Source of the DNA: Crocinitomicaceae bacterium
GTDB lineage: Bacteria > Bacteroidota > Bacteroidia > Flavobacteriales_D > Crocinitomicaceae
Direction: 5' to 3'
Length of the DNA stretch: 64,000 nucleotides
NCBI GenBank assembly: GCA_024643545.1
Contig: JAHEMR010000010.1
Span: forward strand, 1-64,000
In this document: positions 1 through 64,000 of the stretch, piece after piece
Layout: every line of letters begins with the position of its first letter
Position numbering within the stretch: the first letter of the stretch is position 1
Program-made: the position numbers and the translations under genes
The notes under the pieces: model-generated
Seen by the model: only the letters and a program-made list of their open reading frames with translations
The model's database searches: none
Told to the model about the DNA's origin: nothing

Positions 1-157
1 TGTTGGTTTTCTTAAATAAAGAACTTTTTCTTTTCCCAAAGACCAATTTGGGATTGCAAATGTATGAAACTTTTTCTTATCTCAAAGAATTTTTTGAAAA
101 AATATTTGAAAATTTTATCACTTTTTCATTCGCGATTCTTTCCTACGGGGATTTCAT

Positions 158-165
158 TACTTTTG
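158..165 (+). promoter_or_regulatory. TAnnTTTG promoter element for the glycosyltransferase
   Basis: TACTTTTG matches the Bacteroidota -7 consensus TAnnTTTG and ends 5 nt before the ATG at 171, so the transcript would have almost no leader. This supports starting the gene at 171 although the frame is open to the left edge of the window. Confidence 0.5.
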
Positions 166-170
166 TTTCC

Positions 171-1307
171 ATGTTAAATCAAAAAGTGATTGTTTCAGTA
201 TCAAGCGATTTGGTCACTGACAACCGTGTTCATCGAACCTGTTCTGTGCTCCATGATCTTGGGATAGATGTTCTATTAATTGGACGAAAAAAAAAATCTA
301 GTCCAGCACTAAATCAACGAAATTACCGCACAAAACGACTTCATTTAATCTTTGAAAAAGGCCCACTATTTTATGCTGAATTAAATTTAAGGCTGTTTTT
401 TATTCTTTTGTTTCAGCGGAAAACACTTTTATATTCGAATGATCTAGATACACTATTACCAAATTTTCTAGTTAGTAAACTTTCCGGAGCGAAATTGATT
501 TATGATAGTCACGAATTATTTACGGAGGCTCCTGAGTTAATCCATCGCAACCGCGTTCGAAAAATTTGGCTTGCCATTGAGCGATTGATTTTTCCTCGAC
601 TTAAGCACATTATTACTGTAAATGACTCCATTGCTAACACATACAAGGAACTTTATCGAAAAGAACTTCTTGTCATTCGAAACATACCTAATAAATACCA
701 GCCAACTCAACACCTTACAAAAACGCAACTCGAAATTCCCGAAAATACTTTTTTAATCATCATTCAAGGTTCTGGGTTAAATGTTGAACGTGGAATTGAA
801 GAAGCGGTGCTAGCCATGAAAATGTTAGAAGACACAACCCTGATGCTTGTGGGAGATGGTGATGTGATGCCTGTAGTAAAAGAACTCATCAAAACAAATA
901 GACTTGAAGATAAAGTGAAAATTTTTGGGAGACGTCCATATGACGAGATGATGCAGTTTACAATGCATGCTGATCTTGGATTAACGCTCGATAAACCGCT
1001 CAGTAAAAATTATGAATATTCCCTTCCAAATAAAGTATTCGATTACATGCATGCCGGCACACCCATATTAGCAAGTAAATTGGTAGAGATTGAACGGGTA
1101 ATTGAATCACATCAAATAGGTGTTATTCTTGAAGAAGTAAGTCCAGCGGCAATTGCTTCTGCTGTCAATGACATAAAAAGTCAACCTGATTTATTATTGC
1201 AACTGAAAGAAGCGTGTCGAAAAGCTTCTGAAATCGAAAATTGGGAAAATGAACGACTTAAGCTAGAATTACTTATTCGTTCCGTTCTTACGAATTATTC
1301 GCTCTAG
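171..1307 (+). CDS. glycosyltransferase, GT4-like
   Basis: Probable GT-B fold glycosyltransferase that transfers a nucleotide-sugar-derived residue to an envelope glycan or lipid carrier in the cytoplasm. The N-terminal half carries NDLDTLLPN and YDSHELF, typical of GT4 enzymes. The C-terminal half has a donor-binding region with LMLVGDGD, VKIFGRRPYDEM and SLPNKVFDYMHAGTPILAS, the usual GT4 nucleotide-sugar site. The frame is open to base 3 through non-ATG codons, but the ATG at 171 follows a consensus promoter and gives a 378-residue protein starting MLNQKVIVSVSS, a normal GT4 N-terminus. Its 3' end overlaps the convergent GT2 gene by 39 bp. Substrate unknown. Confidence 0.85.
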   Translation: MLNQKVIVSVSSDLVTDNRVHRTCSVLHDLGIDVLLIGRKKKSSPALNQRNYRTKRLHLIFEKGPLFYAELNLRLFFILLFQRKTLLYSNDLDTLLPNFLVSKLSGAKLIYDSHELFTEAPELIHRNRVRKIWLAIERLIFPRLKHIITVNDSIANTYKELYRKELLVIRNIPNKYQPTQHLTKTQLEIPENTFLIIIQGSGLNVERGIEEAVLAMKMLEDTTLMLVGDGDVMPVVKELIKTNRLEDKVKIFGRRPYDEMMQFTMHADLGLTLDKPLSKNYEYSLPNKVFDYMHAGTPILASKLVEIERVIESHQIGVILEEVSPAAIASAVNDIKSQPDLLLQLKEACRKASEIENWENERLKLELLIRSVLTNYSL

Positions 1308-2183
1308 TTCTATTAATCGATATAGATCAAACATCCATAAACGGAAAAATCCTTTTCTGAGCAAAAGAGCAAGTATTGGCTGAAGTAAGTGTCCGAAAGC
1401 ACGAAAGACAAATCGTAGGGCCGTAAACTTACAAATGCTGAACGCAAGTCTTACTAATTTCTGTTGTTCATTAAAACGTGCATCTTTTAGCTTGATGGAA
1501 ATCAATAAAAGGTTTCGCAACGCCTCCTTTGTTTTCTCTAAAAATTGTTGGTTTTCATCCAAGTTTGAATTGAGTACAGGATTTTCAATGTGTTCAAATT
1601 TAACTCCATCCTGTCTTAACTGATAGCCAAAAAGCGTGTCTTCATGTCCATAAGTTGTCAAAGACTCATCAAATAGATGCGTTTCGAAAATGGATTTTAG
1701 AATGACGAAATTATTCGACTTGAACTCAAGTTCTGGCTGACTGTTTCTTTCCGTAAATGTTTTACTTTCCCTCTTTCGACTGTACGTCCATCGCAGTAAT
1801 TGAGCACGGTCAGGCTTTTCATCCGAATAAATACTTGCACCAATCAAAACCTCTGTGCTTGTTGATCGGAGCCGTTCTACATAGCGCTCAATAAAATCTG
1901 ATTGAATGATTTTAGAGTCCCCGTCAATAAATAATAAATACGTCCCTTTTGCAATTGAACGAAACGCATTACGAATTTTTGAACGACCAACATTGGATGC
2001 TAATTCATGATAGCCACAGAATGAACCAACACTTCGATTTAACTCCTTAAAAAAAACATCGGAAGCGTCATCCAAAAAAAGGAGTTCGACTTCCGATGAG
2101 TATGCTTGAATTTGCCGATGGAGTTCCGTCGCAATCGGACGAATATCCGAATTATAGATAGGAATACAAATCGACAGTAACAT
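1269..2183 (-). CDS. glycosyltransferase family 2
   Basis: A GT-A fold glycosyltransferase of 304 aa. The start MLLSICIPIYNSD is the standard beta-strand of the GT2 nucleotide fold, FLDDAS near residue 38 binds the donor, and DGD at residues 87-89 is the DXD metal-binding motif. YGHEDTLFGY later in the protein matches the ED acceptor/base motif. It is the last of three closely spaced minus-strand genes (9 nt after the DUF3467 gene) and runs 39 bp into the convergent GT4 gene. It probably acts on a surface polysaccharide, but the sugar cannot be read from sequence. Confidence 0.85.
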   Translation of the reverse strand: MLLSICIPIYNSDIRPIATELHRQIQAYSSEVELLFLDDASDVFFKELNRSVGSFCGYHELASNVGRSKIRNAFRSIAKGTYLLFIDGDSKIIQSDFIERYVERLRSTSTEVLIGASIYSDEKPDRAQLLRWTYSRKRESKTFTERNSQPELEFKSNNFVILKSIFETHLFDESLTTYGHEDTLFGYQLRQDGVKFEHIENPVLNSNLDENQQFLEKTKEALRNLLLISIKLKDARFNEQQKLVRLAFSICKFTALRFVFRAFGHLLQPILALLLRKGFFRLWMFDLYRLIELERIIRKNGTNK

Positions 2184-2192
2184 AATTTTAGA

Positions 2193-2498
2193 TTATGCCA
2201 TTGTATTTGGCGTACCAAAATTCATTGGTGGAAATCCAGCTTGTGGGTCATCAATTACCCCGAAATTTTGTTCGTATTTTTGAATATTATCTGTTAATGC
2301 TTGTAAAAAACGCTTCGCATTCTGCGGTGTCATTAATACACGAGAACGAACTTTACCTTTAGGCATTCCAGGCATAATTTGAACGAAATCACAAACTACC
2401 TCAGCAGGTGAATGTGTAATAATCGCTAAATTAGAATAAGTACCTAAAGCAATTTCTTCAGACAACTCAATGTTCATGTGGTTTTCTTCGTTTTCCAT
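2193..2498 (-). CDS. DUF3467 family protein
   Basis: A 101-aa acidic protein matching the DUF3467 family, recognised by the central stretch with EVVCDFVQIMPG and the following RVLMTPQNAKRFL. Members are small conserved proteins of unknown function found widely in Bacteroidota. No signal peptide or membrane segment is visible, so it is cytosolic. It sits between the saccharopine-dehydrogenase-like gene (10 nt upstream) and the GT2 gene (9 nt downstream), so the three probably share one transcript. An ATG at residue 8 is an alternative start. Confidence 0.85.
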   Translation of the reverse strand: MENEENHMNIELSEEIALGTYSNLAIITHSPAEVVCDFVQIMPGMPKGKVRSRVLMTPQNAKRFLQALTDNIQKYEQNFGVIDDPQAGFPPMNFGTPNTMA

Positions 2499-2508
2499 TT
2501 TCTATCTT

Positions 2509-3846
2509 TTATATAATGTGTTCTTTTTCTTCAAAGGTAATTCCGAAAGATTCCAATTCCTGTAGAATGGGTTCGTAAACGGCTTTTTGAACTGGCAAGG
2601 TAACGCCTTTTTCTTGAATTCCCCCGGACAATATTAATTTAGCGGCAATTGCAACTGGGAGTCCAACTGTATTTGACATCGCTGTAAATACCTCATCCTC
2701 TCCAAGTGTTACCAAGGAAGAAGTGATTTTCTTCTGTTGATTCTCAATTCGATATTCAAATTCATGGTACATCACCAACATATCTTTATCACCTGGCTCT
2801 AATTTCCACTTAGGTTCTAATAATTGCTGTAATAATTTGGCTGGACTGGCATTTTCAATTCCGTACGTAAATGAGCCGTCAAAGATACCCATGCTTTCGA
2901 ATTGATCAAAAAGATAGGCGTTTTCATCCCCTAATACTTTTCTAAATTTATCCTCAACGGAGGTATTTAATTCATACGGTAAAAAAGCGTTCAAAAAGGA
3001 CCTTGGAGTTAAGGTTTCTGAATTGGTCATCGCATAAGAATCATCTGTCATTCCAAGTTGGATAAAAACATCCCAACCTTGGCAATAATTTGGACGACGT
3101 AAAGTTCCGCGATAAATCGTTGGGATTCCCTCTATTCCGTAGGTGGAAGAATAAATCAATGAATTTCGATTGGCATAACCATCAAATTCACCATAGGGTG
3201 GGATTTCAAAACGGTCTAACTTTTTGAATAATTGAGAATATGGAATATACTTGTATTCGTTGTTGTCCATATAACAAGCCGCTGGACCTTGTCCCGCAAC
3301 GATGACATTCCGAGGATTCCATGTAAATTTATAATGCCATGGATTGTTATCCGATTCTGGAGCTAGTAATCCACCGCAAAAAGACTTGAAACTCGTTAAT
3401 TTTCCACCAATTGCTTTGATGTGATCAATGACTTTCATTGCACTCATGTGATCGATGCCTGGATCAACACCAATTTCGTTCATGATGATAATTCCCGCTT
3501 TCTTCGCGTCCTCGTTCAAGGCACGCATTTCAGGAGAGATATAAGAAGGAGTGATTAAATCTGTTCTTACTTCGATGCAATCTTTTGCCACTTCCACGTG
3601 ATAAATCGCAGGTAACATCGAAATCACTAAATCCGCGTGTGCAATTGCCGGCTTGCGCTCGTTAGAATCCAAGGCATTAAAGGAAATCGCTTCCGCATTC
3701 GGATGCCCATTGATTTTCTTTTTCACTAAATCAATGTTTTGATCCACGATTTTTAAATGCCAATTCTCAGCTTCTGAATGAGCTAACAAGTATCTGATGA
3801 GTGAGGATGCAGACATTCCTGCTCCTAATATTAATATGGTCTTCAT
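2509..3846 (-). CDS. saccharopine dehydrogenase family protein (LYS9-like)
   Basis: NAD(P)-dependent oxidoreductase of 445 aa. The N-terminus has the Rossmann dinucleotide loop GAGMSASS (residues 8-15), followed by the catalytic/substrate domain containing NEIGVDPGIDHMSAM, a hallmark of saccharopine reductase-like enzymes. The family handles lysine-related amino acids (saccharopine to aminoadipate semialdehyde plus glutamate, or lysine 6-dehydrogenation); which reaction applies here is not decided by the sequence. Cytosolic, no signal. First gene of a three-gene minus-strand run, with a TAnnTTTG element 34 nt upstream of the ATG. Confidence 0.88.
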   Translation of the reverse strand: MKTILILGAGMSASSLIRYLLAHSEAENWHLKIVDQNIDLVKKKINGHPNAEAISFNALDSNERKPAIAHADLVISMLPAIYHVEVAKDCIEVRTDLITPSYISPEMRALNEDAKKAGIIIMNEIGVDPGIDHMSAMKVIDHIKAIGGKLTSFKSFCGGLLAPESDNNPWHYKFTWNPRNVIVAGQGPAACYMDNNEYKYIPYSQLFKKLDRFEIPPYGEFDGYANRNSLIYSSTYGIEGIPTIYRGTLRRPNYCQGWDVFIQLGMTDDSYAMTNSETLTPRSFLNAFLPYELNTSVEDKFRKVLGDENAYLFDQFESMGIFDGSFTYGIENASPAKLLQQLLEPKWKLEPGDKDMLVMYHEFEYRIENQQKKITSSLVTLGEDEVFTAMSNTVGLPVAIAAKLILSGGIQEKGVTLPVQKAVYEPILQELESFGITFEEKEHII

Positions 3847-3880
3847 TCCTTTATTTACTTTATCCGCACAGGACCTTTGA

Positions 3881-3888
3881 CAAATTTA
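3881..3888 (-). promoter_or_regulatory. TAnnTTTG promoter for the saccharopine-dehydrogenase operon
   Basis: Reads TAAATTTG on the minus strand, 34 nt upstream of the ATG at 3846. Exact match to the Bacteroidota -7 consensus in an intergenic gap. Confidence 0.5.
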
Positions 3889-3915
3889 AAAAAATGTTTG
3901 GACGCACTGATTTTC

Positions 3916-4878
3916 CTACTTGTCTTTTATCAACAAGAATTTGATAGGGACAGCCAATCGATTTGCCCAAGAGACTTCATCGTGACCCGTTTTATCCCAA
4001 ACAAGCGGTAAAAAATTCGGGCCAGTTTGATAACCACACGACTGAAGTGTGTTTATTAAAACTTCGTGATATGGACCATAATTCGCATCCAAGGTTTCAG
4101 TTCCTCGATCGATGTAGATTTTCACTTTATTTGGTGAAGGTAATTTTTTGCTTAAATACGCGTTAAATGGGAGTACCAATTGATTCATAGCATCATCACC
4201 TGTCATTTGGAAATTGATCATCGGTGTGTGAATGGACAAACAGGCAGCTCCTCCGAATGTCTTGGGCTTTTGGGTTAAACCGTAAAGTGAAATTAATCCT
4301 CCCATACTAGATCCAATTAAAAATCGGTCCGCACTTTTATGACTGACATTGTACGTTGACTCTACAAAAGGAATCAGTTCTTTCGTCATCCATTCCAAGT
4401 AATAATCCGCTCGTAATTCCCCATTCCAAAGGGTTTTCTTCAATTTATTGACATACGCAGTATCCATGTACTCAGCAGTTTGCTGTGGGAAAAATTCTGC
4501 ATAGCGATTCGGTGGATCATTGTAAATTCCTGCGACTATAAACGGACGTGTTATTCCATTGGAAATTAAACTGTCAGCAGTTTCATCGACCCTCCATTCT
4601 TTTTTGTTCCAAGTTGTTGTTGCATCAAAAAGCATTTGTCCGTCGTGCATGTAAATAGTCGCGTATTTCACTTTTGGATTGTAATTACTTGGCAACCAAA
4701 TCAAGACTTTTCTGTTGGATGAATCTTTGAACGGAAATTGATAACAATTTAGGCTTCCTTTGGAAACCTTTTGATCATTTGTTACCTCAACGATGTTTAA
4801 CTGTTTCTGAGCAAGTATCGAACCTGAATAGAAAAGAACTAGAAAGAAAACGTTCTTAATTTGGTTTATTTGAATCAT
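3916..4878 (-). CDS. secreted esterase, enterochelin-esterase/esterase D-like
   Basis: An alpha/beta hydrolase of the putative-esterase family (PF00756-like), 320 aa. The first 24 residues form a signal peptide ending LAQ. The nucleophile elbow is GSSMGG with Ser191, and YMHDGQMLFD (about residues 76-85) is the family's oxyanion-region motif. A C-terminal TGHDEVSW probably supplies the catalytic His. The family hydrolyses esters on sugars, siderophores or acyl chains, so periplasmic or surface ester hydrolysis is expected; the substrate is unknown. Transcribed divergently from ccsBA. Confidence 0.85.
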   Translation of the reverse strand: MIQINQIKNVFFLVLFYSGSILAQKQLNIVEVTNDQKVSKGSLNCYQFPFKDSSNRKVLIWLPSNYNPKVKYATIYMHDGQMLFDATTTWNKKEWRVDETADSLISNGITRPFIVAGIYNDPPNRYAEFFPQQTAEYMDTAYVNKLKKTLWNGELRADYYLEWMTKELIPFVESTYNVSHKSADRFLIGSSMGGLISLYGLTQKPKTFGGAACLSIHTPMINFQMTGDDAMNQLVLPFNAYLSKKLPSPNKVKIYIDRGTETLDANYGPYHEVLINTLQSCGYQTGPNFLPLVWDKTGHDEVSWANRLAVPIKFLLIKDK

Positions 4879-4937
4879 TGGAATAAATTATTTCACAAGA
4901 ATAGTTCTTTCCTATCAAGAATCAAACGTACAAGTCG

Positions 4938-4945
4938 TATTTTTG
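4938..4945 (+). promoter_or_regulatory. TAnnTTTG promoter for ccsBA
   Basis: TATTTTTG, an exact consensus match 17 nt before the ccsBA ATG at 4963, in the gap between two divergent genes. Confidence 0.5.
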
Positions 4946-4962
4946 CAGTAAAAATTTAGCAC

Positions 4963-7900
4963 ATGTTGGATAAACTTCTTGCCTCCCTTTTCTCCATGCG
5001 ATTGATGTCCCTTGGATTGATTTTATTTTTAGTAGGAATTGGCGCTGCAACATTCATCGAATCCATTTACGGAATACAAAGTGCGAAGATCATTATTTAC
5101 AATGCAACGTGGTTTGAAATACTCCTCGTTTATTTGTCATTGAATCTATTATCCAATATTTTTAAATACCGCATGTTTCAGCGTGAGAAAATTGCCATGC
5201 TGCTATTTCACTTGTCTTTTTTAATCATCATTTTTGGAGCAGCGATCACGCGTTACGTTAGCTTCGAAGGTCAAATGGTCATCAAGGAAGGGACATCCTC
5301 TGATTTTATACATACATCAGTACCACATTTACTGATTCACATGCAGGATTTAGCAAGCGGAAAAACCAAAACAGAAGCTCATACCTGTTTTTTGTCCGAA
5401 ATTACTGACAATGATTTCACCTACACGACTGATTTTCAAAAGAAAAACATTGATGTTAGCTACGTGAATTTTCAATCGAAAATGATTGATTCATTAGTCG
5501 TTCGACAAGCGTTTAAGGAAACGTCTCTAGAATTAATAACAGATGGGATGACGTCGAATTTTCTTACAGAAAATGACTTTTTCATGGTCGGCATGGTTCC
5601 ACTTTCTTTTGGGCCAGAACCAAAATCTCCAGGGATGCAGGTGCGTAAAAAAGGTGATAGTTTGCAAATCAAAACAGCTGTTCCATTGACTTATTTACCG
5701 ATGTCAGAAATGAGAAAAGCGCGTCAAAGTGGTGCAAATGTTCCTGACTCGATGTTTACGAACGTCCCGTTAAACACATGGGTAGAATTCAAAACCACAA
5801 CCTTATATCATTGCGGAGATAAGCAATTTGTCCTCAAACGCGCACTAAATCATGCGAAAAAGGTGCTGATGCCTTCCGGAAAGAAAAACGTAGGTTCAGA
5901 TTATTTAACCGTGCGTGTTTCTGATGGTAAAGCAACAAAAATTGTTCGACTAGAAGGTGGGATAGGCACTGTTCCTACTCCCGTACGTTTTGCAATGAAC
6001 AACGTAATGTACCAATTGGAATACGGTTCTATCCGAAAACCAATTGCCTTCCAAATTTTTTGCAAGGATTTCAAGTTGGATAAATATCCTGGAAGCGAAT
6101 CGCCGTCCTCTTTTTCGAGTGAATTAACCATACTTGACCCGAAAAGAAATGTGAAAAAAGACAAAAAAGTTTACATGAACAATGTCATGGATTACGATGG
6201 ATACCGATTCTTCCAGTCTTCCTATGAACTGGATAATCCTTCAACACCTGAAAATGAAGAAGGAACAGTATTAAGTGTGAACCACGATTGGTGGGGAACA
6301 AACATTACTTATCTTGGTTACTTACTCATGAGTATCGGTATGTTGATGTCCTTGTTTGCTCCAGTTGGACGTTTTCGCGAATTGAACGATAAAATGAAGA
6401 AATTGAAAGAAAAACGAACGCAACTTAATACGTTGTTACTCGTTCTTGGACTGCTGTTTTTTCAGTCAACATCTCATGCACAAGAACATGCTCACAACGC
6501 AAATCCTGCTGCGAAAATATACAGAGTAATCTCCGAAGAACATTCGGAAAAGCTTGCTTCCCTTTTAGTCCAAGACTACGAAGGACGTATTTCACCAATG
6601 CATACCTTGTGTGATCAATTACTTCGAAAAATCCATCGTTCTAATCACTACCAAGAATACAATGCCGTGCAAACGATCATGAGTATTCAGATGTATCCTC
6701 AATACTGGATCAATCAAAAAATTGTTCAAGTACCAAGTAATTTAAGAGAGCCATTGAAATTGGGTGAGTACGCCAGTGTGATGGAACTAGTGGACGAAAA
6801 AACACAGCAATTCAAATGGTTAAAGGAATACAAAATTGCACACCAACGCTTAGAATCCCAGCGAAATGAATTCGACAAAAAACTCATTAAATTAAATGAG
6901 AAATTCGAAGTGATTCAAGGTATCATCATGTGGAAATACTTAAGAGTTGTGCCTAAAAAAGGAGATGCGAATCACACATGGTACATTCCATTTCAAGTAG
7001 ACACGGCAGCTTCCTTACAAGTCCTGAGTTACATTTCACTATTGGATGAAGGAGCGAAAAAGCACAATTTTAGCAAGGCCGAAAGTGTGCTTAAAAAAGT
7101 TAAAGCACACCAACGCAAAATTAGTTCGGATGTTGTACCGGCAGTTTCAGCTATTAAAATGGAAATCTCCTACAACAAAATGGAGGTATTCAAACACTCC
7201 TATCAATTGCTATTAACACTCGGATTCATACTATTGATTACTTCCTTTATTGGGATTTTTCAATCGAAATCATCCCGATTTAGAAAAATTCAAAAATGGA
7301 GCAACCGCATCATTGTCGCCTTAATGGTTGTCACATTCTTTTACCTCGCAGCCGGACTTGGAATGCGTTGGATCATTTCTGGTCATGCTCCTTGGAGTAA
7401 CGGATATGAAGCTGTTGTTTTCATCGCTTGGGTAACGATGATCGCAGGATTCAGCTTTACACGTAAAAACATTGTAATCCTGGCTGGTACAGCAATTCTT
7501 GCCTCCCTGATGATCTTTGTAACGGAATTAAGTCTTTTCGATCCTGAAATAACACCACTTGTACCGGTATTGAAATCGTATTGGTTGAAAATCCACGTAG
7601 CAATTATTACAGGAAGTTATGGATTCCTAGGCTTGGCCGCAATTCTTGGACTGCTCAACTTAGTACTTTACACCGTTAGAAATGAGAAAAATAAAGCAAT
7701 TGTAACGATTAATATCAATGAATTAACCTATGTGTCTGAAATGACCATGACCATCGGACTCTTCATGTTGACGATTGGTACCTTCCTTGGTGGGATTTGG
7801 GCAAATGAGTCTTGGGGCCGCTACTGGGGCTGGGATCCAAAAGAAACATGGGCACTTGTTTCAGTACTCGTGTACGCAGTCATTCTTCACTTACGCTTCA

Positions 7901-8151
7901 TTCCGAAGTTAAATGGGAAGTTCTTGTTTAACGTGATGTCCTTCTGGGGGTATTCAGCTATTTTATTCACGTTCTTCGGTGTGAATTTTATGTTAGTTGG
8001 ACTCCATTCATATGCGAATGGGGACGGAATAGGCAAGTTTCCAACTTGGTTAAGTTTGACCATATTATTCTTTGCAGGATTTACCGCATTTGCTTCTTTC
8101 CGAAACAAATCACTTGAACGCAAGTCTAAAAAAGATTTACTTTCCGAATGA
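4963..8151 (+). CDS. ccsBA: cytochrome c assembly protein, ResB-CcsA fusion
   Basis: A system II cytochrome c synthase of 1062 aa that carries haem across the cytoplasmic membrane and attaches it to apocytochrome CXXCH motifs. The N-terminal part is ResB/CcsB-like, with membrane segments at about 13-30, 45-62 and 77-95, a large periplasmic domain, and another segment near 450. A second periplasmic region follows, with coiled-coil-like sequence near 610-650. The C-terminal third is CcsA-like with about eight membrane segments and the tryptophan-rich haem-handling motif WGRYWGWDPKETW near residues 950-962. The fused form is common in Bacteroidota. The stop overlaps the next start by ATGA. Confidence 0.95.
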   Translation: MLDKLLASLFSMRLMSLGLILFLVGIGAATFIESIYGIQSAKIIIYNATWFEILLVYLSLNLLSNIFKYRMFQREKIAMLLFHLSFLIIIFGAAITRYVSFEGQMVIKEGTSSDFIHTSVPHLLIHMQDLASGKTKTEAHTCFLSEITDNDFTYTTDFQKKNIDVSYVNFQSKMIDSLVVRQAFKETSLELITDGMTSNFLTENDFFMVGMVPLSFGPEPKSPGMQVRKKGDSLQIKTAVPLTYLPMSEMRKARQSGANVPDSMFTNVPLNTWVEFKTTTLYHCGDKQFVLKRALNHAKKVLMPSGKKNVGSDYLTVRVSDGKATKIVRLEGGIGTVPTPVRFAMNNVMYQLEYGSIRKPIAFQIFCKDFKLDKYPGSESPSSFSSELTILDPKRNVKKDKKVYMNNVMDYDGYRFFQSSYELDNPSTPENEEGTVLSVNHDWWGTNITYLGYLLMSIGMLMSLFAPVGRFRELNDKMKKLKEKRTQLNTLLLVLGLLFFQSTSHAQEHAHNANPAAKIYRVISEEHSEKLASLLVQDYEGRISPMHTLCDQLLRKIHRSNHYQEYNAVQTIMSIQMYPQYWINQKIVQVPSNLREPLKLGEYASVMELVDEKTQQFKWLKEYKIAHQRLESQRNEFDKKLIKLNEKFEVIQGIIMWKYLRVVPKKGDANHTWYIPFQVDTAASLQVLSYISLLDEGAKKHNFSKAESVLKKVKAHQRKISSDVVPAVSAIKMEISYNKMEVFKHSYQLLLTLGFILLITSFIGIFQSKSSRFRKIQKWSNRIIVALMVVTFFYLAAGLGMRWIISGHAPWSNGYEAVVFIAWVTMIAGFSFTRKNIVILAGTAILASLMIFVTELSLFDPEITPLVPVLKSYWLKIHVAIITGSYGFLGLAAILGLLNLVLYTVRNEKNKAIVTININELTYVSEMTMTIGLFMLTIGTFLGGIWANESWGRYWGWDPKETWALVSVLVYAVILHLRFIPKLNGKFLFNVMSFWGYSAILFTFFGVNFMLVGLHSYANGDGIGKFPTWLSLTILFFAGFTAFASFRNKSLERKSKKDLLSE

Positions 8152-8831
8152 TTTCAGAGCGCATTCTTCACGAGGATAATCATGTTATTGTCATCAATAA
8201 AATGGCTTCCGAAATTGTTCAAGGCGATAAGACTGGTGATCAAACGATGCCGGATGAAATCAAAGCATATTTAAAAGAAAAATACCAAAAACCAGGCAAT
8301 GTATTTTGTGGAGTGGTTCATCGCTTGGATCGACCAACAAGCGGCGCATTGGTTTTTGCTCGAACGAGCAAAGCGCTGGAGCGACTGAACGCACAATTCC
8401 GAGACAAAGAAACCAATAAAATCTATTGGGCAATTGTGGAAACGGCACCAGAAAAATCCAGTGGACGATTGATTCATCACCTCAAAAAGAACGAGGGACA
8501 AAATAAAAGTTATCCGGTAAATGCAAGTGTTGCGGGGTCAAAAGAAGCGATTTTATCTTACCGCAAGTTGGCGTCGGGTGATCGTTACCATTTATTGGAA
8601 ATCACATTAGAAACGGGACGTCATCATCAAATCAGGGTTCAATTGAGTTCGATTGGATGCATTATTAAAGGGGATGTCAAATACGGAGCAAAACGTTCGA
8701 ATCCGGATGGATCCATTTGCTTACATGCACGTTACCTGAAATTCACGCATCCAACGTCAAAGGAAGAAATTTCGGTGACTGCTCCAGTTCCTTCAGATCG
8801 ACTTTGGCAAGAAATTACGAAGGGATTGTAA
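8148..8831 (+). CDS. RluA-family RNA pseudouridine synthase
   Basis: Isomerises uridine to pseudouridine in rRNA or tRNA. The 227-aa protein contains the family core HRLDRPTSGALVFARTS, with Asp61 as the predicted catalytic residue, and the later ETGRHHQIRVQLS motif of RluA enzymes. There is no N-terminal S4 domain, so it is a compact type resembling the RluC/RluD catalytic domain only. Translation is probably coupled to ccsBA through the ATGA overlap. The 3' end overlaps the convergent acr3 gene by 17 bp. The exact RNA target cannot be assigned. Confidence 0.92.
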   Translation: MISERILHEDNHVIVINKMASEIVQGDKTGDQTMPDEIKAYLKEKYQKPGNVFCGVVHRLDRPTSGALVFARTSKALERLNAQFRDKETNKIYWAIVETAPEKSSGRLIHHLKKNEGQNKSYPVNASVAGSKEAILSYRKLASGDRYHLLEITLETGRHHQIRVQLSSIGCIIKGDVKYGAKRSNPDGSICLHARYLKFTHPTSKEEISVTAPVPSDRLWQEITKGL

Positions 8832-9870
8832 ACCACTTCTTACGCCAAAATTGCGCTAATTTCACAAGAATTATTAAGGCTGGAACTTCAACTAATGGAC
8901 CAACTACCCCTGCAAATGCTTCACCCGAATGAAGTCCAAACACACCAATGGAAACGGCAATTGCTAGTTCAAAATTGTTTCCTGATGCCGTAAATGAAAG
9001 TGTGGCAGTATCCGAGTAACTTGCTCCCAACCAACGCGCTGTTAAAAACATCAAAACAAACATAATAGCAAAAAAGATGATCAAAGGAACGGCTATGGTC
9101 AGAACATCCAATGGTATCGACAACATCATTTTTCCTTTTAAACTAAACATTACCACAATTGTAAACAACAAAGAAATTAAGGTTATGGGGGAAACAAAAG
9201 GAATAAATCGCTTCGTAAACCACTCCTCCCCTTTTTGTTTTATCAACCAAACTCTACTGAGGACCGCACATGCAAATGGAATTCCTAAATACACTCCAAC
9301 CGATTGCGCAATATCTAGCATCGAAATATTTAAATGAAGTCGATTCATTCCAAACAACGGCAAAACGATTTCCAAATAAAAATAAGCATAGGATGAAAAG
9401 AAAAATACTTGAAGTAAACTATTGATCCCCACCAATCCAGCTACCAATTCTCGATTACCATCAGCCAATTCATTCCAAACAATGACCATCGCAATGCACG
9501 GTGCAAGTCCAATAATGATGAGTCCTGTCATGTACTCTGGATAATCTTTTAAGAAGAAAACCGCCAAAAGAAACATCAAGAATGGTCCAACAATCCATGT
9601 GATAAAAAAGGAAACCAACAAGAGCTTCGGCTTAGATAAGATACTTGGTATTTTAGAAAACTGCACCTTCGTTAAAGGTGGATACATCATCAAAATAAGT
9701 CCAATTGCTAGTGGAATATTTGTCGTGCCATAAGAGAATGCATCCAATTTTTGATCCATGTTCGGAACAATATTTCCGATTAAAACACCAACAATCATGG
9801 CAAGAAAAATCCATAAGGTTAGGTAGCGATCAAGAAAGGACAAGCGTTTAACGGGTATTTGGGTTGTCAT
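8815..9870 (-). CDS. acr3: arsenite efflux permease, ACR3 family
   Basis: Inner-membrane arsenite exporter of the BART/ACR3 superfamily, 351 aa with about ten membrane segments. Cys125 in IIGLAPCIAM matches the conserved thiol of ACR3 proteins, and the Glu in SGNNFELAIAV matches the conserved acidic residue of the last transport motif. It is the third gene of an arsR-arsC-acr3 operon and starts 3 nt after arsC. Together the operon reduces arsenate to arsenite and pumps it out. Confidence 0.94.
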   Translation of the reverse strand: MTTQIPVKRLSFLDRYLTLWIFLAMIVGVLIGNIVPNMDQKLDAFSYGTTNIPLAIGLILMMYPPLTKVQFSKIPSILSKPKLLLVSFFITWIVGPFLMFLLAVFFLKDYPEYMTGLIIIGLAPCIAMVIVWNELADGNRELVAGLVGINSLLQVFFFSSYAYFYLEIVLPLFGMNRLHLNISMLDIAQSVGVYLGIPFACAVLSRVWLIKQKGEEWFTKRFIPFVSPITLISLLFTIVVMFSLKGKMMLSIPLDVLTIAVPLIIFFAIMFVLMFLTARWLGASYSDTATLSFTASGNNFELAIAVSIGVFGLHSGEAFAGVVGPLVEVPALIILVKLAQFWRKKWFTIPS

Positions 9871-9873
9871 GGT

Positions 9874-10488
9874 TTATGCGTTTAATTGGGAGAAAACATA
9901 AAAAAGTTCTGTGGCGATTTGCATCGCGCGTTCCAGGTATTTTGTAGATTGAAGTTCGGTTCCATCGAATGCTTTTGGATCCTCAAAAGGAAGTCCGAGT
10001 CGGAAATCTGCTCCAACAACAAAGGGACAATTTTGCTCCGCATGCGTGCACGTCATGATAGCAGCGAAATTCTCTTTTGGATTGACGTCATCCTCAATGA
10101 GTTTTGAAAAAGCAGCCATTGATTTTGTAGCATCTAGTTGAACGACGAAATGAGGATTTTCACTCATTTCCGTTGTTTGAATATCCATTCCTATGGAACG
10201 TAACGCTGAAATCGCATTTGGATGAAAGGCTGTTACTTCTGTCCCCGCAGAGAATGTGCGTATGGCTGGAATCTGATAATATTCGGCTGCTAATGCACAT
10301 AAAATTTGTCCGAAATGACTTCTTCTTGAATTATGTGTACAGATGAACATCAATGAAGATTCCTTGCCTTCGTTTTGATTTACTCGGATATAGGAAGTCA
10401 ACTTATTCAATAGTAACTTTCGGTCCGAAGGAATCTCATCAAAACATTGAATAATTTGCTGCGAAAATTGGATTAATCTTGGATTCAT
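9874..10488 (-). CDS. arsC: arsenate reductase, low-molecular-weight phosphatase fold
   Basis: Reduces arsenate to arsenite in the cytosol. The phosphatase loop CTHNSRRS (Cys50, Arg56) fits CX5R(S/T). Cys147 and Cys154 in TCTHAEQNCPF have the seven-residue spacing of the redox relay pair in thioredoxin-coupled ArsC (Cys82/Cys89 in the S. aureus enzyme), so a thioredoxin-dependent enzyme is likely. At 204 aa it is longer than the usual ~130, with about 45 extra N-terminal residues before the catalytic loop and extra sequence at the end. It lies 9 nt after arsR and 3 nt before acr3. Confidence 0.9.
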   Translation of the reverse strand: MNPRLIQFSQQIIQCFDEIPSDRKLLLNKLTSYIRVNQNEGKESSLMFICTHNSRRSHFGQILCALAAEYYQIPAIRTFSAGTEVTAFHPNAISALRSIGMDIQTTEMSENPHFVVQLDATKSMAAFSKLIEDDVNPKENFAAIMTCTHAEQNCPFVVGADFRLGLPFEDPKAFDGTELQSTKYLERAMQIATELFYVFSQLNA

Positions 10489-10497
10489 TTTTTTTCT

Positions 10498-10821
10498 TTA
10501 GCAACATGATTGATTTTGATCGTAACTTAAGGAAGCAAGAAAGACATCCAATAGTTTAATTTTGGATAAATCCAGACAGTAACAAATCGACGTTCCTGAA
10601 ATGTTTCCCTTAATTATGCCCGCATTTTTTAATTCCTTCAGATGCTGTGAAATCGTTGGTTGAGCCAAAGGCAGTTCATTCACAAGATCATTACAAATAC
10701 AGGATTCTTGTTTTCTTAAAAATTGAATGATGGCAATTCGAGCAGGATGCCCAAGCGCCTTAAATAAATGAGCTAATTCATTCGTTTCTGTGCTGAATCC
10801 TTCTGATTTCGTCGTTCCCAT
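10498..10821 (-). CDS. arsR: arsenic-responsive repressor, ArsR family
   Basis: Winged-helix repressor, 107 aa from the ATG at 10821 (a TTG nine bases further upstream is less likely and would lie inside the operator). The recognition region is LAQPTISQHLKELKNAG. Likely As(III) ligands are Cys41 and Cys43 in ESCICNDL, equivalent to the ELCVCDL motif of classical ArsR; Cys80, Cys82 and the terminal Cys106-Cys107 are further thiols. It should bind the palindrome directly upstream and release it when arsenite binds, switching on arsC and acr3. Confidence 0.93.
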   Translation of the reverse strand: MGTTKSEGFSTETNELAHLFKALGHPARIAIIQFLRKQESCICNDLVNELPLAQPTISQHLKELKNAGIIKGNISGTSICYCLDLSKIKLLDVFLASLSYDQNQSCC

Positions 10822-10825
10822 AGCA

Positions 10826-10849
10826 TGCAATATTGTTATATTGCAATAT
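10826..10849. promoter_or_regulatory. ArsR operator, overlapping promoter
   Basis: TGCAATAT at 10826-10833 and ATATTGCA at 10838-10845 form a perfect 8-bp inverted repeat with a 4-bp spacer. The second arm also belongs to the perfect 12-bp palindrome at 10838-10849. The site starts 5 bp upstream of the arsR ATG. TAATATTG on the minus strand (10851-10844), one mismatch from TAnnTTTG, lies over it, so repressor binding would block transcription. Confidence 0.7.
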
Positions 10850-10892
10850 TACGATGTTATCGGTAAACTTAAGTTGTTTTTTTGATGATTTT

Positions 10893-11483
10893 TTATCCGC
10901 GAAAGATTTTCGCAAATGTTTTACCAATAATTACAAGGTCCTGAGAAAGGGTTGGATTAGCCAAATACTTCTCATTCAACTTGATTTTTTCAGGCATTAC
11001 CTCATTGATGTACGTTTGTTGCGGATTGTCGGACTTCGCTAGTAATTCGTTCTCATGAAAGTAAGCCAAGGAAGCATAATCTGTTATTCCAGGTTTTACC
11101 GATAGGATTTTACGTTGCTCTTCCGTATATAAATCCACGTATTCTTTCACTTCTGGACGTGGTCCCACAATGCTCATTTCTCCTTTAAGGACATTGATAA
11201 ATTGAGGGAATTCATCCAACTTGTACTTTCTAATGTAATAACCGATTTTTGTGATGCGCGGATCTCTTGTCCCGACGGTAATTTTCCCTTTAGACTCCGA
11301 ATCAGTCTTCATGGAGCGAAATTTCAGCAAGTAAAATGGAATCCCATTTCTCCCGATGCGTTCCTGCCTAAAAAAAACTCCGCCTTTGGATTCAAACAGA
11401 ATCAACATGGCAAGAATCCCCCCAATCGGCAAAAAACACAAGAGAACAAAACTGGAAAAAAGGATGTCAAATAGTCTTTTCAT
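10893..11483 (-). CDS. undecaprenyl-phosphate sugar-phosphate transferase
   Basis: A small bacterial sugar transferase (PF02397), 196 aa, that moves a sugar-1-phosphate from a nucleotide sugar onto undecaprenyl phosphate to start a surface glycan. It has one N-terminal hydrophobic re-entrant segment (about residues 4-28), then FRQERIGRNG, KFRSM, KLDEFPQFINVLKGEMSIVG and PRPE, the full catalytic signature of the monotopic phosphoglycosyl transferases. The ATG at 11483 is preferred over a GTG at 11495 because a TAGTTTTG promoter lies 20 nt upstream. It stands alone beside the ars operon. The sugar is unknown. Confidence 0.92.
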   Translation of the reverse strand: MKRLFDILFSSFVLLCFLPIGGILAMLILFESKGGVFFRQERIGRNGIPFYLLKFRSMKTDSESKGKITVGTRDPRITKIGYYIRKYKLDEFPQFINVLKGEMSIVGPRPEVKEYVDLYTEEQRKILSVKPGITDYASLAYFHENELLAKSDNPQQTYINEVMPEKIKLNEKYLANPTLSQDLVIIGKTFAKIFRG

Positions 11484-11503
11484 TCGTAACTTCACATTTG
11501 GTA

Positions 11504-11511
11504 CAAAACTA
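11504..11511 (-). promoter_or_regulatory. TAnnTTTG promoter for the sugar transferase
   Basis: Reads TAGTTTTG on the minus strand, 20 nt upstream of the ATG at 11483, in a short gap between divergent genes. Confidence 0.45.
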
Positions 11512-11527
11512 ATTTATTTTCCCAAGC

Positions 11528-11854
11528 ATGGCACAGGAAATACAGAAACAAGTCGAACAAGCACTCATGGATCAGTCCTTTCGTGCCCAAACCTTAATTC
11601 AACTAGAAAAGGATTTTCAACGGTGTGGACTTGAGCTGCAATCTACCGATATAAATGAGCTGATTCCCGCGATTGAACGATGTATTTCGCACGTTTCGAA
11701 TACGCAATTGCAGCAATTAATTTACCTCATTGACATCCCAGAATCGATTTTCACCACACTTTCTAGAACTGAAACTTTTCACAAGCGATTAAGTGAAGTG
11801 ATTTTAATGAGAGAAGGATTAAAAGTATATTTACGAACGAAATTTAGCGAATAA
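11528..11854 (+). CDS. hypothetical protein, 108 aa
   Basis: Not recognised. A soluble, helix-rich protein of 108 aa with no signal peptide or membrane segment, starting MAQEIQKQVEQAL and ending LRTKFSE. Leu, Gln and Glu are abundant, which suggests a small helical bundle. The stop TAA shares one base with the ATG of the next gene (TAATG), so the two are probably translated together. Coding status rests on a clean frame, the coupling and the fit of the gene into an otherwise empty gap. Confidence 0.75.
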   Translation: MAQEIQKQVEQALMDQSFRAQTLIQLEKDFQRCGLELQSTDINELIPAIERCISHVSNTQLQQLIYLIDIPESIFTTLSRTETFHKRLSEVILMREGLKVYLRTKFSE

Positions 11855-12369
11855 TGAAAATACACAAAGCTTCTATGGATTCCTTGACCTCAGGTTTGAC
11901 AATTGGGGTCACAATTATTTTGCTTTTATCTGGTTTCATCCCAGTATTCACAAGTGAATTTCATCTGTCAAATGTACTTTCTCCAGGACCCTTATATGTA
12001 ATGCCGTTTGCGATGATTATTATCCCTGTTCTTACTTTCGGTTTTAGTCCTAAAGGCTATGTCATAGAGGATGACGTATTCACCATATTGCGTCCGTTTA
12101 AGACGAAGAATTACCCGCTTTCAGATATACAATCTGTCACCGAAGTAGAAAAGAAAAACCTGAAAGGATCGATTCGCACATTTGGTGTTGGTGGACTTTT
12201 TGGTTACTTCGGTAGGTTTCGTAATAGCACTTATGGAAATATGGTCTGGTACGCAACGCGTCGGGATCGCTTTGTGGTGATTAAATGTAGTAATGGCAAA
12301 ACCATCGTGATTACCCCTGATGACCCAGCGGCCTTCGTTTTAGCTTATCAAACAACTGTTGGTAAATAA
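11854..12369 (+). CDS. membrane protein with bacterial PH domain
   Basis: A 171-aa protein with two membrane segments (about residues 16-32 and 47-65) followed by a PH-like beta domain beginning KGYVIEDDVFTILRPF, as in the bPH families. Such proteins are membrane-anchored and of unclear function. VGGLFGYFGRF and the closing KTIVITPDDPAAFV fit known PH-domain membrane proteins of Bacteroidota. Its start overlaps the stop of the preceding 108-aa gene by one base, suggesting the two products work together. Confidence 0.78.
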   Translation: MKIHKASMDSLTSGLTIGVTIILLLSGFIPVFTSEFHLSNVLSPGPLYVMPFAMIIIPVLTFGFSPKGYVIEDDVFTILRPFKTKNYPLSDIQSVTEVEKKNLKGSIRTFGVGGLFGYFGRFRNSTYGNMVWYATRRDRFVVIKCSNGKTIVITPDDPAAFVLAYQTTVGK

Positions 12370-12426
12370 ATCTCCGAAAGAATGCGTTTTCGTTTGCTTG
12401 CATGCGTTTAATCTCAGTTGATTTAT

Positions 12427-12434
12427 TAAATTTG
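12427..12434 (+). promoter_or_regulatory. TAnnTTTG promoter for dnaN
   Basis: TAAATTTG, exact consensus, 11 nt before the ATG at 12446 and 17 nt before the alternative ATG at 12452. Confidence 0.5.
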
Positions 12435-12445
12435 TATCTAAAATA

Positions 12446-13570
12446 ATGAGTATGAATTTCATTGCATCAAGCACAAGCCTATTAAAACACCTTCAAAGCA
12501 TTTCAGGAGTTCTAAATACGAGCAATACATTGCCAATTTTAGACAACTTTCTTTTCGAAATCGTTAATGGTGAACTTACTGCATCAGCTTCGGATTTAGA
12601 AACAACCATGGTCACAAAAATGGAAGTTCAATCGGAAGAAGATGGGAAAATCGCAATTCCCGCAAAATTATTGCTTGACGTTTTAAAAAGCTTGCCAGAT
12701 CAACCTTGTACATTCAAGGTAAATGCAACGAATTACCAAATTGAAATCGCGTACGATAACGGGAAATCCCGAATGGTCGGATTTAACGGTGATGAATTTC
12801 CAAAAATCCCTGAATTAGCTGGTAAAAGCTCCATTAAATTATCGGGTGAATTACTTTCTCGCGCTATCAATAAAACATTATTCGCTTCTGGAAACGATGA
12901 CCTTCGTCCAGTAATGAGCGGTGTTTTTTGCCAGTTTTCTGCCAGTGAAATCACTTTCGTTGCTACTGACGCACACAAACTCGTTCGATTCAAAAGAACC
13001 GACGCAGAAGCAAGTGGTAGTTCTGCTTTCATCTTGCCGAAGAAACCATTAAACATGTTGAAATCAAATCTTCGTGGTGATGAAGATGTTCTTTTGGAAT
13101 ACAATGAATCAAATGCTGTTTTTACCTTCAATGATTTGATTCTTGTTTGTCGTCTTATCGATGGAAAATATCCGAACTACGAGGCTGTTATCCCGAAAGA
13201 AAATCCAAATGTATTGACGATTGATCGCGCTCAATTGCTTTCATCCATCAAACGCGTATCTCTTTTCTCCAACAAAACAACACATCAAATCAAATTGAAA
13301 CTTGTTGGTTCTGAACTTTCTTTGTTTGCTGAAGACATCGATTTTTCAAGTGAAGCGACAGAACGTTTGACGTGTAACTACGACGGAGATGATTTAGAAA
13401 TCGGATTCAACTCTCGTTTCTTGATGGAAATGTTGAACAACTTGGATTCGGATGAAATCAAATTGTCCATGAGCGAACCAAGTCGTGCAGGAATTTTAAC
13501 ACCTTCTATCCCTGCAAACGAACACGAAGACATTTTGATGCTCGTGATGCCGGTGATGCTGAACCGTTAA
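12446..13570 (+). CDS. dnaN: DNA polymerase III sliding clamp, beta subunit
   Basis: Ring-shaped processivity clamp that holds DNA polymerase III on DNA. The 374-aa protein has three repeated clamp domains. Typical sequences are NTLPILDNFL near residue 27, FATDAHKLVRFKR-like FVATDAHKLVR in domain 2, and the C-terminal LMLVMPVMLNR, which forms the groove used by clamp-binding partners. The second ATG (12452), giving MNFIASS, may be the true start. It is not beside dnaA; rlmN follows 13 nt later and may be co-transcribed. Confidence 0.97.
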   Translation: MSMNFIASSTSLLKHLQSISGVLNTSNTLPILDNFLFEIVNGELTASASDLETTMVTKMEVQSEEDGKIAIPAKLLLDVLKSLPDQPCTFKVNATNYQIEIAYDNGKSRMVGFNGDEFPKIPELAGKSSIKLSGELLSRAINKTLFASGNDDLRPVMSGVFCQFSASEITFVATDAHKLVRFKRTDAEASGSSAFILPKKPLNMLKSNLRGDEDVLLEYNESNAVFTFNDLILVCRLIDGKYPNYEAVIPKENPNVLTIDRAQLLSSIKRVSLFSNKTTHQIKLKLVGSELSLFAEDIDFSSEATERLTCNYDGDDLEIGFNSRFLMEMLNNLDSDEIKLSMSEPSRAGILTPSIPANEHEDILMLVMPVMLNR

Positions 13571-13583
13571 TCCACTTAATTAC

Positions 13584-14657
13584 ATGCCTCAAGGATTGAG
13601 CAACATTCGGAATTTATCCTTGAAGGAACTTCAGGATGAATTTGTTGCAAGAAATGAAAAATCGTTTCGTGCCAAACAAGTCTATGAATGGCTGTGGAAA
13701 AAAAATGCCTCCTCTTTTGAAGAAATGACCAACCTAAGTAAAGAACTTAGAGAAATGTTAGTGCAACATTTTTTCATCGATCACATCCAATTACAAGACC
13801 AACAAATCAGCAAGGACAAAACCATCAAATGCGCGTTTACCATTGAGGAAGGAAAGGTCGTGGAAGGAGTGCTTATTCCAACAAAATCTCGCACCACTGC
13901 CTGCATATCCTCGCAAGTGGGATGCAGTCTTTCTTGTACGTTTTGTGCTACTGGCAGGTTAAAATTACTTCGGAATTTAAGCGCTGGAGAAATCGTAGAT
14001 CAAGTTGTTTACCTAAAGAATCAAGCAGAAGAACGTTACGGTCAAAACCTCACGAACATTGTCTATATGGGAATGGGTGAGCCGCTTTTGAACTATAAAA
14101 ATGTGCTTCAATCGATTGATCGTTTGTGCAGCGAAGATGGACTTGGAATCTCTCCGAAACGCATCACCGTTTCAACTGCTGGAATCGCAAAGATGATTCG
14201 CAAGCTCGGAGATGACGAGGTTAAATTCAACTTGGCACTTTCACTTCACGCGGCGAATGATAAAAAACGCGATAAAATCATGGAGATAAATGAATCCAAT
14301 AACCTTTCTGAGTTATCAGAGGCCTTGGAATATTTCCATGAGAAGACTGGATCAAGGGTCACATTTGAGTACATTATTTTCAAAGATTTCAACGACGAAA
14401 TCGAAGATGCACGCGAACTTGCAAACTTCGCCAAATGTGTTCCGTGCAAAATCAATATCATTGAATACAATCCCATTGAAAACGGGGAATTCCAACAAGC
14501 AGACACGCATAAAGTGGATGCATTCGCATCCTTTTTAGAATCGAAAAACCTCATCGTTAATGTAAGACGTAGCCGCGGAAAAGACATCGACGCCGCTTGC
14601 GGACAACTTGCCAATAAAAACAAAGCCATTCTCAAGGACGAACGCATTCTAAAGTAA
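13584..14657 (+). CDS. rlmN: 23S rRNA/tRNA adenine C2-methyltransferase
   Basis: Radical SAM enzyme that methylates C2 of adenosine in 23S rRNA (A2503 in E. coli numbering) and in some tRNAs. The [4Fe-4S] site is Cys114, Cys118 and Cys121 in CSLSCTFC. The conserved Glu of VVEGVLIPT (residue 94) and the C-terminal Cys in DAACGQLA, which forms the methyl-transfer intermediate in this family, are both present. It is 357 aa, normal for RlmN. It follows dnaN by 13 nt. Confidence 0.96.
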   Translation: MPQGLSNIRNLSLKELQDEFVARNEKSFRAKQVYEWLWKKNASSFEEMTNLSKELREMLVQHFFIDHIQLQDQQISKDKTIKCAFTIEEGKVVEGVLIPTKSRTTACISSQVGCSLSCTFCATGRLKLLRNLSAGEIVDQVVYLKNQAEERYGQNLTNIVYMGMGEPLLNYKNVLQSIDRLCSEDGLGISPKRITVSTAGIAKMIRKLGDDEVKFNLALSLHAANDKKRDKIMEINESNNLSELSEALEYFHEKTGSRVTFEYIIFKDFNDEIEDARELANFAKCVPCKINIIEYNPIENGEFQQADTHKVDAFASFLESKNLIVNVRRSRGKDIDAACGQLANKNKAILKDERILK

Positions 14658-14702
14658 CATCAAGGTACTCTGAACGTCCTTTTTATTGAAAATCCATTAT
14701 TC

Positions 14703-15461
14703 ATGATTAAAGTTTCTCACCTCCGAAAGGAATTTGAACTGAGTCGACAACAGAAAAAAGAACTCAATACAACAGCCAATAATGCACTTGCCGTTGACGA
14801 CCTCAGCTTCGAGTGTCAACCTGGTAAAGTATTTTCCCTACTTGGACCGAACGGAGCTGGAAAAACGACAACACTTCGCATGCTTTCAACGATATTAACT
14901 CCAAGCTCTGGAAGCATTGAAATAGCAGGTGTTGACGCCGTGAAATATCCGCAAGAAGCGCGTGCGAAAATTGGTTTCCTCACTGGTTCAACAGGACTTT
15001 ACGCACGTTTAACTCCGATCGAAATCATTGATTATTTTGCCGCATTGTACCAAGTTCCGACGAAAGAAAAAGAGGAACGTAAAAAGTATCTTTTCGATTT
15101 GTTGAACATGAACGACTTTCTTCAAAAGCGCATTGGTAAGTTAAGTACAGGTATGAAACAAAAAGTTTCCATTTGCCGCACGATGATTCACAATCCAGAG
15201 GTTGTAATTTTTGATGAACCAACGAGTGGTCTTGATGTGATCACCGCAGAAAACATCATTAAACTCATTCGAGATTGTAAGAACCAAGGAAAAACAGTTA
15301 TTTTCTCTAGTCACATCATGAGCGAGGTCGATTTACTATGTGACGATTTGGCGATCGTTCACAAAGGACAACTGAAATACAATGGACAAATGTCCGATTT
15401 CCGTCAAAACATGGAAGCCTCCAATCTAACAGAAGAATTCATCCGCATCGTACAACGTTAA
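14703..15461 (+). CDS. ABC exporter ATP-binding protein, NatA-like
   Basis: ATPase subunit of an ABC-2 type exporter, 252 aa. Walker A is GPNGAGKTTTLR (near residues 49-60), the signature is LSTGMKQKVS and Walker B is VVIFDEPTSGLD, followed by the switch His in IFSSHIMSEV. It is paired with the permease gene 10 nt downstream. The pair resembles NatAB sodium exporters, but substrate cannot be proved from sequence; antibiotic or lipid export is possible. Confidence 0.88.
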   Translation: MIKVSHLRKEFELSRQQKKELNTTANNALAVDDLSFECQPGKVFSLLGPNGAGKTTTLRMLSTILTPSSGSIEIAGVDAVKYPQEARAKIGFLTGSTGLYARLTPIEIIDYFAALYQVPTKEKEERKKYLFDLLNMNDFLQKRIGKLSTGMKQKVSICRTMIHNPEVVIFDEPTSGLDVITAENIIKLIRDCKNQGKTVIFSSHIMSEVDLLCDDLAIVHKGQLKYNGQMSDFRQNMEASNLTEEFIRIVQR

Positions 15462-15471
15462 TTCAAACCAC

Positions 15472-16662
15472 ATGATCTTTACCATATTCAAAAAAGAATT
15501 AATCGATACCCTACGTGATAAACGCACCATGCGTACCATGTTATTGATTCCTTTATTGGTTTTCCCGATTACACTGACTCTATTTGTAAATGTTTCTTCC
15601 TCCTTCGAGAAAAAAGCAAGCGAAGAACAATTGAAAATTGGTGTTTGGGGCGATCTCGGCGCCAAATATTGGAATCAGCTCGAGCAAATGCCTGCAGGAC
15701 TTGGAAAAAAGGAATTAAAAAACTTCAAGGATTCTTCCGCATTAAAACGTGCGATCGAACAAGGAGAAATTCAACTTGGACTCATTGTTCCTAAAAACGA
15801 AGCTGAATTAGCACGCTCAAAAAAGCCCATTCCATTGATGTGGTTATTTGATGCCTCCTCTGTTGGACGTCAACAACGTGCTGAATCCTATATGAATTAC
15901 TTGTCCGACATCGCTGAAACAGTAAGGTTAAAAGAACTCGGCGTTGACTCAGAAAAACTTCATCCATTGATTCCTGTTTTTCAGAATTGTGCTAGCGATA
16001 AAAAAATGATCGGTCAATTAGCTGGAGGATTTTTACCTTACATTTTTATCGCCTTTGGATTTATTGGCTGCATGTACCCAGCAATTGATTTATTCACAGG
16101 GGAAAAAGAACGTGGAACCATCGAAACTTTGTTGACCACTCCCGTTTCTAGGTGGCAAATGTTGGTTGGGAAAATGATGGTAGTTGTCACATCAGGAATG
16201 CTCGCTGCAAGTTGTGCACTTCTTGGCTTATTCGTTTCCATCGAGTTTTTAGACATCGTTCACAACAAAGAAATCCTTGATATTGTCCATGGAATCCTTA
16301 CCCCCACATTCATACTTGCCATGTTTAGCTTACTTTTTCCTTTGGTTGTCTTTTTCGCAGGAGTAATGATCCCAATCGCGATTTATGCCAAATCATTTAA
16401 GGAAGCGCAAAGCATTATTACACCACTGAATTTTGTTATGGTTCTTCCTGCAATGATCGGGTTTTTCCCTGGAATTGAATTAAATGCACTAACTGCTGCC
16501 ATTCCGGTAGTAAACATCGTTCTTTCAACAAAGGAATTGATATCCGGAACACTTTCCGTAGGATATTATTCGATTAGCTTGGGAATCATGTTGATTTTGG
16601 CAACGCTTTCGGTAGTTGTTTCTTACCGTCAATTTGGAAACGAGGCGCGCATTTTAAACTAA
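15472..16662 (+). CDS. ABC-2 type permease, NatB-like
   Basis: Membrane subunit partner of the preceding ATPase, 396 aa. It has one N-terminal membrane segment (about residues 22-40), a large extracytoplasmic domain of about 140 residues, then five or six membrane segments from about residue 185 to the end. GEKERGTIETLLTTPVSR is the typical coupling motif of this permease family. The stop codon forms a four-base overlap with the convergent lectin gene's stop. Confidence 0.87.
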   Translation: MIFTIFKKELIDTLRDKRTMRTMLLIPLLVFPITLTLFVNVSSSFEKKASEEQLKIGVWGDLGAKYWNQLEQMPAGLGKKELKNFKDSSALKRAIEQGEIQLGLIVPKNEAELARSKKPIPLMWLFDASSVGRQQRAESYMNYLSDIAETVRLKELGVDSEKLHPLIPVFQNCASDKKMIGQLAGGFLPYIFIAFGFIGCMYPAIDLFTGEKERGTIETLLTTPVSRWQMLVGKMMVVVTSGMLAASCALLGLFVSIEFLDIVHNKEILDIVHGILTPTFILAMFSLLFPLVVFFAGVMIPIAIYAKSFKEAQSIITPLNFVMVLPAMIGFFPGIELNALTAAIPVVNIVLSTKELISGTLSVGYYSISLGIMLILATLSVVVSYRQFGNEARILN

Positions 16663-18770
16663 CGAATAAGGTGGATGAATCCACTCTTTTCTTTTTGGTC
16701 AACTTCCAATAAATAGTAATAAACGCCATCAGGCAACAACACTCCATTCACATCTTTCCCATTGAAAGGTGAATCGAATCGCTTTCCAGCGTACACCAAA
16801 TTACCCCAACGATTGAATAACTTTAATTGGTATTCCTGACAGGATTTAAACATGGCTTCAATGTCTAACTCATCATTGTTGTTATCGCCATTTGGTGTAA
16901 TCACATTCGGAAAATCAAAGTCCGCATAATCGTAAATATTCGTAATGAGAACCGGAATAACCGATGGACTAGAAACACAGCCATTGATGGAAATCGTTGC
17001 ACTAAAATTTCCCATTTGTTCGATATGCACAGGGAAAAATACATCAGGGCTGTTTGAAGAGAAACTCTGTGGTCCAGACCAACTGTATGCTGCGTTGGTT
17101 ACTGGATCAATGTGCAAGGAAACAACATCACCAGGACATTCAACAGGACTATTTCCCGTTAAGATAGGAGCAGCAGGAATAGGATAAACCGTCAAATTCA
17201 AGGTGACAACTGAATCACAACCTGCAACAGTTTGTAAAGTGTGTGAATAAATGCCGGAATTCGTTAATGTTTGGCCAAAGAACAAAGTAGATTCCCCTTG
17301 ACAAAAGGACATGGAACTACTTGAAGATAAAACTGGATTCACCGCTAAAGTCAAATTGATAATGGAATCACATCCCGCTATGGTTTGTATGGTTCGACTG
17401 TAATTCCCCGGAGCCGTGAGGGTTTGTGGACCAAAAACATAACTTCCCCCTTGGCAGATAGCAGCTTGAATGTTTGATGTGAGAATTGGATCAACAATCA
17501 ATGTAAGGTTTATCGTGGAATCACACCCTGTTGCCGTTTGCAGTAATTGAGAGTAGGTTCCTCCTGTCGTCAACGTATTTCCAGCAAAGGTGTATGTCGC
17601 GCCTTGACAAATATGTACCGTTTGATTATTCGTTAAATTGGGCAAAAGTGTCAAATTCAAAACGACTGTTGAATCACAGCCTAACACGCTTGGAAAAACA
17701 ACGGGGTGAAATCCAGCTGAGGAAAATGTTTGTGTACCCAAAGTATAGGTCGATCCTTGACAAATACTCACGGGTAAGGTGTCATTAAACAATGGATTCA
17801 CCGTGACAATGACACTGTCAAAAGAAGGGCATGAGTTTGGATTCGATGCCAAATTCGTCATCACCGTATACGTTTGAGACAACGGTGTATTCCCCGTATT
17901 TGCTAAATTCACCGTAGGATTGGAAACCGTTGTTTGCGTTAATCCCGGAGCAGTTGTCCAAGAATAAATATAATTGGCATTGTTTGTGCTTCCAATTTGA
18001 GCTGGTTGCCCACTGCAAATACTGACATCAGGTCCTGCGTTGGAGGTTGCAATATCAGCGAAAATAGTCGCATTGCGAATGGAATGACGGTCATTTGATC
18101 CACCTGTACTCGCAGTCCAACCCATATATCCTGCGAAATTCAAATTGTATGTCCCGGATAAATACTGGGTACCATTCACCGAAACAGTTACTACGCCATA
18201 GTTATAACTAATGACAGCTGTATTGTAAGTACTTGATCGAAGAAAATTCAGGTTTCCACCAACATTGTTTAGTGTGGTAATTCCAGCAATGCACTCGTTA
18301 TAACCTGGACCGCTGTAAATTTGAATTTCCGGATTTGCGCCACCGCAATTATTGTACGTATCAAACACCACTTTAATTCCGTTTGCTGTGGAAGGAATCC
18401 CTACACCACCTCCCGAAACAAATCCTGTTGGCGGCACATCTAAAAAACAAAACGCAATTCCATCTGCACTATTCCCATCAAACATCCGAAAATCGAATTC
18501 AACATTCCATTGATAGCAGGTTCCTAAATCAATCGGTTGATTGTAAAATATTGCCCCACTAGAATTTCCAACATTATTGGTTAAAATCAATTCATCCGGA
18601 TCGAAGTTGACATCACCTCCAGTATCACCGGTAGCTGCTGCTCCCGTAAGATTCCATCCAGTTGTATTCATGTTTGGAGTCCCAGTTAATTGAGCAAAAA
18701 CCAATGTTTGTGCATGTGTTTGAATGCCAAACGATAAACAAATCAATAGGAAGAAATACTTAAAATTCAT
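16659..18770 (-). CDS. secreted lectin-like protein with T9SS type B sorting domain
   Basis: Exported surface protein, 703 aa from the ATG at 18770, chosen because it begins a clear signal peptide (MNFKYFFLLICLS, ending THAQ); an upstream TTG would add 18 residues. After the signal comes an L-type (legume-like) lectin domain of about 220 residues with DGIAFCFLD and KVVFDTYNN. Then a short Ig-like region, four perfectly spaced 51-residue repeats, another Ig-like region and a C-terminal gliding-associated (CHU_C, type B) sorting domain with NVITPNGDNNND and LFNRWGNLVY. The lectin domain suggests glycan binding at the cell surface after T9SS export. Confidence 0.9.
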   Translation of the reverse strand: MNFKYFFLLICLSFGIQTHAQTLVFAQLTGTPNMNTTGWNLTGAAATGDTGGDVNFDPDELILTNNVGNSSGAIFYNQPIDLGTCYQWNVEFDFRMFDGNSADGIAFCFLDVPPTGFVSGGGVGIPSTANGIKVVFDTYNNCGGANPEIQIYSGPGYNECIAGITTLNNVGGNLNFLRSSTYNTAVISYNYGVVTVSVNGTQYLSGTYNLNFAGYMGWTASTGGSNDRHSIRNATIFADIATSNAGPDVSICSGQPAQIGSTNNANYIYSWTTAPGLTQTTVSNPTVNLANTGNTPLSQTYTVMTNLASNPNSCPSFDSVIVTVNPLFNDTLPVSICQGSTYTLGTQTFSSAGFHPVVFPSVLGCDSTVVLNLTLLPNLTNNQTVHICQGATYTFAGNTLTTGGTYSQLLQTATGCDSTINLTLIVDPILTSNIQAAICQGGSYVFGPQTLTAPGNYSRTIQTIAGCDSIINLTLAVNPVLSSSSSMSFCQGESTLFFGQTLTNSGIYSHTLQTVAGCDSVVTLNLTVYPIPAAPILTGNSPVECPGDVVSLHIDPVTNAAYSWSGPQSFSSNSPDVFFPVHIEQMGNFSATISINGCVSSPSVIPVLITNIYDYADFDFPNVITPNGDNNNDELDIEAMFKSCQEYQLKLFNRWGNLVYAGKRFDSPFNGKDVNGVLLPDGVYYYLLEVDQKEKSGFIHLIR
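17181..17786 (-). repeat. four tandem 51-residue repeats in the lectin gene
   Basis: Each unit has the plan I-C-Q-G, a TYTFG-like strand, a QTL..G.YS strand, GCDS and then an LTL strand. The CQG cysteines recur every 51 residues and the GCDS cysteines also recur every 51 residues, always 28 residues after the CQG cysteine. The DNA has diverged while the spacing has not, so the repeats are old and under length constraint. Confidence 0.85.
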
Positions 18771-18850
18771 TTCTTGAAATTTAGACAATAAAGATGTGCA
18801 TTTTTTACTAGAAAACGCAGACATTGACGGGATTAAGGAAAAAAAGTTGC

Positions 18851-20728
18851 TTAAATAAATTCCGCTAGTTCAATCCAACGTTCTGTTAGAGCATCGATCT
18901 CTTCCACTACTTTTCCCAAAGCCGTTCCATTTTTCATGAGATCTTCGTTCGATAATTCTCCACTCGACAAAGTCAAGGTTAGTTCATCTTTTGATTTTTC
19001 TAATTCTGGAAGACGACGTTCAATTGTTTCGTATTCTTCTTTTTCCTTGAAAGTTAATTTTCGTTTTTTTGTTTCCACAGCAGATGGAGAAATCGTTTTT
19101 TCTTTGATTTCCGGTTCTTCCTTCGTGCTATTTTGTTTCACTCCACGTTTTTTATCCAACTGTTGTTGACGGAAAACTGTATAGTTTCCAACGATGTCTT
19201 TAAGTTCTCCTTGACCTTCAAAAACAAAAAGGTGATCGACCATTTTATCCATAAAGTAACGGTCGTGTGAAACAACAATTAAACAACCTTGGAATTGTCG
19301 TAAGTACTCTTCCAAAACGGACATAGCAAAAATATCCAAGTCATTTGTAGGCTCATCGAGAATCAAGAAATTTGGATTACTCATTAGAACGCGCAATAAT
19401 TTCAAGCGACGTTTTTCACCCCCACTTAGCTTATGCACGAATTGATAATGCATGTCGCGAGGAAACAAGAAACGCTCTAATAATTGGGCTGCGGATAGTT
19501 GACGTCCTTTTTCCAACGGAATGTATTCCGCTACCTCACGCACAACATCAATGACCTTAAAGTCATCGTTTACCTTAATTAAATCTTGAGAATAATACCC
19601 AAAAACAACAGTTTCACCGAGTACAATTTTTCCTTTGTCCACTTCTTCTTGTCCAACCAACATTTTTAGGAATGTGGTTTTTCCGGCCCCGTTATTTCCA
19701 ACAATTCCTAAGCGTTCTTGACGTTGAACATTGTAAGAGAAATCATTTAAAATCACTCGATTCGGATAAGACTTGCTTACTTTATGGAATTCCACGATTT
19801 TTGAACCTAGTCGTTCCATTTTAACCGGCAATTCCAACTCGTCTTCATCCAAACGTTGTGAAGCTACTTTTTTCACATCCTGAAAAGCATCCACGCGGGC
19901 TTTTTGTTTCACTCCACGCGCTTTCGGTTGACGTCGAATCCAGTCTAATTCTTTTCGGAAGGTATTTTTTGCCTTTTCAATCGTTGATTGCGTCTGTTCT
20001 TGTCGCTCCGCTTTTTTCTCCAAATAATAGGAAAAATTTCCTTTGTAGCGATAGATGGTTTGATCAGCTAATTCCATGATCGTATCGCAAACAACTTCCA
20101 GGAAATATCGGTCGTGTGTTACCATTAAGATCGTCGATTTGGAGGAAGATAAATAGTTTTCCAACCATTCAATCATGTCCAAATCCAAGTGATTGGTAGG
20201 CTCATCCAAGATTAAAAAATCAGCATCAGAAAGCAACACTTTGGCCAAAGCAACACGCTTTTTTTGTCCTCCGGATAATTCGCTAATGCGCTTATCCATG
20301 TCCTCCAATTTCAATACTGAAAGAATTTGTTGAACACGAACTTCTGTATCCCAAGCGTTCAATTCTGTAATCGACTGATACAATTCTTCTAATTTCGCCT
20401 CGTCGTTTTTCGCAACAGCGATATTGTATTCTTTGATTAATTTCAATTCAGGCAAATCGTGGTCAAAAATCGATTCTAAAATCGTTTGATCCTCGCGCAT
20501 GCTTTCCGTTTGCTCCATGAATGCAACACGAATATCCTTGCGGAAAGTCACTTTTCCTGAGTCGATAGGCTCCATCCCCATAATGCATCGCATCATGGTC
20601 GTTTTACCGGATCCATTTTTGGCAACAATTGCCACTTTTTGACCTTGGTCGATTCCAAATGTTAGGTCTGCGAAAATCATTCGCTCGCCGTATGATTTGG
20701 TTAAGTTTTCAATGGATAAGAAATTCAT
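18851..20728 (-). CDS. ABC-F family ATPase, Uup-like
   Basis: Soluble protein of 625 aa with two ABC domains and no membrane segment. Domain 1 has Walker A AKNGSGKTTMMR, signature LSGGQKKRVALAK and DEPTNHLDLD. Domain 2 has GNNGAGKTTFLK, LSGGEKRRLKLLR and DEPTNDLDIFA. The ABC-F linker between them is rich in Arg/Lys. A charged C-terminal region from about residue 520 ends in a predicted coiled coil, as in Uup. ABC-F proteins act on ribosomes or, for Uup, on branched DNA. A resistance role is not indicated. Confidence 0.9.
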   Translation of the reverse strand: MNFLSIENLTKSYGERMIFADLTFGIDQGQKVAIVAKNGSGKTTMMRCIMGMEPIDSGKVTFRKDIRVAFMEQTESMREDQTILESIFDHDLPELKLIKEYNIAVAKNDEAKLEELYQSITELNAWDTEVRVQQILSVLKLEDMDKRISELSGGQKKRVALAKVLLSDADFLILDEPTNHLDLDMIEWLENYLSSSKSTILMVTHDRYFLEVVCDTIMELADQTIYRYKGNFSYYLEKKAERQEQTQSTIEKAKNTFRKELDWIRRQPKARGVKQKARVDAFQDVKKVASQRLDEDELELPVKMERLGSKIVEFHKVSKSYPNRVILNDFSYNVQRQERLGIVGNNGAGKTTFLKMLVGQEEVDKGKIVLGETVVFGYYSQDLIKVNDDFKVIDVVREVAEYIPLEKGRQLSAAQLLERFLFPRDMHYQFVHKLSGGEKRRLKLLRVLMSNPNFLILDEPTNDLDIFAMSVLEEYLRQFQGCLIVVSHDRYFMDKMVDHLFVFEGQGELKDIVGNYTVFRQQQLDKKRGVKQNSTKEEPEIKEKTISPSAVETKKRKLTFKEKEEYETIERRLPELEKSKDELTLTLSSGELSNEDLMKNGTALGKVVEEIDALTERWIELAEFI

Positions 20729-20754
20729 AGTCTAATTCCCGTAAGATGGGCGGG

Positions 20755-20762
20755 CAAAGATA
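20755..20762 (-). promoter_or_regulatory. TAnnTTTG promoter for the ABC-F gene
   Basis: Reads TATCTTTG on the minus strand, 26 nt upstream of the ATG at 20728. Confidence 0.45.
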
Positions 20763-20845
20763 AGGATAAATTAATGGAACATGAATTGACGTTACAGCTG
20801 CAACAAATAAAGTTCCATAAGATTTACTTGCTGATGATGCATATG

Positions 20846-20863
20846 TGGTGTATTTTTACACCA
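20846..20863. promoter_or_regulatory. probable ParD/ParE autoregulatory operator
   Basis: TGGTGTA, a TTTT spacer, then TACACCA: a perfect 7-bp inverted repeat, 15 nt upstream of the parD ATG at 20879. Ribbon-helix-helix antitoxins of this type usually repress their own operon by binding such palindromes. Confidence 0.6.
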
Positions 20864-20878
20864 GTTAAAACAATTCCA

Positions 20879-21124
20879 ATGAGAAGACTGAGCATTACAT
20901 TTACAGAACCAAATGACGAGTGGTTGAAAAACCAAGTAGACAATAAGGAATATGCAAGCAAAAGTGAATTAATTAACGATTTAATTCGTCAGGCGCGAAA
21001 ACAACAAAAACAAGTTGATTGGATACGTATGAAATTAGAACAAGCCGAAAAAAAGGGATTCACGGAAGACTCAAAAGAGGAAATTTTAAGACAATCAAAA
21101 GCCTTGTTAAATGGCCAACTTTAA
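20879..21124 (+). CDS. parD: type II antitoxin, ParD/CopG ribbon-helix-helix
   Basis: Antitoxin of a ParDE-type system, 81 aa. The N-terminus RRLSITFTEPNDEWLKNQV followed by ASKSELINDLIRQAR is a ribbon-helix-helix DNA-binding fold. The charged C-terminal helix (KLEQAEKKGF and following) is the part that would wrap the toxin. The ATG at 20879 is preferred to a longer frame from 20774, because the palindromic operator lies just upstream and the fold begins here. It overlaps the toxin gene by 14 bp. Confidence 0.88.
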   Translation: MRRLSITFTEPNDEWLKNQVDNKEYASKSELINDLIRQARKQQKQVDWIRMKLEQAEKKGFTEDSKEEILRQSKALLNGQL

Positions 21125-21398
21125 ACTTAGTCAAGTTGCAAAGGATGACCTAATAAGAATTCATCAATACGGTTTTGAAAAATTTGGAGTAATTCAAGCA
21201 GATCTCTACTTTGAGAATTTCTTTAAACAATTTGAAATCATTGCACAGAATCCTCTTATGTTTGAGTCTGTTGATTACCTTGCTCAAGGTTATCGAAGAT
21301 GACCTTGCGGAGTCGATAGTATTTTCTTTCGGATATCAAACGGACAAGTTGAAATCATAGCCATCATAGGTCGTCAAGAATTAAATGAGTTATTCTAA
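21111..21398 (+). pseudogene. parE: ParE/RelE-type toxin interrupted by an in-frame TGA
   Basis: The frame begins MANFKLSQVAKDDLI and runs to AQGYRR, where TGA at 21300-21302 stops it after 63 residues. Beyond the TGA the same frame continues PCGVDSIFFRI, NGQVEIIAIIGRQELNEL and ends at TAA (21396-21398), exactly the conserved C-terminal strands of ParE. Full length would be 95 residues including the TGA position. No frameshift is needed: one changed codon explains the loss. The truncated product lacks the last strands, so it is probably not toxic. The antitoxin gene is intact. Confidence 0.88.
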
Positions 21399-21399
21399 C

Positions 21400-21882
21400 C
21401 TACCTCAAACGATTCAACGAATCTAACAATACTTTGTCCTTTTGTACGCCTTTCATCGCAAAGTAGGTAAATGGCAATCCACAAACGAGCACGTAAAAAC
21501 CAATTCCAACGTGAACTCCGGTGATTTCTTGAGAGGAATAACCATTCATTCCGAAGGTGGTAACCAAAATGACTGCAAGTACAAATACTAAGTAAATGAA
21601 TAATCCCATTTTTGCCAAGGTATATTGACGTTTTAAATTTTTGTAGGACATCATTGCAACAAAGGTGAAAAGCACAAATAGAATAACGAAAATATAGGTA
21701 AATTGGTAATTGCTCAACCATTCTATGTATCCACCCTTAACGTCTTGACGCTCGACACCAAACACGGATTGAGTGTAATTGAGTTTTCCGTCAGACATAG
21801 TAAATAGCTCCATTCCGAACAATAAACTTGATAAAATTGCCATCACAATGATGAAATAAATGGTTTGAATACGTTGTAACAT
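21400..21882 (-). CDS. DUF4293 family membrane protein
   Basis: A 160-aa inner-membrane protein with four predicted membrane segments (about residues 5-24, 62-80, 88-110 and 124-142). The start MLQRIQTIYFIIV is characteristic of the DUF4293 family of Bacteroidota, whose function is unknown. It lies 10 nt downstream of aroC on the same strand and ends one base after the stop of the convergent, broken parE. Confidence 0.85.
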   Translation of the reverse strand: MLQRIQTIYFIIVMAILSSLLFGMELFTMSDGKLNYTQSVFGVERQDVKGGYIEWLSNYQFTYIFVILFVLFTFVAMMSYKNLKRQYTLAKMGLFIYLVFVLAVILVTTFGMNGYSSQEITGVHVGIGFYVLVCGLPFTYFAMKGVQKDKVLLDSLNRLR

Positions 21883-21892
21883 AATTCTATTT

Positions 21893-22960
21893 TTAAAGAT
21901 GATTTGCTTTGTTTCGTAAATAAAAATCTAACAGAACGATGGCTGCCATTGCTTCGACAATTGGAACTGCTCTCGGTAAAACACATGCATCGTGACGTCC
22001 TTTCCCTTCGATGGTGATTTCATTTCCACTTTTATCAATCGTATCCTGATCCTGCATGATCGTCGCTACCGGTTTAAATGCCACTCGGAAATCAATCGGC
22101 ATTCCATTTGAAATTCCACCTTGAATTCCACCAGAATGATTGGTTTTCGTTTGTCCATTTGACAGAAAGATGTCATTGTGCTCACTACCGGTCATACCCA
22201 AAGAAGAAAACCCGGAACCAATTTCAAATCCTTTTACCGCATTGATAGACAACATCGCCTTCCCTAATTCCGCATGTAATTTATCGAACACAGGTTCACC
22301 AAGTCCAACTGGAACACCTGTAATAACACATTGTACCGTTCCACCGATCGAATCACCCAAATTTTTAATTTCTTCAATTCGGGCAATCATTTGTTGGGCA
22401 ATCTGGACATCCGGACAACGAACGGGACTCGCTTCAATTTCTGACAGCGGGTAAAATTCTTTTGAGTTGAGCGCAATTGCTCCCACTTGGGAAACATAGG
22501 TGCTAAACTCAATTCCGATTGATTGTAACAGTTGTTTCGCAATGGCTCCTGCTACTACTCGACTTGCCGTTTCTCTCGCACTACTTCGTCCACCACCACG
22601 GTAATCGCGGTGTCCGTATTTTTGTTGGTAGGTAAAATCTGCATGTGAGGGTCGAAAAACTTCTTTGATGTGATCGTAATCCGACGATTTCACATTTGTA
22701 TTAGGAATGATAAATCCTATTGGAGTTCCCGTTGTTTTTCCTTCAAAAATACCTGAAAGAAACTGAACTTGGTCCGTTTCAACACGCGGTGATGTTAACT
22801 GAGATTGCCCAGGTTTACGGCGATTTAATTCCATCTGAATGGCAACTAAATCCAAGGAAACATTCGCTGGAACCCCATCAATAACTCCGCCAATGGCATC
22901 TCCGTGAGATTCACCAAACGTACTGAGTCTAAAAAGCGTACCATAACTTGATCCTGCCAT
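21893..22960 (-). CDS. aroC: chorismate synthase
   Basis: Last step of the shikimate pathway: 5-enolpyruvylshikimate-3-phosphate to chorismate, using reduced FMN. The 355-aa protein shows the family signatures [14 protein letters not shown] (near residue 15), [24 protein letters not shown] (residues about 114-137, FMN and catalytic region) and GIQGGISNG. Length and start are normal. A TACCTTTG element lies only 4 nt before the ATG, implying a leaderless message. DUF4293 follows 10 nt later. Confidence 0.97.
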
Positions 22961-22964
22961 GGAA

Positions 22965-22972
22965 CAAAGGTA
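22965..22972 (-). promoter_or_regulatory. TAnnTTTG promoter for aroC, leaderless geometry
   Basis: Reads TACCTTTG on the minus strand, followed by TTCC and then the aroC ATG: a spacer of 4 nt. Confidence 0.55.
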
Positions 22973-22997
22973 ATGAATTTGATTTGTACAAAGTTTC

Positions 22998-23005
22998 TAT
23001 CTTTG
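22998..23005 (+). promoter_or_regulatory. TAnnTTTG promoter for the lipoprotein pair, leaderless geometry
   Basis: TATCTTTG, followed by GTGC and then the ATG at 23010: a spacer of 4 nt, the same as the divergent aroC promoter 25 bp away. Confidence 0.55.
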
Positions 23006-23009
23006 GTGC

Positions 23010-23729
23010 ATGTATCGAATAAATCTCATTTTTATAGGTGTACTGCTTGCTTTGGCTAGTTGTGCTCCTGCACGCTTTGTTGAACCGTTGAAAAGGGGAC
23101 AGCAAGTGATCACCGGAAATTTCGGAGGTCCAGTAGCGAAAATACCCGGTATTGGAGCAATTCCCATTCCGTTTACTGCCATCGGTTATGGACGTGGACT
23201 CACAGATAAAACCACCGTATTCGGAAACTTGCACACCACTTCTTTAGCTTTTGGAGTTGGTCAAACGGATATCGGAGTATCACAAAGTATTTGGAAAAAT
23301 GATAAAATGGGTATCAGTGCGCAAGGCAGCATGAACATTCTAGTAGATTTCTACACTGGAGCGAATCGTTTCTGGCCTCAATTAGATGCCAATTACTACC
23401 TAAAATATGGGAAAAATTCCAAACCAGTTCAATTGGATGCGCTCTGCAAAGTGGACAGCAAACATTACAACTTTTTCTATGCTGGAATCAGCAATTGGTT
23501 TGACCCCTACAAAACGGAATCTCAAGGGCGTCCAAATGCACAATTTTGGATTCCAAGTGTCCAACTCGGACACCAATGGATTCGTCCCAAATGGAGCTAT
23601 CAAGCGGAATTAAAAATGCTTGCACCCAATCAATCAAATCAAAACATCGTTGTGAATTATCCAAGCTTGCTCAATAATCGCGGTGCAATTGGACTCTATT
23701 TTGGCATCACTTATCACTTGAAAAAATGA
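23010..23729 (+). CDS. lipoprotein of unknown function
   Basis: Not recognised by family. It has a lipoprotein signal with lipobox LASC (Cys18), so it is expected to be lipid-anchored. The remaining 220 residues are rich in Gly, aromatic residues and alternating strand patterns, ending GLYFGITYHLKK, which resembles a small outer-membrane or periplasmic beta structure. The gene is followed by a hydrolase lipoprotein whose ATG overlaps this stop (ATGA), so the two are translationally coupled and likely work in the same envelope process. Confidence 0.8.
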   Translation: MYRINLIFIGVLLALASCAPARFVEPLKRGQQVITGNFGGPVAKIPGIGAIPIPFTAIGYGRGLTDKTTVFGNLHTTSLAFGVGQTDIGVSQSIWKNDKMGISAQGSMNILVDFYTGANRFWPQLDANYYLKYGKNSKPVQLDALCKVDSKHYNFFYAGISNWFDPYKTESQGRPNAQFWIPSVQLGHQWIRPKWSYQAELKMLAPNQSNQNIVVNYPSLLNNRGAIGLYFGITYHLKK

Positions 23730-24613
23730 AATACATCGCACTTCTTTTAATATCTGTGAGTTTACTTTCTTGTCGTAAACGACTGGATTCCTTTTTGTTT
23801 AATGGCTCCAAATTGGAAAGTTACCAACTAGACAATTACACTGGTGAGGTTTCTTTGGAGCTCAACGGTCAATTCGCCGTTCCAGACAGCATGATTAACC
23901 GCGTTCATTTTCCCGTAAATATTGATGGGAAAACAGTTCAAATTCAGGGAATTTATGTTGGAGATACAAATCACATCAATCAAGATACGGTGATTTTATA
24001 TTGCCATGGAAACAAAGACCACATGGACTTCTATTGGTGCCGTGAAAAGTTGTATGCAAACATTGGTGGACTCGGAAGATACGGTGTGTTGATGTTTGAC
24101 TATCCAGGTTTTGGATTAAGTGAGGGAACGGCTACAGAAAATAACATGTATGCATCTACTTCATCTGCAATTTCTTGGTTAAAAAACCGTGGCTTAACCA
24201 ATGATCGTTTTGTGATGTTTGGTTTCTCTTTAGGCTCAGCTCCAGTATGTGAAGTAGCAGGACACGCAAGTGATTATCCACTTCAACCGGCTAAAATTAT
24301 TTTAGAAGCTCCATTTGCCTCTGCTGAGATTATGATTCAAGATGCCGCGCTTTTATCGATGCCCGGGTCCTTTCTTGTGGATTTAAAAATTGACAATGCT
24401 ACCGAAATAAAAAAGGTAAATGTCCCATTGCTTTGGATTCATGGAATGGCCGATTCTTTCTTATCGATGTCAAGCCATGGTCAACTTGTTTATGATAACA
24501 AACCGGGTGCAAAAGAATGTGTTTTAGTTCCGGGAGGAGAACACGAGACTACCCCATTTGTCATGGGGTATCAAGCGTATATTGATCGCCTTGCGGCATT
24601 TATTCAATCTTAG
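23726..24613 (+). CDS. alpha/beta hydrolase lipoprotein
   Basis: Lipid-anchored serine hydrolase, 295 aa. The lipobox is LLSC (Cys16). The fold starts at VILYCHGNKDHMDFYW (oxyanion HGN), with the nucleophile in GFSLGS, a likely catalytic Asp in GMADSF and His in GGEHETTPF. It belongs to the broad BAAT/DLH-like serine aminopeptidase group, so ester or amide cleavage is expected, substrate unknown. It starts inside the stop of the preceding lipoprotein and its own stop overlaps the convergent peptidase stop by four bases. Confidence 0.85.
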   Translation: MKYIALLLISVSLLSCRKRLDSFLFNGSKLESYQLDNYTGEVSLELNGQFAVPDSMINRVHFPVNIDGKTVQIQGIYVGDTNHINQDTVILYCHGNKDHMDFYWCREKLYANIGGLGRYGVLMFDYPGFGLSEGTATENNMYASTSSAISWLKNRGLTNDRFVMFGFSLGSAPVCEVAGHASDYPLQPAKIILEAPFASAEIMIQDAALLSMPGSFLVDLKIDNATEIKKVNVPLLWIHGMADSFLSMSSHGQLVYDNKPGAKECVLVPGGEHETTPFVMGYQAYIDRLAAFIQS

Positions 24614-27450
24614 TTCAGAACGGCAAATTTCAATTGGCCAATCTGTCCATTTTTAGTCGACTGAAGGTAGTAAATTCCAGATGTGATTTTCGGCAATTGA
24701 ATTTGTTCCGTCGTTGAAGATGCTATCCCTTCAAAAATGATTTTTCCATTCAAATCGTATACCGAAAATGCCGATTCTAGTTCAAGTCCTTTGATGGTAA
24801 ATGATCCTTGATTCGGATTCGGAAATACAACAACACCATAAGTTGATAATTCGGTTAACGAAGCACAATCTTCAACGATAATAACCGTATTTGTTGTTCC
24901 TGTGCATCCAATTCCATCTGTGTAAGATGCAGTAACCGTTTGTGGACCAACACCTGCCAATTGAGGATCAAAATTGTTTCCTGTTACCCCATTTCCGGAA
25001 AATACCGCAGCAAGTTGGTCAGATGCCAACGTTATAAGTCCAGCGTCCAAACATACAACTCCATCAGTATCTGAAGTCGTTATCGTTAAGGTAGGTGCAC
25101 CATTTACAACAATTGTTTGAGTGGTTGAATTACTTCCAGCAGAATTCGAAACAGTTAAAGTGACCGTGTATGTTCCCGCCGTAGCAAAAACATGACTCGC
25201 ATTTTGAGTGGTAGCCGTACTTCCATCACCAAAATCCCATGCCCAGGCAGTTGGATTATCCAAAGATGAGTCTGTGAAATTTGCTGTGGTACCTGAACAC
25301 ACAACCGCGTTATTGATTCCAAATTGTGCTGTTGGTGTTACTGCAGGAGCCTGGATGTTGAAATAAATTTTGAAATCATCAAAATAAAAACCGTCCATGT
25401 TTGTGCCTCCATCAGACTTTAATTGGAAACGAACTTTAATGACTTGTCCCAAGTAATCGCTTAAATTTATTTCTTCTAATACCCAAGAGGACATCGTTCC
25501 ATCATAAACAGGTTGGTTGTTAGGTTGAACACTTCCATTGGCACTTGTTCCTGCATTCGTATAATTTCCACATTGTCCAATCCATGTTGTTCCACCGTCT
25601 GTAGATACCTGAAATTGAACATAATCAAAATCTGCCTCTAATGCCCATTTTGCATAAAAGTTAATTTTCGCAGCATTAGCATTACTCAAATCAATGGTCG
25701 GAACATAGGAATATGTTTTATTTGCGTTACTCGCGTAGTTTCCAGTTGGAGAGTCTGTAAAACTTTTTGGAGCAGAAACGAACGTACTTGTTGTCGTACT
25801 CCAGTTTCCTGTCCAGTTTGTTGTAGCCGACGCATTTTCTGTTACTTGAAGGTTATATGCACCAAAGGTTTTAACAATTGTATCGCGTTTTACCCATAAT
25901 CCATTATCCGTTTTTATGATGTATTTGATTAAATCTCCAAATTGAATGCTCGGATTTAATGTGTAAGAAATGGCTCCTGTTGATGTTTGCATTAAGTTTA
26001 AATTGTACACCACAGGTGTTCCAACTGCTGTGACATTTAATAAAGGCTGAATAGAAACGGTTACTGGTCCAGACATGCGGCCCAAACGATATGCGGAATG
26101 ATTAAAGTTTCCACTCAAGGTTGAAACATTATTAGGATCGGTATCCTTGACAACAACGTAATTTCTCGTGATATGAGCTAAAATCAAGTTTGGAAAAACC
26201 ATGTCACGACACGTTGCAATAATCTCTGAGGATGGTTGCCAAAATGCAGTCCCTACCTCAGGCGTGTGTACAAACATCGTGTCTTTTACTCCCACTCCGA
26301 TGTCCAATTTGTACATGTAATCATCTGAATCACCTGATGCCGGATACAAGGCAGAACTTTTCATTGAAACATACCCATTGTGCTCTACCATGTGGTCTGT
26401 ATGTGCTTGAAAATACGCATGGTGGTCAGCGTATTCAGCAACCGTTGTTCCAATTGGAAATAATATATCCTTCGCATAGGTATGAGCATTGAAGGCTGAA
26501 ACAAATTTATGGTTTTGTACCAACCAGCGCATAGCTTGTACTTCTGGTTCAGAATAAGCTGAAGGTCCACAGTATGTATCATTGCTGGTCACGTTACTCG
26601 TGCCAGTTGTTCCCCAGCCATAACCGTAATTACGGTTTAAGTCTACACCGTAAACTCCACCTCCATTGTTTCTGCGGTTTTTGCGCCACATACCACCACC
26701 GGTTGGATTCGTAGTTTCGTTGTAAACGTATCCATCGGGATTAATGCACGGGACAAAAAACAATTGTGTCTCATTAACTAAGTAAGTAATTTCTTCTTTC
26801 GTTCCGTAGTTTTCCAAAACGTACCACATAAAGAAAATCGTTTCCATCAAACTCATTGGTTCCCGTGCATGATGAATGGCTGTGTAAAGTACTTTCGGTT
26901 CGTTTTCATCCACGTTTGGATTATCCGAAATCTTCACATGGTAAATCGGACGATTCTCATGAGTTAAAAAAGTTGAAATAGGCGCTTTGGCAGTAATTAA
27001 ATTTGGATATTGCTGAACCATAGCGTCCAACTCAGCCAACATTTCAGTATACTTCAAATATCCACCCATCGTTCCTAAATTGAAATTAGTTGGAGTATTT
27101 GGATTCAAATAACCTGACCCACCACCCGACGTGCTTGAACATATGGAGTTTTTTAGACTTGGTTCTTGTTTTTGGGGATTGTTAAGCATATCGATATAGT
27201 ACTGCTCAACGTCCTCTATTAGTACATCATAAGTAAACTCATATTGATCCATGATTGCTCGTTCTGCACTTGAAAAGTCCGAAATAAAGAAAGTGCCTTC
27301 TTTGCGAATTCCATGATCTACAGCCACCCCAAGATTGCCAAGTTTGATTAATTGAGCTTCGTCAGCGTATACTTTAAGTCGTGAATAATCCTGCGCGTGT
27401 AATGTCCAGGAACAAGCGAAAAGGATAACGGAGAGTAAAATTGATTTCAT
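24610..27450 (-). CDS. secreted M14 zinc carboxypeptidase with PKD and T9SS type A domains
   Basis: Exported metallopeptidase, 946 aa. Signal peptide of 20 residues (ending LHAQ), a propeptide, then an M14 domain from about 125 to 430. Zinc ligands are His194 and Glu197 (HAREP) and His323 (NAHTYAKD); the catalytic Glu398 lies in TPEVG. A jelly-roll-like domain follows (about 530-690), then a PKD domain (WAWDFGDGS, about 695-780), and a C-terminal type A sorting domain (VVFPNPNQGSF to the end) recognised by T9SS. It probably degrades proteins or peptides outside the cell. Its stop overlaps the convergent hydrolase stop by four bases. Confidence 0.94.
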   Translation of the reverse strand: MKSILLSVILFACSWTLHAQDYSRLKVYADEAQLIKLGNLGVAVDHGIRKEGTFFISDFSSAERAIMDQYEFTYDVLIEDVEQYYIDMLNNPQKQEPSLKNSICSSTSGGGSGYLNPNTPTNFNLGTMGGYLKYTEMLAELDAMVQQYPNLITAKAPISTFLTHENRPIYHVKISDNPNVDENEPKVLYTAIHHAREPMSLMETIFFMWYVLENYGTKEEITYLVNETQLFFVPCINPDGYVYNETTNPTGGGMWRKNRRNNGGGVYGVDLNRNYGYGWGTTGTSNVTSNDTYCGPSAYSEPEVQAMRWLVQNHKFVSAFNAHTYAKDILFPIGTTVAEYADHHAYFQAHTDHMVEHNGYVSMKSSALYPASGDSDDYMYKLDIGVGVKDTMFVHTPEVGTAFWQPSSEIIATCRDMVFPNLILAHITRNYVVVKDTDPNNVSTLSGNFNHSAYRLGRMSGPVTVSIQPLLNVTAVGTPVVYNLNLMQTSTGAISYTLNPSIQFGDLIKYIIKTDNGLWVKRDTIVKTFGAYNLQVTENASATTNWTGNWSTTTSTFVSAPKSFTDSPTGNYASNANKTYSYVPTIDLSNANAAKINFYAKWALEADFDYVQFQVSTDGGTTWIGQCGNYTNAGTSANGSVQPNNQPVYDGTMSSWVLEEINLSDYLGQVIKVRFQLKSDGGTNMDGFYFDDFKIYFNIQAPAVTPTAQFGINNAVVCSGTTANFTDSSLDNPTAWAWDFGDGSTATTQNASHVFATAGTYTVTLTVSNSAGSNSTTQTIVVNGAPTLTITTSDTDGVVCLDAGLITLASDQLAAVFSGNGVTGNNFDPQLAGVGPQTVTASYTDGIGCTGTTNTVIIVEDCASLTELSTYGVVVFPNPNQGSFTIKGLELESAFSVYDLNGKIIFEGIASSTTEQIQLPKITSGIYYLQSTKNGQIGQLKFAVLN

Positions 27451-27558
27451 CGTTTGAATTTAGCACCACAAATAAACAAAATTTCAAGTTGAAACACAAT
27501 ATTTTAGAAAAAACAGGCAACCTTTTTATCAGAAACTTGTCTTTGCTTTGAAGTCATT

Positions 27559-27566
27559 TACATTTG
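27559..27566 (+). promoter_or_regulatory. TAnnTTTG promoter for the giant propeller protein
   Basis: TACATTTG, exact consensus, 20 nt before the ATG at 27587. A second, imperfect TAGCTTTTG at 27575-27583 lies 3 nt before the ATG. Confidence 0.45.
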
Positions 27567-27586
27567 TTGTAACTTAGCTTTTGGCC

Positions 27587-30500
27587 ATGAAATTCCTACT
27601 TACACTTCTTACTGTTATCTGCTGCACTGACGGGCTTTTTGCTCAAAAGGTTTGGATGATTCCGAACGAAGGTCAATGGGATAATCGCATACAATACAAC
27701 ATTGATTTGAATGGTGGGAAAATGTACCTTGAACCTCAAGGCATGACCTATTTTATGACGGATGCAATGAGTCATAATCACCACGATGGACGAGAAACCA
27801 TCCATGAGAAAACGAAATACCATGCCATTAAACATGTTTTTCCTCATGCTCATAGCGATGCGGAAATCATCGAATCAGATTCAAGTTCACATTACTTTAA
27901 CTACATGTTAGGCTCTGATCAATCAGCTTGGAAGTCAAATATCCACGCAGTTTCTCAGCTTACATACGTTTCCTATTTCGATGGGATTGATATGATGTAT
28001 AATGGAAAAAGTGACCAATTGAGTTTTCAATTTTTAGCTAAACCTCATGCTGATCTCAGTCAATTATCATTTTTCTTAGATGGTGCAGATGAAATAGAAT
28101 TAGACAAACTTGGTAACCTAGTCTTGACACACTCTTTAGGGACGATTACCTACTCGGCTCCAAAGGCATGGAATATTTCATCGAACGGGAAAAAGACGGA
28201 TGTTGCGATTTATTTTCAAGTCTACAAACAACACGTATCTTTCATATTGCCAGAAGGATATGACGCGTCAGAAGAATTATTCATCGACCCTAGTTTAACC
28301 TTTTCAACGTTTTCAGGGTCTACCGCTGATAATTGGGGATTCACTGCAACACCGGATCCAAATGGCAATCTTTTTGGAGGTGGAATTGTTTTTGGAACAG
28401 GATATCCCATTACCACTGGAGCATTTGATTCTAGTTTTGGAAGTGGAACAGGAATGTTTCCTATGGATGCATCGATAACAAAATTTAATGCAAACGGTAC
28501 AGCCTTACTCTATTCCACTTTTCTCGGCGGATCTGGAAATGAAACACCTCATTCATTGGTTTCCGCTCCGAATGGTGAATTATACATTTATGGTGTTACC
28601 TCATCTGCTAATTTCCCAATTACGAATGGTGCCTACGATAATTCATTTAATGGTGGTCCATATCAATTACAAAATGAACTAGAGTTTAACGGTTCAGATA
28701 TTTACATCGCACGTTTGAATCCTACTGGCACAGCCCTTTTATCATCCACATTTATAGGAGGTTCTGGTACAGATGGACTAAACACGAGCTCCTTAAATTT
28801 TAATTACGGTGACCAATTCAGGGGGGAAATTGTCCTTGATAACAACCAAAATGTTTATGTGGCGAGTTCAAGTGCTTCCTTGAATTTTCCAACAGTTGGG
28901 GCTTCACAGTCCATGCTAAATGGGAGTCAGGATGCGGTAATCTTTAAATTTAATTCTACTCTTTCAAACTTACAATGGAGTACCTATTTTGGAGGAACAG
29001 CTAACGAAGCAGGAAACTCAATTGCAGTGGCCAACAATGGTTCGATCTATATTTGTGGAGGTACGTCTTCCTCTTCACTGCCTATTAACTCAGGAAATGA
29101 CTTAAGTTTCAATGGAGGACTGGGAGATGGATTTATATTAAAAATGAATGGTGCGGGAGCCTTTCAAGCTGGATCGTACATGGGGTACTCCGAATACGAT
29201 CAAGCGTACTTTGTTCGAACAGACATCGATAATTTACCCTACGTTTATGGGCAATCAGAATCTGCGTGGCCAATTACTGCAGGTTGCTATAGCAATCCAA
29301 ATTCCGGTCAGTTTATTCGAAAATACTCTTCCGATTTAGTTACGATTTCATGGACAACTATGATTGGTGCTGGAACTGGACATGTTGAGCTTTCCCCAAC
29401 AGCATTTTTGGTTTCAGATTGTTACGATATATACCTTGCGGGATGGGGAGGCGTGCTAAATCAAACATATGCACAGGCTGCTTATTCAACAACCACTGGA
29501 TTTCACACAACACTTGATGGTTATCAGCAAACCACAAATGGAAGTAATTTTTACATTGCCGTACTCGACAATGATGCAACCGCATTAAAATATGCTACCT
29601 TTATGGGAGGGTCTGCCAGCAGCTACAATCACGTGGATGGTGGGACAAGTCGATTCGATAATGCCGGTAGAATATATCACGCTGTTTGCGGAGCTTGTGG
29701 TGGAAATAATTTTGGGTTTACCAGCACTCCGGGAAGTTTTTCTCCCCAAAATTTAAGTTCCAATTGCAACATGGCCACCTTCAAGTTTGAGTTGAGTACT
29801 ATTCAAGCAATTGCCGCTCAACCTGCACCGCTCATTTGCATACCTCAATCAGTTTATTTTCAAAATAACAGTGTAAATGGAAATGCCTACATCTGGGATT
29901 TCGGCGATGGTTCTGGATCTACTTTAATGCAGCCAAGTCATCAATACACGGTCCCAGGTGCATATGATGTTCAATTAATCGTTTACGATTCGACAGGGTG
30001 TTATGCGCCAGATTCAGTAACAGTTACCGTGAATATTGGTGCATTTACGGCAGGAGCTGTTCAACCTACAACAAGTATTTGTCCAGGAGATTCATATCAG
30101 TTGGATGCATATGGAGGAACAACCTATAGTTGGAGCCCGGCAAACCTCTTAAATAACCCGAACATTGCAAACCCAATTGCTACAATCAATGCTACCACTG
30201 CATTTAGTGTGATTATTTCGGATACTTGTGGATCTGATACTGTTCAAGTCACCATAAATGTGTCAGCTCCAACAGTCAGTTTGAATAATGACACAACCAT
30301 TTGTTTGGGTGGATCAGTTAATTTAATCGCTACAGGAACTGGAACCATTTTATGGACACCTTCGAATTTCCTAACAAGTACAAGCACCTTTAACACAACA
30401 GCTACTCCAACAAGTACAACAACATATACCGCAACAGTGACCTCTGCTAACGGATGTACAGCTAGCGATTCCATCAATATTCAAGTATTTTTCAATCCAC

Positions 30501-31450
30501 CATTGCCTGTATTAGATGACACACTTACCATCTGTTACGGCGGCACAGGAAGTGCTTTCATTTCAGGAGGAACGAGTTACTTTTGGTATCCAACAAACAA
30601 CTTAATCGGACAAACCAATCAAACTGTTCAATTGAGTCCGTTAATTGAACAATATTATTATTGCGATGTGACCAATAGTTGCGGGACAGAAAGTGACTCC
30701 ATTTGGGTGAATATTATCACACCTCAAATTTTTGCTGGAAATGACACCATTGTTTGTCCAGGAGCTCCGGCAGCTGTATGGGCCAGCGGTGCTTCGTATT
30801 ATGTATGGTCACCATCACCTGTATCCACTGCTAATAATGGGGCATTCGCTGTTGTACAAAACCAAATCAACACAAACTACACAGTCATTGGTACGGATTC
30901 AAATGGATGTCAAGACACAGCAGATGTTCTCATAAGCGTATTTCCTCCGCCACATATAAATGCTGGTTTAGATGTATATGCGTTGGTTGGTGAAACCATT
31001 CAGTTCAATGCAATCACGAGTGGGCCAGGAAATATCCTATGGACACCCCAAGATGAATTCTCATGTTCAACCTGCGCAAACACAAGCGTTTCACCAAGTC
31101 AGAATGCTGTTTACAATGTTTATTTTACAGATTTGAACGGCTGTCAAGCACAAAGTCAAGTCAGCGTATACTTTGATCCATTTATCTATGTTCCAAATAC
31201 CTTTACGCCAGATGGGGATGAATACAACAATGAATTCAGACCTATTTTAGGAAATATCCGAGAATTTGAAATGCTCGTATTCGATCGTTGGGGAGAAATT
31301 GTCTATGAAATGACATCCACAGATGATTATTGGGATGGGACGTATAAGAACTTACCTTGCCAAGATGGTACGTATGTTTGGAAATTGAAATACAAAGATT
31401 TCGCAAACAATAAAAAAGAAATTACGGGACATATTAATTTATTGCGTTAG
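27587..31450 (+). CDS. giant secreted protein: DUF7948, SBBP propeller, PKD, T9SS type B
   Basis: Exported protein of 1287 aa. The ATG at 27587 starts the signal peptide MKFLLTLLTVICC; a TTG six bases upstream is less likely. Domains in order: an N-terminal DUF7948-type domain (WMIPNEGQWDNRIQY), SBBP beta-propeller blades from about 240 to 720 (repeated FNANGTALLYSTFLGGSG, RLNPTGTALLSSTFIGGSG and similar), a PKD domain (YIWDFGDGSGS), several Ig-like repeats and a type B sorting domain (NTFTPDGDEYNNEF, FDRWGEIVYE). Such proteins are surface-attached or shed by T9SS; a binding or adhesive role is inferred. Confidence 0.92.
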   Translation: MKFLLTLLTVICCTDGLFAQKVWMIPNEGQWDNRIQYNIDLNGGKMYLEPQGMTYFMTDAMSHNHHDGRETIHEKTKYHAIKHVFPHAHSDAEIIESDSSSHYFNYMLGSDQSAWKSNIHAVSQLTYVSYFDGIDMMYNGKSDQLSFQFLAKPHADLSQLSFFLDGADEIELDKLGNLVLTHSLGTITYSAPKAWNISSNGKKTDVAIYFQVYKQHVSFILPEGYDASEELFIDPSLTFSTFSGSTADNWGFTATPDPNGNLFGGGIVFGTGYPITTGAFDSSFGSGTGMFPMDASITKFNANGTALLYSTFLGGSGNETPHSLVSAPNGELYIYGVTSSANFPITNGAYDNSFNGGPYQLQNELEFNGSDIYIARLNPTGTALLSSTFIGGSGTDGLNTSSLNFNYGDQFRGEIVLDNNQNVYVASSSASLNFPTVGASQSMLNGSQDAVIFKFNSTLSNLQWSTYFGGTANEAGNSIAVANNGSIYICGGTSSSSLPINSGNDLSFNGGLGDGFILKMNGAGAFQAGSYMGYSEYDQAYFVRTDIDNLPYVYGQSESAWPITAGCYSNPNSGQFIRKYSSDLVTISWTTMIGAGTGHVELSPTAFLVSDCYDIYLAGWGGVLNQTYAQAAYSTTTGFHTTLDGYQQTTNGSNFYIAVLDNDATALKYATFMGGSASSYNHVDGGTSRFDNAGRIYHAVCGACGGNNFGFTSTPGSFSPQNLSSNCNMATFKFELSTIQAIAAQPAPLICIPQSVYFQNNSVNGNAYIWDFGDGSGSTLMQPSHQYTVPGAYDVQLIVYDSTGCYAPDSVTVTVNIGAFTAGAVQPTTSICPGDSYQLDAYGGTTYSWSPANLLNNPNIANPIATINATTAFSVIISDTCGSDTVQVTINVSAPTVSLNNDTTICLGGSVNLIATGTGTILWTPSNFLTSTSTFNTTATPTSTTTYTATVTSANGCTASDSINIQVFFNPPLPVLDDTLTICYGGTGSAFISGGTSYFWYPTNNLIGQTNQTVQLSPLIEQYYYCDVTNSCGTESDSIWVNIITPQIFAGNDTIVCPGAPAAVWASGASYYVWSPSPVSTANNGAFAVVQNQINTNYTVIGTDSNGCQDTADVLISVFPPPHINAGLDVYALVGETIQFNAITSGPGNILWTPQDEFSCSTCANTSVSPSQNAVYNVYFTDLNGCQAQSQVSVYFDPFIYVPNTFTPDGDEYNNEFRPILGNIREFEMLVFDRWGEIVYEMTSTDDYWDGTYKNLPCQDGTYVWKLKYKDFANNKKEITGHINLLR

Positions 31451-31466
31451 TACCCGTTCTTTCCGC

Positions 31467-31474
31467 TAAATTTG
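31467..31474 (+). promoter_or_regulatory. TAnnTTTG promoter for the metallo-hydrolase, leaderless geometry
   Basis: TAAATTTG, then TAAC, then the ATG at 31479: spacer of 4 nt. Confidence 0.55.
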
Positions 31475-31478
31475 TAAC

Positions 31479-32126
31479 ATGGGAGTACAAGTAAGCGTTT
31501 TTCAATTCAATGCCTTTCAGGAAAACACATATGTCGTTGCGAATGATCAAGGCGAAGCCATCATTTTTGACCCGGGATGTTATTCCAAGGATGAAGAAAA
31601 TGCCTTATCAGATTTCATTGAAGAAAATGAGTTGTCCGTGCTTGCCATACTTTACACGCATGCCCACATCGATCATATATTGGGTGCAGCTTTTGTCCAA
31701 CGAAAATTTAAAGCACCTGCCTATTTGCATGAAAAAGATCATGGGACATGGAACGCTGTTGCGAGTTACGCGCATGTTTATGGATTTGAAGGCTACCAGT
31801 TAGAGGCGATTCCCACTAAACAAGTAATCGATGGACAACAGTTGGAAATTGGTTCATTTAACATTCAAGTACGTCACACACCTGGACATGCTCCCGGTCA
31901 TGTCATCTATTATTTTGAAGAAGATCAGTTCATCATCAATGGAGATGTCTTGTTCAAAGGCAGTTTTGGACGCGTTGATCTACCTGGAGGAGATTTGGAG
32001 ATATTGAAATCATCCATTTTTAACATTCTTTTCCAATATCCAGCAGAAACCATCGTTTATTGTGGACATGGTCCGGAAACAACAATTGGACAAGAAAAAA
32101 GAACGAATTACATCCATCAATTTTAG
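31479..32126 (+). CDS. MBL-fold metallo-hydrolase, glyoxalase II-like
   Basis: Cytosolic di-metal hydrolase, 215 aa. The metal site THAHIDH is followed by a His in HTPGHAPGH, Asp in NGDVLFKGSFGR and His in VYCGHGPETT, the complete glyoxalase II-like ligand set. Short members of this type (about 210 aa, without the helical glyoxalase II C-terminal domain) act on thioesters or related compounds; the substrate here is uncertain. The 3' end overlaps the next glycosyltransferase frame by 65 bp if that gene uses its ATG. Confidence 0.9.
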   Translation: MGVQVSVFQFNAFQENTYVVANDQGEAIIFDPGCYSKDEENALSDFIEENELSVLAILYTHAHIDHILGAAFVQRKFKAPAYLHEKDHGTWNAVASYAHVYGFEGYQLEAIPTKQVIDGQQLEIGSFNIQVRHTPGHAPGHVIYYFEEDQFIINGDVLFKGSFGRVDLPGGDLEILKSSIFNILFQYPAETIVYCGHGPETTIGQEKRTNYIHQF

Positions 32127-33237
32127 GATTTTGATCATAGGTATAAATGCGCGAAACATCTTGGGTTCCAAAATGGAAGGATTTGGAAATTATTCCTTTG
32201 AATTGGTTCGACGCATTACAAAAAATCATCCTGAACAAACGTTTGTTTTGTTTTTTGACCGAGCAGTAGATCCGAAATTTGAATTTACTTCGAATGTTCA
32301 AACAGTCGTTTTATTCCCACCAACTCGTCATCCCCTTTTATGGATATTTTGGTTCGAATGGAGTTTAAAACGTGCCTTAAAAAAACACCACATTGATCTA
32401 CTTTGGTCACCAGATGGGTTTTGTTCGTTAAGCTCTTCTGTACCACAAATTGCCACCATCCACGATTTGAACTTCGAACATTATCCGCAAGACTTGCCAT
32501 GGTTAGTATCCCGCTATTTTCGGTTTTTCTTTCCAAAGTTTGCCCGAAAAGCGAAACGCATATTGACCGTTTCAGATTTTTCCAAACAGGATATTATTCA
32601 AACATATGGAATTTCAAGCACTAAAATCTCCTCAGTATATAATGGAATCAGTGATGAGTTTCGAGAACTAAGGATGGAAGAAGTCACGGCAACACGTCTA
32701 ATATACACGAATGGGAAACCGTATTTTCTCTTTGTCGGTTCCTTACATCCTAGAAAGAATGTTCAGCGTTTGGTACAAGCATTTTCAGCATTTTGTCTGG
32801 TGAATTTCGAAATCGATTTAGTGATTGTTGGGAATGCCATGTGGAAACAAGAAGCATTCAATCTTTCAAAAGAAACCAAGGATCGTGTTCATTTTCTAGG
32901 TCATTTATCTACTACGGAATTAAGCCTTGTAACAGGGGCTGCATTTGCTTTAAGTTACGTTCCCTATTTTGAGGGATTTGGGATTCCATTAGTTGAAGCC
33001 ATGTGTTGTGGCGTACCGATTATCAGTGCCGACGCAAGCTGCTTGCCAGAAATAGCCGGTGATGCTGCAATTTATTGTGATCCTTTTTCAGTAATGGACA
33101 TCACGGATAAAATGAGTGAATTAGCCGGAAAACCAGCATTGCATTCAAGTTTATCAAAAAATGCATTAAGCCGCTCCACGCAATTTAGTTGGGATAAATC
33201 AGCTGAAGACGTGTGGGAAATATTGATGGAAAAATAA
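32062..33237 (+). CDS. glycosyltransferase, GT4 family
   Basis: GT-B fold glycosyltransferase, up to 391 aa. The N-terminal domain begins ILIIGINARNI and the donor-binding domain contains FLFVGSLHPRKNVQRLVQAF and PYFEGFGIPLVEAMCCGVPIISA, where E-x7-E is the GT4 signature. ATG at 32062 overlaps the upstream gene by 65 bp and gives a 20-residue basic extension. A TTG at 32131, five bases after the upstream stop, would start the fold directly; sequence alone does not decide. The gene is followed by tRNA-Arg. Confidence 0.87.
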   Translation: MDMVRKQQLDKKKERITSINFRILIIGINARNILGSKMEGFGNYSFELVRRITKNHPEQTFVLFFDRAVDPKFEFTSNVQTVVLFPPTRHPLLWIFWFEWSLKRALKKHHIDLLWSPDGFCSLSSSVPQIATIHDLNFEHYPQDLPWLVSRYFRFFFPKFARKAKRILTVSDFSKQDIIQTYGISSTKISSVYNGISDEFRELRMEEVTATRLIYTNGKPYFLFVGSLHPRKNVQRLVQAFSAFCLVNFEIDLVIVGNAMWKQEAFNLSKETKDRVHFLGHLSTTELSLVTGAAFALSYVPYFEGFGIPLVEAMCCGVPIISADASCLPEIAGDAAIYCDPFSVMDITDKMSELAGKPALHSSLSKNALSRSTQFSWDKSAEDVWEILMEK

Positions 33238-33241
33238 GCGT

Positions 33242-33249
33242 TAACTTTG
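33242..33249 (+). promoter_or_regulatory. TAnnTTTG promoter for tRNA-Arg
   Basis: TAACTTTG, exact consensus, ending 6 nt before the first base of the mature tRNA. A tRNA provides an independent anchor for how this promoter motif is placed in this genome. Confidence 0.6.
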
Positions 33250-33255
33250 TCACAT

Positions 33256-33327
33256 AGCCCCGTAGTTCAACGGATAGAATAAGCGTTTCCTAAACGCTCG
33301 ATCCAGGTTCGATTCCTGGCGGGGCTA
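33256..33327 (+). tRNA. tRNA-Arg, anticodon CCT
   Basis: A complete cloverleaf: acceptor AGCCCCG pairs with CGGGGCT, anticodon arm AGCGT/ACGCT with loop TTCCTAA gives anticodon CCT (reads AGG), and T-arm CCAGG/CCTGG encloses TTCGATT. The discriminator base is A at 33327; the following bases are CAA, so CCA is not encoded and must be added by the nucleotidyltransferase. Confidence 0.95.
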
Positions 33328-33435
33328 CAAAATTATAACATTCCTACTTTAAATCACGGACACATCTTATTTAAATCCGCAACTGCCTCTTCCAAAGTGC
33401 ACGTTTGTTATTTTGGATTCGGACTCGTATTCGGT

Positions 33436-33764
33436 TTAATATGCTTCACAAGCAAACATGTACGCTTGGATTGCTTCCAAGGATTTCAGTCCTTTTAGTC
33501 CCGAAACCTCTTAGACCTATCCTGTTGGAAGTTCGGTATGACGAAATAGCGGTAACTCGTTTGAACATCATCAAAAACATCGACAATCATTTTTCCGTTA
33601 ACGACCTTTTTGCCATTTCGGTAATAACCATCAGGTTTATCAATTTTCAATGACATTTTCACATTAACAACACCATCCTGACTGATTTTATCAATTTCGG
33701 GCATTTCATTTTTGGTAAAACGGATTGTTTCGTTCTGCAAATTCACAAATTCGAATTCCACCAT
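33436..33764 (-). pseudogene. decayed gene fragment, family not recognised
   Basis: An open frame of 89 aa from ATG at 33764 (MVEFEFVNLQNETI) to a stop at 33495. The frame is open upstream for 14 more codons (NAQGK immediately before the ATG) until a TGA. Past the stop, a different frame gives a protein-like tail GLKGLKSLEAIQAY, MFACEAY and ends at 33436. This looks like one gene with a frameshift near 33500 and possibly a lost start. The family is not recognised; a short intact gene is the alternative. Confidence 0.4.
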
Positions 33765-33986
33765 TTTACCTTGGGCATTGGTATTGAAATAGTTTATGCT
33801 ATTTCATAGGGATGAATCCTAGTTACTTAGGATATAATAGTTTTGGAAGATGAAACTTGGGATTTCCCCTAAAATGAGGAGGAATAAAAAGTACTTTTTT
33901 AACATTTGAATGAAAATTGAATTTCGATGAACATGAGGTTAATTTGTACTTGTTGGTGTATTAACGGAATAACCAAAGACCGCTTT
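33765..33986. other. gene-poor stretch with two small hairpins
   Basis: No convincing gene. GAAATAG/CTATTTC (33786-33805) and ATCCTA/TAGGAT (33816-33833) can form short hairpins with 6-nt loops. Neither is GC-rich or followed by a T-run on either strand that would make it a clear terminator. The 108 bases after the tRNA (33328-33435) likewise show nothing supportable. Confidence 0.4.
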
Positions 33987-35255
33987 TTAGCACCAAAACA
34001 AGCGCCAATAAAAGAAAAAGTAAACAAGAATGGTGTAAATCATATTGTTTAGAAGGAATAAATTCCGAGAGATTAAAGTCCAAAACTTTCCTTTAATGAC
34101 AAGGTAATTTCCATAATACAGAGGAAGGATTAAGAGTAGAAGGATATTCGGCACATAAGCTGCTAGACTCACGAACTTGCTAAATCGATCTTCGTAGGGT
34201 GCTTGAAAGTAAAATATGGATTGATGCGTGCATAGGATGAATCCGTAATAACTGAGCGCGAATCCGAGAATAGCAAGTAGAACTTTAACAAAGTAATACT
34301 GGTCCTTTTTTCTCATGAAACTCATCAAAAAATAAATCGAAGTGCAAAATAAGACACCCGAAAAAACCATCATCATCCACATGAGCCAAGGTGAATTAAT
34401 CGTTGTTATATAGGTGCCTAATTTTTCGAATTCTGCATTTTTTAAAAACAATGAATCAATCGAAAGAAGGTGATCACCCTTTTTCAATTCCTGCCTTAAA
34501 TCAAAGGTTTTATTTCTTCGGTAATCATGGTAAAAATAGAGGTGTACTTTTCCATCGTTCAAATTCCAAATAGATGTTAGCAAGGTTCCATCACCGATTT
34601 TTGGCCGACAAACATGCATGGAGTCAGACAAGGAACGTAAAAAAAGCAGCGTTGTATCTTGCTTCAATTTTAACAATTCAACTCCTTTGCGGTATCGATT
34701 GAGTTTCATTGCTTCTTTGGGAGAGGTGATTGATGGACAAAAATTGGATAGAACATAGGCGCTTTTATTCCCAATTTGAGTGGAATACGGTTCAACCACG
34801 AGGTATTTGCCAGATTTATCGGTAAAAATGAAAACGTCCTCAATAAAAGTAGAACGGTCGAATTGCCGAACAAAGGCTTGAACCTCTTCAACTGTTTGAC
34901 ACGAATGTAAGATTTGTTTTAAAAACTCAGTTTGATTTATAATTGGTTTGAGTCCTCCAATCGCCTTACGACCAGGAGTAAAAGATGCAAGCCGGGAAAA
35001 AGAAAGTCCAGCTTCATTCATTCCTGACTGTGGTGCGAATCCATGCGAACCATCAAAGCGTGATCCTGTAAATGCTGCGCCATATGCTCCTTTGCCCTTT
35101 GTCTCGAACCAAATACGTGACGTTGTTCTCCAAGCATCTTCATTGCATCCAACATACGTTTTGCCATGCAATGTCAATTTGTACATGCTACAAGAATGAC
35201 TGGATTCTATGTTGAAAATAAGAAACAGGAACAGATAATGTAGGATTTTTCTCAC
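33987..35255 (-). CDS. Ntn-hydrolase (choloylglycine/acyltransferase-like) with membrane C-terminus
   Basis: 422 aa. A signal peptide ends at SSHS, leaving Cys22 as the new N-terminus, followed by SMYKLTLHGKTYVGCNEDAW: the layout of N-terminal-nucleophile amide hydrolases of the choloylglycine / isopenicillin-acyltransferase group. SGMNEAGLSFSR is a further family motif. The domain runs to about residue 270; after it are four or five membrane segments (about 285-305, 318-338, 350-375 and 385-415), unusual for this family. It starts with GTG inside the previous stop (GTGA), so it is the third gene of a coupled operon with an acyltransferase and an esterase. Confidence 0.82.
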   Translation of the reverse strand: MRKILHYLFLFLIFNIESSHSCSMYKLTLHGKTYVGCNEDAWRTTSRIWFETKGKGAYGAAFTGSRFDGSHGFAPQSGMNEAGLSFSRLASFTPGRKAIGGLKPIINQTEFLKQILHSCQTVEEVQAFVRQFDRSTFIEDVFIFTDKSGKYLVVEPYSTQIGNKSAYVLSNFCPSITSPKEAMKLNRYRKGVELLKLKQDTTLLFLRSLSDSMHVCRPKIGDGTLLTSIWNLNDGKVHLYFYHDYRRNKTFDLRQELKKGDHLLSIDSLFLKNAEFEKLGTYITTINSPWLMWMMMVFSGVLFCTSIYFLMSFMRKKDQYYFVKVLLAILGFALSYYGFILCTHQSIFYFQAPYEDRFSKFVSLAAYVPNILLLLILPLYYGNYLVIKGKFWTLISRNLFLLNNMIYTILVYFFFYWRLFWC

Positions 35256-36382
35256 CTCGATTTTTTTGTAAAACGATGGGTTTTCCCTTGGTTACTAAAT
35301 CCTTGAAATGCTGTTAGTGTGCGAACAAAGTTCAGCAATTCACTCTTCATCTGTTGATGTTGTGTGATCGTAGGATGTTTGTCATACCCTTCTGTATAGA
35401 TACCCTTGTATGAGAAGGAATAAACTTTATTGTCACCTTTAGCATTTTGTATTCGAACAATTTTTTGAATACTCCTTTTCATTTTATTCTTTAATTCACG
35501 TTCCGCCATTGGACTTGTACTGCATATGAAATAACTGTTAGGATATCGTTTGCGAAGTTGTTGTATAAAGGCAACATAATTTTTTTCGTATTCTTTCATC
35601 GACTTCGAACCATCATTCTGTCCGAGGGTGATAAAAACAACTTGCGGTTTGATGCGAAAGGACCACTTTTCATTCCCTGGATGAAAATCAATGTGTTCGT
35701 AAACATCTGGCATGGTATGTTTGATGCCACAACAACTATGATGCATTCCTATTCCAGAAACAGCACTTAAAATCCAATCGGCCTCAAATTCACGAGCTAA
35801 ACTAGCTCCATAGCTGAAATAAGCATTGTGGTAATCGTACCATGTGCCTTTACCAAAGGAACAACTTGAAGAATCAGCTCCGTTGCCACACGTAATGGAA
35901 TCTCCAATGAACTCAAAAACGAGCTTCTTCCGTTTTTTCTTTGTTCGGACCAATTGTTTACATTGAATTCCACGAATTTTTATATACCCAATACTACTTT
36001 CCGTGTTTTTGCAAATCAACACATGGTGTTTTGTCGCTTTTTTTCCTGAAAACAATGGAAGACGGTTTACTTTTCCTTTTAACTTGATTCGCTTGGATTG
36101 ACCATCCACTACAATTTGAATGTAATTATGGGTCTTGCTAAATTTTATTTCATCTTCAATCGTAACGAATGCTTCCGTTCCAATGCAATCAAATTCAAGG
36201 TATGCTCCTGGCGCCCATGTTTTTGGCGCATGTTCATCTGAAAAATCAAAGCGTCCAATGTATTGAATTCGCTTGTCACTACCTAGGTAAAAAGTTGTTT
36301 CCTCTTTTGATTGAAAATGATATACTACATAAGCCAACAAAGACGTGATCAGGCAGAAAATGGCGATTTTTAGGATTTTCAT
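35252..36382 (-). CDS. SGNH/GDSL esterase with CE2-like N-terminal domain
   Basis: Exported esterase, 376 aa from the ATG at 36382 (a TTG at 36394 overlapping the upstream stop is an alternative start). An N-terminal signal or anchor segment (MKILKIAIFCLI) is followed by a beta-sandwich domain with YIGRFDFSDEH, as in carbohydrate esterase family 2. The SGNH core has FIGDSITCGNG (nucleophile Ser), VVFITLGQNDGS (Asn) and a C-terminal DKHPT (Asp-x-His). CE2 enzymes remove acetyl groups from polysaccharides. It lies between a membrane acyltransferase and the Ntn hydrolase. Confidence 0.87.
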   Translation of the reverse strand: MKILKIAIFCLITSLLAYVVYHFQSKEETTFYLGSDKRIQYIGRFDFSDEHAPKTWAPGAYLEFDCIGTEAFVTIEDEIKFSKTHNYIQIVVDGQSKRIKLKGKVNRLPLFSGKKATKHHVLICKNTESSIGYIKIRGIQCKQLVRTKKKRKKLVFEFIGDSITCGNGADSSSCSFGKGTWYDYHNAYFSYGASLAREFEADWILSAVSGIGMHHSCCGIKHTMPDVYEHIDFHPGNEKWSFRIKPQVVFITLGQNDGSKSMKEYEKNYVAFIQQLRKRYPNSYFICSTSPMAERELKNKMKRSIQKIVRIQNAKGDNKVYSFSYKGIYTEGYDKHPTITQHQQMKSELLNFVRTLTAFQGFSNQGKTHRFTKKSR

Positions 36383-36390
36383 AAAGCGTA

Positions 36391-37563
36391 TCAACTACGT
36401 TTTTTATCCCGCATTTTCATGAATGGAATTTCAATCAATTGGTATAAAACGTATGATATTGAAATCGTAAAAATCCAAAAAAGCAGGTAATCGAATACCC
36501 ACCCTTTTCCAGCAACAAACTTGTCTACACTGTAATTTCCATGGATGGTGTGTTTAATGATCGCAATCGTTACCACGTTTAAATTCACGAGGTACATTGA
36601 ATATGAAATCAAACTAAAGAAGGAAATCCAAGCGGTCCATTTCCCTAGTCCTCTTCGAAGGTTGGACATAAAAGGTAACATAAAGAATACCGCGAGGGAC
36701 TTCAAAGTTGGACACCAAATATTTGCGAATGGACCATAACTTTTTCCCATATGAAACTTCGAGTAATAAAGTAAATATAATCCCACTAAAACCAATAATA
36801 TGTTCCATTTTGCATTCCATATTTTTGGATAATAGAAAGCAATAAAGGCTGCTAAAACACCAAACATAATGGAATCTAAACGTGGAATCACCTGGTAATC
36901 GATTCCGTAACTTAAAAACTTTTTGAATAATTTTAGTTGATAGGGGTTTGGATTTTCTGAAATACCATAAGAATGGTACAAGTAATAACGGTAGTACGTT
37001 ATCGCTGTCAATAAACCAACGGAAACAATTAAAATGGTCCATTTCGTGGAAGACTTAAACGCCATTAACGCCACAAAAAGAATGAATGGGACCGACAAAT
37101 AGAACCATTCTTCGATACTCAAACTCCAAGCCTCTGCAAAGAATCCTGGACGATAATGGCCAAAAATGTTTTGCGTGAAAAAGAAAAATCGGAACCATTC
37201 CTTTGGGAAATTCACAGGAAAGAAAATCAGCGTATAGGCAAAAAGGAATAAAAGCACCACCAAATAAACAGGTAGTGTTCGCATCCAGCGTCGCTTCCAA
37301 AAGTCTAAAAGTCCAGGCCAAGAAGCTGCTTGTTTATTGAGTATTTTCACGAGGATTCCTCCAATTAAAAAACCGCTCAAAACAAAGAATATAGCTACAC
37401 CATCATATAGATATGGATTCACTGATTTTTTAAATTCTTGAGGAACAAGAATTAGGCTGTGTCCAAGTAACACCATGAAAATGGCGATAAATCGCAAAAC
37501 ATCTAATCCAAATATTCTATTTTCTGAAATCTCGAATTGGAATAATTTACGTAAGAAGGACAT
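36391..37563 (-). CDS. membrane acyltransferase, acyltransferase 3 (OafA-like)
   Basis: Integral membrane O-acyltransferase, 390 aa with about ten membrane segments. Conserved features: GLDVLRFIAIFMVLLGHS (catalytic-region His near residue 35) and VAIFFVLSGFLIGG, both typical of the OafA/YrhL family that acetylates surface sugars using cytosolic acyl-CoA. The ATG at 37563 is chosen since a TTG at 37596 lies over the promoter. It heads an operon with a CE2-like esterase and an Ntn hydrolase, so modification and editing of one surface glycan or lipid is likely. Confidence 0.88.
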   Translation of the reverse strand: MSFLRKLFQFEISENRIFGLDVLRFIAIFMVLLGHSLILVPQEFKKSVNPYLYDGVAIFFVLSGFLIGGILVKILNKQAASWPGLLDFWKRRWMRTLPVYLVVLLFLFAYTLIFFPVNFPKEWFRFFFFTQNIFGHYRPGFFAEAWSLSIEEWFYLSVPFILFVALMAFKSSTKWTILIVSVGLLTAITYYRYYLYHSYGISENPNPYQLKLFKKFLSYGIDYQVIPRLDSIMFGVLAAFIAFYYPKIWNAKWNILLVLVGLYLLYYSKFHMGKSYGPFANIWCPTLKSLAVFFMLPFMSNLRRGLGKWTAWISFFSLISYSMYLVNLNVVTIAIIKHTIHGNYSVDKFVAGKGWVFDYLLFWIFTISISYVLYQLIEIPFMKMRDKKRS

Positions 37564-37593
37564 TGCTTTATAAATATGGATTGGATAATAACC

Positions 37594-37601
37594 CAAATTT
37601 A
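37594..37601 (-). promoter_or_regulatory. TAnnTTTG promoter for the acyltransferase operon
   Basis: Reads TAAATTTG on the minus strand, 30 nt upstream of the ATG at 37563. It overlaps the upstream TTG alternative start, which argues against that start. Confidence 0.5.
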
Positions 37602-37725
37602 ATCAATGTTATCGTAATTCCTTTCATTTTAACTAATTTGTCATGAGAACGGTGTTTAATATTTTGAAGTGATTTTGCTTGGTGACCAACGCATTTCATT
37701 AATTTCGTTCCATCAAATTGCATTC

Positions 37726-39141
37726 ATGAAAAAAATACCCTTTTTCCTACTCCTGTCATTGATTCATTTACAGCTTCAAGCAAGCATTAAATTACCGATG
37801 ATACTGAGTGACAACATGGTCTTACAGCAAAAAAGCGTTGTTAAGTTATGGGGAACATCCACCACGAAAAAAAATATTACTGTACGCGTAAGTTGGACAA
37901 ACACCCTATTCTCCTGTGTAACAAAACCAGATGGGGCATGGGAAATTAGCATTTTCACACCCAAAGGAACTTTTGAAAAACAAAGCATCATTATATCAGA
38001 CGGCACACCACTTACCTTAAAAAATGTACTCATCGGAGAAGTTTGGCTTTGCGCAGGACAATCAAACATGGCGATGACTTTTTCTGGCTACCGGAATCAA
38101 CCGATTGCGAATGCCAAAATTGAAATAGAAGCAGCTAAAGAGGAAAGTGGCATACGCATGTTCAACGTTGACAAAACAGCGTCCTATGCTCCAACGATTT
38201 CAGCTAAAGGGTATTGGTTACTAAGTAATCCAAAAAATCTATCTTCCTATAGCGTGGTCGGATATACCTATGCACAACAATTGCAAAAAACGCTCAACTG
38301 TCCGATTGGCATCATCAATAGCAGTTTTGGTGGCTCAACAATTGAAGGCTGGTTGAACCAAAGTACCGTTGAAAAATACATGGACTATCCTTACAACGCA
38401 AACATTCCAGATTCAATGAGTAATTTGCGTCCATGCGTCATGTTTCAAGGGATGATCAGACCTTTGAGGAATTATCAAATTAAAGGAATCGTTTGGTATC
38501 AAGGAGAAGGAAATGTTGGACGATCAGCTACTTATGCACAAAAACTACAGGACCTCGCATACCTATGGCGTTTTACGTTTGAAAATCCGGAACTCCCTTT
38601 TTATGTGGTTGAAATTGCACCTTATTTGTATGAAAGTATTTCTGAGCCAGCTAAAATCAGAGAGGCAGCATTTAAAGCAACACATAACTTGGAAAATGCT
38701 GGGATAGTCTGCACAAATGATTTAGTCCCAAGTACAGAAGCAACCTGCATTCATCCACCGGTAAAAAAACCTATAGGCGAACGTTTAGGAAATTTATCCT
38801 TGCTGAAAACCTATCGCATTGATTCGATTCAAGGACTATCTCCAGAATTTGATCACCTTGAATTACATGAGGATGAGGTTGTTTTATTTTTTAAAAATAG
38901 CTACGAAGGACTCCAACACGAAGGCATCATTACAGGATTCGAAATTGGTAATTCTATACATGAATTTCATCTTGTAAATGCGGAAATTGGAGACAATAAA
39001 AGCACCATTGTTATTCCACTTGAAAAGGGAACGAGCGTTCACTCGGTACGCTACTGTTTCAAAAATTACCAAGTAGGGAACGTAAAAAATAGCGCAGGAT
39101 TACCTTTGTTTCCGTTTAGAACAGATGATTGGACTGAATAA
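37726..39141 (+). CDS. sialate O-acetylesterase-like SGNH hydrolase
   Basis: Exported esterase, 471 aa. Signal peptide MKKIPFFLLLSLIHLQLQAS is preceded by no sensible upstream start. An N-terminal beta domain contains LPMILSDNMVLQQ, a hallmark of this family. The catalytic core has GQSNM (nucleophile Ser), VWYQGEGNVG and CIHPPVKKPIGERL (His). The family removes acetyl esters from sialic acid or from plant glycans such as xylan. It neighbours, but is divergent from, another esterase operon. Confidence 0.92.
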   Translation: MKKIPFFLLLSLIHLQLQASIKLPMILSDNMVLQQKSVVKLWGTSTTKKNITVRVSWTNTLFSCVTKPDGAWEISIFTPKGTFEKQSIIISDGTPLTLKNVLIGEVWLCAGQSNMAMTFSGYRNQPIANAKIEIEAAKEESGIRMFNVDKTASYAPTISAKGYWLLSNPKNLSSYSVVGYTYAQQLQKTLNCPIGIINSSFGGSTIEGWLNQSTVEKYMDYPYNANIPDSMSNLRPCVMFQGMIRPLRNYQIKGIVWYQGEGNVGRSATYAQKLQDLAYLWRFTFENPELPFYVVEIAPYLYESISEPAKIREAAFKATHNLENAGIVCTNDLVPSTEATCIHPPVKKPIGERLGNLSLLKTYRIDSIQGLSPEFDHLELHEDEVVLFFKNSYEGLQHEGIITGFEIGNSIHEFHLVNAEIGDNKSTIVIPLEKGTSVHSVRYCFKNYQVGNVKNSAGLPLFPFRTDDWTE

Positions 39142-39207
39142 AACCTTTTCCCGCTTGCATGCTCATTTCGGAGTTATTGCTTACCTTTAAGTAGAAATGT
39201 ACGGCAC

Positions 39208-39981
39208 ATGAAAACTCCCTTCGACGAAAATGGAAAACTGAATACCTTTTGGAACAATTTGGCTTTTGTTAAACGCAAAAAACGCGAACGAATCGCAAAG
39301 GGAATTCTTTTATTAATCATTGGCTCTGTTTGGATGCTCAGAGAATTGGATTATGCCCTACCCGATTGGATTTTTGGTTTTCCAAGTATTTTCCTTTTAC
39401 TAGGAACCTATTCCTTGGTCAAAAATGGTCCACAACAAATTGGTGCTTACATTTGGATTTTCCTTGGATCTTTTTTCATCGTCGATCAATTATATCCGAA
39501 TTGGAATTTAAAAGATTTTATTTTGCCTTTTGCAATCCTCGTTTCTGGAGTGATTTTTCTATTAAATCCGCTGAAGATTATTCGGAATTGGCAATGGAAC
39601 AAGTTCAAAAAAGAAATTGATTTTGCGGAGGATCACAGTACATCGGACGTGCTTTCCATGGATGCCATTCTTGGTAGCATTGAAAAAACGATCACATCCC
39701 AAGATTTTAAAGGTGGAAGAATCATTTGTTTACTGGGTAGTGTGGAGTTAAATTTAGTTAATGCCGACTTTCAAGGAGATTGTACAATTGAAGTGACTTC
39801 TATCATGGGTGGACTCGAGTTAATTGTACCTGGTAACTGGGAAATCGTCAACGAAATTTCCGCAATTCTTGGTGACGTTAGCGACAAACGTATGATTCAG
39901 TCGGATGATGACTCACCACAGCGCAAACTTCACCTGCGCGGTACCGCTGTATTGGGTGGTATTGAAATCAAATCCTTTTAA
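39208..39981 (+). CDS. LiaF-like membrane protein
   Basis: 257 aa. Four short membrane segments in the first 130 residues (DUF5668/LiaI-LiaF-TM-like) are followed by a soluble C-terminal beta-helix-like domain in which SMDAILGSIEKTI, CLLGSVELNL and SIMGGLELIVPG repeat, the pattern of the LiaF/cell-wall-antibiotic-response domain. In Firmicutes LiaF restrains a histidine kinase; in Bacteroidota homologues often precede LytTR-type sensors, but here no regulator follows. The next gene starts 2 nt later. Confidence 0.82.
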   Translation: MKTPFDENGKLNTFWNNLAFVKRKKRERIAKGILLLIIGSVWMLRELDYALPDWIFGFPSIFLLLGTYSLVKNGPQQIGAYIWIFLGSFFIVDQLYPNWNLKDFILPFAILVSGVIFLLNPLKIIRNWQWNKFKKEIDFAEDHSTSDVLSMDAILGSIEKTITSQDFKGGRIICLLGSVELNLVNADFQGDCTIEVTSIMGGLELIVPGNWEIVNEISAILGDVSDKRMIQSDDDSPQRKLHLRGTAVLGGIEIKSF

Positions 39982-39983
39982 AC

Positions 39984-42140
39984 TTGGTTTCATCTGTGAT
40001 TCAACGACATCAATACAAATTAATCCTACTCGGATTAACATTTGTTTTTTTGGCCTGGGAACTTCCCACGCTACTTTTTCATCCCAATGAATATTTATTA
40101 ACAGCTGACGGTGACGGATTAAAAAGCTACTATTCATTTGTCTACCACCTTACCTTTGATTCAACCTTGTTCCACTTTGGAGGAATGAACTATCCACATG
40201 GCGAGCATTACCTGTACACCGATGGATTTCCGGCTATCGCATGGCTCATTCAACTTTTGCCTTTTTTAAAGCCTTACGGGATTTTCATCATCCATTTTAC
40301 GTTGATAATTAGCCTTTTATTCACACCACTATTCATTTATTTAATCCTGAGGAAATTCCATGTACATGAGTGGATTGCCATTTTCGGTGCACTTTCTTTA
40401 TTTATACTACAACCACAATTCCCTCGTTTATTCAGCCACTTGAGTTTGGCTTATTCCATTTTCTTTCCGCTTTCTTGGTATTTATTGCTGCGATATAAGG
40501 AACAACATTCATCACTAAAATGGATTGGATTACTGATAATCAATCAACTCTTTTGGTACTTCATGCATCCCTATTTAGGATTCATGGTGACGGTTTTTTA
40601 CGGGATTGATTGGGTGATCGAACAAGTTAAAAAACGCACATTATTCAGGCAAAGATTGATTACATTCGTACCGGTGATACTTCCAGTTTTACTCGTTCAA
40701 CTTTTACTCAAGTTAACGGATTCAATTGGAGATCGACCCACTACTCCCTATGGGTTTTTCGAGTACCAAGCGCATTGGAAAAGTATTTTCTTACCAGATT
40801 CAGGTCCCATTCATGACTGGATTGCTCACTACATTTCTTACGGTGAATTTCGTTGGGAGGGTTATGCGTACATTGGCTTTTTATCCATACTAATGCTCCT
40901 TTTCGGTGTTGGTTTTTTCATCTGGAGTCTTTTAAATAAGTCAAAGAAAAAAACTGAAATTCCCCCTCAATGGATCCCTGCACTTCTTGCCGCTTTCTTT
41001 TTACTCATTCTGTCCTTTGGTTTTCCTTTTAATGGAAACCCACATTGGTTAGATTACCTTACATTTCTCAAGCAATTTCGCGCACTAGGAAGATTTTCGT
41101 GGGTATTTTATTACGTTATTGGTGTACTTGGAATTTACCTATTGAACATCCTTTACGATCGATTTCGGGGATTGGAAATAAAACACCGCTTTCAACATAA
41201 GACGCTCATATTGATCCTCCTTTTACTTTGTCTTCAAATAAAAGAAGGATTGTCCTTATTGAAAATTCCTGAACATTTCGAGAAAAACATTTTTGACTGG
41301 AAGCATTTAAGCTCAGCGGAAAAACAACTCGTTCGCTCCGCAGAAAAAATAAAGCCAGAAGTTAAGGCAATTTTACCCCTTCCTTGGTTCCACATTGGAT
41401 CAGAAATCTATGGCAAGGAGGCAAATCCAAGCACCCTGAGAAACTCCTTTTTGCTCTCTGCTCATACTGGAATTCCAATTTATGCAGTCATGTTAGGTCG
41501 CACTTCGAAACAACAAACCATTGACTATTTTCATTTTTTCTTATGTTCACAGCATACCTCTAAATCGAGTTATTTACCATTATTAATTTATCATTATCCT
41601 AGCGTTGGCTTATACGGAGAAGATGAACAGAAACTGCTTTCGGATGCAAATCAACTAAATGCAAATTCAATTGGTGAATTGCTGATACTCAAGAAAAATC
41701 AGATTCAAAAGGACTTGTCACTTCACTCTTCTACGATTCTAAGAGAAGAATTTTCAGATGAAGAAAAATGGAATGGACAAGTCGTGAATGGACGATATCG
41801 TGGAAAGATTGAGAACTACAATACCATTATAAGTTTAGATTCTAGTAAAATAGAACCCAATGAATGGTATGAAATTTCATTTGATTACTATCCTGATTGG
41901 ACCAAACCTCTTTCGAATGTATGCTACATTGAATTTGTTAATCCAAAAACAAAAGAAGTGAACTGGTTTTACGCAAGAAGTGTTGGCTCCTTCCCTGGGA
42001 TTTATTCGAATAAAATTCACGCTAACATACGTTTCAAGTCACAAACTTTCCCCAGTGAGTATCATTGTTTTTTATTCGGTAAATCTACCAATGTATTTTT
42101 CGAAGTGGACCATATCAAGGTCCGAAAAATCAAACTTTAA
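39984..42140 (+). CDS. large polytopic membrane protein, possible GT-C glycosyltransferase
   Basis: 718 aa with about eleven membrane segments in the first 430 residues, then a soluble C-terminal region of about 290 residues ending in a beta-sandwich-like domain. [14 protein letters not shown] in the first extracytoplasmic loop resembles the acidic motif of GT-C enzymes, which use lipid-linked sugars. No exact family is assigned. Start codon is TTG (39984) or GTG (39996); both are non-ATG, 2 or 14 nt after the LiaF-like gene. The stop overlaps the convergent kbl stop by four bases. Confidence 0.72.
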
Positions 42141-43327
42141 GAAATAACCCCCAAGTTCTTTCCAACTTTAATAAATGCCGCAATCGCTTTATCTAAATCA
42201 GCCTTTGAATGTGCCGCAGAAATTTGCGTACGAATGCGCGCTTGTCCTTTTGCTACGACAGGATAAAAGAATCCAATGGCATATATTCCTTCTTCCAATA
42301 ATTCATTTGCGAATTTTTGAGAAAGTGCCGCGTCATAAAGCATGATGGGTACAATTGGAGAATCACCAGGTTTAATATCAAAACCAGCTTCAATGATTTG
42401 TTTTTTGAAATAGCGTGTATTTTCCTCCAAACGGTCGCGTAATTCAGTTGTTGAGCTCAAAATGTCAAACACTTTGATGGAAGCACCAACAATTGCAGGT
42501 GCCAATGAATTTGAAAATAAATAAGGACGAGAACGTTGACGTAGCATATCTATGATTTCCTTTTTACCCGTTGTGTAACCGCCCATGGCGCCACCTAGTG
42601 CTTTCCCTAGGGTTCCGGTAATAATATCCACTCTATCCATTACCCCGCAATGTTCAGGAACTCCTCTACCTGTCTTTCCAATAAAGCCTGCAGAGTGGCA
42701 TTCGTCTGTCATGACCAATGCATCGTATTTATCGGCTAGGTCACAAATTTGGTCCATTTTAGCAATATCACCATCCATAGAGAAAACACCATCCGTCACA
42801 ATCACACGAAAACGTTGTTCCTGCGCTTTGATTAATTGTTCCTCAAGGTCTTGCATGTCGGAGTGTTTATAACGGTATCTTGCAGCTTTGGCAAGACGAA
42901 CGCCATCAATGATGGATGCATGATTCAATTCATCCGAGATAATTGCATCTTGTTCTGTAAACAAAGGCTCGAAAACACCGCCATTTGCATCAAATGCTGC
43001 GGCATACAGAATTGTGTCTTCTGTACCATAGAACTGTGCGATTTTAGCTTCTAGTTCCTTATGAATATCCTGTGTTCCACAAATGAAACGAACCGAAGAC
43101 ATTCCAAACCCATGTGTATCAAGCGCATTTTTAGCAGCGGCAACTACATCCGGATGTGAGGACAATCCCAAATAATTATTGGCACACATCACAACCACAT
43201 CTTCTCCTGTAGAAATCTTTACTTGAGCACCTTGAGGACTTGTAATTACTCGTTCTTTTTTTAGAAGTCCATTTTCCTCAATGGAAGCCAATTCTTGTGC
43301 TAAAAAATCTTTGATTGAACCGAACAT
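42137..43327 (-). CDS. kbl: glycine C-acetyltransferase
   Basis: PLP enzyme, 396 aa, that joins or splits glycine plus acetyl-CoA and 2-amino-3-ketobutyrate in threonine degradation. Typical motifs: [26 protein letters not shown] and the PLP lysine in [13 protein letters not shown]. The start [13 protein letters not shown] and length fit Kbl well. The usual partner threonine dehydrogenase (tdh) is not in the window. The 43329-43886 gene ends 1 nt upstream, so the two are likely co-transcribed. Confidence 0.93.
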
Positions 43328-43328
43328 A

Positions 43329-43886
43329 TTATTTTTTTGAGTTTTCTTGAATTTTTTTTGTGATCAGTTGAGAAAGTACTTTCGCTTCTTTCTCAGATAA
43401 TTTTCGACCGAACGTAATTTTTTTCTGAAAATAATCGAATGAAAAACGTTCCGCGCCATTCACCCAAGGAGAAGATTCCCAAATTCCTTGTAAGGAACCT
43501 TGTTTTGGAATTTCGTAAGTCATGTTTTTGATGTTATCAAAATAATATGGGTGTGACTTTCCGTACGAAAGAATACTTTTTTTAAGGTGAAATGCTCTTT
43601 CATCGATTTTGATGAATTCTTGTCCAAACATGATCCACAAAAACGATTTGGTCACGCGAAACGCATAGTAACACCAAAAGACTACAAAAACCCACAGGAT
43701 GATAACTTCTTGTTCCTTTAATGGCATAACATTTAAAGCCCAAAATACAGTTCCTCCAATAGCGTACCACATGGCAAGCCATGAACCCATGATTGCGTTG
43801 ATCCAAACATTTTTTTCAGGGTCAACGACTATGGTCGTTTTTGATCTTTGATCAACAAAACTAATTCTATTTCCTATCCACTTCAC
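43329..43886 (-). CDS. hypothetical membrane protein, PH-like
   Basis: 185 aa, family not recognised. Two membrane segments (about residues 30-52 and 62-85) are followed by a basic soluble domain with [15 protein letters not shown], a pattern seen in small membrane-anchored PH-like domains. One base separates its stop from the kbl start, suggesting a shared transcript. It lies downstream of the gldN terminator, so it needs its own promoter in the 20-base gap or within the hairpin region; none is obvious. Confidence 0.7.
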
Positions 43887-43900
43887 CTTACAAAATTAAA

Positions 43901-43931
43901 ATAAAAAAGCCCCGTCTAACAACGGGGCTTT
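43901..43931. terminator. bidirectional-looking hairpin ending the gld operon
   Basis: GCCCCGT, loop CTAACA, ACGGGGC: a perfect 7-bp GC-rich stem. On the minus strand it is followed by six Ts and further T-rich sequence, the correct orientation to end gldN transcription 20 nt after the stop. Confidence 0.9.
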
Positions 43932-43950
43932 CTAAAATTATACGTTTGTC

Positions 43951-45228
43951 TTAAAAATTCCAAACATCGTGTTCCCATGTACGGATTTCTTCTTTGATAC
44001 GTTCAGCCTCATATAAAGCATCAACACCAAATTTGTAATCTTGAATTTCACGATCGAACTTGTCGGAAACTTTATAAATTGTAGAACTAAACTTGCGTTT
44101 CCAGAACAAATCATCCATTGACATCCATTGCGCGTCATTTTGATCGTTATAAACGTAATAGTTGATAATTACATTACGAAGTTCAGGAAAGTACAACCAA
44201 AACATTTCGTTTTCTTCTACTTGTTCCGTATACTTATCTGCACCCAAATAAGGTGTGCCTTCTAAATCATATACAAGTAGTTTACCTCTTTCTTTTGGCT
44301 GACTTGGATCCTTCTGCTCCACACTACTATATCTTGCAACTGGAGCAATAGCTATAATACGGCGATCCAACAGCGAACGCTCCTTGTCAAAGAACCAATC
44401 TTCTTTAATGTTGTAAGCGATAATGTGACTTGAACCAACATAGCTAACGATATCATCATAAGAGATATTGAAACCTACGTCGCCATTATCCCAATAGCGT
44501 TGTAGAGTTTGGGGCTCGGAAACATACATATCGATGATATCCTTATTCATATCGGCCAGATTGGAATCACTTCTTAACGAGTCTATGTACTGTTGTAAAG
44601 TTTGATTCGTTTTTAAGATTGGCACTTTACCACCACCAACGGCAGTAAGTTCAATCTCAAACTCAGCTCCTTTTGCCCTTGAACTAATCGCTTTATTAAC
44701 TCGGTCACGATATGTCCCTGAAGTAAAATAATCATCTTTATCAACGCGTGCAATTGGATACCTTAAACTGTATCCATCTTCCAACGTTGTATAGTCAGGA
44801 CTTGATACTTGATAAACCGTAAGGTCACCTAACATTACATGTCTTAAAATTATTGTCCATAAGGACCATCTTTGTTGGTCTTTATTCCATCGAGGATCAT
44901 CAATATCATTTCTTGTTGCAGGATTATACAAGCTTCCACCTAGTGGGTCACCATCAAAATTATCAAAAGGAAAAAAGATTTCATGATTGATTTTCTCACG
45001 TGAATCTATGCGTGAGAATACACGTTTAGACCAAACCAAATCAGCTTCACGGACAAATTCCGGTTGGATAGCTTGTCTTACAGGAACTTCTTCCTTTAAC
45101 ACAACACCATCAATTACACCATTTGGAAGTACATTTACAGGACCTCTTAAGTCACCAGACTGCACTCCTCCTTGTCCAAATGCAGCTGTAATGCACAAAC
45201 AACCTAAACCAAAAAATACTTTTTTCAT
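43951..45228 (-). CDS. gldN: type IX secretion / gliding protein GldN
   Basis: Periplasmic T9SS component that forms the large ring with GldK at the outer membrane. Signal peptide ends ITAAFGQ (about residue 19). Family motifs include LVWSKRVFSRIDSREKINHEIFFPF and the C-terminal WMSMDDLFWKRKFSS. At 425 aa it is longer than commonly studied GldN/PorN (about 300-360), with extra sequence in the middle (about residues 200-330). It is the last gene of the gldKLMN operon, 11 nt after gldM, ending at a hairpin terminator. Confidence 0.93.
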   Translation of the reverse strand: MKKVFFGLGCLCITAAFGQGGVQSGDLRGPVNVLPNGVIDGVVLKEEVPVRQAIQPEFVREADLVWSKRVFSRIDSREKINHEIFFPFDNFDGDPLGGSLYNPATRNDIDDPRWNKDQQRWSLWTIILRHVMLGDLTVYQVSSPDYTTLEDGYSLRYPIARVDKDDYFTSGTYRDRVNKAISSRAKGAEFEIELTAVGGGKVPILKTNQTLQQYIDSLRSDSNLADMNKDIIDMYVSEPQTLQRYWDNGDVGFNISYDDIVSYVGSSHIIAYNIKEDWFFDKERSLLDRRIIAIAPVARYSSVEQKDPSQPKERGKLLVYDLEGTPYLGADKYTEQVEENEMFWLYFPELRNVIINYYVYNDQNDAQWMSMDDLFWKRKFSSTIYKVSDKFDREIQDYKFGVDALYEAERIKEEIRTWEHDVWNF

Positions 45229-45239
45229 AACTTGAAATT

Positions 45240-46997
45240 TTACTGTGTCACTTTAAGGCCAGTAGAAACAGAAGCTGAACCTCCAGTTGATTGATTATAT
45301 TTAATTTCCACAGTTACCATTCTTCCGACTCTCGCCTTAGCTAAAGCACTTGAAGGAATTCTTGATCCTGTAAAATTAATAGGCTCATTGTCACCAACTG
45401 TAATTCTACCTCCGGTTACTGTAAACGAAAGTGCCGATAAAGGTGAATCTTGTCCTAATCCAACTGTTACGTTTCCACCAGATTTTGAAATTGTCGTTTG
45501 TTCTACATTTGGTCTAGGAAGCATTCTAATTTTGTACTTAAACGTACCAAATGATTTAGATTTTCCATCCTTATCTTTTGCCGTTAACGTAATAGTAGCT
45601 AATCCTGCACCATTTGGTTTAACAATGTATCCTTTTTGAGATGTACCATTAACCGTAAAAGTAGATGGTGTGCAAGTACCTTTGTCTATTGATATACTTG
45701 AACTTACCATTCCTGCTACAACTGGAACAACTTTATTAGGATAACCCAAATATAAAACGGCCAACTCAGGTAAAGAAATTGATCCTTGGGGTTTTGCGAT
45801 TGAAACTTTCCAAGACCATGGTTTGCGGTATTCAACACCTGACTTGTTGCGAATCATCACCGTACCACTTAAATTCATTTCACCAGATCCTGAAGCACGC
45901 GTCTTAACTGTACCAATACCATCTTTTACGGTAATTGATCCTGAACCTGTAACTTCTGGATTATTATCTGAATCATAAGCAGCCATAGTCACTTTTAACT
46001 CGATGTCTTCTCCTTCTGTAGCAACACCAGGTCCACTAACTAATTGTTGAATTTTGTTAAATGAAAATTCTCCAACCGTAACTTTACTTTTCAATAAGTT
46101 TACTGCTTTCGCACGAGCACTTAAAATTTCATTCTGCATTGAAGACAATGAAGCTAATGCACCCACCATTGGTGCGTGGTCAAACGTTCGACCCATCCAA
46201 TGGATGTTTTTTTGCTCATGGTGATCAGCGAATTCAATTTTCGTTAATTCTTGATATAGTCCTAATAGAACTTCTTCATCTTCCGGATTAACCTTATTTG
46301 GTTTAGAAGTTATCATTTTTGCAATTTTCTCTTGCAACTTCAAATTTGGCATGTTGTCGTTAACATCAGTAACCTTCACTTTCCAGCTGTTTTTTTCACC
46401 TTCTAAATAAGTTCCCGTTGTTTCAACAATAAATTTACGGAATCCGTTGTAACGTTTCCATAATTTTAATCCATGTTTTGTTGGATCTAACCTTGTGATT
46501 TCCGAACCAACAATTTCGTGCATTGGAATGTCGAATTGATCTTTGGCTTGAACGGCCATCAAATTTAGACGAGTTGGTTGAAGAGGGAATTTAGGATCGT
46601 ATTTTTTCCATACAATTACCTTTTCATCCTCATCTTTTACCGTTTTCACATCCTCATTTGACTTCGTCATCATTTCGATTTTGATGTCATCGATGTATTT
46701 GATTAAAGATCCAGCTTCTTTATCAATTTTCTCAATCATACCTAGGTACTTCTTGATTTTTTTGATTTTCGCTTTCCCTGATTCATCGTTTGCCGTTGAA
46801 TTCATTTCTTCAATCAAGGCACTTTTTGCAGCATTTCCGCGCTCTAATTGAGTAATACTACCGCGCTGAATGTTCTCTTCAATTGCCACAAACGCATCCA
46901 AAATTTGTTTGGAAACATTCAATGCAAGAAGAGCAGTCAAAACGAGGTACATCATACCAATCATCTTCTGTCTTGGGGTTTCCTTACCACCTGCCAT
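45240..46997 (-). CDS. gldM: type IX secretion / gliding motor protein GldM
   Basis: Motor stator-partner that spans the periplasm; with GldL it converts proton flow into motion and secretion. 585 aa. The short cytosolic start is MAGGKETPRQKMIGMMYLVLTALLALNVS, with conserved Arg9 and one membrane helix (about 12-30). A coiled-coil-rich periplasmic domain follows and then three or four Ig-like domains (from about residue 300). Somewhat longer than the 513-residue F. johnsoniae protein. Lies 53 nt after gldL. Confidence 0.96.
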   Translation of the reverse strand: MAGGKETPRQKMIGMMYLVLTALLALNVSKQILDAFVAIEENIQRGSITQLERGNAAKSALIEEMNSTANDESGKAKIKKIKKYLGMIEKIDKEAGSLIKYIDDIKIEMMTKSNEDVKTVKDEDEKVIVWKKYDPKFPLQPTRLNLMAVQAKDQFDIPMHEIVGSEITRLDPTKHGLKLWKRYNGFRKFIVETTGTYLEGEKNSWKVKVTDVNDNMPNLKLQEKIAKMITSKPNKVNPEDEEVLLGLYQELTKIEFADHHEQKNIHWMGRTFDHAPMVGALASLSSMQNEILSARAKAVNLLKSKVTVGEFSFNKIQQLVSGPGVATEGEDIELKVTMAAYDSDNNPEVTGSGSITVKDGIGTVKTRASGSGEMNLSGTVMIRNKSGVEYRKPWSWKVSIAKPQGSISLPELAVLYLGYPNKVVPVVAGMVSSSISIDKGTCTPSTFTVNGTSQKGYIVKPNGAGLATITLTAKDKDGKSKSFGTFKYKIRMLPRPNVEQTTISKSGGNVTVGLGQDSPLSALSFTVTGGRITVGDNEPINFTGSRIPSSALAKARVGRMVTVEIKYNQSTGGSASVSTGLKVTQ

Positions 46998-47050
46998 AAT
47001 TTCTAGCTATTAGTTTGTTTGTAAATAAAATAAATTAGTACGTACTAATA

Positions 47051-47872
47051 TTAAGCTTTCATAGCTTTCAACATGTTACCATATACGTTGTTCAAGTCAG
47101 TTAAGTTTTGAGACAACATAGACATGTTTTCACGGTAAGATGATGTATCTTTTGCAGAAGCAGCAAGATCCGTCATAATATTTTTGATGTTTTCTTGAAG
47201 TGCGCTCATTTGACCAAGAGAATCTAAATAGTCTTGAGAAGATTTCAATTGTAATTCGTACACATTGTTCAATGCACCTAGGTTTTGACCCAATTTTTGC
47301 ATTTCAGAACCAAAATTACCTTGTCCTTCCGTAGAGATTCCAGCAATTGCTTGAGCTGACGCAGCATATTGATCAGTCAATTTCGTCAAACTAGCTGAAG
47401 CTGTTTCCAAACTTTTAACGTATGAATCAGTTGCTCCTGCAGCGGTAGCTACAGCTCCCAACGATTTCGCATTATCTGCAAGGTTTGACATTCCGTCTTT
47501 CAAACGAGCCAAAAGGTTTTGGTCGATTCCAGCTTTGTCTAGTTCTTTCGCTAACCCGTCAGCAGCACCACCGCCACCAAGTCCACCTTTTTTCAATAAA
47601 GGCATTAAGCGATTTTCCTCGTTATTTTCGTGCACAGCTAATTCAGGAAAAACACGTGTCCAGTCCGGATCTTCATGCATTGGTTCCAATGCGATGAACG
47701 CAAAGATACCTGCCTCTGTTAACAAACCTGCGATCAACATGATGTCACATCCAGGCCAGTGCATAATTTTAAATAACGCTCCAACAATTACCACTGATGC
47801 TCCAAATCCAGAAAGGTATTTAACAAACAACTTGTACTTTCTTGAAGCAAAAAAACCACCATTACCACTCAT
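47051..47872 (-). CDS. gldL: type IX secretion / gliding motor protein GldL
   Basis: Proton-conducting motor stator subunit, 273 aa. Two membrane helices lie at about residues 20-37 and 42-63; the second carries Glu53 in LLTEAGIFAF, the acidic residue expected to handle protons. The cytosolic C-terminal part is rich in Ala, Leu and Ser with coiled-coil character, typical of GldL. It lies 39 nt after gldK and 53 nt before gldM. Confidence 0.96.
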   Translation of the reverse strand: MSGNGGFFASRKYKLFVKYLSGFGASVVIVGALFKIMHWPGCDIMLIAGLLTEAGIFAFIALEPMHEDPDWTRVFPELAVHENNEENRLMPLLKKGGLGGGGAADGLAKELDKAGIDQNLLARLKDGMSNLADNAKSLGAVATAAGATDSYVKSLETASASLTKLTDQYAASAQAIAGISTEGQGNFGSEMQKLGQNLGALNNVYELQLKSSQDYLDSLGQMSALQENIKNIMTDLAASAKDTSSYRENMSMLSQNLTDLNNVYGNMLKAMKA

Positions 47873-47911
47873 AACTTTTGATTTTAAATTAAACTATAGA
47901 TTAAACATTGA

Positions 47912-49972
47912 TTACTTAATTGAAATATCGCTTTGGATTTCTTCTCCATTTTCCTGTTCGATACTTTTTCCACCACGACCCAAGTGCGTCATTGTGTTTC
48001 TGAATCCAATATACGATTTGGCTGTATCTTGGTATTCAAATGTTCGCGTACTATTCATTAAATAGAACCCAATATCCTTCCATGATCCACCGCGAAGAAC
48101 TTTGCGTTTTTTCGCTGGATGATCTCCATCTTTCGCGTCATATTCATAATCCGCAGCCATGTCTGTTTCAAACTCATACGCAGAAGGATCGAATGCTGTA
48201 GAACACCACTCTGCAACGTTTCCAGCCATACAATATAAACCAAAACCATTTGGATTATACGAATAAACTTTAACGGTGTAGAATCCACCATCTTCAAAAT
48301 AACGGCCTCTCATTGGCTTAAAGTTTGCCAAGAAACAACCACTGTTATTTCTAATGTATGGTCCACCCCAAGGGTATTCAGCCATGTCTAAATCTCCACG
48401 TGCAGCTCTTTCCCATTCACTTTCTGTTGGTAAACGGAAATCATTTACAAACAAGTCACCATTTGATTGTAACCATGAATGGAAAATTTGTGTTCTCCAA
48501 ACCGAGAATGCTCTTGCCTGCGGCCATGTAACACCCACTACTGGGTAGTTGTCATAAGCTGTGTTCCAGAAATAATTCTGAGCCATTGGTGTATGGTTTG
48601 CGTAGGTAAAGTCTCTCACCCAACAAAGCGTATCTGGATAAATATTAATTCGCTCTTTTATAATGAAGCGACTTCTATCCGTATGTCCACGAATTGCATT
48701 GTGACCACCTTTACTATTGGTAAAACCTAAATCTAGGTCCTGACCTGGATTAGCAAGGATAGATCCTTTTAATTTATTTGTATCATTTATTTTTGTAACC
48801 CCATCAGCCCACTGATCAACATACAATGTAGTATCTACCCAAACTTTATTCGTATTTTGATCTACGGTGTATAGCGTTGAACGGTGTTCATCATTGGATT
48901 TATAATCTTTTCCAAGAGGTTCTCTGCGATCTCTTTTATATAGATCATTTGCAGCTTCACCATTTAGGCTATCATAAGCGAACGATTTACGAGAATCGAT
49001 TGCTTTTGTAATAACTTTTCCACGTCGCGCAGCTTCTTTGTAGTCAATCCAAAAATAATCGAAGAAAAGTAAACGTGTATCAATTTCTTTTCTTTTATAG
49101 AAGCTCTCTTGAGCACTATAATACATGTCAGACAAAAGGAAAGCAACTTCTGGATCTTCATAATCAACTGGTTCAGACCAATTCAATGTAAAGTATTTAC
49201 GGTTATCAACTCTACCTCCTTGGAAATAAGTTGTTTTAGTTGAACCACCTTTCTCATCTTTCATATCAGCAGCACCACCTTTCGCTGGAGCTCCTTTGAA
49301 AGCATACATCGCAAAAATACCAGCTAATTCATCGTCAGAAATGGTAACTCCATCCTTAAAATTCAAAGGTCCGTTCTTTTTCGGATCAAATTTGAATCCA
49401 TTCACTAACTCTTTCGTTATTTTAACCTTTGCATTTTTATTACCATTCTTTTGATCAAACTTACCCATCATTGCTAAATACGTAAGATCGGCATTTGCAT
49501 TATTGATAGAATCCATATACAACTGAAAAGGTGTATTACCCCCTTGAATATCAGAACCCATATCAATCAAGGTTCTGTATGGCTCCTTAAAGAAATTATC
49601 CGGAACATTCACCCAACGTTCTGCATCTTCATCAGCGCTTCTTCTATACAATTTCTCACGTGCAATTGAATCACGCACCCAATGGACAAATTGACGGTAT
49701 TCGTTGTTAGAAATTTCCGTTGCGTCCATGTAGAATGCAGGAACAGAAACTGTTTTCTTGCGTGCTGTATGCATTCCCATGATATCTTCGCCGTCTTCAC
49801 CGGACTGAAAAGCACCGGAGGGAACATATACCATTCCCAAAGGCATTTTTCCAGGTCCTAAAACATCTGGATACCAGGTGTCTCTACCACTCACACCTAC
49901 TAAATTACCTTCTACATCACTACATGCGTACAAGAAACTTAATACAAATAAAAAACTAATTAATTTTTTCAT
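47912..49972 (-). CDS. gldK: type IX secretion / gliding lipoprotein GldK
   Basis: Outer-membrane-associated lipoprotein of the T9SS ring. From the ATG at 49972 it is 686 aa, with lipobox LYAC (Cys17); a TTG 30 bases upstream is not needed. It has a formylglycine-generating-enzyme-like (SUMF1) domain split in two: MVYVPSGAFQSGE to EISNNEYRQFV, then from about residue 490 VVGVTWPQARAFSVW, FRLPTESEWERAARG and VLRGGSWKD. Between them lies roughly 350 residues of charged sequence, much larger than in GldK of F. johnsoniae (about 464 aa in total). It heads gldKLMN. Confidence 0.95.
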   Translation of the reverse strand: MKKLISFLFVLSFLYACSDVEGNLVGVSGRDTWYPDVLGPGKMPLGMVYVPSGAFQSGEDGEDIMGMHTARKKTVSVPAFYMDATEISNNEYRQFVHWVRDSIAREKLYRRSADEDAERWVNVPDNFFKEPYRTLIDMGSDIQGGNTPFQLYMDSINNANADLTYLAMMGKFDQKNGNKNAKVKITKELVNGFKFDPKKNGPLNFKDGVTISDDELAGIFAMYAFKGAPAKGGAADMKDEKGGSTKTTYFQGGRVDNRKYFTLNWSEPVDYEDPEVAFLLSDMYYSAQESFYKRKEIDTRLLFFDYFWIDYKEAARRGKVITKAIDSRKSFAYDSLNGEAANDLYKRDRREPLGKDYKSNDEHRSTLYTVDQNTNKVWVDTTLYVDQWADGVTKINDTNKLKGSILANPGQDLDLGFTNSKGGHNAIRGHTDRSRFIIKERINIYPDTLCWVRDFTYANHTPMAQNYFWNTAYDNYPVVGVTWPQARAFSVWRTQIFHSWLQSNGDLFVNDFRLPTESEWERAARGDLDMAEYPWGGPYIRNNSGCFLANFKPMRGRYFEDGGFYTVKVYSYNPNGFGLYCMAGNVAEWCSTAFDPSAYEFETDMAADYEYDAKDGDHPAKKRKVLRGGSWKDIGFYLMNSTRTFEYQDTAKSYIGFRNTMTHLGRGGKSIEQENGEEIQSDISIK

Positions 49973-50082
49973 TCTTTTGTTTTTGGTTCTGCCATTATCC
50001 AAATTACCTTGCTACAGGATTCCTTTAACTTGGGGTATAACGTAAGAACTATAAAAATGGTTACATTCTATTTTTACGTCTA

Positions 50083-51039
50083 TTACAACATTCGTGGGTG
50101 TCTCGCTTTCGTCTTTGGAGGTGGCGGTATGAAATAACAATATTTCACCATCATCTCATGTGAACCACGAGAAACACTTGCTAATTTATTAATTGTAATA
50201 TCATATGAATATCCTACTTGCAATTTCGGAATAGGCGAATAACCTAACATAACAGCGATTGCATCTGATGTTCTGAAAGAAAGACCACCGTAAGCATCTT
50301 TTCCATCCATTTTAAATAGGTATCGCGCATTCAAATCTGCTGAGAACTTAATTAAATCCGTACGCACCAACATTTGTGCATCAATTGTCCCATTCGCAAC
50401 ATCCTTAAATTTGTATCCACCCATCAAGTAATAGTGACGTGCTGTTTGGTAGCTTGGTGTCAATGTCCCAACAGCCTTTGACAACTGAGATTCAGAAAGG
50501 TGAGTTGAAGAAATTCCTGCGTAATAATTTTTAGATTGGAAATACAATCCAAAATTCGCATCAACACCTGTTGCGGAAAAACTTGGAGGAAGTGTCGGGT
50601 CTTGCGCTGCTGGTAAACCATTAGGAGTAACCCAATTCGGATCAATACCATAATTCATAATTCCAACACCCACTCCAACACCTAGAACGCCTTCGCGTCC
50701 GATTTGAATGGGATAGGAATAGTTGATGAGTAAGTTATTTTGACGAGAAAAACCAATGGCATCGTGGTAGAAATTGATTCCAATCCCACCAGGTAAAAAT
50801 CGAGATAAATTAGACTCAATATTTAAGATCGCCGAGTTAGGTGCACCATTTACTTTATCCCATTGGTTTCGGTAAATAGAGGTTGCACAAATTCCATTAT
50901 ACAAGTCAAGACCTGTTTTACCCGGATTAATACTCATTTTATCATAAATAAAGTGAGTAACGAGCTTATCTTGTTGCGCTTGGATGGTTCCAATTACTGC
51001 AACTAACAAGATAGTTAATAGCTTGGTTTTCAATAGCAT
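50083..51039 (-). CDS. PorP/SprF family type IX secretion outer-membrane protein
   Basis: Outer-membrane beta-barrel of 318 aa that accompanies T9SS and is often needed to attach or export specific type B cargo. Signal peptide about 21 residues ending IQAQ. The mature start LVTHFIYDKMSINPGKTG and GYSYDITINKLA near the end are characteristic. It lies 110 nt upstream of gldK on the same strand, in the usual gene order for gliding Bacteroidota. A TATATTTG promoter precedes it. Confidence 0.92.
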   Translation of the reverse strand: MLLKTKLLTILLVAVIGTIQAQQDKLVTHFIYDKMSINPGKTGLDLYNGICATSIYRNQWDKVNGAPNSAILNIESNLSRFLPGGIGINFYHDAIGFSRQNNLLINYSYPIQIGREGVLGVGVGVGIMNYGIDPNWVTPNGLPAAQDPTLPPSFSATGVDANFGLYFQSKNYYAGISSTHLSESQLSKAVGTLTPSYQTARHYYLMGGYKFKDVANGTIDAQMLVRTDLIKFSADLNARYLFKMDGKDAYGGLSFRTSDAIAVMLGYSPIPKLQVGYSYDITINKLASVSRGSHEMMVKYCYFIPPPPKTKARHPRML

Positions 51040-51052
51040 ATGGTTTATTTAA

Positions 51053-51060
51053 CAAATATA
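51053..51060 (-). promoter_or_regulatory. TAnnTTTG promoter for the porP-gldKLMN cluster
   Basis: Reads TATATTTG on the minus strand, 13 nt upstream of the ATG at 51039. Likely the main promoter for the whole T9SS cluster. Confidence 0.55.
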
Positions 51061-51155
51061 AATTATCATTCTCTGTTGGGAAAATGATATTTTAAGGTGC
51101 TAAAATAAGAAATTTAAATGAAAAAATAAAATGAATTTGGAATTTTATCTTGCTC

Positions 51156-52298
51156 TTAACCGAGTTTTTGATAGGTCTTCCACCATAAATCAGGCATTTC
51201 GTTATTCATGGCATTATCATAATCCAATTTATTGCATGGAACCATGTGATGCCTTTCGTATTTAGTTCCACTCTGTGGTGGATATGGTACTTCCATCCAC
51301 CAACGGGCGGATTTATTGCTTTTAAAAAATACAATCTCTCTTCCTGATTCTTCTAGAAAAACAGTGAAACGCGTGTATTCCGATTTGCTGCCAATTGGAA
51401 AATCCCCTTTTCGAGACATGGTTCCTTGGATGAAGTACCAAATCATTTCACTTAGCAACTTATCGGACATCTGATTTACACTTTCATAGTTAAAAATACC
51501 AAAAGATGTTACTTTGTCTGAGATTCCGGCATAACGTGCTATCTGGCAGATTTGTTCTGCGTAAAATCCATTTGGAATCCCTTTACTATTGATTGTTTCG
51601 GATGCTTTAATGGCCTGAAAATCGATGTTTATAATATCGGCATTTCGAATGTGTGGTTCTGCTTTAGTGAAATCTTGATTAAACTCACCTAATCTACAGA
51701 TGTCAAAATAAAGTTTTTCGAATAAATCAAACTCTTTTGCACTTGCATAGGGAATTTGCAAGCCAATATTCGAATGATTAAAAAGATAGCACGGACGTTT
51801 CATCAGGATTTGGCTTAGGAAACCATTTGCACTGATTTCTTCTTCTGGTGAGCCGAGATCCAAGGAGTGATCAACGGAGCAAATATTTACTAATTGCTCC
51901 AAGCTTTCATAACCATTGTACATAGCAACAGTTAAATCTTGACTGCCGCCTATTATAATTGGGATGATTTTATTCTTGACTAATTCAGTCACCACTTTGG
52001 CCACTGCAAAATAGGTGTCTTCTAAGGTATTCCCTGGAAGAATATCTCCTAAATCATAAATCGGAGTTTTCCAATCTTGTTCATTGTGAAGTTTGTAAAA
52101 TGAATCGCGAAAATTGGTTGAGCGCGTCATATTTTCTACGCCACTCCCTCTGTACTCTGGCACATAAAATATTGCGCAACCGTTTTTCTCTAATTCCGGG
52201 AACCCTCCCTGATTTTTTATAACATATGCGCCAAGTTGTTGTCCTTGCCAATTTCCATTATCTGAAACAGCTTGGAAATAAATAGAGATATCTGTCAT
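51156..52298 (-). CDS. arginase-fold protein with degenerate metal site
   Basis: 380 aa, ureohydrolase (arginase/formimidoylglutamase) superfamily by overall pattern: IIPIIIGGSQDLT (117-121 aligns with GGDHS), ICSVDHSLDLG (143-147 aligns with DAHxD) and DIINIDFQA (226-228 aligns with DxD). Compared with active enzymes, His is replaced by Gln120, His by Ser145 and the second Asp by Gln228; the downstream Glu also seems missing. It probably cannot bind the di-manganese centre. It sits upstream of porP and gldK; homologues beside gldK are known in flavobacteria and are usually annotated as formimidoylglutamase. Its role is unknown. Confidence 0.82.
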   Translation of the reverse strand: MTDISIYFQAVSDNGNWQGQQLGAYVIKNQGGFPELEKNGCAIFYVPEYRGSGVENMTRSTNFRDSFYKLHNEQDWKTPIYDLGDILPGNTLEDTYFAVAKVVTELVKNKIIPIIIGGSQDLTVAMYNGYESLEQLVNICSVDHSLDLGSPEEEISANGFLSQILMKRPCYLFNHSNIGLQIPYASAKEFDLFEKLYFDICRLGEFNQDFTKAEPHIRNADIINIDFQAIKASETINSKGIPNGFYAEQICQIARYAGISDKVTSFGIFNYESVNQMSDKLLSEMIWYFIQGTMSRKGDFPIGSKSEYTRFTVFLEESGREIVFFKSNKSARWWMEVPYPPQSGTKYERHHMVPCNKLDYDNAMNNEMPDLWWKTYQKLG

Positions 52299-52316
52299 TC
52301 ATTTTCCTTTAAGTAA

Positions 52317-52324
52317 CAAATCTA
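52317..52324 (-). promoter_or_regulatory. TAnnTTTG promoter for the arginase-fold gene
   Basis: Reads TAGATTTG on the minus strand, 18 nt upstream of the ATG at 52298. Confidence 0.45.
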
Positions 52325-52388
52325 ACCATCCTAGTTGGCCGAAATAATCAGAAAGGAAAAAGTAATGAAAACAAATTCGTGTAAAACT

Positions 52389-52781
52389 CTATTTATTCAA
52401 GATAGCAGCAATGTTTGGTTTAAAGTAACGGTCTGACTTTAATACTTTGCCATCCTCACGGTAAATTGGTTTACCATCCGCATCTAGCTTACTCATATTG
52501 GATCGCTGAATTTCTTCAAAAACTTCAACTATTTTATTTTGTAGGCCATGTCTTAGAATTGTTCCGCATAAGATATACAATTGATCACCGAGTGCATCTG
52601 CGATTTCAACCATATCTCCATTCTTAGCTGCTTCGAGGTATTCCTCGTTTTCTTCTTTCATCAAATCGAAACGCAGTTGGACTTCTTTCTCCGTAAGGTT
52701 TGACTTCAGCTCATAATGATTTTCTATTCCAAATGCATCATGAAATGTTTCCACTGCACCAATAATCTCATTAAAATTCAT
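52389..52781 (-). CDS. MazG-like nucleotide pyrophosphohydrolase
   Basis: 130-aa all-alpha NTP pyrophosphohydrolase relative (MazG / PRA-PH group). The metal motif is present as KEENEEYLEA followed by EIADALGDQLYI, that is, E-x-x-E and E-x-x-D pairs. Such small proteins remove pyrophosphate from nucleotides, often as housecleaning enzymes. It starts 9 nt after the E1 fusion gene and probably shares its transcript, though no metabolic link is evident. Confidence 0.85.
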   Translation of the reverse strand: MNFNEIIGAVETFHDAFGIENHYELKSNLTEKEVQLRFDLMKEENEEYLEAAKNGDMVEIADALGDQLYILCGTILRHGLQNKIVEVFEEIQRSNMSKLDADGKPIYREDGKVLKSDRYFKPNIAAILNK

Positions 52782-52790
52782 TTCTGCTAT

Positions 52791-54854
52791 TTAATAGTTT
52801 AGTAATTTCCTCATTCCATCGGATACTTTCGCTGCATTCGGCAAAAGTTCTGCTTCCAGGGCACCATTCAAAGGTATAGCTGGCGTGTCAATGGATGCAA
52901 CAATTTCGATGGGTGCGTCCAACGATTTGAAATGCGAGCGTTGCAAGCGTCCTGCCAATCCTTGCGTGAAGGTACATTCAATAGACTCCTCGGTAACGAG
53001 AAGGATTTTTCCATGTCGTTCACATAAGGCGCCCATAGCATCCAAATCCAATGGATTAATACTTCGAAGGTCCATGATTTCCACTTGTCCTTCAAAAGAA
53101 CTTGCGGCTTCAATGCTCCAATAAACTCCTCTACCATAGGTAATGACACCAATGGATTCACCTGCTAAACGTTTTTCTTCTGTAGCTGTTTGAACAATGC
53201 GTGCCTTTCCAATTGGAATCATGTAATCCTCGCTAGGTTCAATCGACATTGCTCCTTCTGTTCCAGGAATTTTCGACCAATACAATCCTTTGTGTTCTAA
53301 AATCACGACTGGATTCGGATCATAAAATGCAGCTTTAAGCAGTCCTTTTAAGTCAGCTCCCGTAGATGGATACACTACTTTAATCCCTCGAATATTTGCC
53401 AGAACGGACTCTACACTTGAAGAATGGTATGGTCCACCGGAACCATATGCTCCAATTGGCACACGTATGACAGCGCTCACAGGCCACTTACCGTTGGATA
53501 AATAGTATGATCGAGATACTTCTGTAAATAATTGGTTTAATCCAGGCCAAATGTAATCGGCGAATTGAACTTCTACGAATGGTTTTAGACCTACCGCGGA
53601 CATTCCCACCGTTGAGCCGATGATAAATGCTTCTTGAATGGGGGTATTAAAAACGCGATCATCTCCAAACGTTTGTGCTAAGGTAGCCGCTTCACGAAAA
53701 ACACCACCCAGTCGTCCACCAACATCTTGTCCATAAAGCAAGGCTTCTGGATGTTTCGACATGATTTCACGCACTGCAAAGAGTGCAGAATCTACCATAA
53801 CGGTTTTTTTCTTTCCACTTGGTTCCCGCTCACCGACTTCTTCTGTTACAGGTGTCGGAGCAAAAATGAAATCAGTTACACTATCTAAACTTGGATCCTC
53901 AGCATTTAAAGCTTGATCATAAGCTTCGTCAATTTCTTTTCGGACAGCAGACTCCAAGTTAATTACTTCGGCTAGACTGTGTCCTAAATCTTGAACAACT
54001 TGTTTCAACTTTGGATATGGATCGCTTTTCGCTGCCTCATCCAAATCATCACGGTACCATTCTTTACGTACTCCAGATGTGTGGTGTCCGAGTAACGGAA
54101 CTTTTGCGTGAATAATAAATGGACGGCGCTCTTTTCGAACGATTTCAAACACTTCTTTAACCGTTTCATAACTCGTAAAGAAGTCACTGCCATCAATCGA
54201 ACGTACTTCTATGCCGTGGAATCCTTTTGCGTATTCGGAAATATCCTGCGCACGTGTTTCTTTGGCGTTTGCTGAAATATCCCAACCATTATCTTGAACT
54301 AGGTAAACAATCGGAAATTGCTTTAATGCGGCCATTTGAAATGCTTCCGAAACTTCCCCTTCTGTACAGGAAGCGTCACCCAATGAACATACGACAACAG
54401 GGGCATCGCTGAGGTCCCATTCTGCGATTCCAGTCTTCTCTTTGTATTGAATTCCCATCGCAATTCCGGTAGTTGGTATGGCTTGCATTCCTGTTGCCGA
54501 GGATTGATGTGGAATCTTAGGAAATCCTTCTCGGTTTAAAGATGGATGAGAATAATACGTTCTTCCTCCTGAAAACGGATCATCTTTTTTAGCAAAAACC
54601 TGGAGCATTAATTCGTATGGTTTCATTCCTATACCGAGTAGAATACTATCATCGCGGTAATAGGGAGAAACCCAATCTTGAGCCTTTAATTGCATTCCGA
54701 CCGCCAATTGAATGGCTTCGTGTCCACGAGAAGTAGCATGAACATACTTAGAGGTAATCTCTTTGTTCTGCTCATATTTCTCCGCCATGGTTTTTGCTGT
54801 GCACATCAATCGAAATGCATTCCAAGAGGTAGTTTTATGGTCAAATGAACTCAT
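52791..54854 (-). CDS. 2-oxoacid dehydrogenase E1, fused alpha and beta subunits
   Basis: Thiamine-diphosphate decarboxylase of the branched-chain 2-oxoacid (or similar) dehydrogenase complex, 687 aa from the ATG at 54854. The N-terminal alpha half has SRGHEAIQLAVG and the ThDP motif from GDASCTEGEVSEAF to the Asn of QDNGWDIS. The beta half begins near residue 350 with ALLYGQDVGGRLGGVFREA and includes PIQEAFIIGSTVGMS and GAYGSGGPYHSSS. The upstream in-frame extension (to 54989) covers the terminator of the next gene and is not coding. Fused E1 is usual in Bacteroidota; E2 and E3 are not in this window. Confidence 0.93.
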   Translation of the reverse strand: MSSFDHKTTSWNAFRLMCTAKTMAEKYEQNKEITSKYVHATSRGHEAIQLAVGMQLKAQDWVSPYYRDDSILLGIGMKPYELMLQVFAKKDDPFSGGRTYYSHPSLNREGFPKIPHQSSATGMQAIPTTGIAMGIQYKEKTGIAEWDLSDAPVVVCSLGDASCTEGEVSEAFQMAALKQFPIVYLVQDNGWDISANAKETRAQDISEYAKGFHGIEVRSIDGSDFFTSYETVKEVFEIVRKERRPFIIHAKVPLLGHHTSGVRKEWYRDDLDEAAKSDPYPKLKQVVQDLGHSLAEVINLESAVRKEIDEAYDQALNAEDPSLDSVTDFIFAPTPVTEEVGEREPSGKKKTVMVDSALFAVREIMSKHPEALLYGQDVGGRLGGVFREAATLAQTFGDDRVFNTPIQEAFIIGSTVGMSAVGLKPFVEVQFADYIWPGLNQLFTEVSRSYYLSNGKWPVSAVIRVPIGAYGSGGPYHSSSVESVLANIRGIKVVYPSTGADLKGLLKAAFYDPNPVVILEHKGLYWSKIPGTEGAMSIEPSEDYMIPIGKARIVQTATEEKRLAGESIGVITYGRGVYWSIEAASSFEGQVEIMDLRSINPLDLDAMGALCERHGKILLVTEESIECTFTQGLAGRLQRSHFKSLDAPIEIVASIDTPAIPLNGALEAELLPNAAKVSDGMRKLLNY

Positions 54855-54883
54855 GGTTCTTTTAGTTTTGTAATTCAGTGAGG

Positions 54884-54891
54884 CAAATATA
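54884..54891 (-). promoter_or_regulatory. TAnnTTTG promoter for the E1 fusion gene
   Basis: Reads TATATTTG on the minus strand, 29 nt upstream of the ATG at 54854. Confidence 0.5.
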
Positions 54892-54955
54892 CAAATCAAC
54901 ACGGAAAGGCGCGAATCAGACCATAGGAATAAACCGGAAAATCCTATAAAAAGAA

Positions 54956-54981
54956 ACGGCGCAAAGAAATCTTTGCGCCGT
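54956..54981. terminator. hairpin terminator after the outer-membrane barrel gene
   Basis: ACGGCGCAAAG, loop AAAT, CTTTGCGCCGT: an 11-bp perfect stem. On the minus strand it is followed by a T-rich tract, so it ends the 55015-56073 gene. Confidence 0.9.
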
Positions 54982-55014
54982 CGCTTCATTTATGGTGGTG
55001 ATAAGAGGTCTTTT

Positions 55015-56073
55015 TTAAAACGAGAGTAAAATTCCAGCGTTCACACCACGCAATGACAGAGCGGATCCTTCGTTAAAGACGTCTGTCAAATTATAAGTCA
55101 TATACAAATTCCATTGTCCGTAACCAATCAAAGCCATAAGGGATGCAGAAAATGGCTTGAAATTAAAGTCATCTTTTGTTTTGTCTTTGTTTTGATTACC
55201 ATCCACTTCCCATTTGGTTTTATGCAATCCTCCTACTCTAATTCCCCCGACAACTCCAGCAGCAATTGTCCATGATTCACTTGCGTTTTTATTCGTGTTT
55301 ATTTGCAACAATAATGGCGCTTGAAGGTACGCAGAACTCAAAACATTTTTTGAATATTGAACGCTGGTGTTTTCAACGCCAAAGATTGTATCATTGGTTG
55401 TTGTAATGTCATAATTTCCTTTTAAAGCATATCGATTCCATTGTATTCCCAATCCAGTTGTAACGCCCAAATAATCTTTAATGATTGGAAAACGTTTTTC
55501 AAAAACATTCAACTGAACACCAATACTTCTTGCAGGATCTAACTCCAAAAAGCCTAATTCGCTTCCGGTCGCCACCTTATTTTGTGTATTCATGAATCCA
55601 TTAGCCGTGATTCCAATGCCCGACCATACAGGATTGCTTGTGTTTGAACTACAGCTGTTGCAATCGTCTTCTTTCATTTCCTCGTCTTGAAAAGAAATAT
55701 CACGGTCCTCGTTAATAATCACACGCTCATCGATTATCATGCGTTTTTGGCCTTTAGCGTCCCCATTTCGATCATCCAAAATGACAATTTTCATGTTGCC
55801 AATTTTTACTTTGATCGAGTCCATGGAAGCTTGTCCATCTTCCGAAATTATGGTAGAATCGATAAATACATCGACACGAGTCACCATGGAATCATTCACA
55901 TAGATTTTTTTCATTTCTTCTGTTAAGATGGAGTCCATTTTATCCATTCGTTCGTTGATAATGATTACCGTGGTATCATTCCCTTGAATTTGCACAATGC
56001 GTTTAGATTGACCTTTTTGAGCGAACGTTACTTGCGCTAAACTTAAAATTCCAAATAGTACTAAATTTTTCAT
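55015..56073 (-). CDS. outer-membrane beta-barrel protein
   Basis: 352 aa with a signal peptide of 18 residues ending TFAQ. Residues 20-140 are a charged, Asp-, Met- and Ile-rich region with repeated strands such as RIVQIQGNDTTVIII and VKIGNMKIVILD, perhaps a periplasmic plug. DDCNSCSSN is followed by a C-terminal barrel of about 200 residues ending VNAGILLSF with the terminal Phe of outer-membrane proteins. It is the third gene of a sigma / anti-sigma-like / barrel cluster and is probably the target or sensor of that system. Confidence 0.8.
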   Translation of the reverse strand: MKNLVLFGILSLAQVTFAQKGQSKRIVQIQGNDTTVIIINERMDKMDSILTEEMKKIYVNDSMVTRVDVFIDSTIISEDGQASMDSIKVKIGNMKIVILDDRNGDAKGQKRMIIDERVIINEDRDISFQDEEMKEDDCNSCSSNTSNPVWSGIGITANGFMNTQNKVATGSELGFLELDPARSIGVQLNVFEKRFPIIKDYLGVTTGLGIQWNRYALKGNYDITTTNDTIFGVENTSVQYSKNVLSSAYLQAPLLLQINTNKNASESWTIAAGVVGGIRVGGLHKTKWEVDGNQNKDKTKDDFNFKPFSASLMALIGYGQWNLYMTYNLTDVFNEGSALSLRGVNAGILLSF

Positions 56074-56127
56074 GTTTTTTATTTTGATAGTGCTCTGACG
56101 CGTTTATTTTGATTTAGTTACAATAAA

Positions 56128-57180
56128 TTATTTTTTTGTTTGTTTTCGTTCAACCGTTATGAATCCGAGTTTAAAAAAGGTTGACTTCACTTGTTCATCT
56201 TCTTTTTCAACGTAGGTTATAGGGATATTGACGGATTGAGCAAGGTAGTTTGTAATAGTGGTATATTTATCTGCGGTACTCGGTTTTGCTGTTCCAAAAA
56301 GTTTTTCGTTTCCTTTTTGAATAACGAATTCACGAAATCCAATCGTTTCATTGTTCTCAGTAACTTTATTATTCGTAGGTGTTTGAATTGGTTTTGGATT
56401 TACCACTGCTAATTCAATGGGATCTACAATGGCTGGCATCAGGTAATATGACTGTGCATTCGGTATTTGTTCCACTTGCGGATAAACCTCTTGGACAATG
56501 CAATCACGTGTGTCATTCGGACGCAGCTCTATGTGTTCTACTTTACTGTTTTTTGGCGTTGGTGATACATTTTTATTGACTTCATTTGTGGCAGCAATGT
56601 GTGATTTTGTTCTATTTTGCTCTACTTTTAATTGTTTCCTCCCTATTTTGCTGGCTGATCTTACTTGTACGTCATTACTGGGCCAGTTCAAAAACAACAA
56701 CAAAATAATACTTGCCGCAGCGGCGTATGAAAAATACACGCGGAAAGGAATGACTCTGCCCTTTTCTTTGGTCAGTGTTTTTATGGATGGAAATAGAATC
56801 CCTGAATTAGGGATAAGTTTCGTTTGTTGAACTTGTTCCCAATGACTTATTAACTCTTGATCCACTTTGAGTAGGCATTCAAACTCTTTTTCTTCTTGAA
56901 TGGATAAAAGTCCTTCCATTTTGGCAATTGACATTTTTTCTTTCTCGGAACCTTCTTCGGTTTTATATGCAACTGGATTGAACGATTCCTTTTTTAATAA
57001 GGAAGAATGGTCAAAATCGATTGCATCCGTATCATTCATATAAATCAACGACTCGTCCAAATCACCCATTTCAGGATGTTCACGTAAAAGTTCCTTCAAT
57101 TGAATCAATTGATCCGCTGAAAGGCGACCTTCGATGGCATCCAGCATTCGTGCTTCCAAATGTTCTTTCGACCAATTCAT
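56128..57180 (-). CDS. single-pass membrane protein, probable anti-sigma factor
   Basis: 350 aa. A cytosolic N-terminal part (1-146), one membrane helix (about 148-166) and an extracytoplasmic C-terminal part of about 180 residues. The N-terminus MNWSKEHLEARMLDAIEGRLSADQ resembles the helical sigma-binding region of anti-sigma factors, although no zinc HxxxCxxC motif is present. It overlaps the sigma gene by ATGA, the usual arrangement for a sigma and its regulator. The C-terminal part has no recognised domain. Confidence 0.75.
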   Translation of the reverse strand: MNWSKEHLEARMLDAIEGRLSADQLIQLKELLREHPEMGDLDESLIYMNDTDAIDFDHSSLLKKESFNPVAYKTEEGSEKEKMSIAKMEGLLSIQEEKEFECLLKVDQELISHWEQVQQTKLIPNSGILFPSIKTLTKEKGRVIPFRVYFSYAAAASIILLLFLNWPSNDVQVRSASKIGRKQLKVEQNRTKSHIAATNEVNKNVSPTPKNSKVEHIELRPNDTRDCIVQEVYPQVEQIPNAQSYYLMPAIVDPIELAVVNPKPIQTPTNNKVTENNETIGFREFVIQKGNEKLFGTAKPSTADKYTTITNYLAQSVNIPITYVEKEDEQVKSTFFKLGFITVERKQTKK

Positions 57181-57662
57181 ATTAATACTTCAACTTGTCC
57201 AATGTAGGCTTTCAAAAATTTTCTCGCCCTAAAAATATACACTTTCACTTGATCTTCGCTTAATCCAGACATTTCGGCAATTTCTTGATACGAATATCCC
57301 TCGTAATCTCTTAATGTCAAAACAGTGCGTTGTATTTCTGACAAGCGCCTTACCCCTTCGTCAATTTTCTCTTGGACATCAAATGGGATTTGTTCTTCTG
57401 TTTGATGTACATTAATTGTTGCGAGGTGATTCTGCTGTAATTTAGCTCTTCGCGACCTATCAATTTGCGCGTTTACGACGGTGCGAAACAAATAAGATTT
57501 AACCTTGTTGTTGTCTACCTGATCAATTCTTACCCACAATTTTTCATAGGCATCTTGAACAAAATCTTTTGCTAAATCTGAGTCGTTCAGATTTTTCAAT
57601 GCAAACCGATACAATCGATCCGCAAAGTCCTTCACACTTTGATTATACTCACTTACCGTCAT
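57177..57662 (-). CDS. ECF-type RNA polymerase sigma factor
   Basis: 161 aa. Region 2 includes DLAKDFVQDAYEKLWVRI and region 4 includes LSEIQRTVLTLRDYEGYSYQEIAEM followed by the helix-turn-helix LSEDQVKVYIFRARKFLK. It redirects RNA polymerase to a small regulon, controlled by the membrane protein encoded immediately downstream with a four-base overlap. The trigger is likely an envelope signal. Confidence 0.92.
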   Translation of the reverse strand: MTVSEYNQSVKDFADRLYRFALKNLNDSDLAKDFVQDAYEKLWVRIDQVDNNKVKSYLFRTVVNAQIDRSRRAKLQQNHLATINVHQTEEQIPFDVQEKIDEGVRRLSEIQRTVLTLRDYEGYSYQEIAEMSGLSEDQVKVYIFRARKFLKAYIGQVEVLI

Positions 57663-57715
57663 AATACCAAAGCCAAGACGTGCATCTTAAGCAAAAGTTA
57701 CACATCAATAATTGA

Positions 57716-58990
57716 TTATTTTCCTTGGTATTTTTTCTTGTATTTCTGATACAATTTTAATTGGAAATTTTCGGAAGAAACGATTTGACCATGAAAAATT
57801 AGGGTTGAAACTTGATTTGTTTTCATATCCAACGCAGGACCTTTGGAAATAAACAAGGTAGCCGATTTACCTGATTCAATTGAACCAAATTCCTTGTCAA
57901 TACCCATTATTTTACATGCATTCAATGAAACAGATACTAATGCTTCTTCTTCTGTTAATCCGTAGGCCATTGCCGTACCTGCTTGAAATGGTAAATTTCG
58001 TGCGTTCATTGCTTCCATGTCTCCTGCATTTTGCAAACAGAAAAGGATTCCTTGTTTTTGGAGAAGTGCAGGCATTGCATATGGCAAATTCACATCATCT
58101 TCTTCTCTTTCCGGCAACATGTGAACACGATTCAACATAACCGGAATCTTTGCGTCTTTTAAGCGTTTACCCACCATATGTGCTTCGTAACCACCAATAA
58201 TTACGGGGAATTTCAAGTTGAATTTTTCTACAAACTCGATAATGTCCAAAATTTGCTGCATGCCATCTGCGTGAAAATACACGCGTTTTGTGCCAACGAA
58301 GCATGCTTTCATTGCTTCCAAGCGAAGGTCATCGATTGATTTCGCGCCTTTCGCATATACTTCAGCCAGGGTGAAGAAATCCATGATTTCCTCTTTTTCT
58401 TTTTGATAGTTTGTATTCCTAGTCTTTGGTGCTGGTTCGGCCCACCATCCACCACCTTGTGTGCTTGATGGCCAGTTCACATGAATTCCGTCATCGGCTA
58501 AAACCGTTGCGTCTTCCCAGTTCCATCCAGATAAAAACATCACAGCTGAAGAACCAGAAATCGTTCCACCGCGAGGAGTGGATTGCGTCAACATCACCCC
58601 ATTCGTTCTAACCGTTTCAATCACCCTTGATTCAACGTTGAATGCTACCTGGGTACGAACATGTGGATTTAACTCACCGACATCATTGAAATCTCGGGTT
58701 GCGCGGACAGCATCAATTTCTGTTAAACCCAAGGTAGAATTTGCCGCTACTAATCCGGGATAAACGTGTTGATTTTGCGCGTCAATTATTGTATCCCAGT
58801 CTTTGCGTTGTACGGCGTTGGTAAGGGAGTTTTTCACAAACAAAATTTTTCCCTCAGCAATACCAATTGCAGCTGTTTCAACTACTTCTCCATTACCAAT
58901 ATGTGCGGTCCCGTTAATGATTAAAATGCGTTGTGCATTTGCGACAGGAATCCATGCAAGGATGGTTAGAAATATGCGAATATTTTTCAT
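57716..58990 (-). CDS. amidohydrolase-family protein, degenerate metal motif
   Basis: 424 aa, exported (signal peptide ends VANAQ). The ATG at 58990 is preferred to a TTG at 58996. Overall plan matches imidazolonepropionase-like amidohydrolases: an N-terminal beta domain (QHVYPGLVAAN), a TIM-barrel region and a closing FGSIESGKSATLFIS. The usual H-x-H metal motif after the PGLV strand is replaced by AANST, so the metal site appears incomplete. It follows the larger homologous gene by 2 nt; the two products probably form a hetero-oligomer. Confidence 0.82.
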   Translation of the reverse strand: MKNIRIFLTILAWIPVANAQRILIINGTAHIGNGEVVETAAIGIAEGKILFVKNSLTNAVQRKDWDTIIDAQNQHVYPGLVAANSTLGLTEIDAVRATRDFNDVGELNPHVRTQVAFNVESRVIETVRTNGVMLTQSTPRGGTISGSSAVMFLSGWNWEDATVLADDGIHVNWPSSTQGGGWWAEPAPKTRNTNYQKEKEEIMDFFTLAEVYAKGAKSIDDLRLEAMKACFVGTKRVYFHADGMQQILDIIEFVEKFNLKFPVIIGGYEAHMVGKRLKDAKIPVMLNRVHMLPEREEDDVNLPYAMPALLQKQGILFCLQNAGDMEAMNARNLPFQAGTAMAYGLTEEEALVSVSLNACKIMGIDKEFGSIESGKSATLFISKGPALDMKTNQVSTLIFHGQIVSSENFQLKLYQKYKKKYQGK

Positions 58991-58992
58991 GA

Positions 58993-61900
58993 TCAATGTG
59001 TATTTTCTCCCGTTTCACCTTCCTCACCTAAGGTATCACAGTGATAGTGTTTTCTTGGTTTTTTGACAAACGGTGTGGTTTTTTCTCCGTTTTCATTTGC
59101 ATTCAACATTTTAGCAATGATTCGAGCACGTTCTGCTTCGTTGCGTTCATTTTGAGATTGATCTTTCGCCGCGTCATACAAGATAACCCCGTCAACAATC
59201 GTAAATTGCACTTTAGCTTTGATACTTAATGGATTGTCTGTCCAAAGCACTAAATCGGCGTCTTTTCCGACTCTAACGCTTCCCATTCGGTCATCTAGGT
59301 GTAAGAGTTTGGCTGGATTCAATGTTACCATCTTCAGCGCTTCTTCTTCACTCATTCCTCCGTATTTAATGCTCTTTGCTGCTTCTTGATTTAGTCGTCG
59401 GCCCATTTCTGCATCATCTGAGTTAATGCTGACAATTACTCTTTGGTCTGCCATTAATTTTGCGTTGTAAGGAATGGCATCATTTACTTCAAATTTGTAT
59501 GCCCACCAATCGGAAAAGGTAGAGCCACCAACACCATGTTTTTTCATTTTATCCGCCACTTTATATCCTTCAAGAATGTGGGTAAATGTATTGATGTGAA
59601 AGCCCATGGAATCCGCCACATGCATGAGCATATTGATTTCCGATTGTACATAAGAGTGACAGGTTACAAAGCGCTGGCTATCCATAATTTCTACAAGTAC
59701 ATCTAATTCTAAGTCGCGTCTTGGCTGAATCAATGTTTGCTTATTATTATACGCTTCCCAATCTGCTTTGTAAGCGCGTGCACGGTAAAAAGCATCATAA
59801 AAAACTTGTTCTACACCCATACGCGTTTGCGGAAAACGGGAAGTATTATAATCGCCCCAATTGGATTGCTTCACATTTTCACCCAACGCACATTTGATGA
59901 ATTTTGGCGCGTTTGGAATGAGCATTTCATCCGGATTCGATCCCCATTTCAATTTGATTAATGCTGAACATCCACCGATTGGATTAGCAGATCCATGTAG
60001 CAATTGAGCTGCTGTTACACCACCTGCTAATTGACGGTAAATATTAATGTCATCTGGATTAACCACATCTGCAATACTGACTTCAGCAGTCACCGCTTGA
60101 CCTGCTTCATTCACTCCTTTCGAAATGGCAATGTGCGAATGCTCGTCGATGATTCCTGCCGTAAGGTGCATTCCTTTTCCGTCGATAATAATTGCTGAAC
60201 TCGGAGCTGAAATGGAATTATTTTTAGCGACATTGACAATTTTACCATTTTCAATCAAAACCGAGACATTTTTCAAAACTCCATCTGCTTCATTGGTCCA
60301 AACAGTCGCATTTTTCACCAAGATAGTTTGACTTTTTGGAGAAGTTTCCATTCCGAAAGCCATATTTGGCAACCAAGGACGCGCAATAAACGAAGTATCT
60401 TTCTTGAGTTCCGTTGCTTTCACAGGATCGGGTGATTTGTCCGTTCGAATGCCAGACCAAACAATCCAATTTCCAAAAGAATTTGTTCCATCCCCTTCAA
60501 AAATGGCTGCATTTCGTGTCATTTTTCCATGAAGTTGAACGATTCCTGGATTGGATTTATCACACGAAGAAAACTGAATCGTGATATCATTTTCAACCAA
60601 CTGTACAGATGCTTTTTTGGTTGTCGTGTCCAACAGAGTTGCATTCGCTTTGCTCGCTAATTTCACCTTCCCACTTGGACGTTCATTCGAACCTTCGATT
60701 TCTAAGTCGTATTTCTCGCCGTCAACTAACAGATTATATTTTCCTACAATACTCGGTCCTGCAATGGCTTTTATTTGTGATTTTTCACCTTGAATCCAAG
60801 CATCTAACAACTGAGCTTCCGTTGTAAATGGATCAGATGAATACACTGAGAAATTGGCAAATTTCCCTGCTTCCAAGGTACCCAATTCACTTCCTACTCC
60901 TAATTCTTTCGCTGGATTTATTGTCAACGCGGCCAAAGCTGCATCCACTGGTAAGCCCCTAGCGATTGCAAGTCTCACATTTTTCCAAAATTGCTCTGCA
61001 GATTTAAGTCCATTCGTTGTGATGCAAAAAGGCACACCATTTTGAAATAAGTAAAGTGGATTCGAAGGTGCCAATTCCCAATGTTTCAAATCACTTAAAG
61101 GAATTTGACGTGCAATGTACGGATCTCTCAATTCAAAAGGTTCAGGGAAATTTATCGGAATTACTATTGTTCGATGAATGTTTTTAATCGCGTCAATCGC
61201 AGCATATTCGTTTCCTGAACCGATATAGCACACGTTTAACTTGTGTTCTTTCATGATTTTTTCTGCACGCAAAATCTCCCATTTATCTTCCGTTTTGAAG
61301 AACATAGGTAATTTCATTTGATTGGACCAAGCATCCAAGGAAATCGAAAATTCGTTTTGCGGTGAAGACGTGTAGTAGGATAAATCAAATAATGCTTGAC
61401 GCATCAAGGCAATCGAACCCATTTGAGCAGAGGGATATCCTTCAGGTGACGAGCCCTTTGAAAAGGATAAGAATTGTGCAGCATCACCTTTGATCATTTG
61501 TTTGTTGACCTGGTCATTTCCTAACGAGACAAGCGCTCCTGTACCTCGCACCATTCCATCCATTAAGTGGCTAACTGCATAACCAAATCCTTGCTGCATC
61601 AACGTTTCATTTGTTTTTGCGTCAATCGCATACGAATTTGCAGCTTTAAATTCCGGATGAATTGCTTCATTCCAATAAAAGGCCCCATCCTTTTCTACTT
61701 TTGATTGAGTACGAAACCCACCTTCATGAAAGGTAGTTTTTGGTTGTCCAATATTGGAATACAATTCAATAAAAGAAGGCACTACCGTCTTGCCTGAATA
61801 GTCAATTATTACAGATTGATTTGCTTTAATTGACGGAGCGATTTCTTTTATTTTACCATCCACCAATAACATATCTGCTTTCTCCCAAATGACTGATGGG

Positions 61901-62037
61901 GATACATAAATTCGTGCGTTCTGAATGAGAATTGACTTTGGTTCGGATTTTTTAACGCCATTTTCTGGCCCAAATTGTGCAAATACGGGAAGAAATTGAA
62001 ACGTTAAAAAGATTGAGAAGAATATGCTTTTTTTCAT
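58993..62037 (-). CDS. double amidohydrolase-domain secreted protein
   Basis: 1014 aa, exported (signal peptide about 20 residues, ending PVFA). It contains two amidohydrolase units in tandem. In the first (about residues 35-420) the metal motif is lost: VVPSFIELYSN where H-x-H is expected. In the second (about 570-985) HLTAGIIDEHSHIA keeps H-x-H near residue 630, with further metal-ligand candidates in TCHSYVQSE and FTHILEG and the Asp in VSINSDDAEMG. So the C-terminal unit is likely the active one. Such proteins hydrolyse cyclic amides or peptides; the substrate is unknown. Followed 2 nt later by a related gene. Confidence 0.87.
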   Translation of the reverse strand: MKKSIFFSIFLTFQFLPVFAQFGPENGVKKSEPKSILIQNARIYVSPSVIWEKADMLLVDGKIKEIAPSIKANQSVIIDYSGKTVVPSFIELYSNIGQPKTTFHEGGFRTQSKVEKDGAFYWNEAIHPEFKAANSYAIDAKTNETLMQQGFGYAVSHLMDGMVRGTGALVSLGNDQVNKQMIKGDAAQFLSFSKGSSPEGYPSAQMGSIALMRQALFDLSYYTSSPQNEFSISLDAWSNQMKLPMFFKTEDKWEILRAEKIMKEHKLNVCYIGSGNEYAAIDAIKNIHRTIVIPINFPEPFELRDPYIARQIPLSDLKHWELAPSNPLYLFQNGVPFCITTNGLKSAEQFWKNVRLAIARGLPVDAALAALTINPAKELGVGSELGTLEAGKFANFSVYSSDPFTTEAQLLDAWIQGEKSQIKAIAGPSIVGKYNLLVDGEKYDLEIEGSNERPSGKVKLASKANATLLDTTTKKASVQLVENDITIQFSSCDKSNPGIVQLHGKMTRNAAIFEGDGTNSFGNWIVWSGIRTDKSPDPVKATELKKDTSFIARPWLPNMAFGMETSPKSQTILVKNATVWTNEADGVLKNVSVLIENGKIVNVAKNNSISAPSSAIIIDGKGMHLTAGIIDEHSHIAISKGVNEAGQAVTAEVSIADVVNPDDINIYRQLAGGVTAAQLLHGSANPIGGCSALIKLKWGSNPDEMLIPNAPKFIKCALGENVKQSNWGDYNTSRFPQTRMGVEQVFYDAFYRARAYKADWEAYNNKQTLIQPRRDLELDVLVEIMDSQRFVTCHSYVQSEINMLMHVADSMGFHINTFTHILEGYKVADKMKKHGVGGSTFSDWWAYKFEVNDAIPYNAKLMADQRVIVSINSDDAEMGRRLNQEAAKSIKYGGMSEEEALKMVTLNPAKLLHLDDRMGSVRVGKDADLVLWTDNPLSIKAKVQFTIVDGVILYDAAKDQSQNERNEAERARIIAKMLNANENGEKTTPFVKKPRKHYHCDTLGEEGETGENTH

Positions 62038-62070
62038 AGGATGGTGAAATTACAAAAAAGTGTTGAGATT

Positions 62071-62745
62071 TTAGGGGACATATTTCATTGCTTCACGATA
62101 AGCCAATCCTTTCAATTCTTCAACTTGAACAACAGCCCGAACCCATTCTGGATTCCATTTAGAAACCTCTCTCAAACTCCAACCAATTGCCTTTTGAATA
62201 AAAAATTCTTTGTTCCATTTTAACGTATGGATGTATCCTTGTTGCAAGCCAAGGTCTGTTTTATCCTTAAATTTCAATTGATAAATTAAACAGGTTCGAT
62301 TAAGCCAAAATGATGGATGAGCGATCCATTCAGCAATAATTGTTGGCATTTCCTCTGGAAACTTCTTGGCATATTTTCCAACAATATGGACGGCGATCCC
62401 GTCGATTGTATCCCACCAACTTTGATTACTTAAAACAAAATAGATGTGTTCAATGTCAGACTTTTCATACGATTTGATGTTCCACGTTAACATCCAATCC
62501 AGAGCCAATTGATGGTATTCACGCTCTTCTTTCTGCCACAATTCACGGATTATATCCCAAGACTGACTGCGTGTTAGTGTTGAAGGTAAGCTCGCTTTCC
62601 AAGCACGCATTACATCTTTTCTTGGTCCACTCATGACACCAAGGAAGGGGAATTTATTTTTCATATAATTCTCCATTGCCGTTACGCGTGAAGAATCTCT
62701 AACAAGCTCAAGGCGCTTGCTTAAATCATCAATATATGCATTCAT
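62071..62745 (-). CDS. DNA alkylation repair protein, AlkD-like HEAT repeat
   Basis: 224 aa, all-helical HEAT-like protein of the DNA alkylation repair family (PF08713), whose characterised members excise 3-methyl- and 7-methylpurines. Typical elements are KNKFPFLGVMSGPRKDVMR near the start, REYHQLALDWML and AIGWSLREVSKWNPEWV near the end, the family's most conserved stretch. The ATG lies only 15 nt after the 3' end of rnpB, in the T-run that should terminate rnpB, so expression may depend on read-through. Confidence 0.88.
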   Translation of the reverse strand: MNAYIDDLSKRLELVRDSSRVTAMENYMKNKFPFLGVMSGPRKDVMRAWKASLPSTLTRSQSWDIIRELWQKEEREYHQLALDWMLTWNIKSYEKSDIEHIYFVLSNQSWWDTIDGIAVHIVGKYAKKFPEEMPTIIAEWIAHPSFWLNRTCLIYQLKFKDKTDLGLQQGYIHTLKWNKEFFIQKAIGWSLREVSKWNPEWVRAVVQVEELKGLAYREAMKYVP

Positions 62746-62760
62746 GAAAAAAAGAAAAAA

Positions 62761-63144
62761 GGCAAATCATAAGCCGGGTTCTGTATCCTTTGTTGAATAA
62801 TCAACGCAGTTATCTATCATTTATCTTGTTCCAAACTCACGCTTGGAATCCATCAACCTACCCTCCGAGATCGGACGAGCAGCCCTTTATGCATTGCTGC
62901 AATCCTCGGTTTATTTGGTCTTTCAGTTCGTAAGGTTTACCTTGCCTTTCACATCGCTGTCAAAGCGGTGAGCTCTTACCTCACCTTTTCACCTTTTCCT
63001 TTGCGCAAGCGCTCAGGTAGTTTTCCTTTCTGCGGCACTTTCTGTTCCCGAAAAATTCCTTTCTCGAGACCTTCCCGTTAGGAAGTACGACGCTCTGTAC
63101 TGCCCGGACTTTCCTCTTTAAAAAAGCGATAGACTGATTTGCCT
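62761..63144 (-). ncRNA. rnpB: RNase P RNA
   Basis: Catalytic RNA that trims tRNA 5' ends, about 384 nt, type A. The 5' region has the universal GAGGAAAGTCCGGGC; the centre has AGGGTAGGTTGATGG-like sequence and GCTCGTCCGATCTCGGAGG; the 3' end has AGAACCCGGCTTATG. Terminal GGCAAATC and GATTTGCC pair as helix P1, which fixes both ends. Two runs of six or more T follow the 3' end. Transcribed from a TACCTTTG element that ends 4 nt upstream. Confidence 0.95.
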
Positions 63145-63147
63145 GCT

Positions 63148-63155
63148 CAAAGGTA
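63148..63155 (-). promoter_or_regulatory. TAnnTTTG promoter for rnpB
   Basis: Reads TACCTTTG on the minus strand, ends 4 nt before the P1-defined 5' end of rnpB, and directly abuts the TAA stop (63156-63158) of the upstream gene. Confidence 0.65.
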
Positions 63156-64000
63156 TTAAAGTTTCGTCAGTTTTCGGACGATTGTTCCTTTATTGGTAAG
63201 TAAGTGGCAGAAATAAACACCAGGTTTCAAGTCTTGAATATCGATGTAAGCACTTTGAACACCATTAAAAGAGGCATTTAACGCTAGTTCACCCATCTGA
63301 TTATAAAAAGCTACATTTTCTACGGCAAATTGCGTTTCGAAAAAGCACAAATCTTCCGCCGGATTTGGGTAAATGGAAGCACTCAATGATAATTCGTTCA
63401 TTCCTGCATCCAATCCTAGGTATTGATCTTGGAATTCGATGGAACTGATGTTTTGGTTGCCATTAACATTTGTCGCCACGACTTTCAATAGGTATTCTTT
63501 TTTTCCATTTGTCCACCATTCGTATTCCGTTCGGTCAATTGGTGGCGTTCCTATCCAACTTCCACTTCCGAAGAATGTTTGATAAATAGAGTCGATTTCA
63601 TTGATGTCATGTCTCACACGTAATGCCTGAAAAGTACCTAGTGGTGTGGTTATCGTTCCCCATCCATCAACTTCCGTGTGGCGTTGACGGTGTTGAATGT
63701 ATTTGATATCTGTAGCCGGATTCAAATCAACAAATGTATAACCACGTGAGTCATGGATATCCCCAAAAGTAAGTGGTAAACTGTAGCGCGTTTCAATTGT
63801 ATCTGATTTAAACGGAACTCCTTGTCCTTGCACGTTGATCGAATATCCAATAGAAGTAATTGCACTCGTTGAACGCTTGGTGTATTGACTTAAATCGCTG
63901 ATTTGAATGGGTAGAAAAGCGGATAACTGGTCAATTGGTAATTCGGTTGTTAAATTAAAATAAGTCGCAGCATAAGATCCCGCGAATGGTCCATACGTAG
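63156..64000 (-). CDS. partial secreted protein with T9SS type A sorting domain
   Basis: The frame is open to the right edge of the window, so the 5' end lies outside; about 280 residues are visible. A GTG at 63833 is not a real start, because upstream codons in the same frame (AATYFNLTTELPID and onwards) continue the protein. The C-terminal 75 residues form a type A sorting domain starting SASIYPNPAEDLCFFET and ending TKGTIVRKLTKL-like, giving export by T9SS. No catalytic domain is recognised in the visible part. The stop codon directly abuts the rnpB promoter. Confidence 0.88.
   Translation of the reverse strand, partial: TYGPFAGSYAATYFNLTTELPIDQLSAFLPIQISDLSQYTKRSTSAITSIGYSINVQGQGVPFKSDTIETRYSLPLTFGDIHDSRGYTFVDLNPATDIKYIQHRQRHTEVDGWGTITTPLGTFQALRVRHDINEIDSIYQTFFGSGSWIGTPPIDRTEYEWWTNGKKEYLLKVVATNVNGNQNISSIEFQDQYLGLDAGMNELSLSASIYPNPAEDLCFFETQFAVENVAFYNQMGELALNASFNGVQSAYIDIQDLKPGVYFCHLLTNKGTIVRKLTKL

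Follow-up and report, generated by a model that had tools for sequence, protein, structure and literature searches.

A predicted arginase-fold pseudoenzyme family of Bacteroidia without a complete binuclear metal site, with a member encoded beside porP-gldKLMN in a Crocinitomicaceae bacterium

Results

The locus

The stretch of DNA analysed here (the window; 64,000 nucleotides of contig JAHEMR010000010.1 of a Crocinitomicaceae bacterium, assembly GCA_024643545.1) carries a gene for an arginase-fold protein within a row of genes transcribed in the order PRA-PH/MazG-like gene, pseudoenzyme gene, porP, gldK, gldL, gldM and gldN (Table 1). The initial annotation had described a full-length gene with normal fold motifs directly upstream of porP-gldKLMN. 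The profile-identified neighbours agree with this placement, the open reading frame is intact and free of frame damage, and its product has a predicted arginase fold; the gene lies on the minus strand. Elsewhere on the minus strand of the window, the E1 component of a 2-oxo acid dehydrogenase has its alpha and beta parts joined in a single gene for a 732-aa protein (52791-54989), two adjacent genes (57716-62037) are amidohydrolase-like judged from their translations, and the C-terminal part of the product of 63156-63833 resembles, by eye, a sorting domain of the type IX secretion system (T9SS).

Table 1. Features of the locus, with positions in the window
Feature	Positions	Strand	Basis or remark
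Arginase-fold pseudoenzyme	51156..52298	-	380 aa; single copy found in genome assembly
PRA-PH/MazG-like pyrophosphohydrolase, upstream gene	52389..52781	-	occupies the place of topA in many relatives
PorP/SprF family protein	50083..51039	-	profile search
gldK	47912..50002	-	profile search
gldL	47051..47872	-	profile search
gldM	45240..46997	-	profile search
gldN	43951..45228	-	profile search
AT-rich block in the gap between pseudoenzyme gene and porP	51089..51120	-	near-identical across the six relatives that were compared; occurs once in the window; putative promoter of porP-gldKLMN
Arginase-fold core, about residues 39-298	51405..52184	-	AlphaFold2 model and structure matches
Gln120, first metal-His position (GGSQD)	51939..51941	-	profile alignment
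D143-H-S145-L-D147 (canonical DxHxD), Ser145 at His position	51858..51872	-	profile alignment
D226-F-Q228 (canonical DxD), Gln228 at second Asp	51615..51623	-	profile alignment
Asn270 at Glu of Glu-Val-Asn-Pro motif	51489..51491	-	profile alignment
C-terminal extension, residues 299-380, motif FYKSxxSxRWW...C...DYxxA	51159..51404	-	beyond arginase fold; alignment and model

Fold and metal-ligand positions

The protein only just reaches the Pfam Arginase family (22.9 bits against a cut-off of 22), and it falls far short of the NCBIfam equivalog cut-off for HutG (34 against 229.15 bits). The structure prediction suggested in the initial annotation, run with AlphaFold2 and 43 homologues as input, gave a model of mean pLDDT 93.5 with an arginase fold within residues 13-298, the best structural match of which is Trypanosoma cruzi formiminoglutamase 4mxr (Z 33.7, rmsd 2.2 over 273 residues, model residues 18-297). 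Pfam, fold match and profile alignment together place the protein in the arginase/ureohydrolase superfamily by fold and descent.

Residues were mapped by profile alignment to the Bacillus subtilis and T. cruzi formimidoylglutamases and by an alignment with 13 ordinary ureohydrolases. The three ligand replacements proposed at the outset, His to Gln120, His to Ser145 and Asp to Gln228, are all found in the alignment, and the distal Glu, which had seemed absent, is indeed replaced in the window protein. The losses at Ser145 and Gln228 stand as argued, but Gln120 counts for less than had been supposed. The first-His position is already Asn in the profile-aligned B. subtilis HutG and T. cruzi formiminoglutamase (the title of PDB entry 4myn reads 'N114H variant'), so that Gln120 alone is weak evidence of inactivity. 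It is on the second His and the second Asp, together with the Glu, that the case for the predicted inactivity rests.

The 380-aa protein contains no signal peptide-like or membrane stretch (highest 19-residue hydrophobicity mean 1.35; at most -0.35 within the first 40 residues), and hence is probably cytoplasmic. GldK and GldN are periplasmic, and GldL has a cytoplasmic part. Direct contact with GldK or GldN is therefore unlikely for a protein with no such stretch, and a contact with the T9SS would more plausibly be made through the cytoplasmic part of GldL.

Ligand loss across the family

For a view of the family as a whole, 43 diverse sequences, the window protein and 42 others with 17-65% identity to it, were picked by hand from the fetched loci and aligned (alignment A2). 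Whether the ligand losses are conserved was a check the initial annotation had called for, and the outcome is clear: the six-ligand binuclear metal site (H, DxHxD, DxD) is complete in none of the 43, with three ligands kept in 29, four, the maximum, in 6, two in 1, one in 6 and none in 1. The positions differ in how they have fared. The second His (145) is kept in 2 and the last Asp (228) in 5 of the 43 sequences, and these second-metal positions rank 333rd and 287th in conservation among the 380. At the first-His position 28 sequences have Q, 5 have H, 5 have N and 5 another residue, and the Glu position (270) is N in 15, E in 17, G in 10 and S in 1. Asp is retained at position 143 in 36, at 147 in 34 and at 226 in 37 sequences, the last ranking 42nd of 380.

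One may read this pattern as that of an active enzyme of changed chemistry, in which the Asp triad together with residue 120 would bind the first-site metal and catalyse a reaction new for ureohydrolases. Such an enzyme would fit the retention of the three Asp residues, the Asn at the first-His position of solved formimidoylglutamases, one of which is titled with Mn bound, and the strong conservation of core residues R64, D82, D94, E214 and R218 in A2. However, the second-His and second-Asp positions vary freely, the Glu position takes any of four residues, and members from families f16 and f18 are left with 0-2 of the six ligands, yet keep the rest of the protein, with W333 (43/43) and C355 (42/43) persisting family-wide. 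We consider a changed chemistry clearly unlikely.

An ordinary formimidoylglutamase or agmatinase whose ligands had been misread would be another way to account for the gene. Formimidoylglutamase is its closest fold and profile match, and the genome encodes hutU. Against such an enzyme stand the incomplete ligand set of all 43 sequences, the HutG score, the presence in the same genome of three other Arginase-family proteins at other sites, and genome G305, which has the gene and no hutU match. Ordinary HutG is rejected on the ligands, the score and these other proteins, and we find misread ligands hardly credible. Scored with regular expressions, one of the three other Arginase-family proteins (L136) has all four canonical motif patterns, and the remaining two (L135 and L137) have three of the four.

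The control set of 13 ordinary ureohydrolases of the phylum (nine from outside the class, two paralogues inside the class and two loci from a wider-profile search) retains all six ligands in 10 and the Glu in all 13; a single ligand differs in each of L121, L127 and L128. The nine same-phylum matches outside the class keep six ligands in seven cases and five in the other two, and have no extension. A tree computed without the columns of the ligands and of the extension splits 44 rows of the family from 12 of the controls with SH-aLRT 100 (L120, a long branch, left out), and the same split returns at 100 without the five long f18 rows; with all columns and L120 included the family clade has SH-aLRT 97. 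The tree split and the control ureohydrolases thus define one clade marked by ligand loss and the extension.

In comparisons with eight relatives, the closest pair (L031) has dN 0.042 and dS 0.88, a dN/dS of about 0.05, and the other seven have dN of 0.049-0.141 with dS above 2 or saturated. A decaying pseudogene is ruled out by the intact frame, by the ratio in the closest pair and by the low dN in the others. The gene encodes an arginase-fold protein conserved under purifying selection within one clade, all sampled members of which lack a complete binuclear site, and it is in this sense that we call it an arginase-family pseudoenzyme.

The C-terminal extension

The seven most conserved positions of A2 are, in order, W287, W333, Q181, C355, Y360, W334 and F324, five of which (W333, C355, Y360, W334 and F324) lie in the C-terminal extension. 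On average the extension is as conserved as the core (0.457 vs 0.462), so it is by these peaks that it stands out. The extension aligns in none of the 13 control ureohydrolases, apart from a few stray residues in L120. Modelled alone it forms about four strands and two helices (pLDDT 76.6), and Foldseek returned no match at E<=0.001. The best VIA match has Z 4.2, and a sequence search of the PDB gave a best E of 0.07 and one of Pfam a best E of 0.0033, the latter in 3 of the 43 members. A WGR domain was considered and dropped after a comparison by eye; the PARP WGR domains score about 2.5-2.7 with VIA, which is no more than chance would give. A search of the window's genome for further copies of the extension found none.

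Distribution

Within the window's order, 274 of 299 genomes have a homologue (198 of the 203 that are >=90% complete and <=5% contaminated). A re-search with the wider profile of 20 of the 25 order genomes with no match gave five matches at 21.8-73.3 bits. G112 and G254, both of the order and 98-99% complete, do not match P0001 and score just 21.8 bits when searched with the wider profile, but have GldK at 7.7e-155 or better. In a phylum sample of 392 genomes 151 match, the strong matches being confined to the class. Outside the order, the class has 94 matching genomes among 102, which leaves 8 without a match. Beyond the class the matches that occur are weak (best 2.4e-21), and the nine of them that were fetched are ordinary ureohydrolases by their ligands and missing extension. 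None of the 61 genomes of family f22 has the gene. Judged from these searches, the gene is kept by most sampled families of the class Bacteroidia. Its presence throughout most of the order and the dN and dS of the closest pair go beyond what chance would give.

Gene neighbourhood

Of 74 order genomes in which both positions were among the best 150 of each search (not a random subset, and with some genomes fragmented), gldK lies within 6 kb of the pseudoenzyme gene in 60, farther away on the same contig in 2 and on another contig in 12. In family f17, gldL lies within 8 kb in 23 of 23; in six other families it does so in 0 of 46 (f14 0/10, f15 0/14, f16 0/7, f18 0/4, f19 0/8, f20 0/3), with G458 and G561 left out of these counts. 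The claim that other flavobacteria have a similar neighbour at gldK thus holds for the order and, by gldL, for f17, but not class-wide.

A different neighbour emerges from 42 loci chosen by hand for diversity. The topoisomerase gene topA, identified by profile in L097 and L044 and by BLAST cluster elsewhere, is directly upstream in 20 of them and within three genes in 2 more, though not in the window's own genus. At the other end gldK is downstream in 18, and 16 loci have both; L044, L101, L103 and L107 have topA without gld genes beside the pseudoenzyme gene, and L113 and L114 have gld genes without topA. The gap from topA to the gene has a median of 13.5 nt and is at most 15 nt in 13 of the 20 loci, and that from the gene to the first ATG of porP or gldK has a median of 133 nt (range 70-278, 18 loci). 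In the window's genus the gap before porP measures 110-116 nt and holds the strongly conserved AT-rich block. By these gap sizes and the conserved block, a single operon with porP-gldKLMN appears disfavoured. Two adjacent GldN-like genes were observed in the gld loci of L098, L111 and L112.

Bacteroidota promoters follow a two-part pattern with a -7-like element. Compared with it, the gap in the window has a -7-like match and no two-part match. Among 13 relatives, searched over the gap and up to 90 bases of the next gene, the -7-like element occurs in 4 and the two-part pattern in 3, at least one of these hits (L102) lying inside the next gene, so the comparison is uninformative. A sigma-70 scan found 6 sites against a shuffle mean of 9.5, fewer than in shuffled sequence.

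Synonymous divergence offers another comparison. Across pairs dS is 0.78-1.56 for porP and 0.49-1.26 for gldL/gldK, whereas it exceeds 2 or is saturated for the pseudoenzyme gene in 7 of 8 pairs and for the MazG-like gene in 7 of 7. This might reflect an expression difference from the gld genes, and is suggestive only. In the closest pair (L031) the values are alike (pseudoenzyme gene 0.88, porP 0.78, gldK 0.86), and the absence of the difference there slightly weakens the reading that we favour below.

Neighbours vary in other families. A PBP4 gene occurs in three f15 loci, an epimerase-like gene near the family member in two f14 and two f15 loci, and a glycosyltransferase beside it in three f16 loci, these being BLAST clusters of each of which one member was identified. 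In f18 three of the five loci (L087, L089 and L090) have the gene within a porU-gldJ-murF cluster, with porP too in L087 and L089. Profile scores for L087 are 1076.8 bits for PorU, 213.7 for PorP and 354.9 for MurF, and 410.9 for GldJ, below its cut-off of 458.2; in L089 and L090 the neighbours were assigned by BLAST cluster. A divergent OmpA-domain gene adjoins the degenerate family member in these three f18 loci and also in L086.

Co-occurrence with the T9SS

The search for GldL covered 80 of the 102 genomes that belong to the class but not to the order (22 of genus g70 were left out). GldL was found in 71 of 72 carriers of the pseudoenzyme gene, the exception being G642, and in 5 of 8 genomes that lack the gene. 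Family f22 has GldL in 41 of its 61 genomes. With the wider profile, run on 29 genomes, the family was found only in three known carriers and in none of the 20 GldL-positive genomes of f21-f23 (20 of the remaining 26); a weak match in G725 is a ureohydrolase. G642 (L117, L131) is 99% complete, and is perhaps a natural case of T9SS loss.

Let us consider what these distributions mean for the role in T9SS or gliding that the initial annotation had proposed. The protein might be an accessory of that machine, acting from the cytoplasm to regulate the GldL/GldM motor or help in its assembly, or coupling the motor to the metabolic state of the cell. The adjacency in the order and f17, the presence of GldL in nearly all carriers and the confinement of strong matches to the class all speak for it, and since the porU-gldJ-murF setting of f18 is a T9SS neighbourhood separate from that of gldKLMN, it keeps this reading alive. 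However, there is no gldL linkage in six other families, the T9SS is present without the gene in most non-carriers, in f22 and in 20 genomes of f21-f23, G642 has the gene and no GldL match, and the gene is packed against topA and not against gld genes. A position beside a secretion-motor operon is not proof of a role in secretion. Involvement in the T9SS is possible on this comparative evidence, and the accessory role as an account of the family appears to us somewhat doubtful.

The open-access literature, supplements being outside the scope of the search, yielded no paper that ties formimidoylglutamase or arginase and type IX secretion to gldK. In the portions of the articles covered, PMC4755523 concerns arginase on mobile transposons, unrelated to the T9SS, PMC9169529 mentions arginase as a biochemical test, and PMC12635249, PMC11278836, PMC10936215 and PMC9950754 do not tie the gene to the T9SS.

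Discussion

At slightly better than even odds (a probability of about 0.53), we favour the view that the gene encodes a cytoplasmic pseudoenzyme that arose from a formimidoylglutamase-like ureohydrolase and is passed on vertically throughout the class, that acts without hydrolysis and whose partner is more likely general than the T9SS ring. The protein would function as an adaptor or regulator, its C-terminal extension perhaps docking on the partner, and the old active-site cleft might serve as a structural core or as a residual single-metal or ligand site. A general cytoplasmic partner would be more likely than the envelope ring of the T9SS, since the recurrent, tightly packed operon neighbour is topA. 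That the gene lies close to porP-gldKLMN in the window's order and in f17 would then mostly be a matter of inherited gene order. The gene shares a neighbourhood with that operon in these two groups; it differs from a constituent of it in the wider gap with an AT-rich block, in being unlinked in six families, and in that the T9SS exists without it.

Besides the like synonymous divergence in the closest pair, three observations count against the favoured reading. The frequent retention of the three Asp residues, together with the Glu kept in 17 of the 43 sequences, could mean a working mononuclear site with altered chemistry. The T9SS neighbours occur in two separate settings, gldKLMN and, in f18, porU-gldJ. 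Lastly, topA is directly upstream in just 20 of the 42 hand-picked loci, and in the window's genus it does not stand there.

Comparison with known systems helps to place the family. HutG (3m1r, 4mxr) shares with it the fold and, at the first ligand position, a residue other than His (Asn in both HutG-type structures), whereas the window family has lost the second His along with the second Asp, and in many members the Glu as well, carries the C-terminal extension and scores far below the HutG cut-off. A precedent for ligand loss, as described in the part of the article drawn on here, is MetCb, the metal-free subunit of metformin hydrolase that works as a binding partner (PMC11271267; structure 8x3g); the same part mentions that there are arginase-family proteins which have no binuclear metal centre and whose functions are elusive. 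MetCb resembles our protein as an Arginase-family protein with lost metal ligands, but its gene, by that account, adjoins the gene of the active partner, none of which was seen beside members of the window family, and the window family has the added domain. The proteins of elusive function are presumably represented by the Trypanosoma brucei arginase-like protein (4rhk, 4rhm), which likewise belongs to the Arginase family and has no binuclear metal centre, in a different lineage. We know of no such C-terminal extension in that protein.

By analogy with MetCb, the window protein could be the inactive subunit in a heteromeric ureohydrolase, where it would stabilise an active partner whose gene lies elsewhere. 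The precedent of the MetCa/MetCb pair, as far as the consulted part of its description goes (PMC11271267), and the other Arginase-family proteins in the same genome would fit such a subunit. However, none of 115 fetched loci with a match holds a second family-profile ORF at E<=1e-10, a threshold that many ordinary ureohydrolases would miss, and the control ureohydrolases do not have the extension. We regard a partner subunit as very improbable.

A more specific, tentative proposal, on which we place no great weight and which we think rather unlikely, is that of a cytoplasmic sensor and adaptor. The remnant site formed by Asp143, Asp147, Asp226 and Gln120 would hold one metal or a metabolite of guanidino-like kind, and the C-terminal domain, a new one, would signal this state either to the cytoplasmic part of GldL, so setting the T9SS/gliding motor, or to TopA.

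Returning to the pseudoenzyme reading that we favour, its most immediate consequence would be for annotation. The gene is easily annotated as a formimidoylglutamase, and the pseudoenzyme reading, that of an ancient protein with a conserved domain of its own, would correct such annotations. A genome paper, in the part of it considered here, reports a lone 'formiminoglutamase' with the remaining histidine-degradation pathway undetected (PMC11278836), and that gene may well be a member of the present family. Near-universal in the order, the gene offers one handle on what a dead ureohydrolase does. Should the pseudoenzyme indeed act on the T9SS or on gliding, that machine would have in it an input from the cytoplasm.
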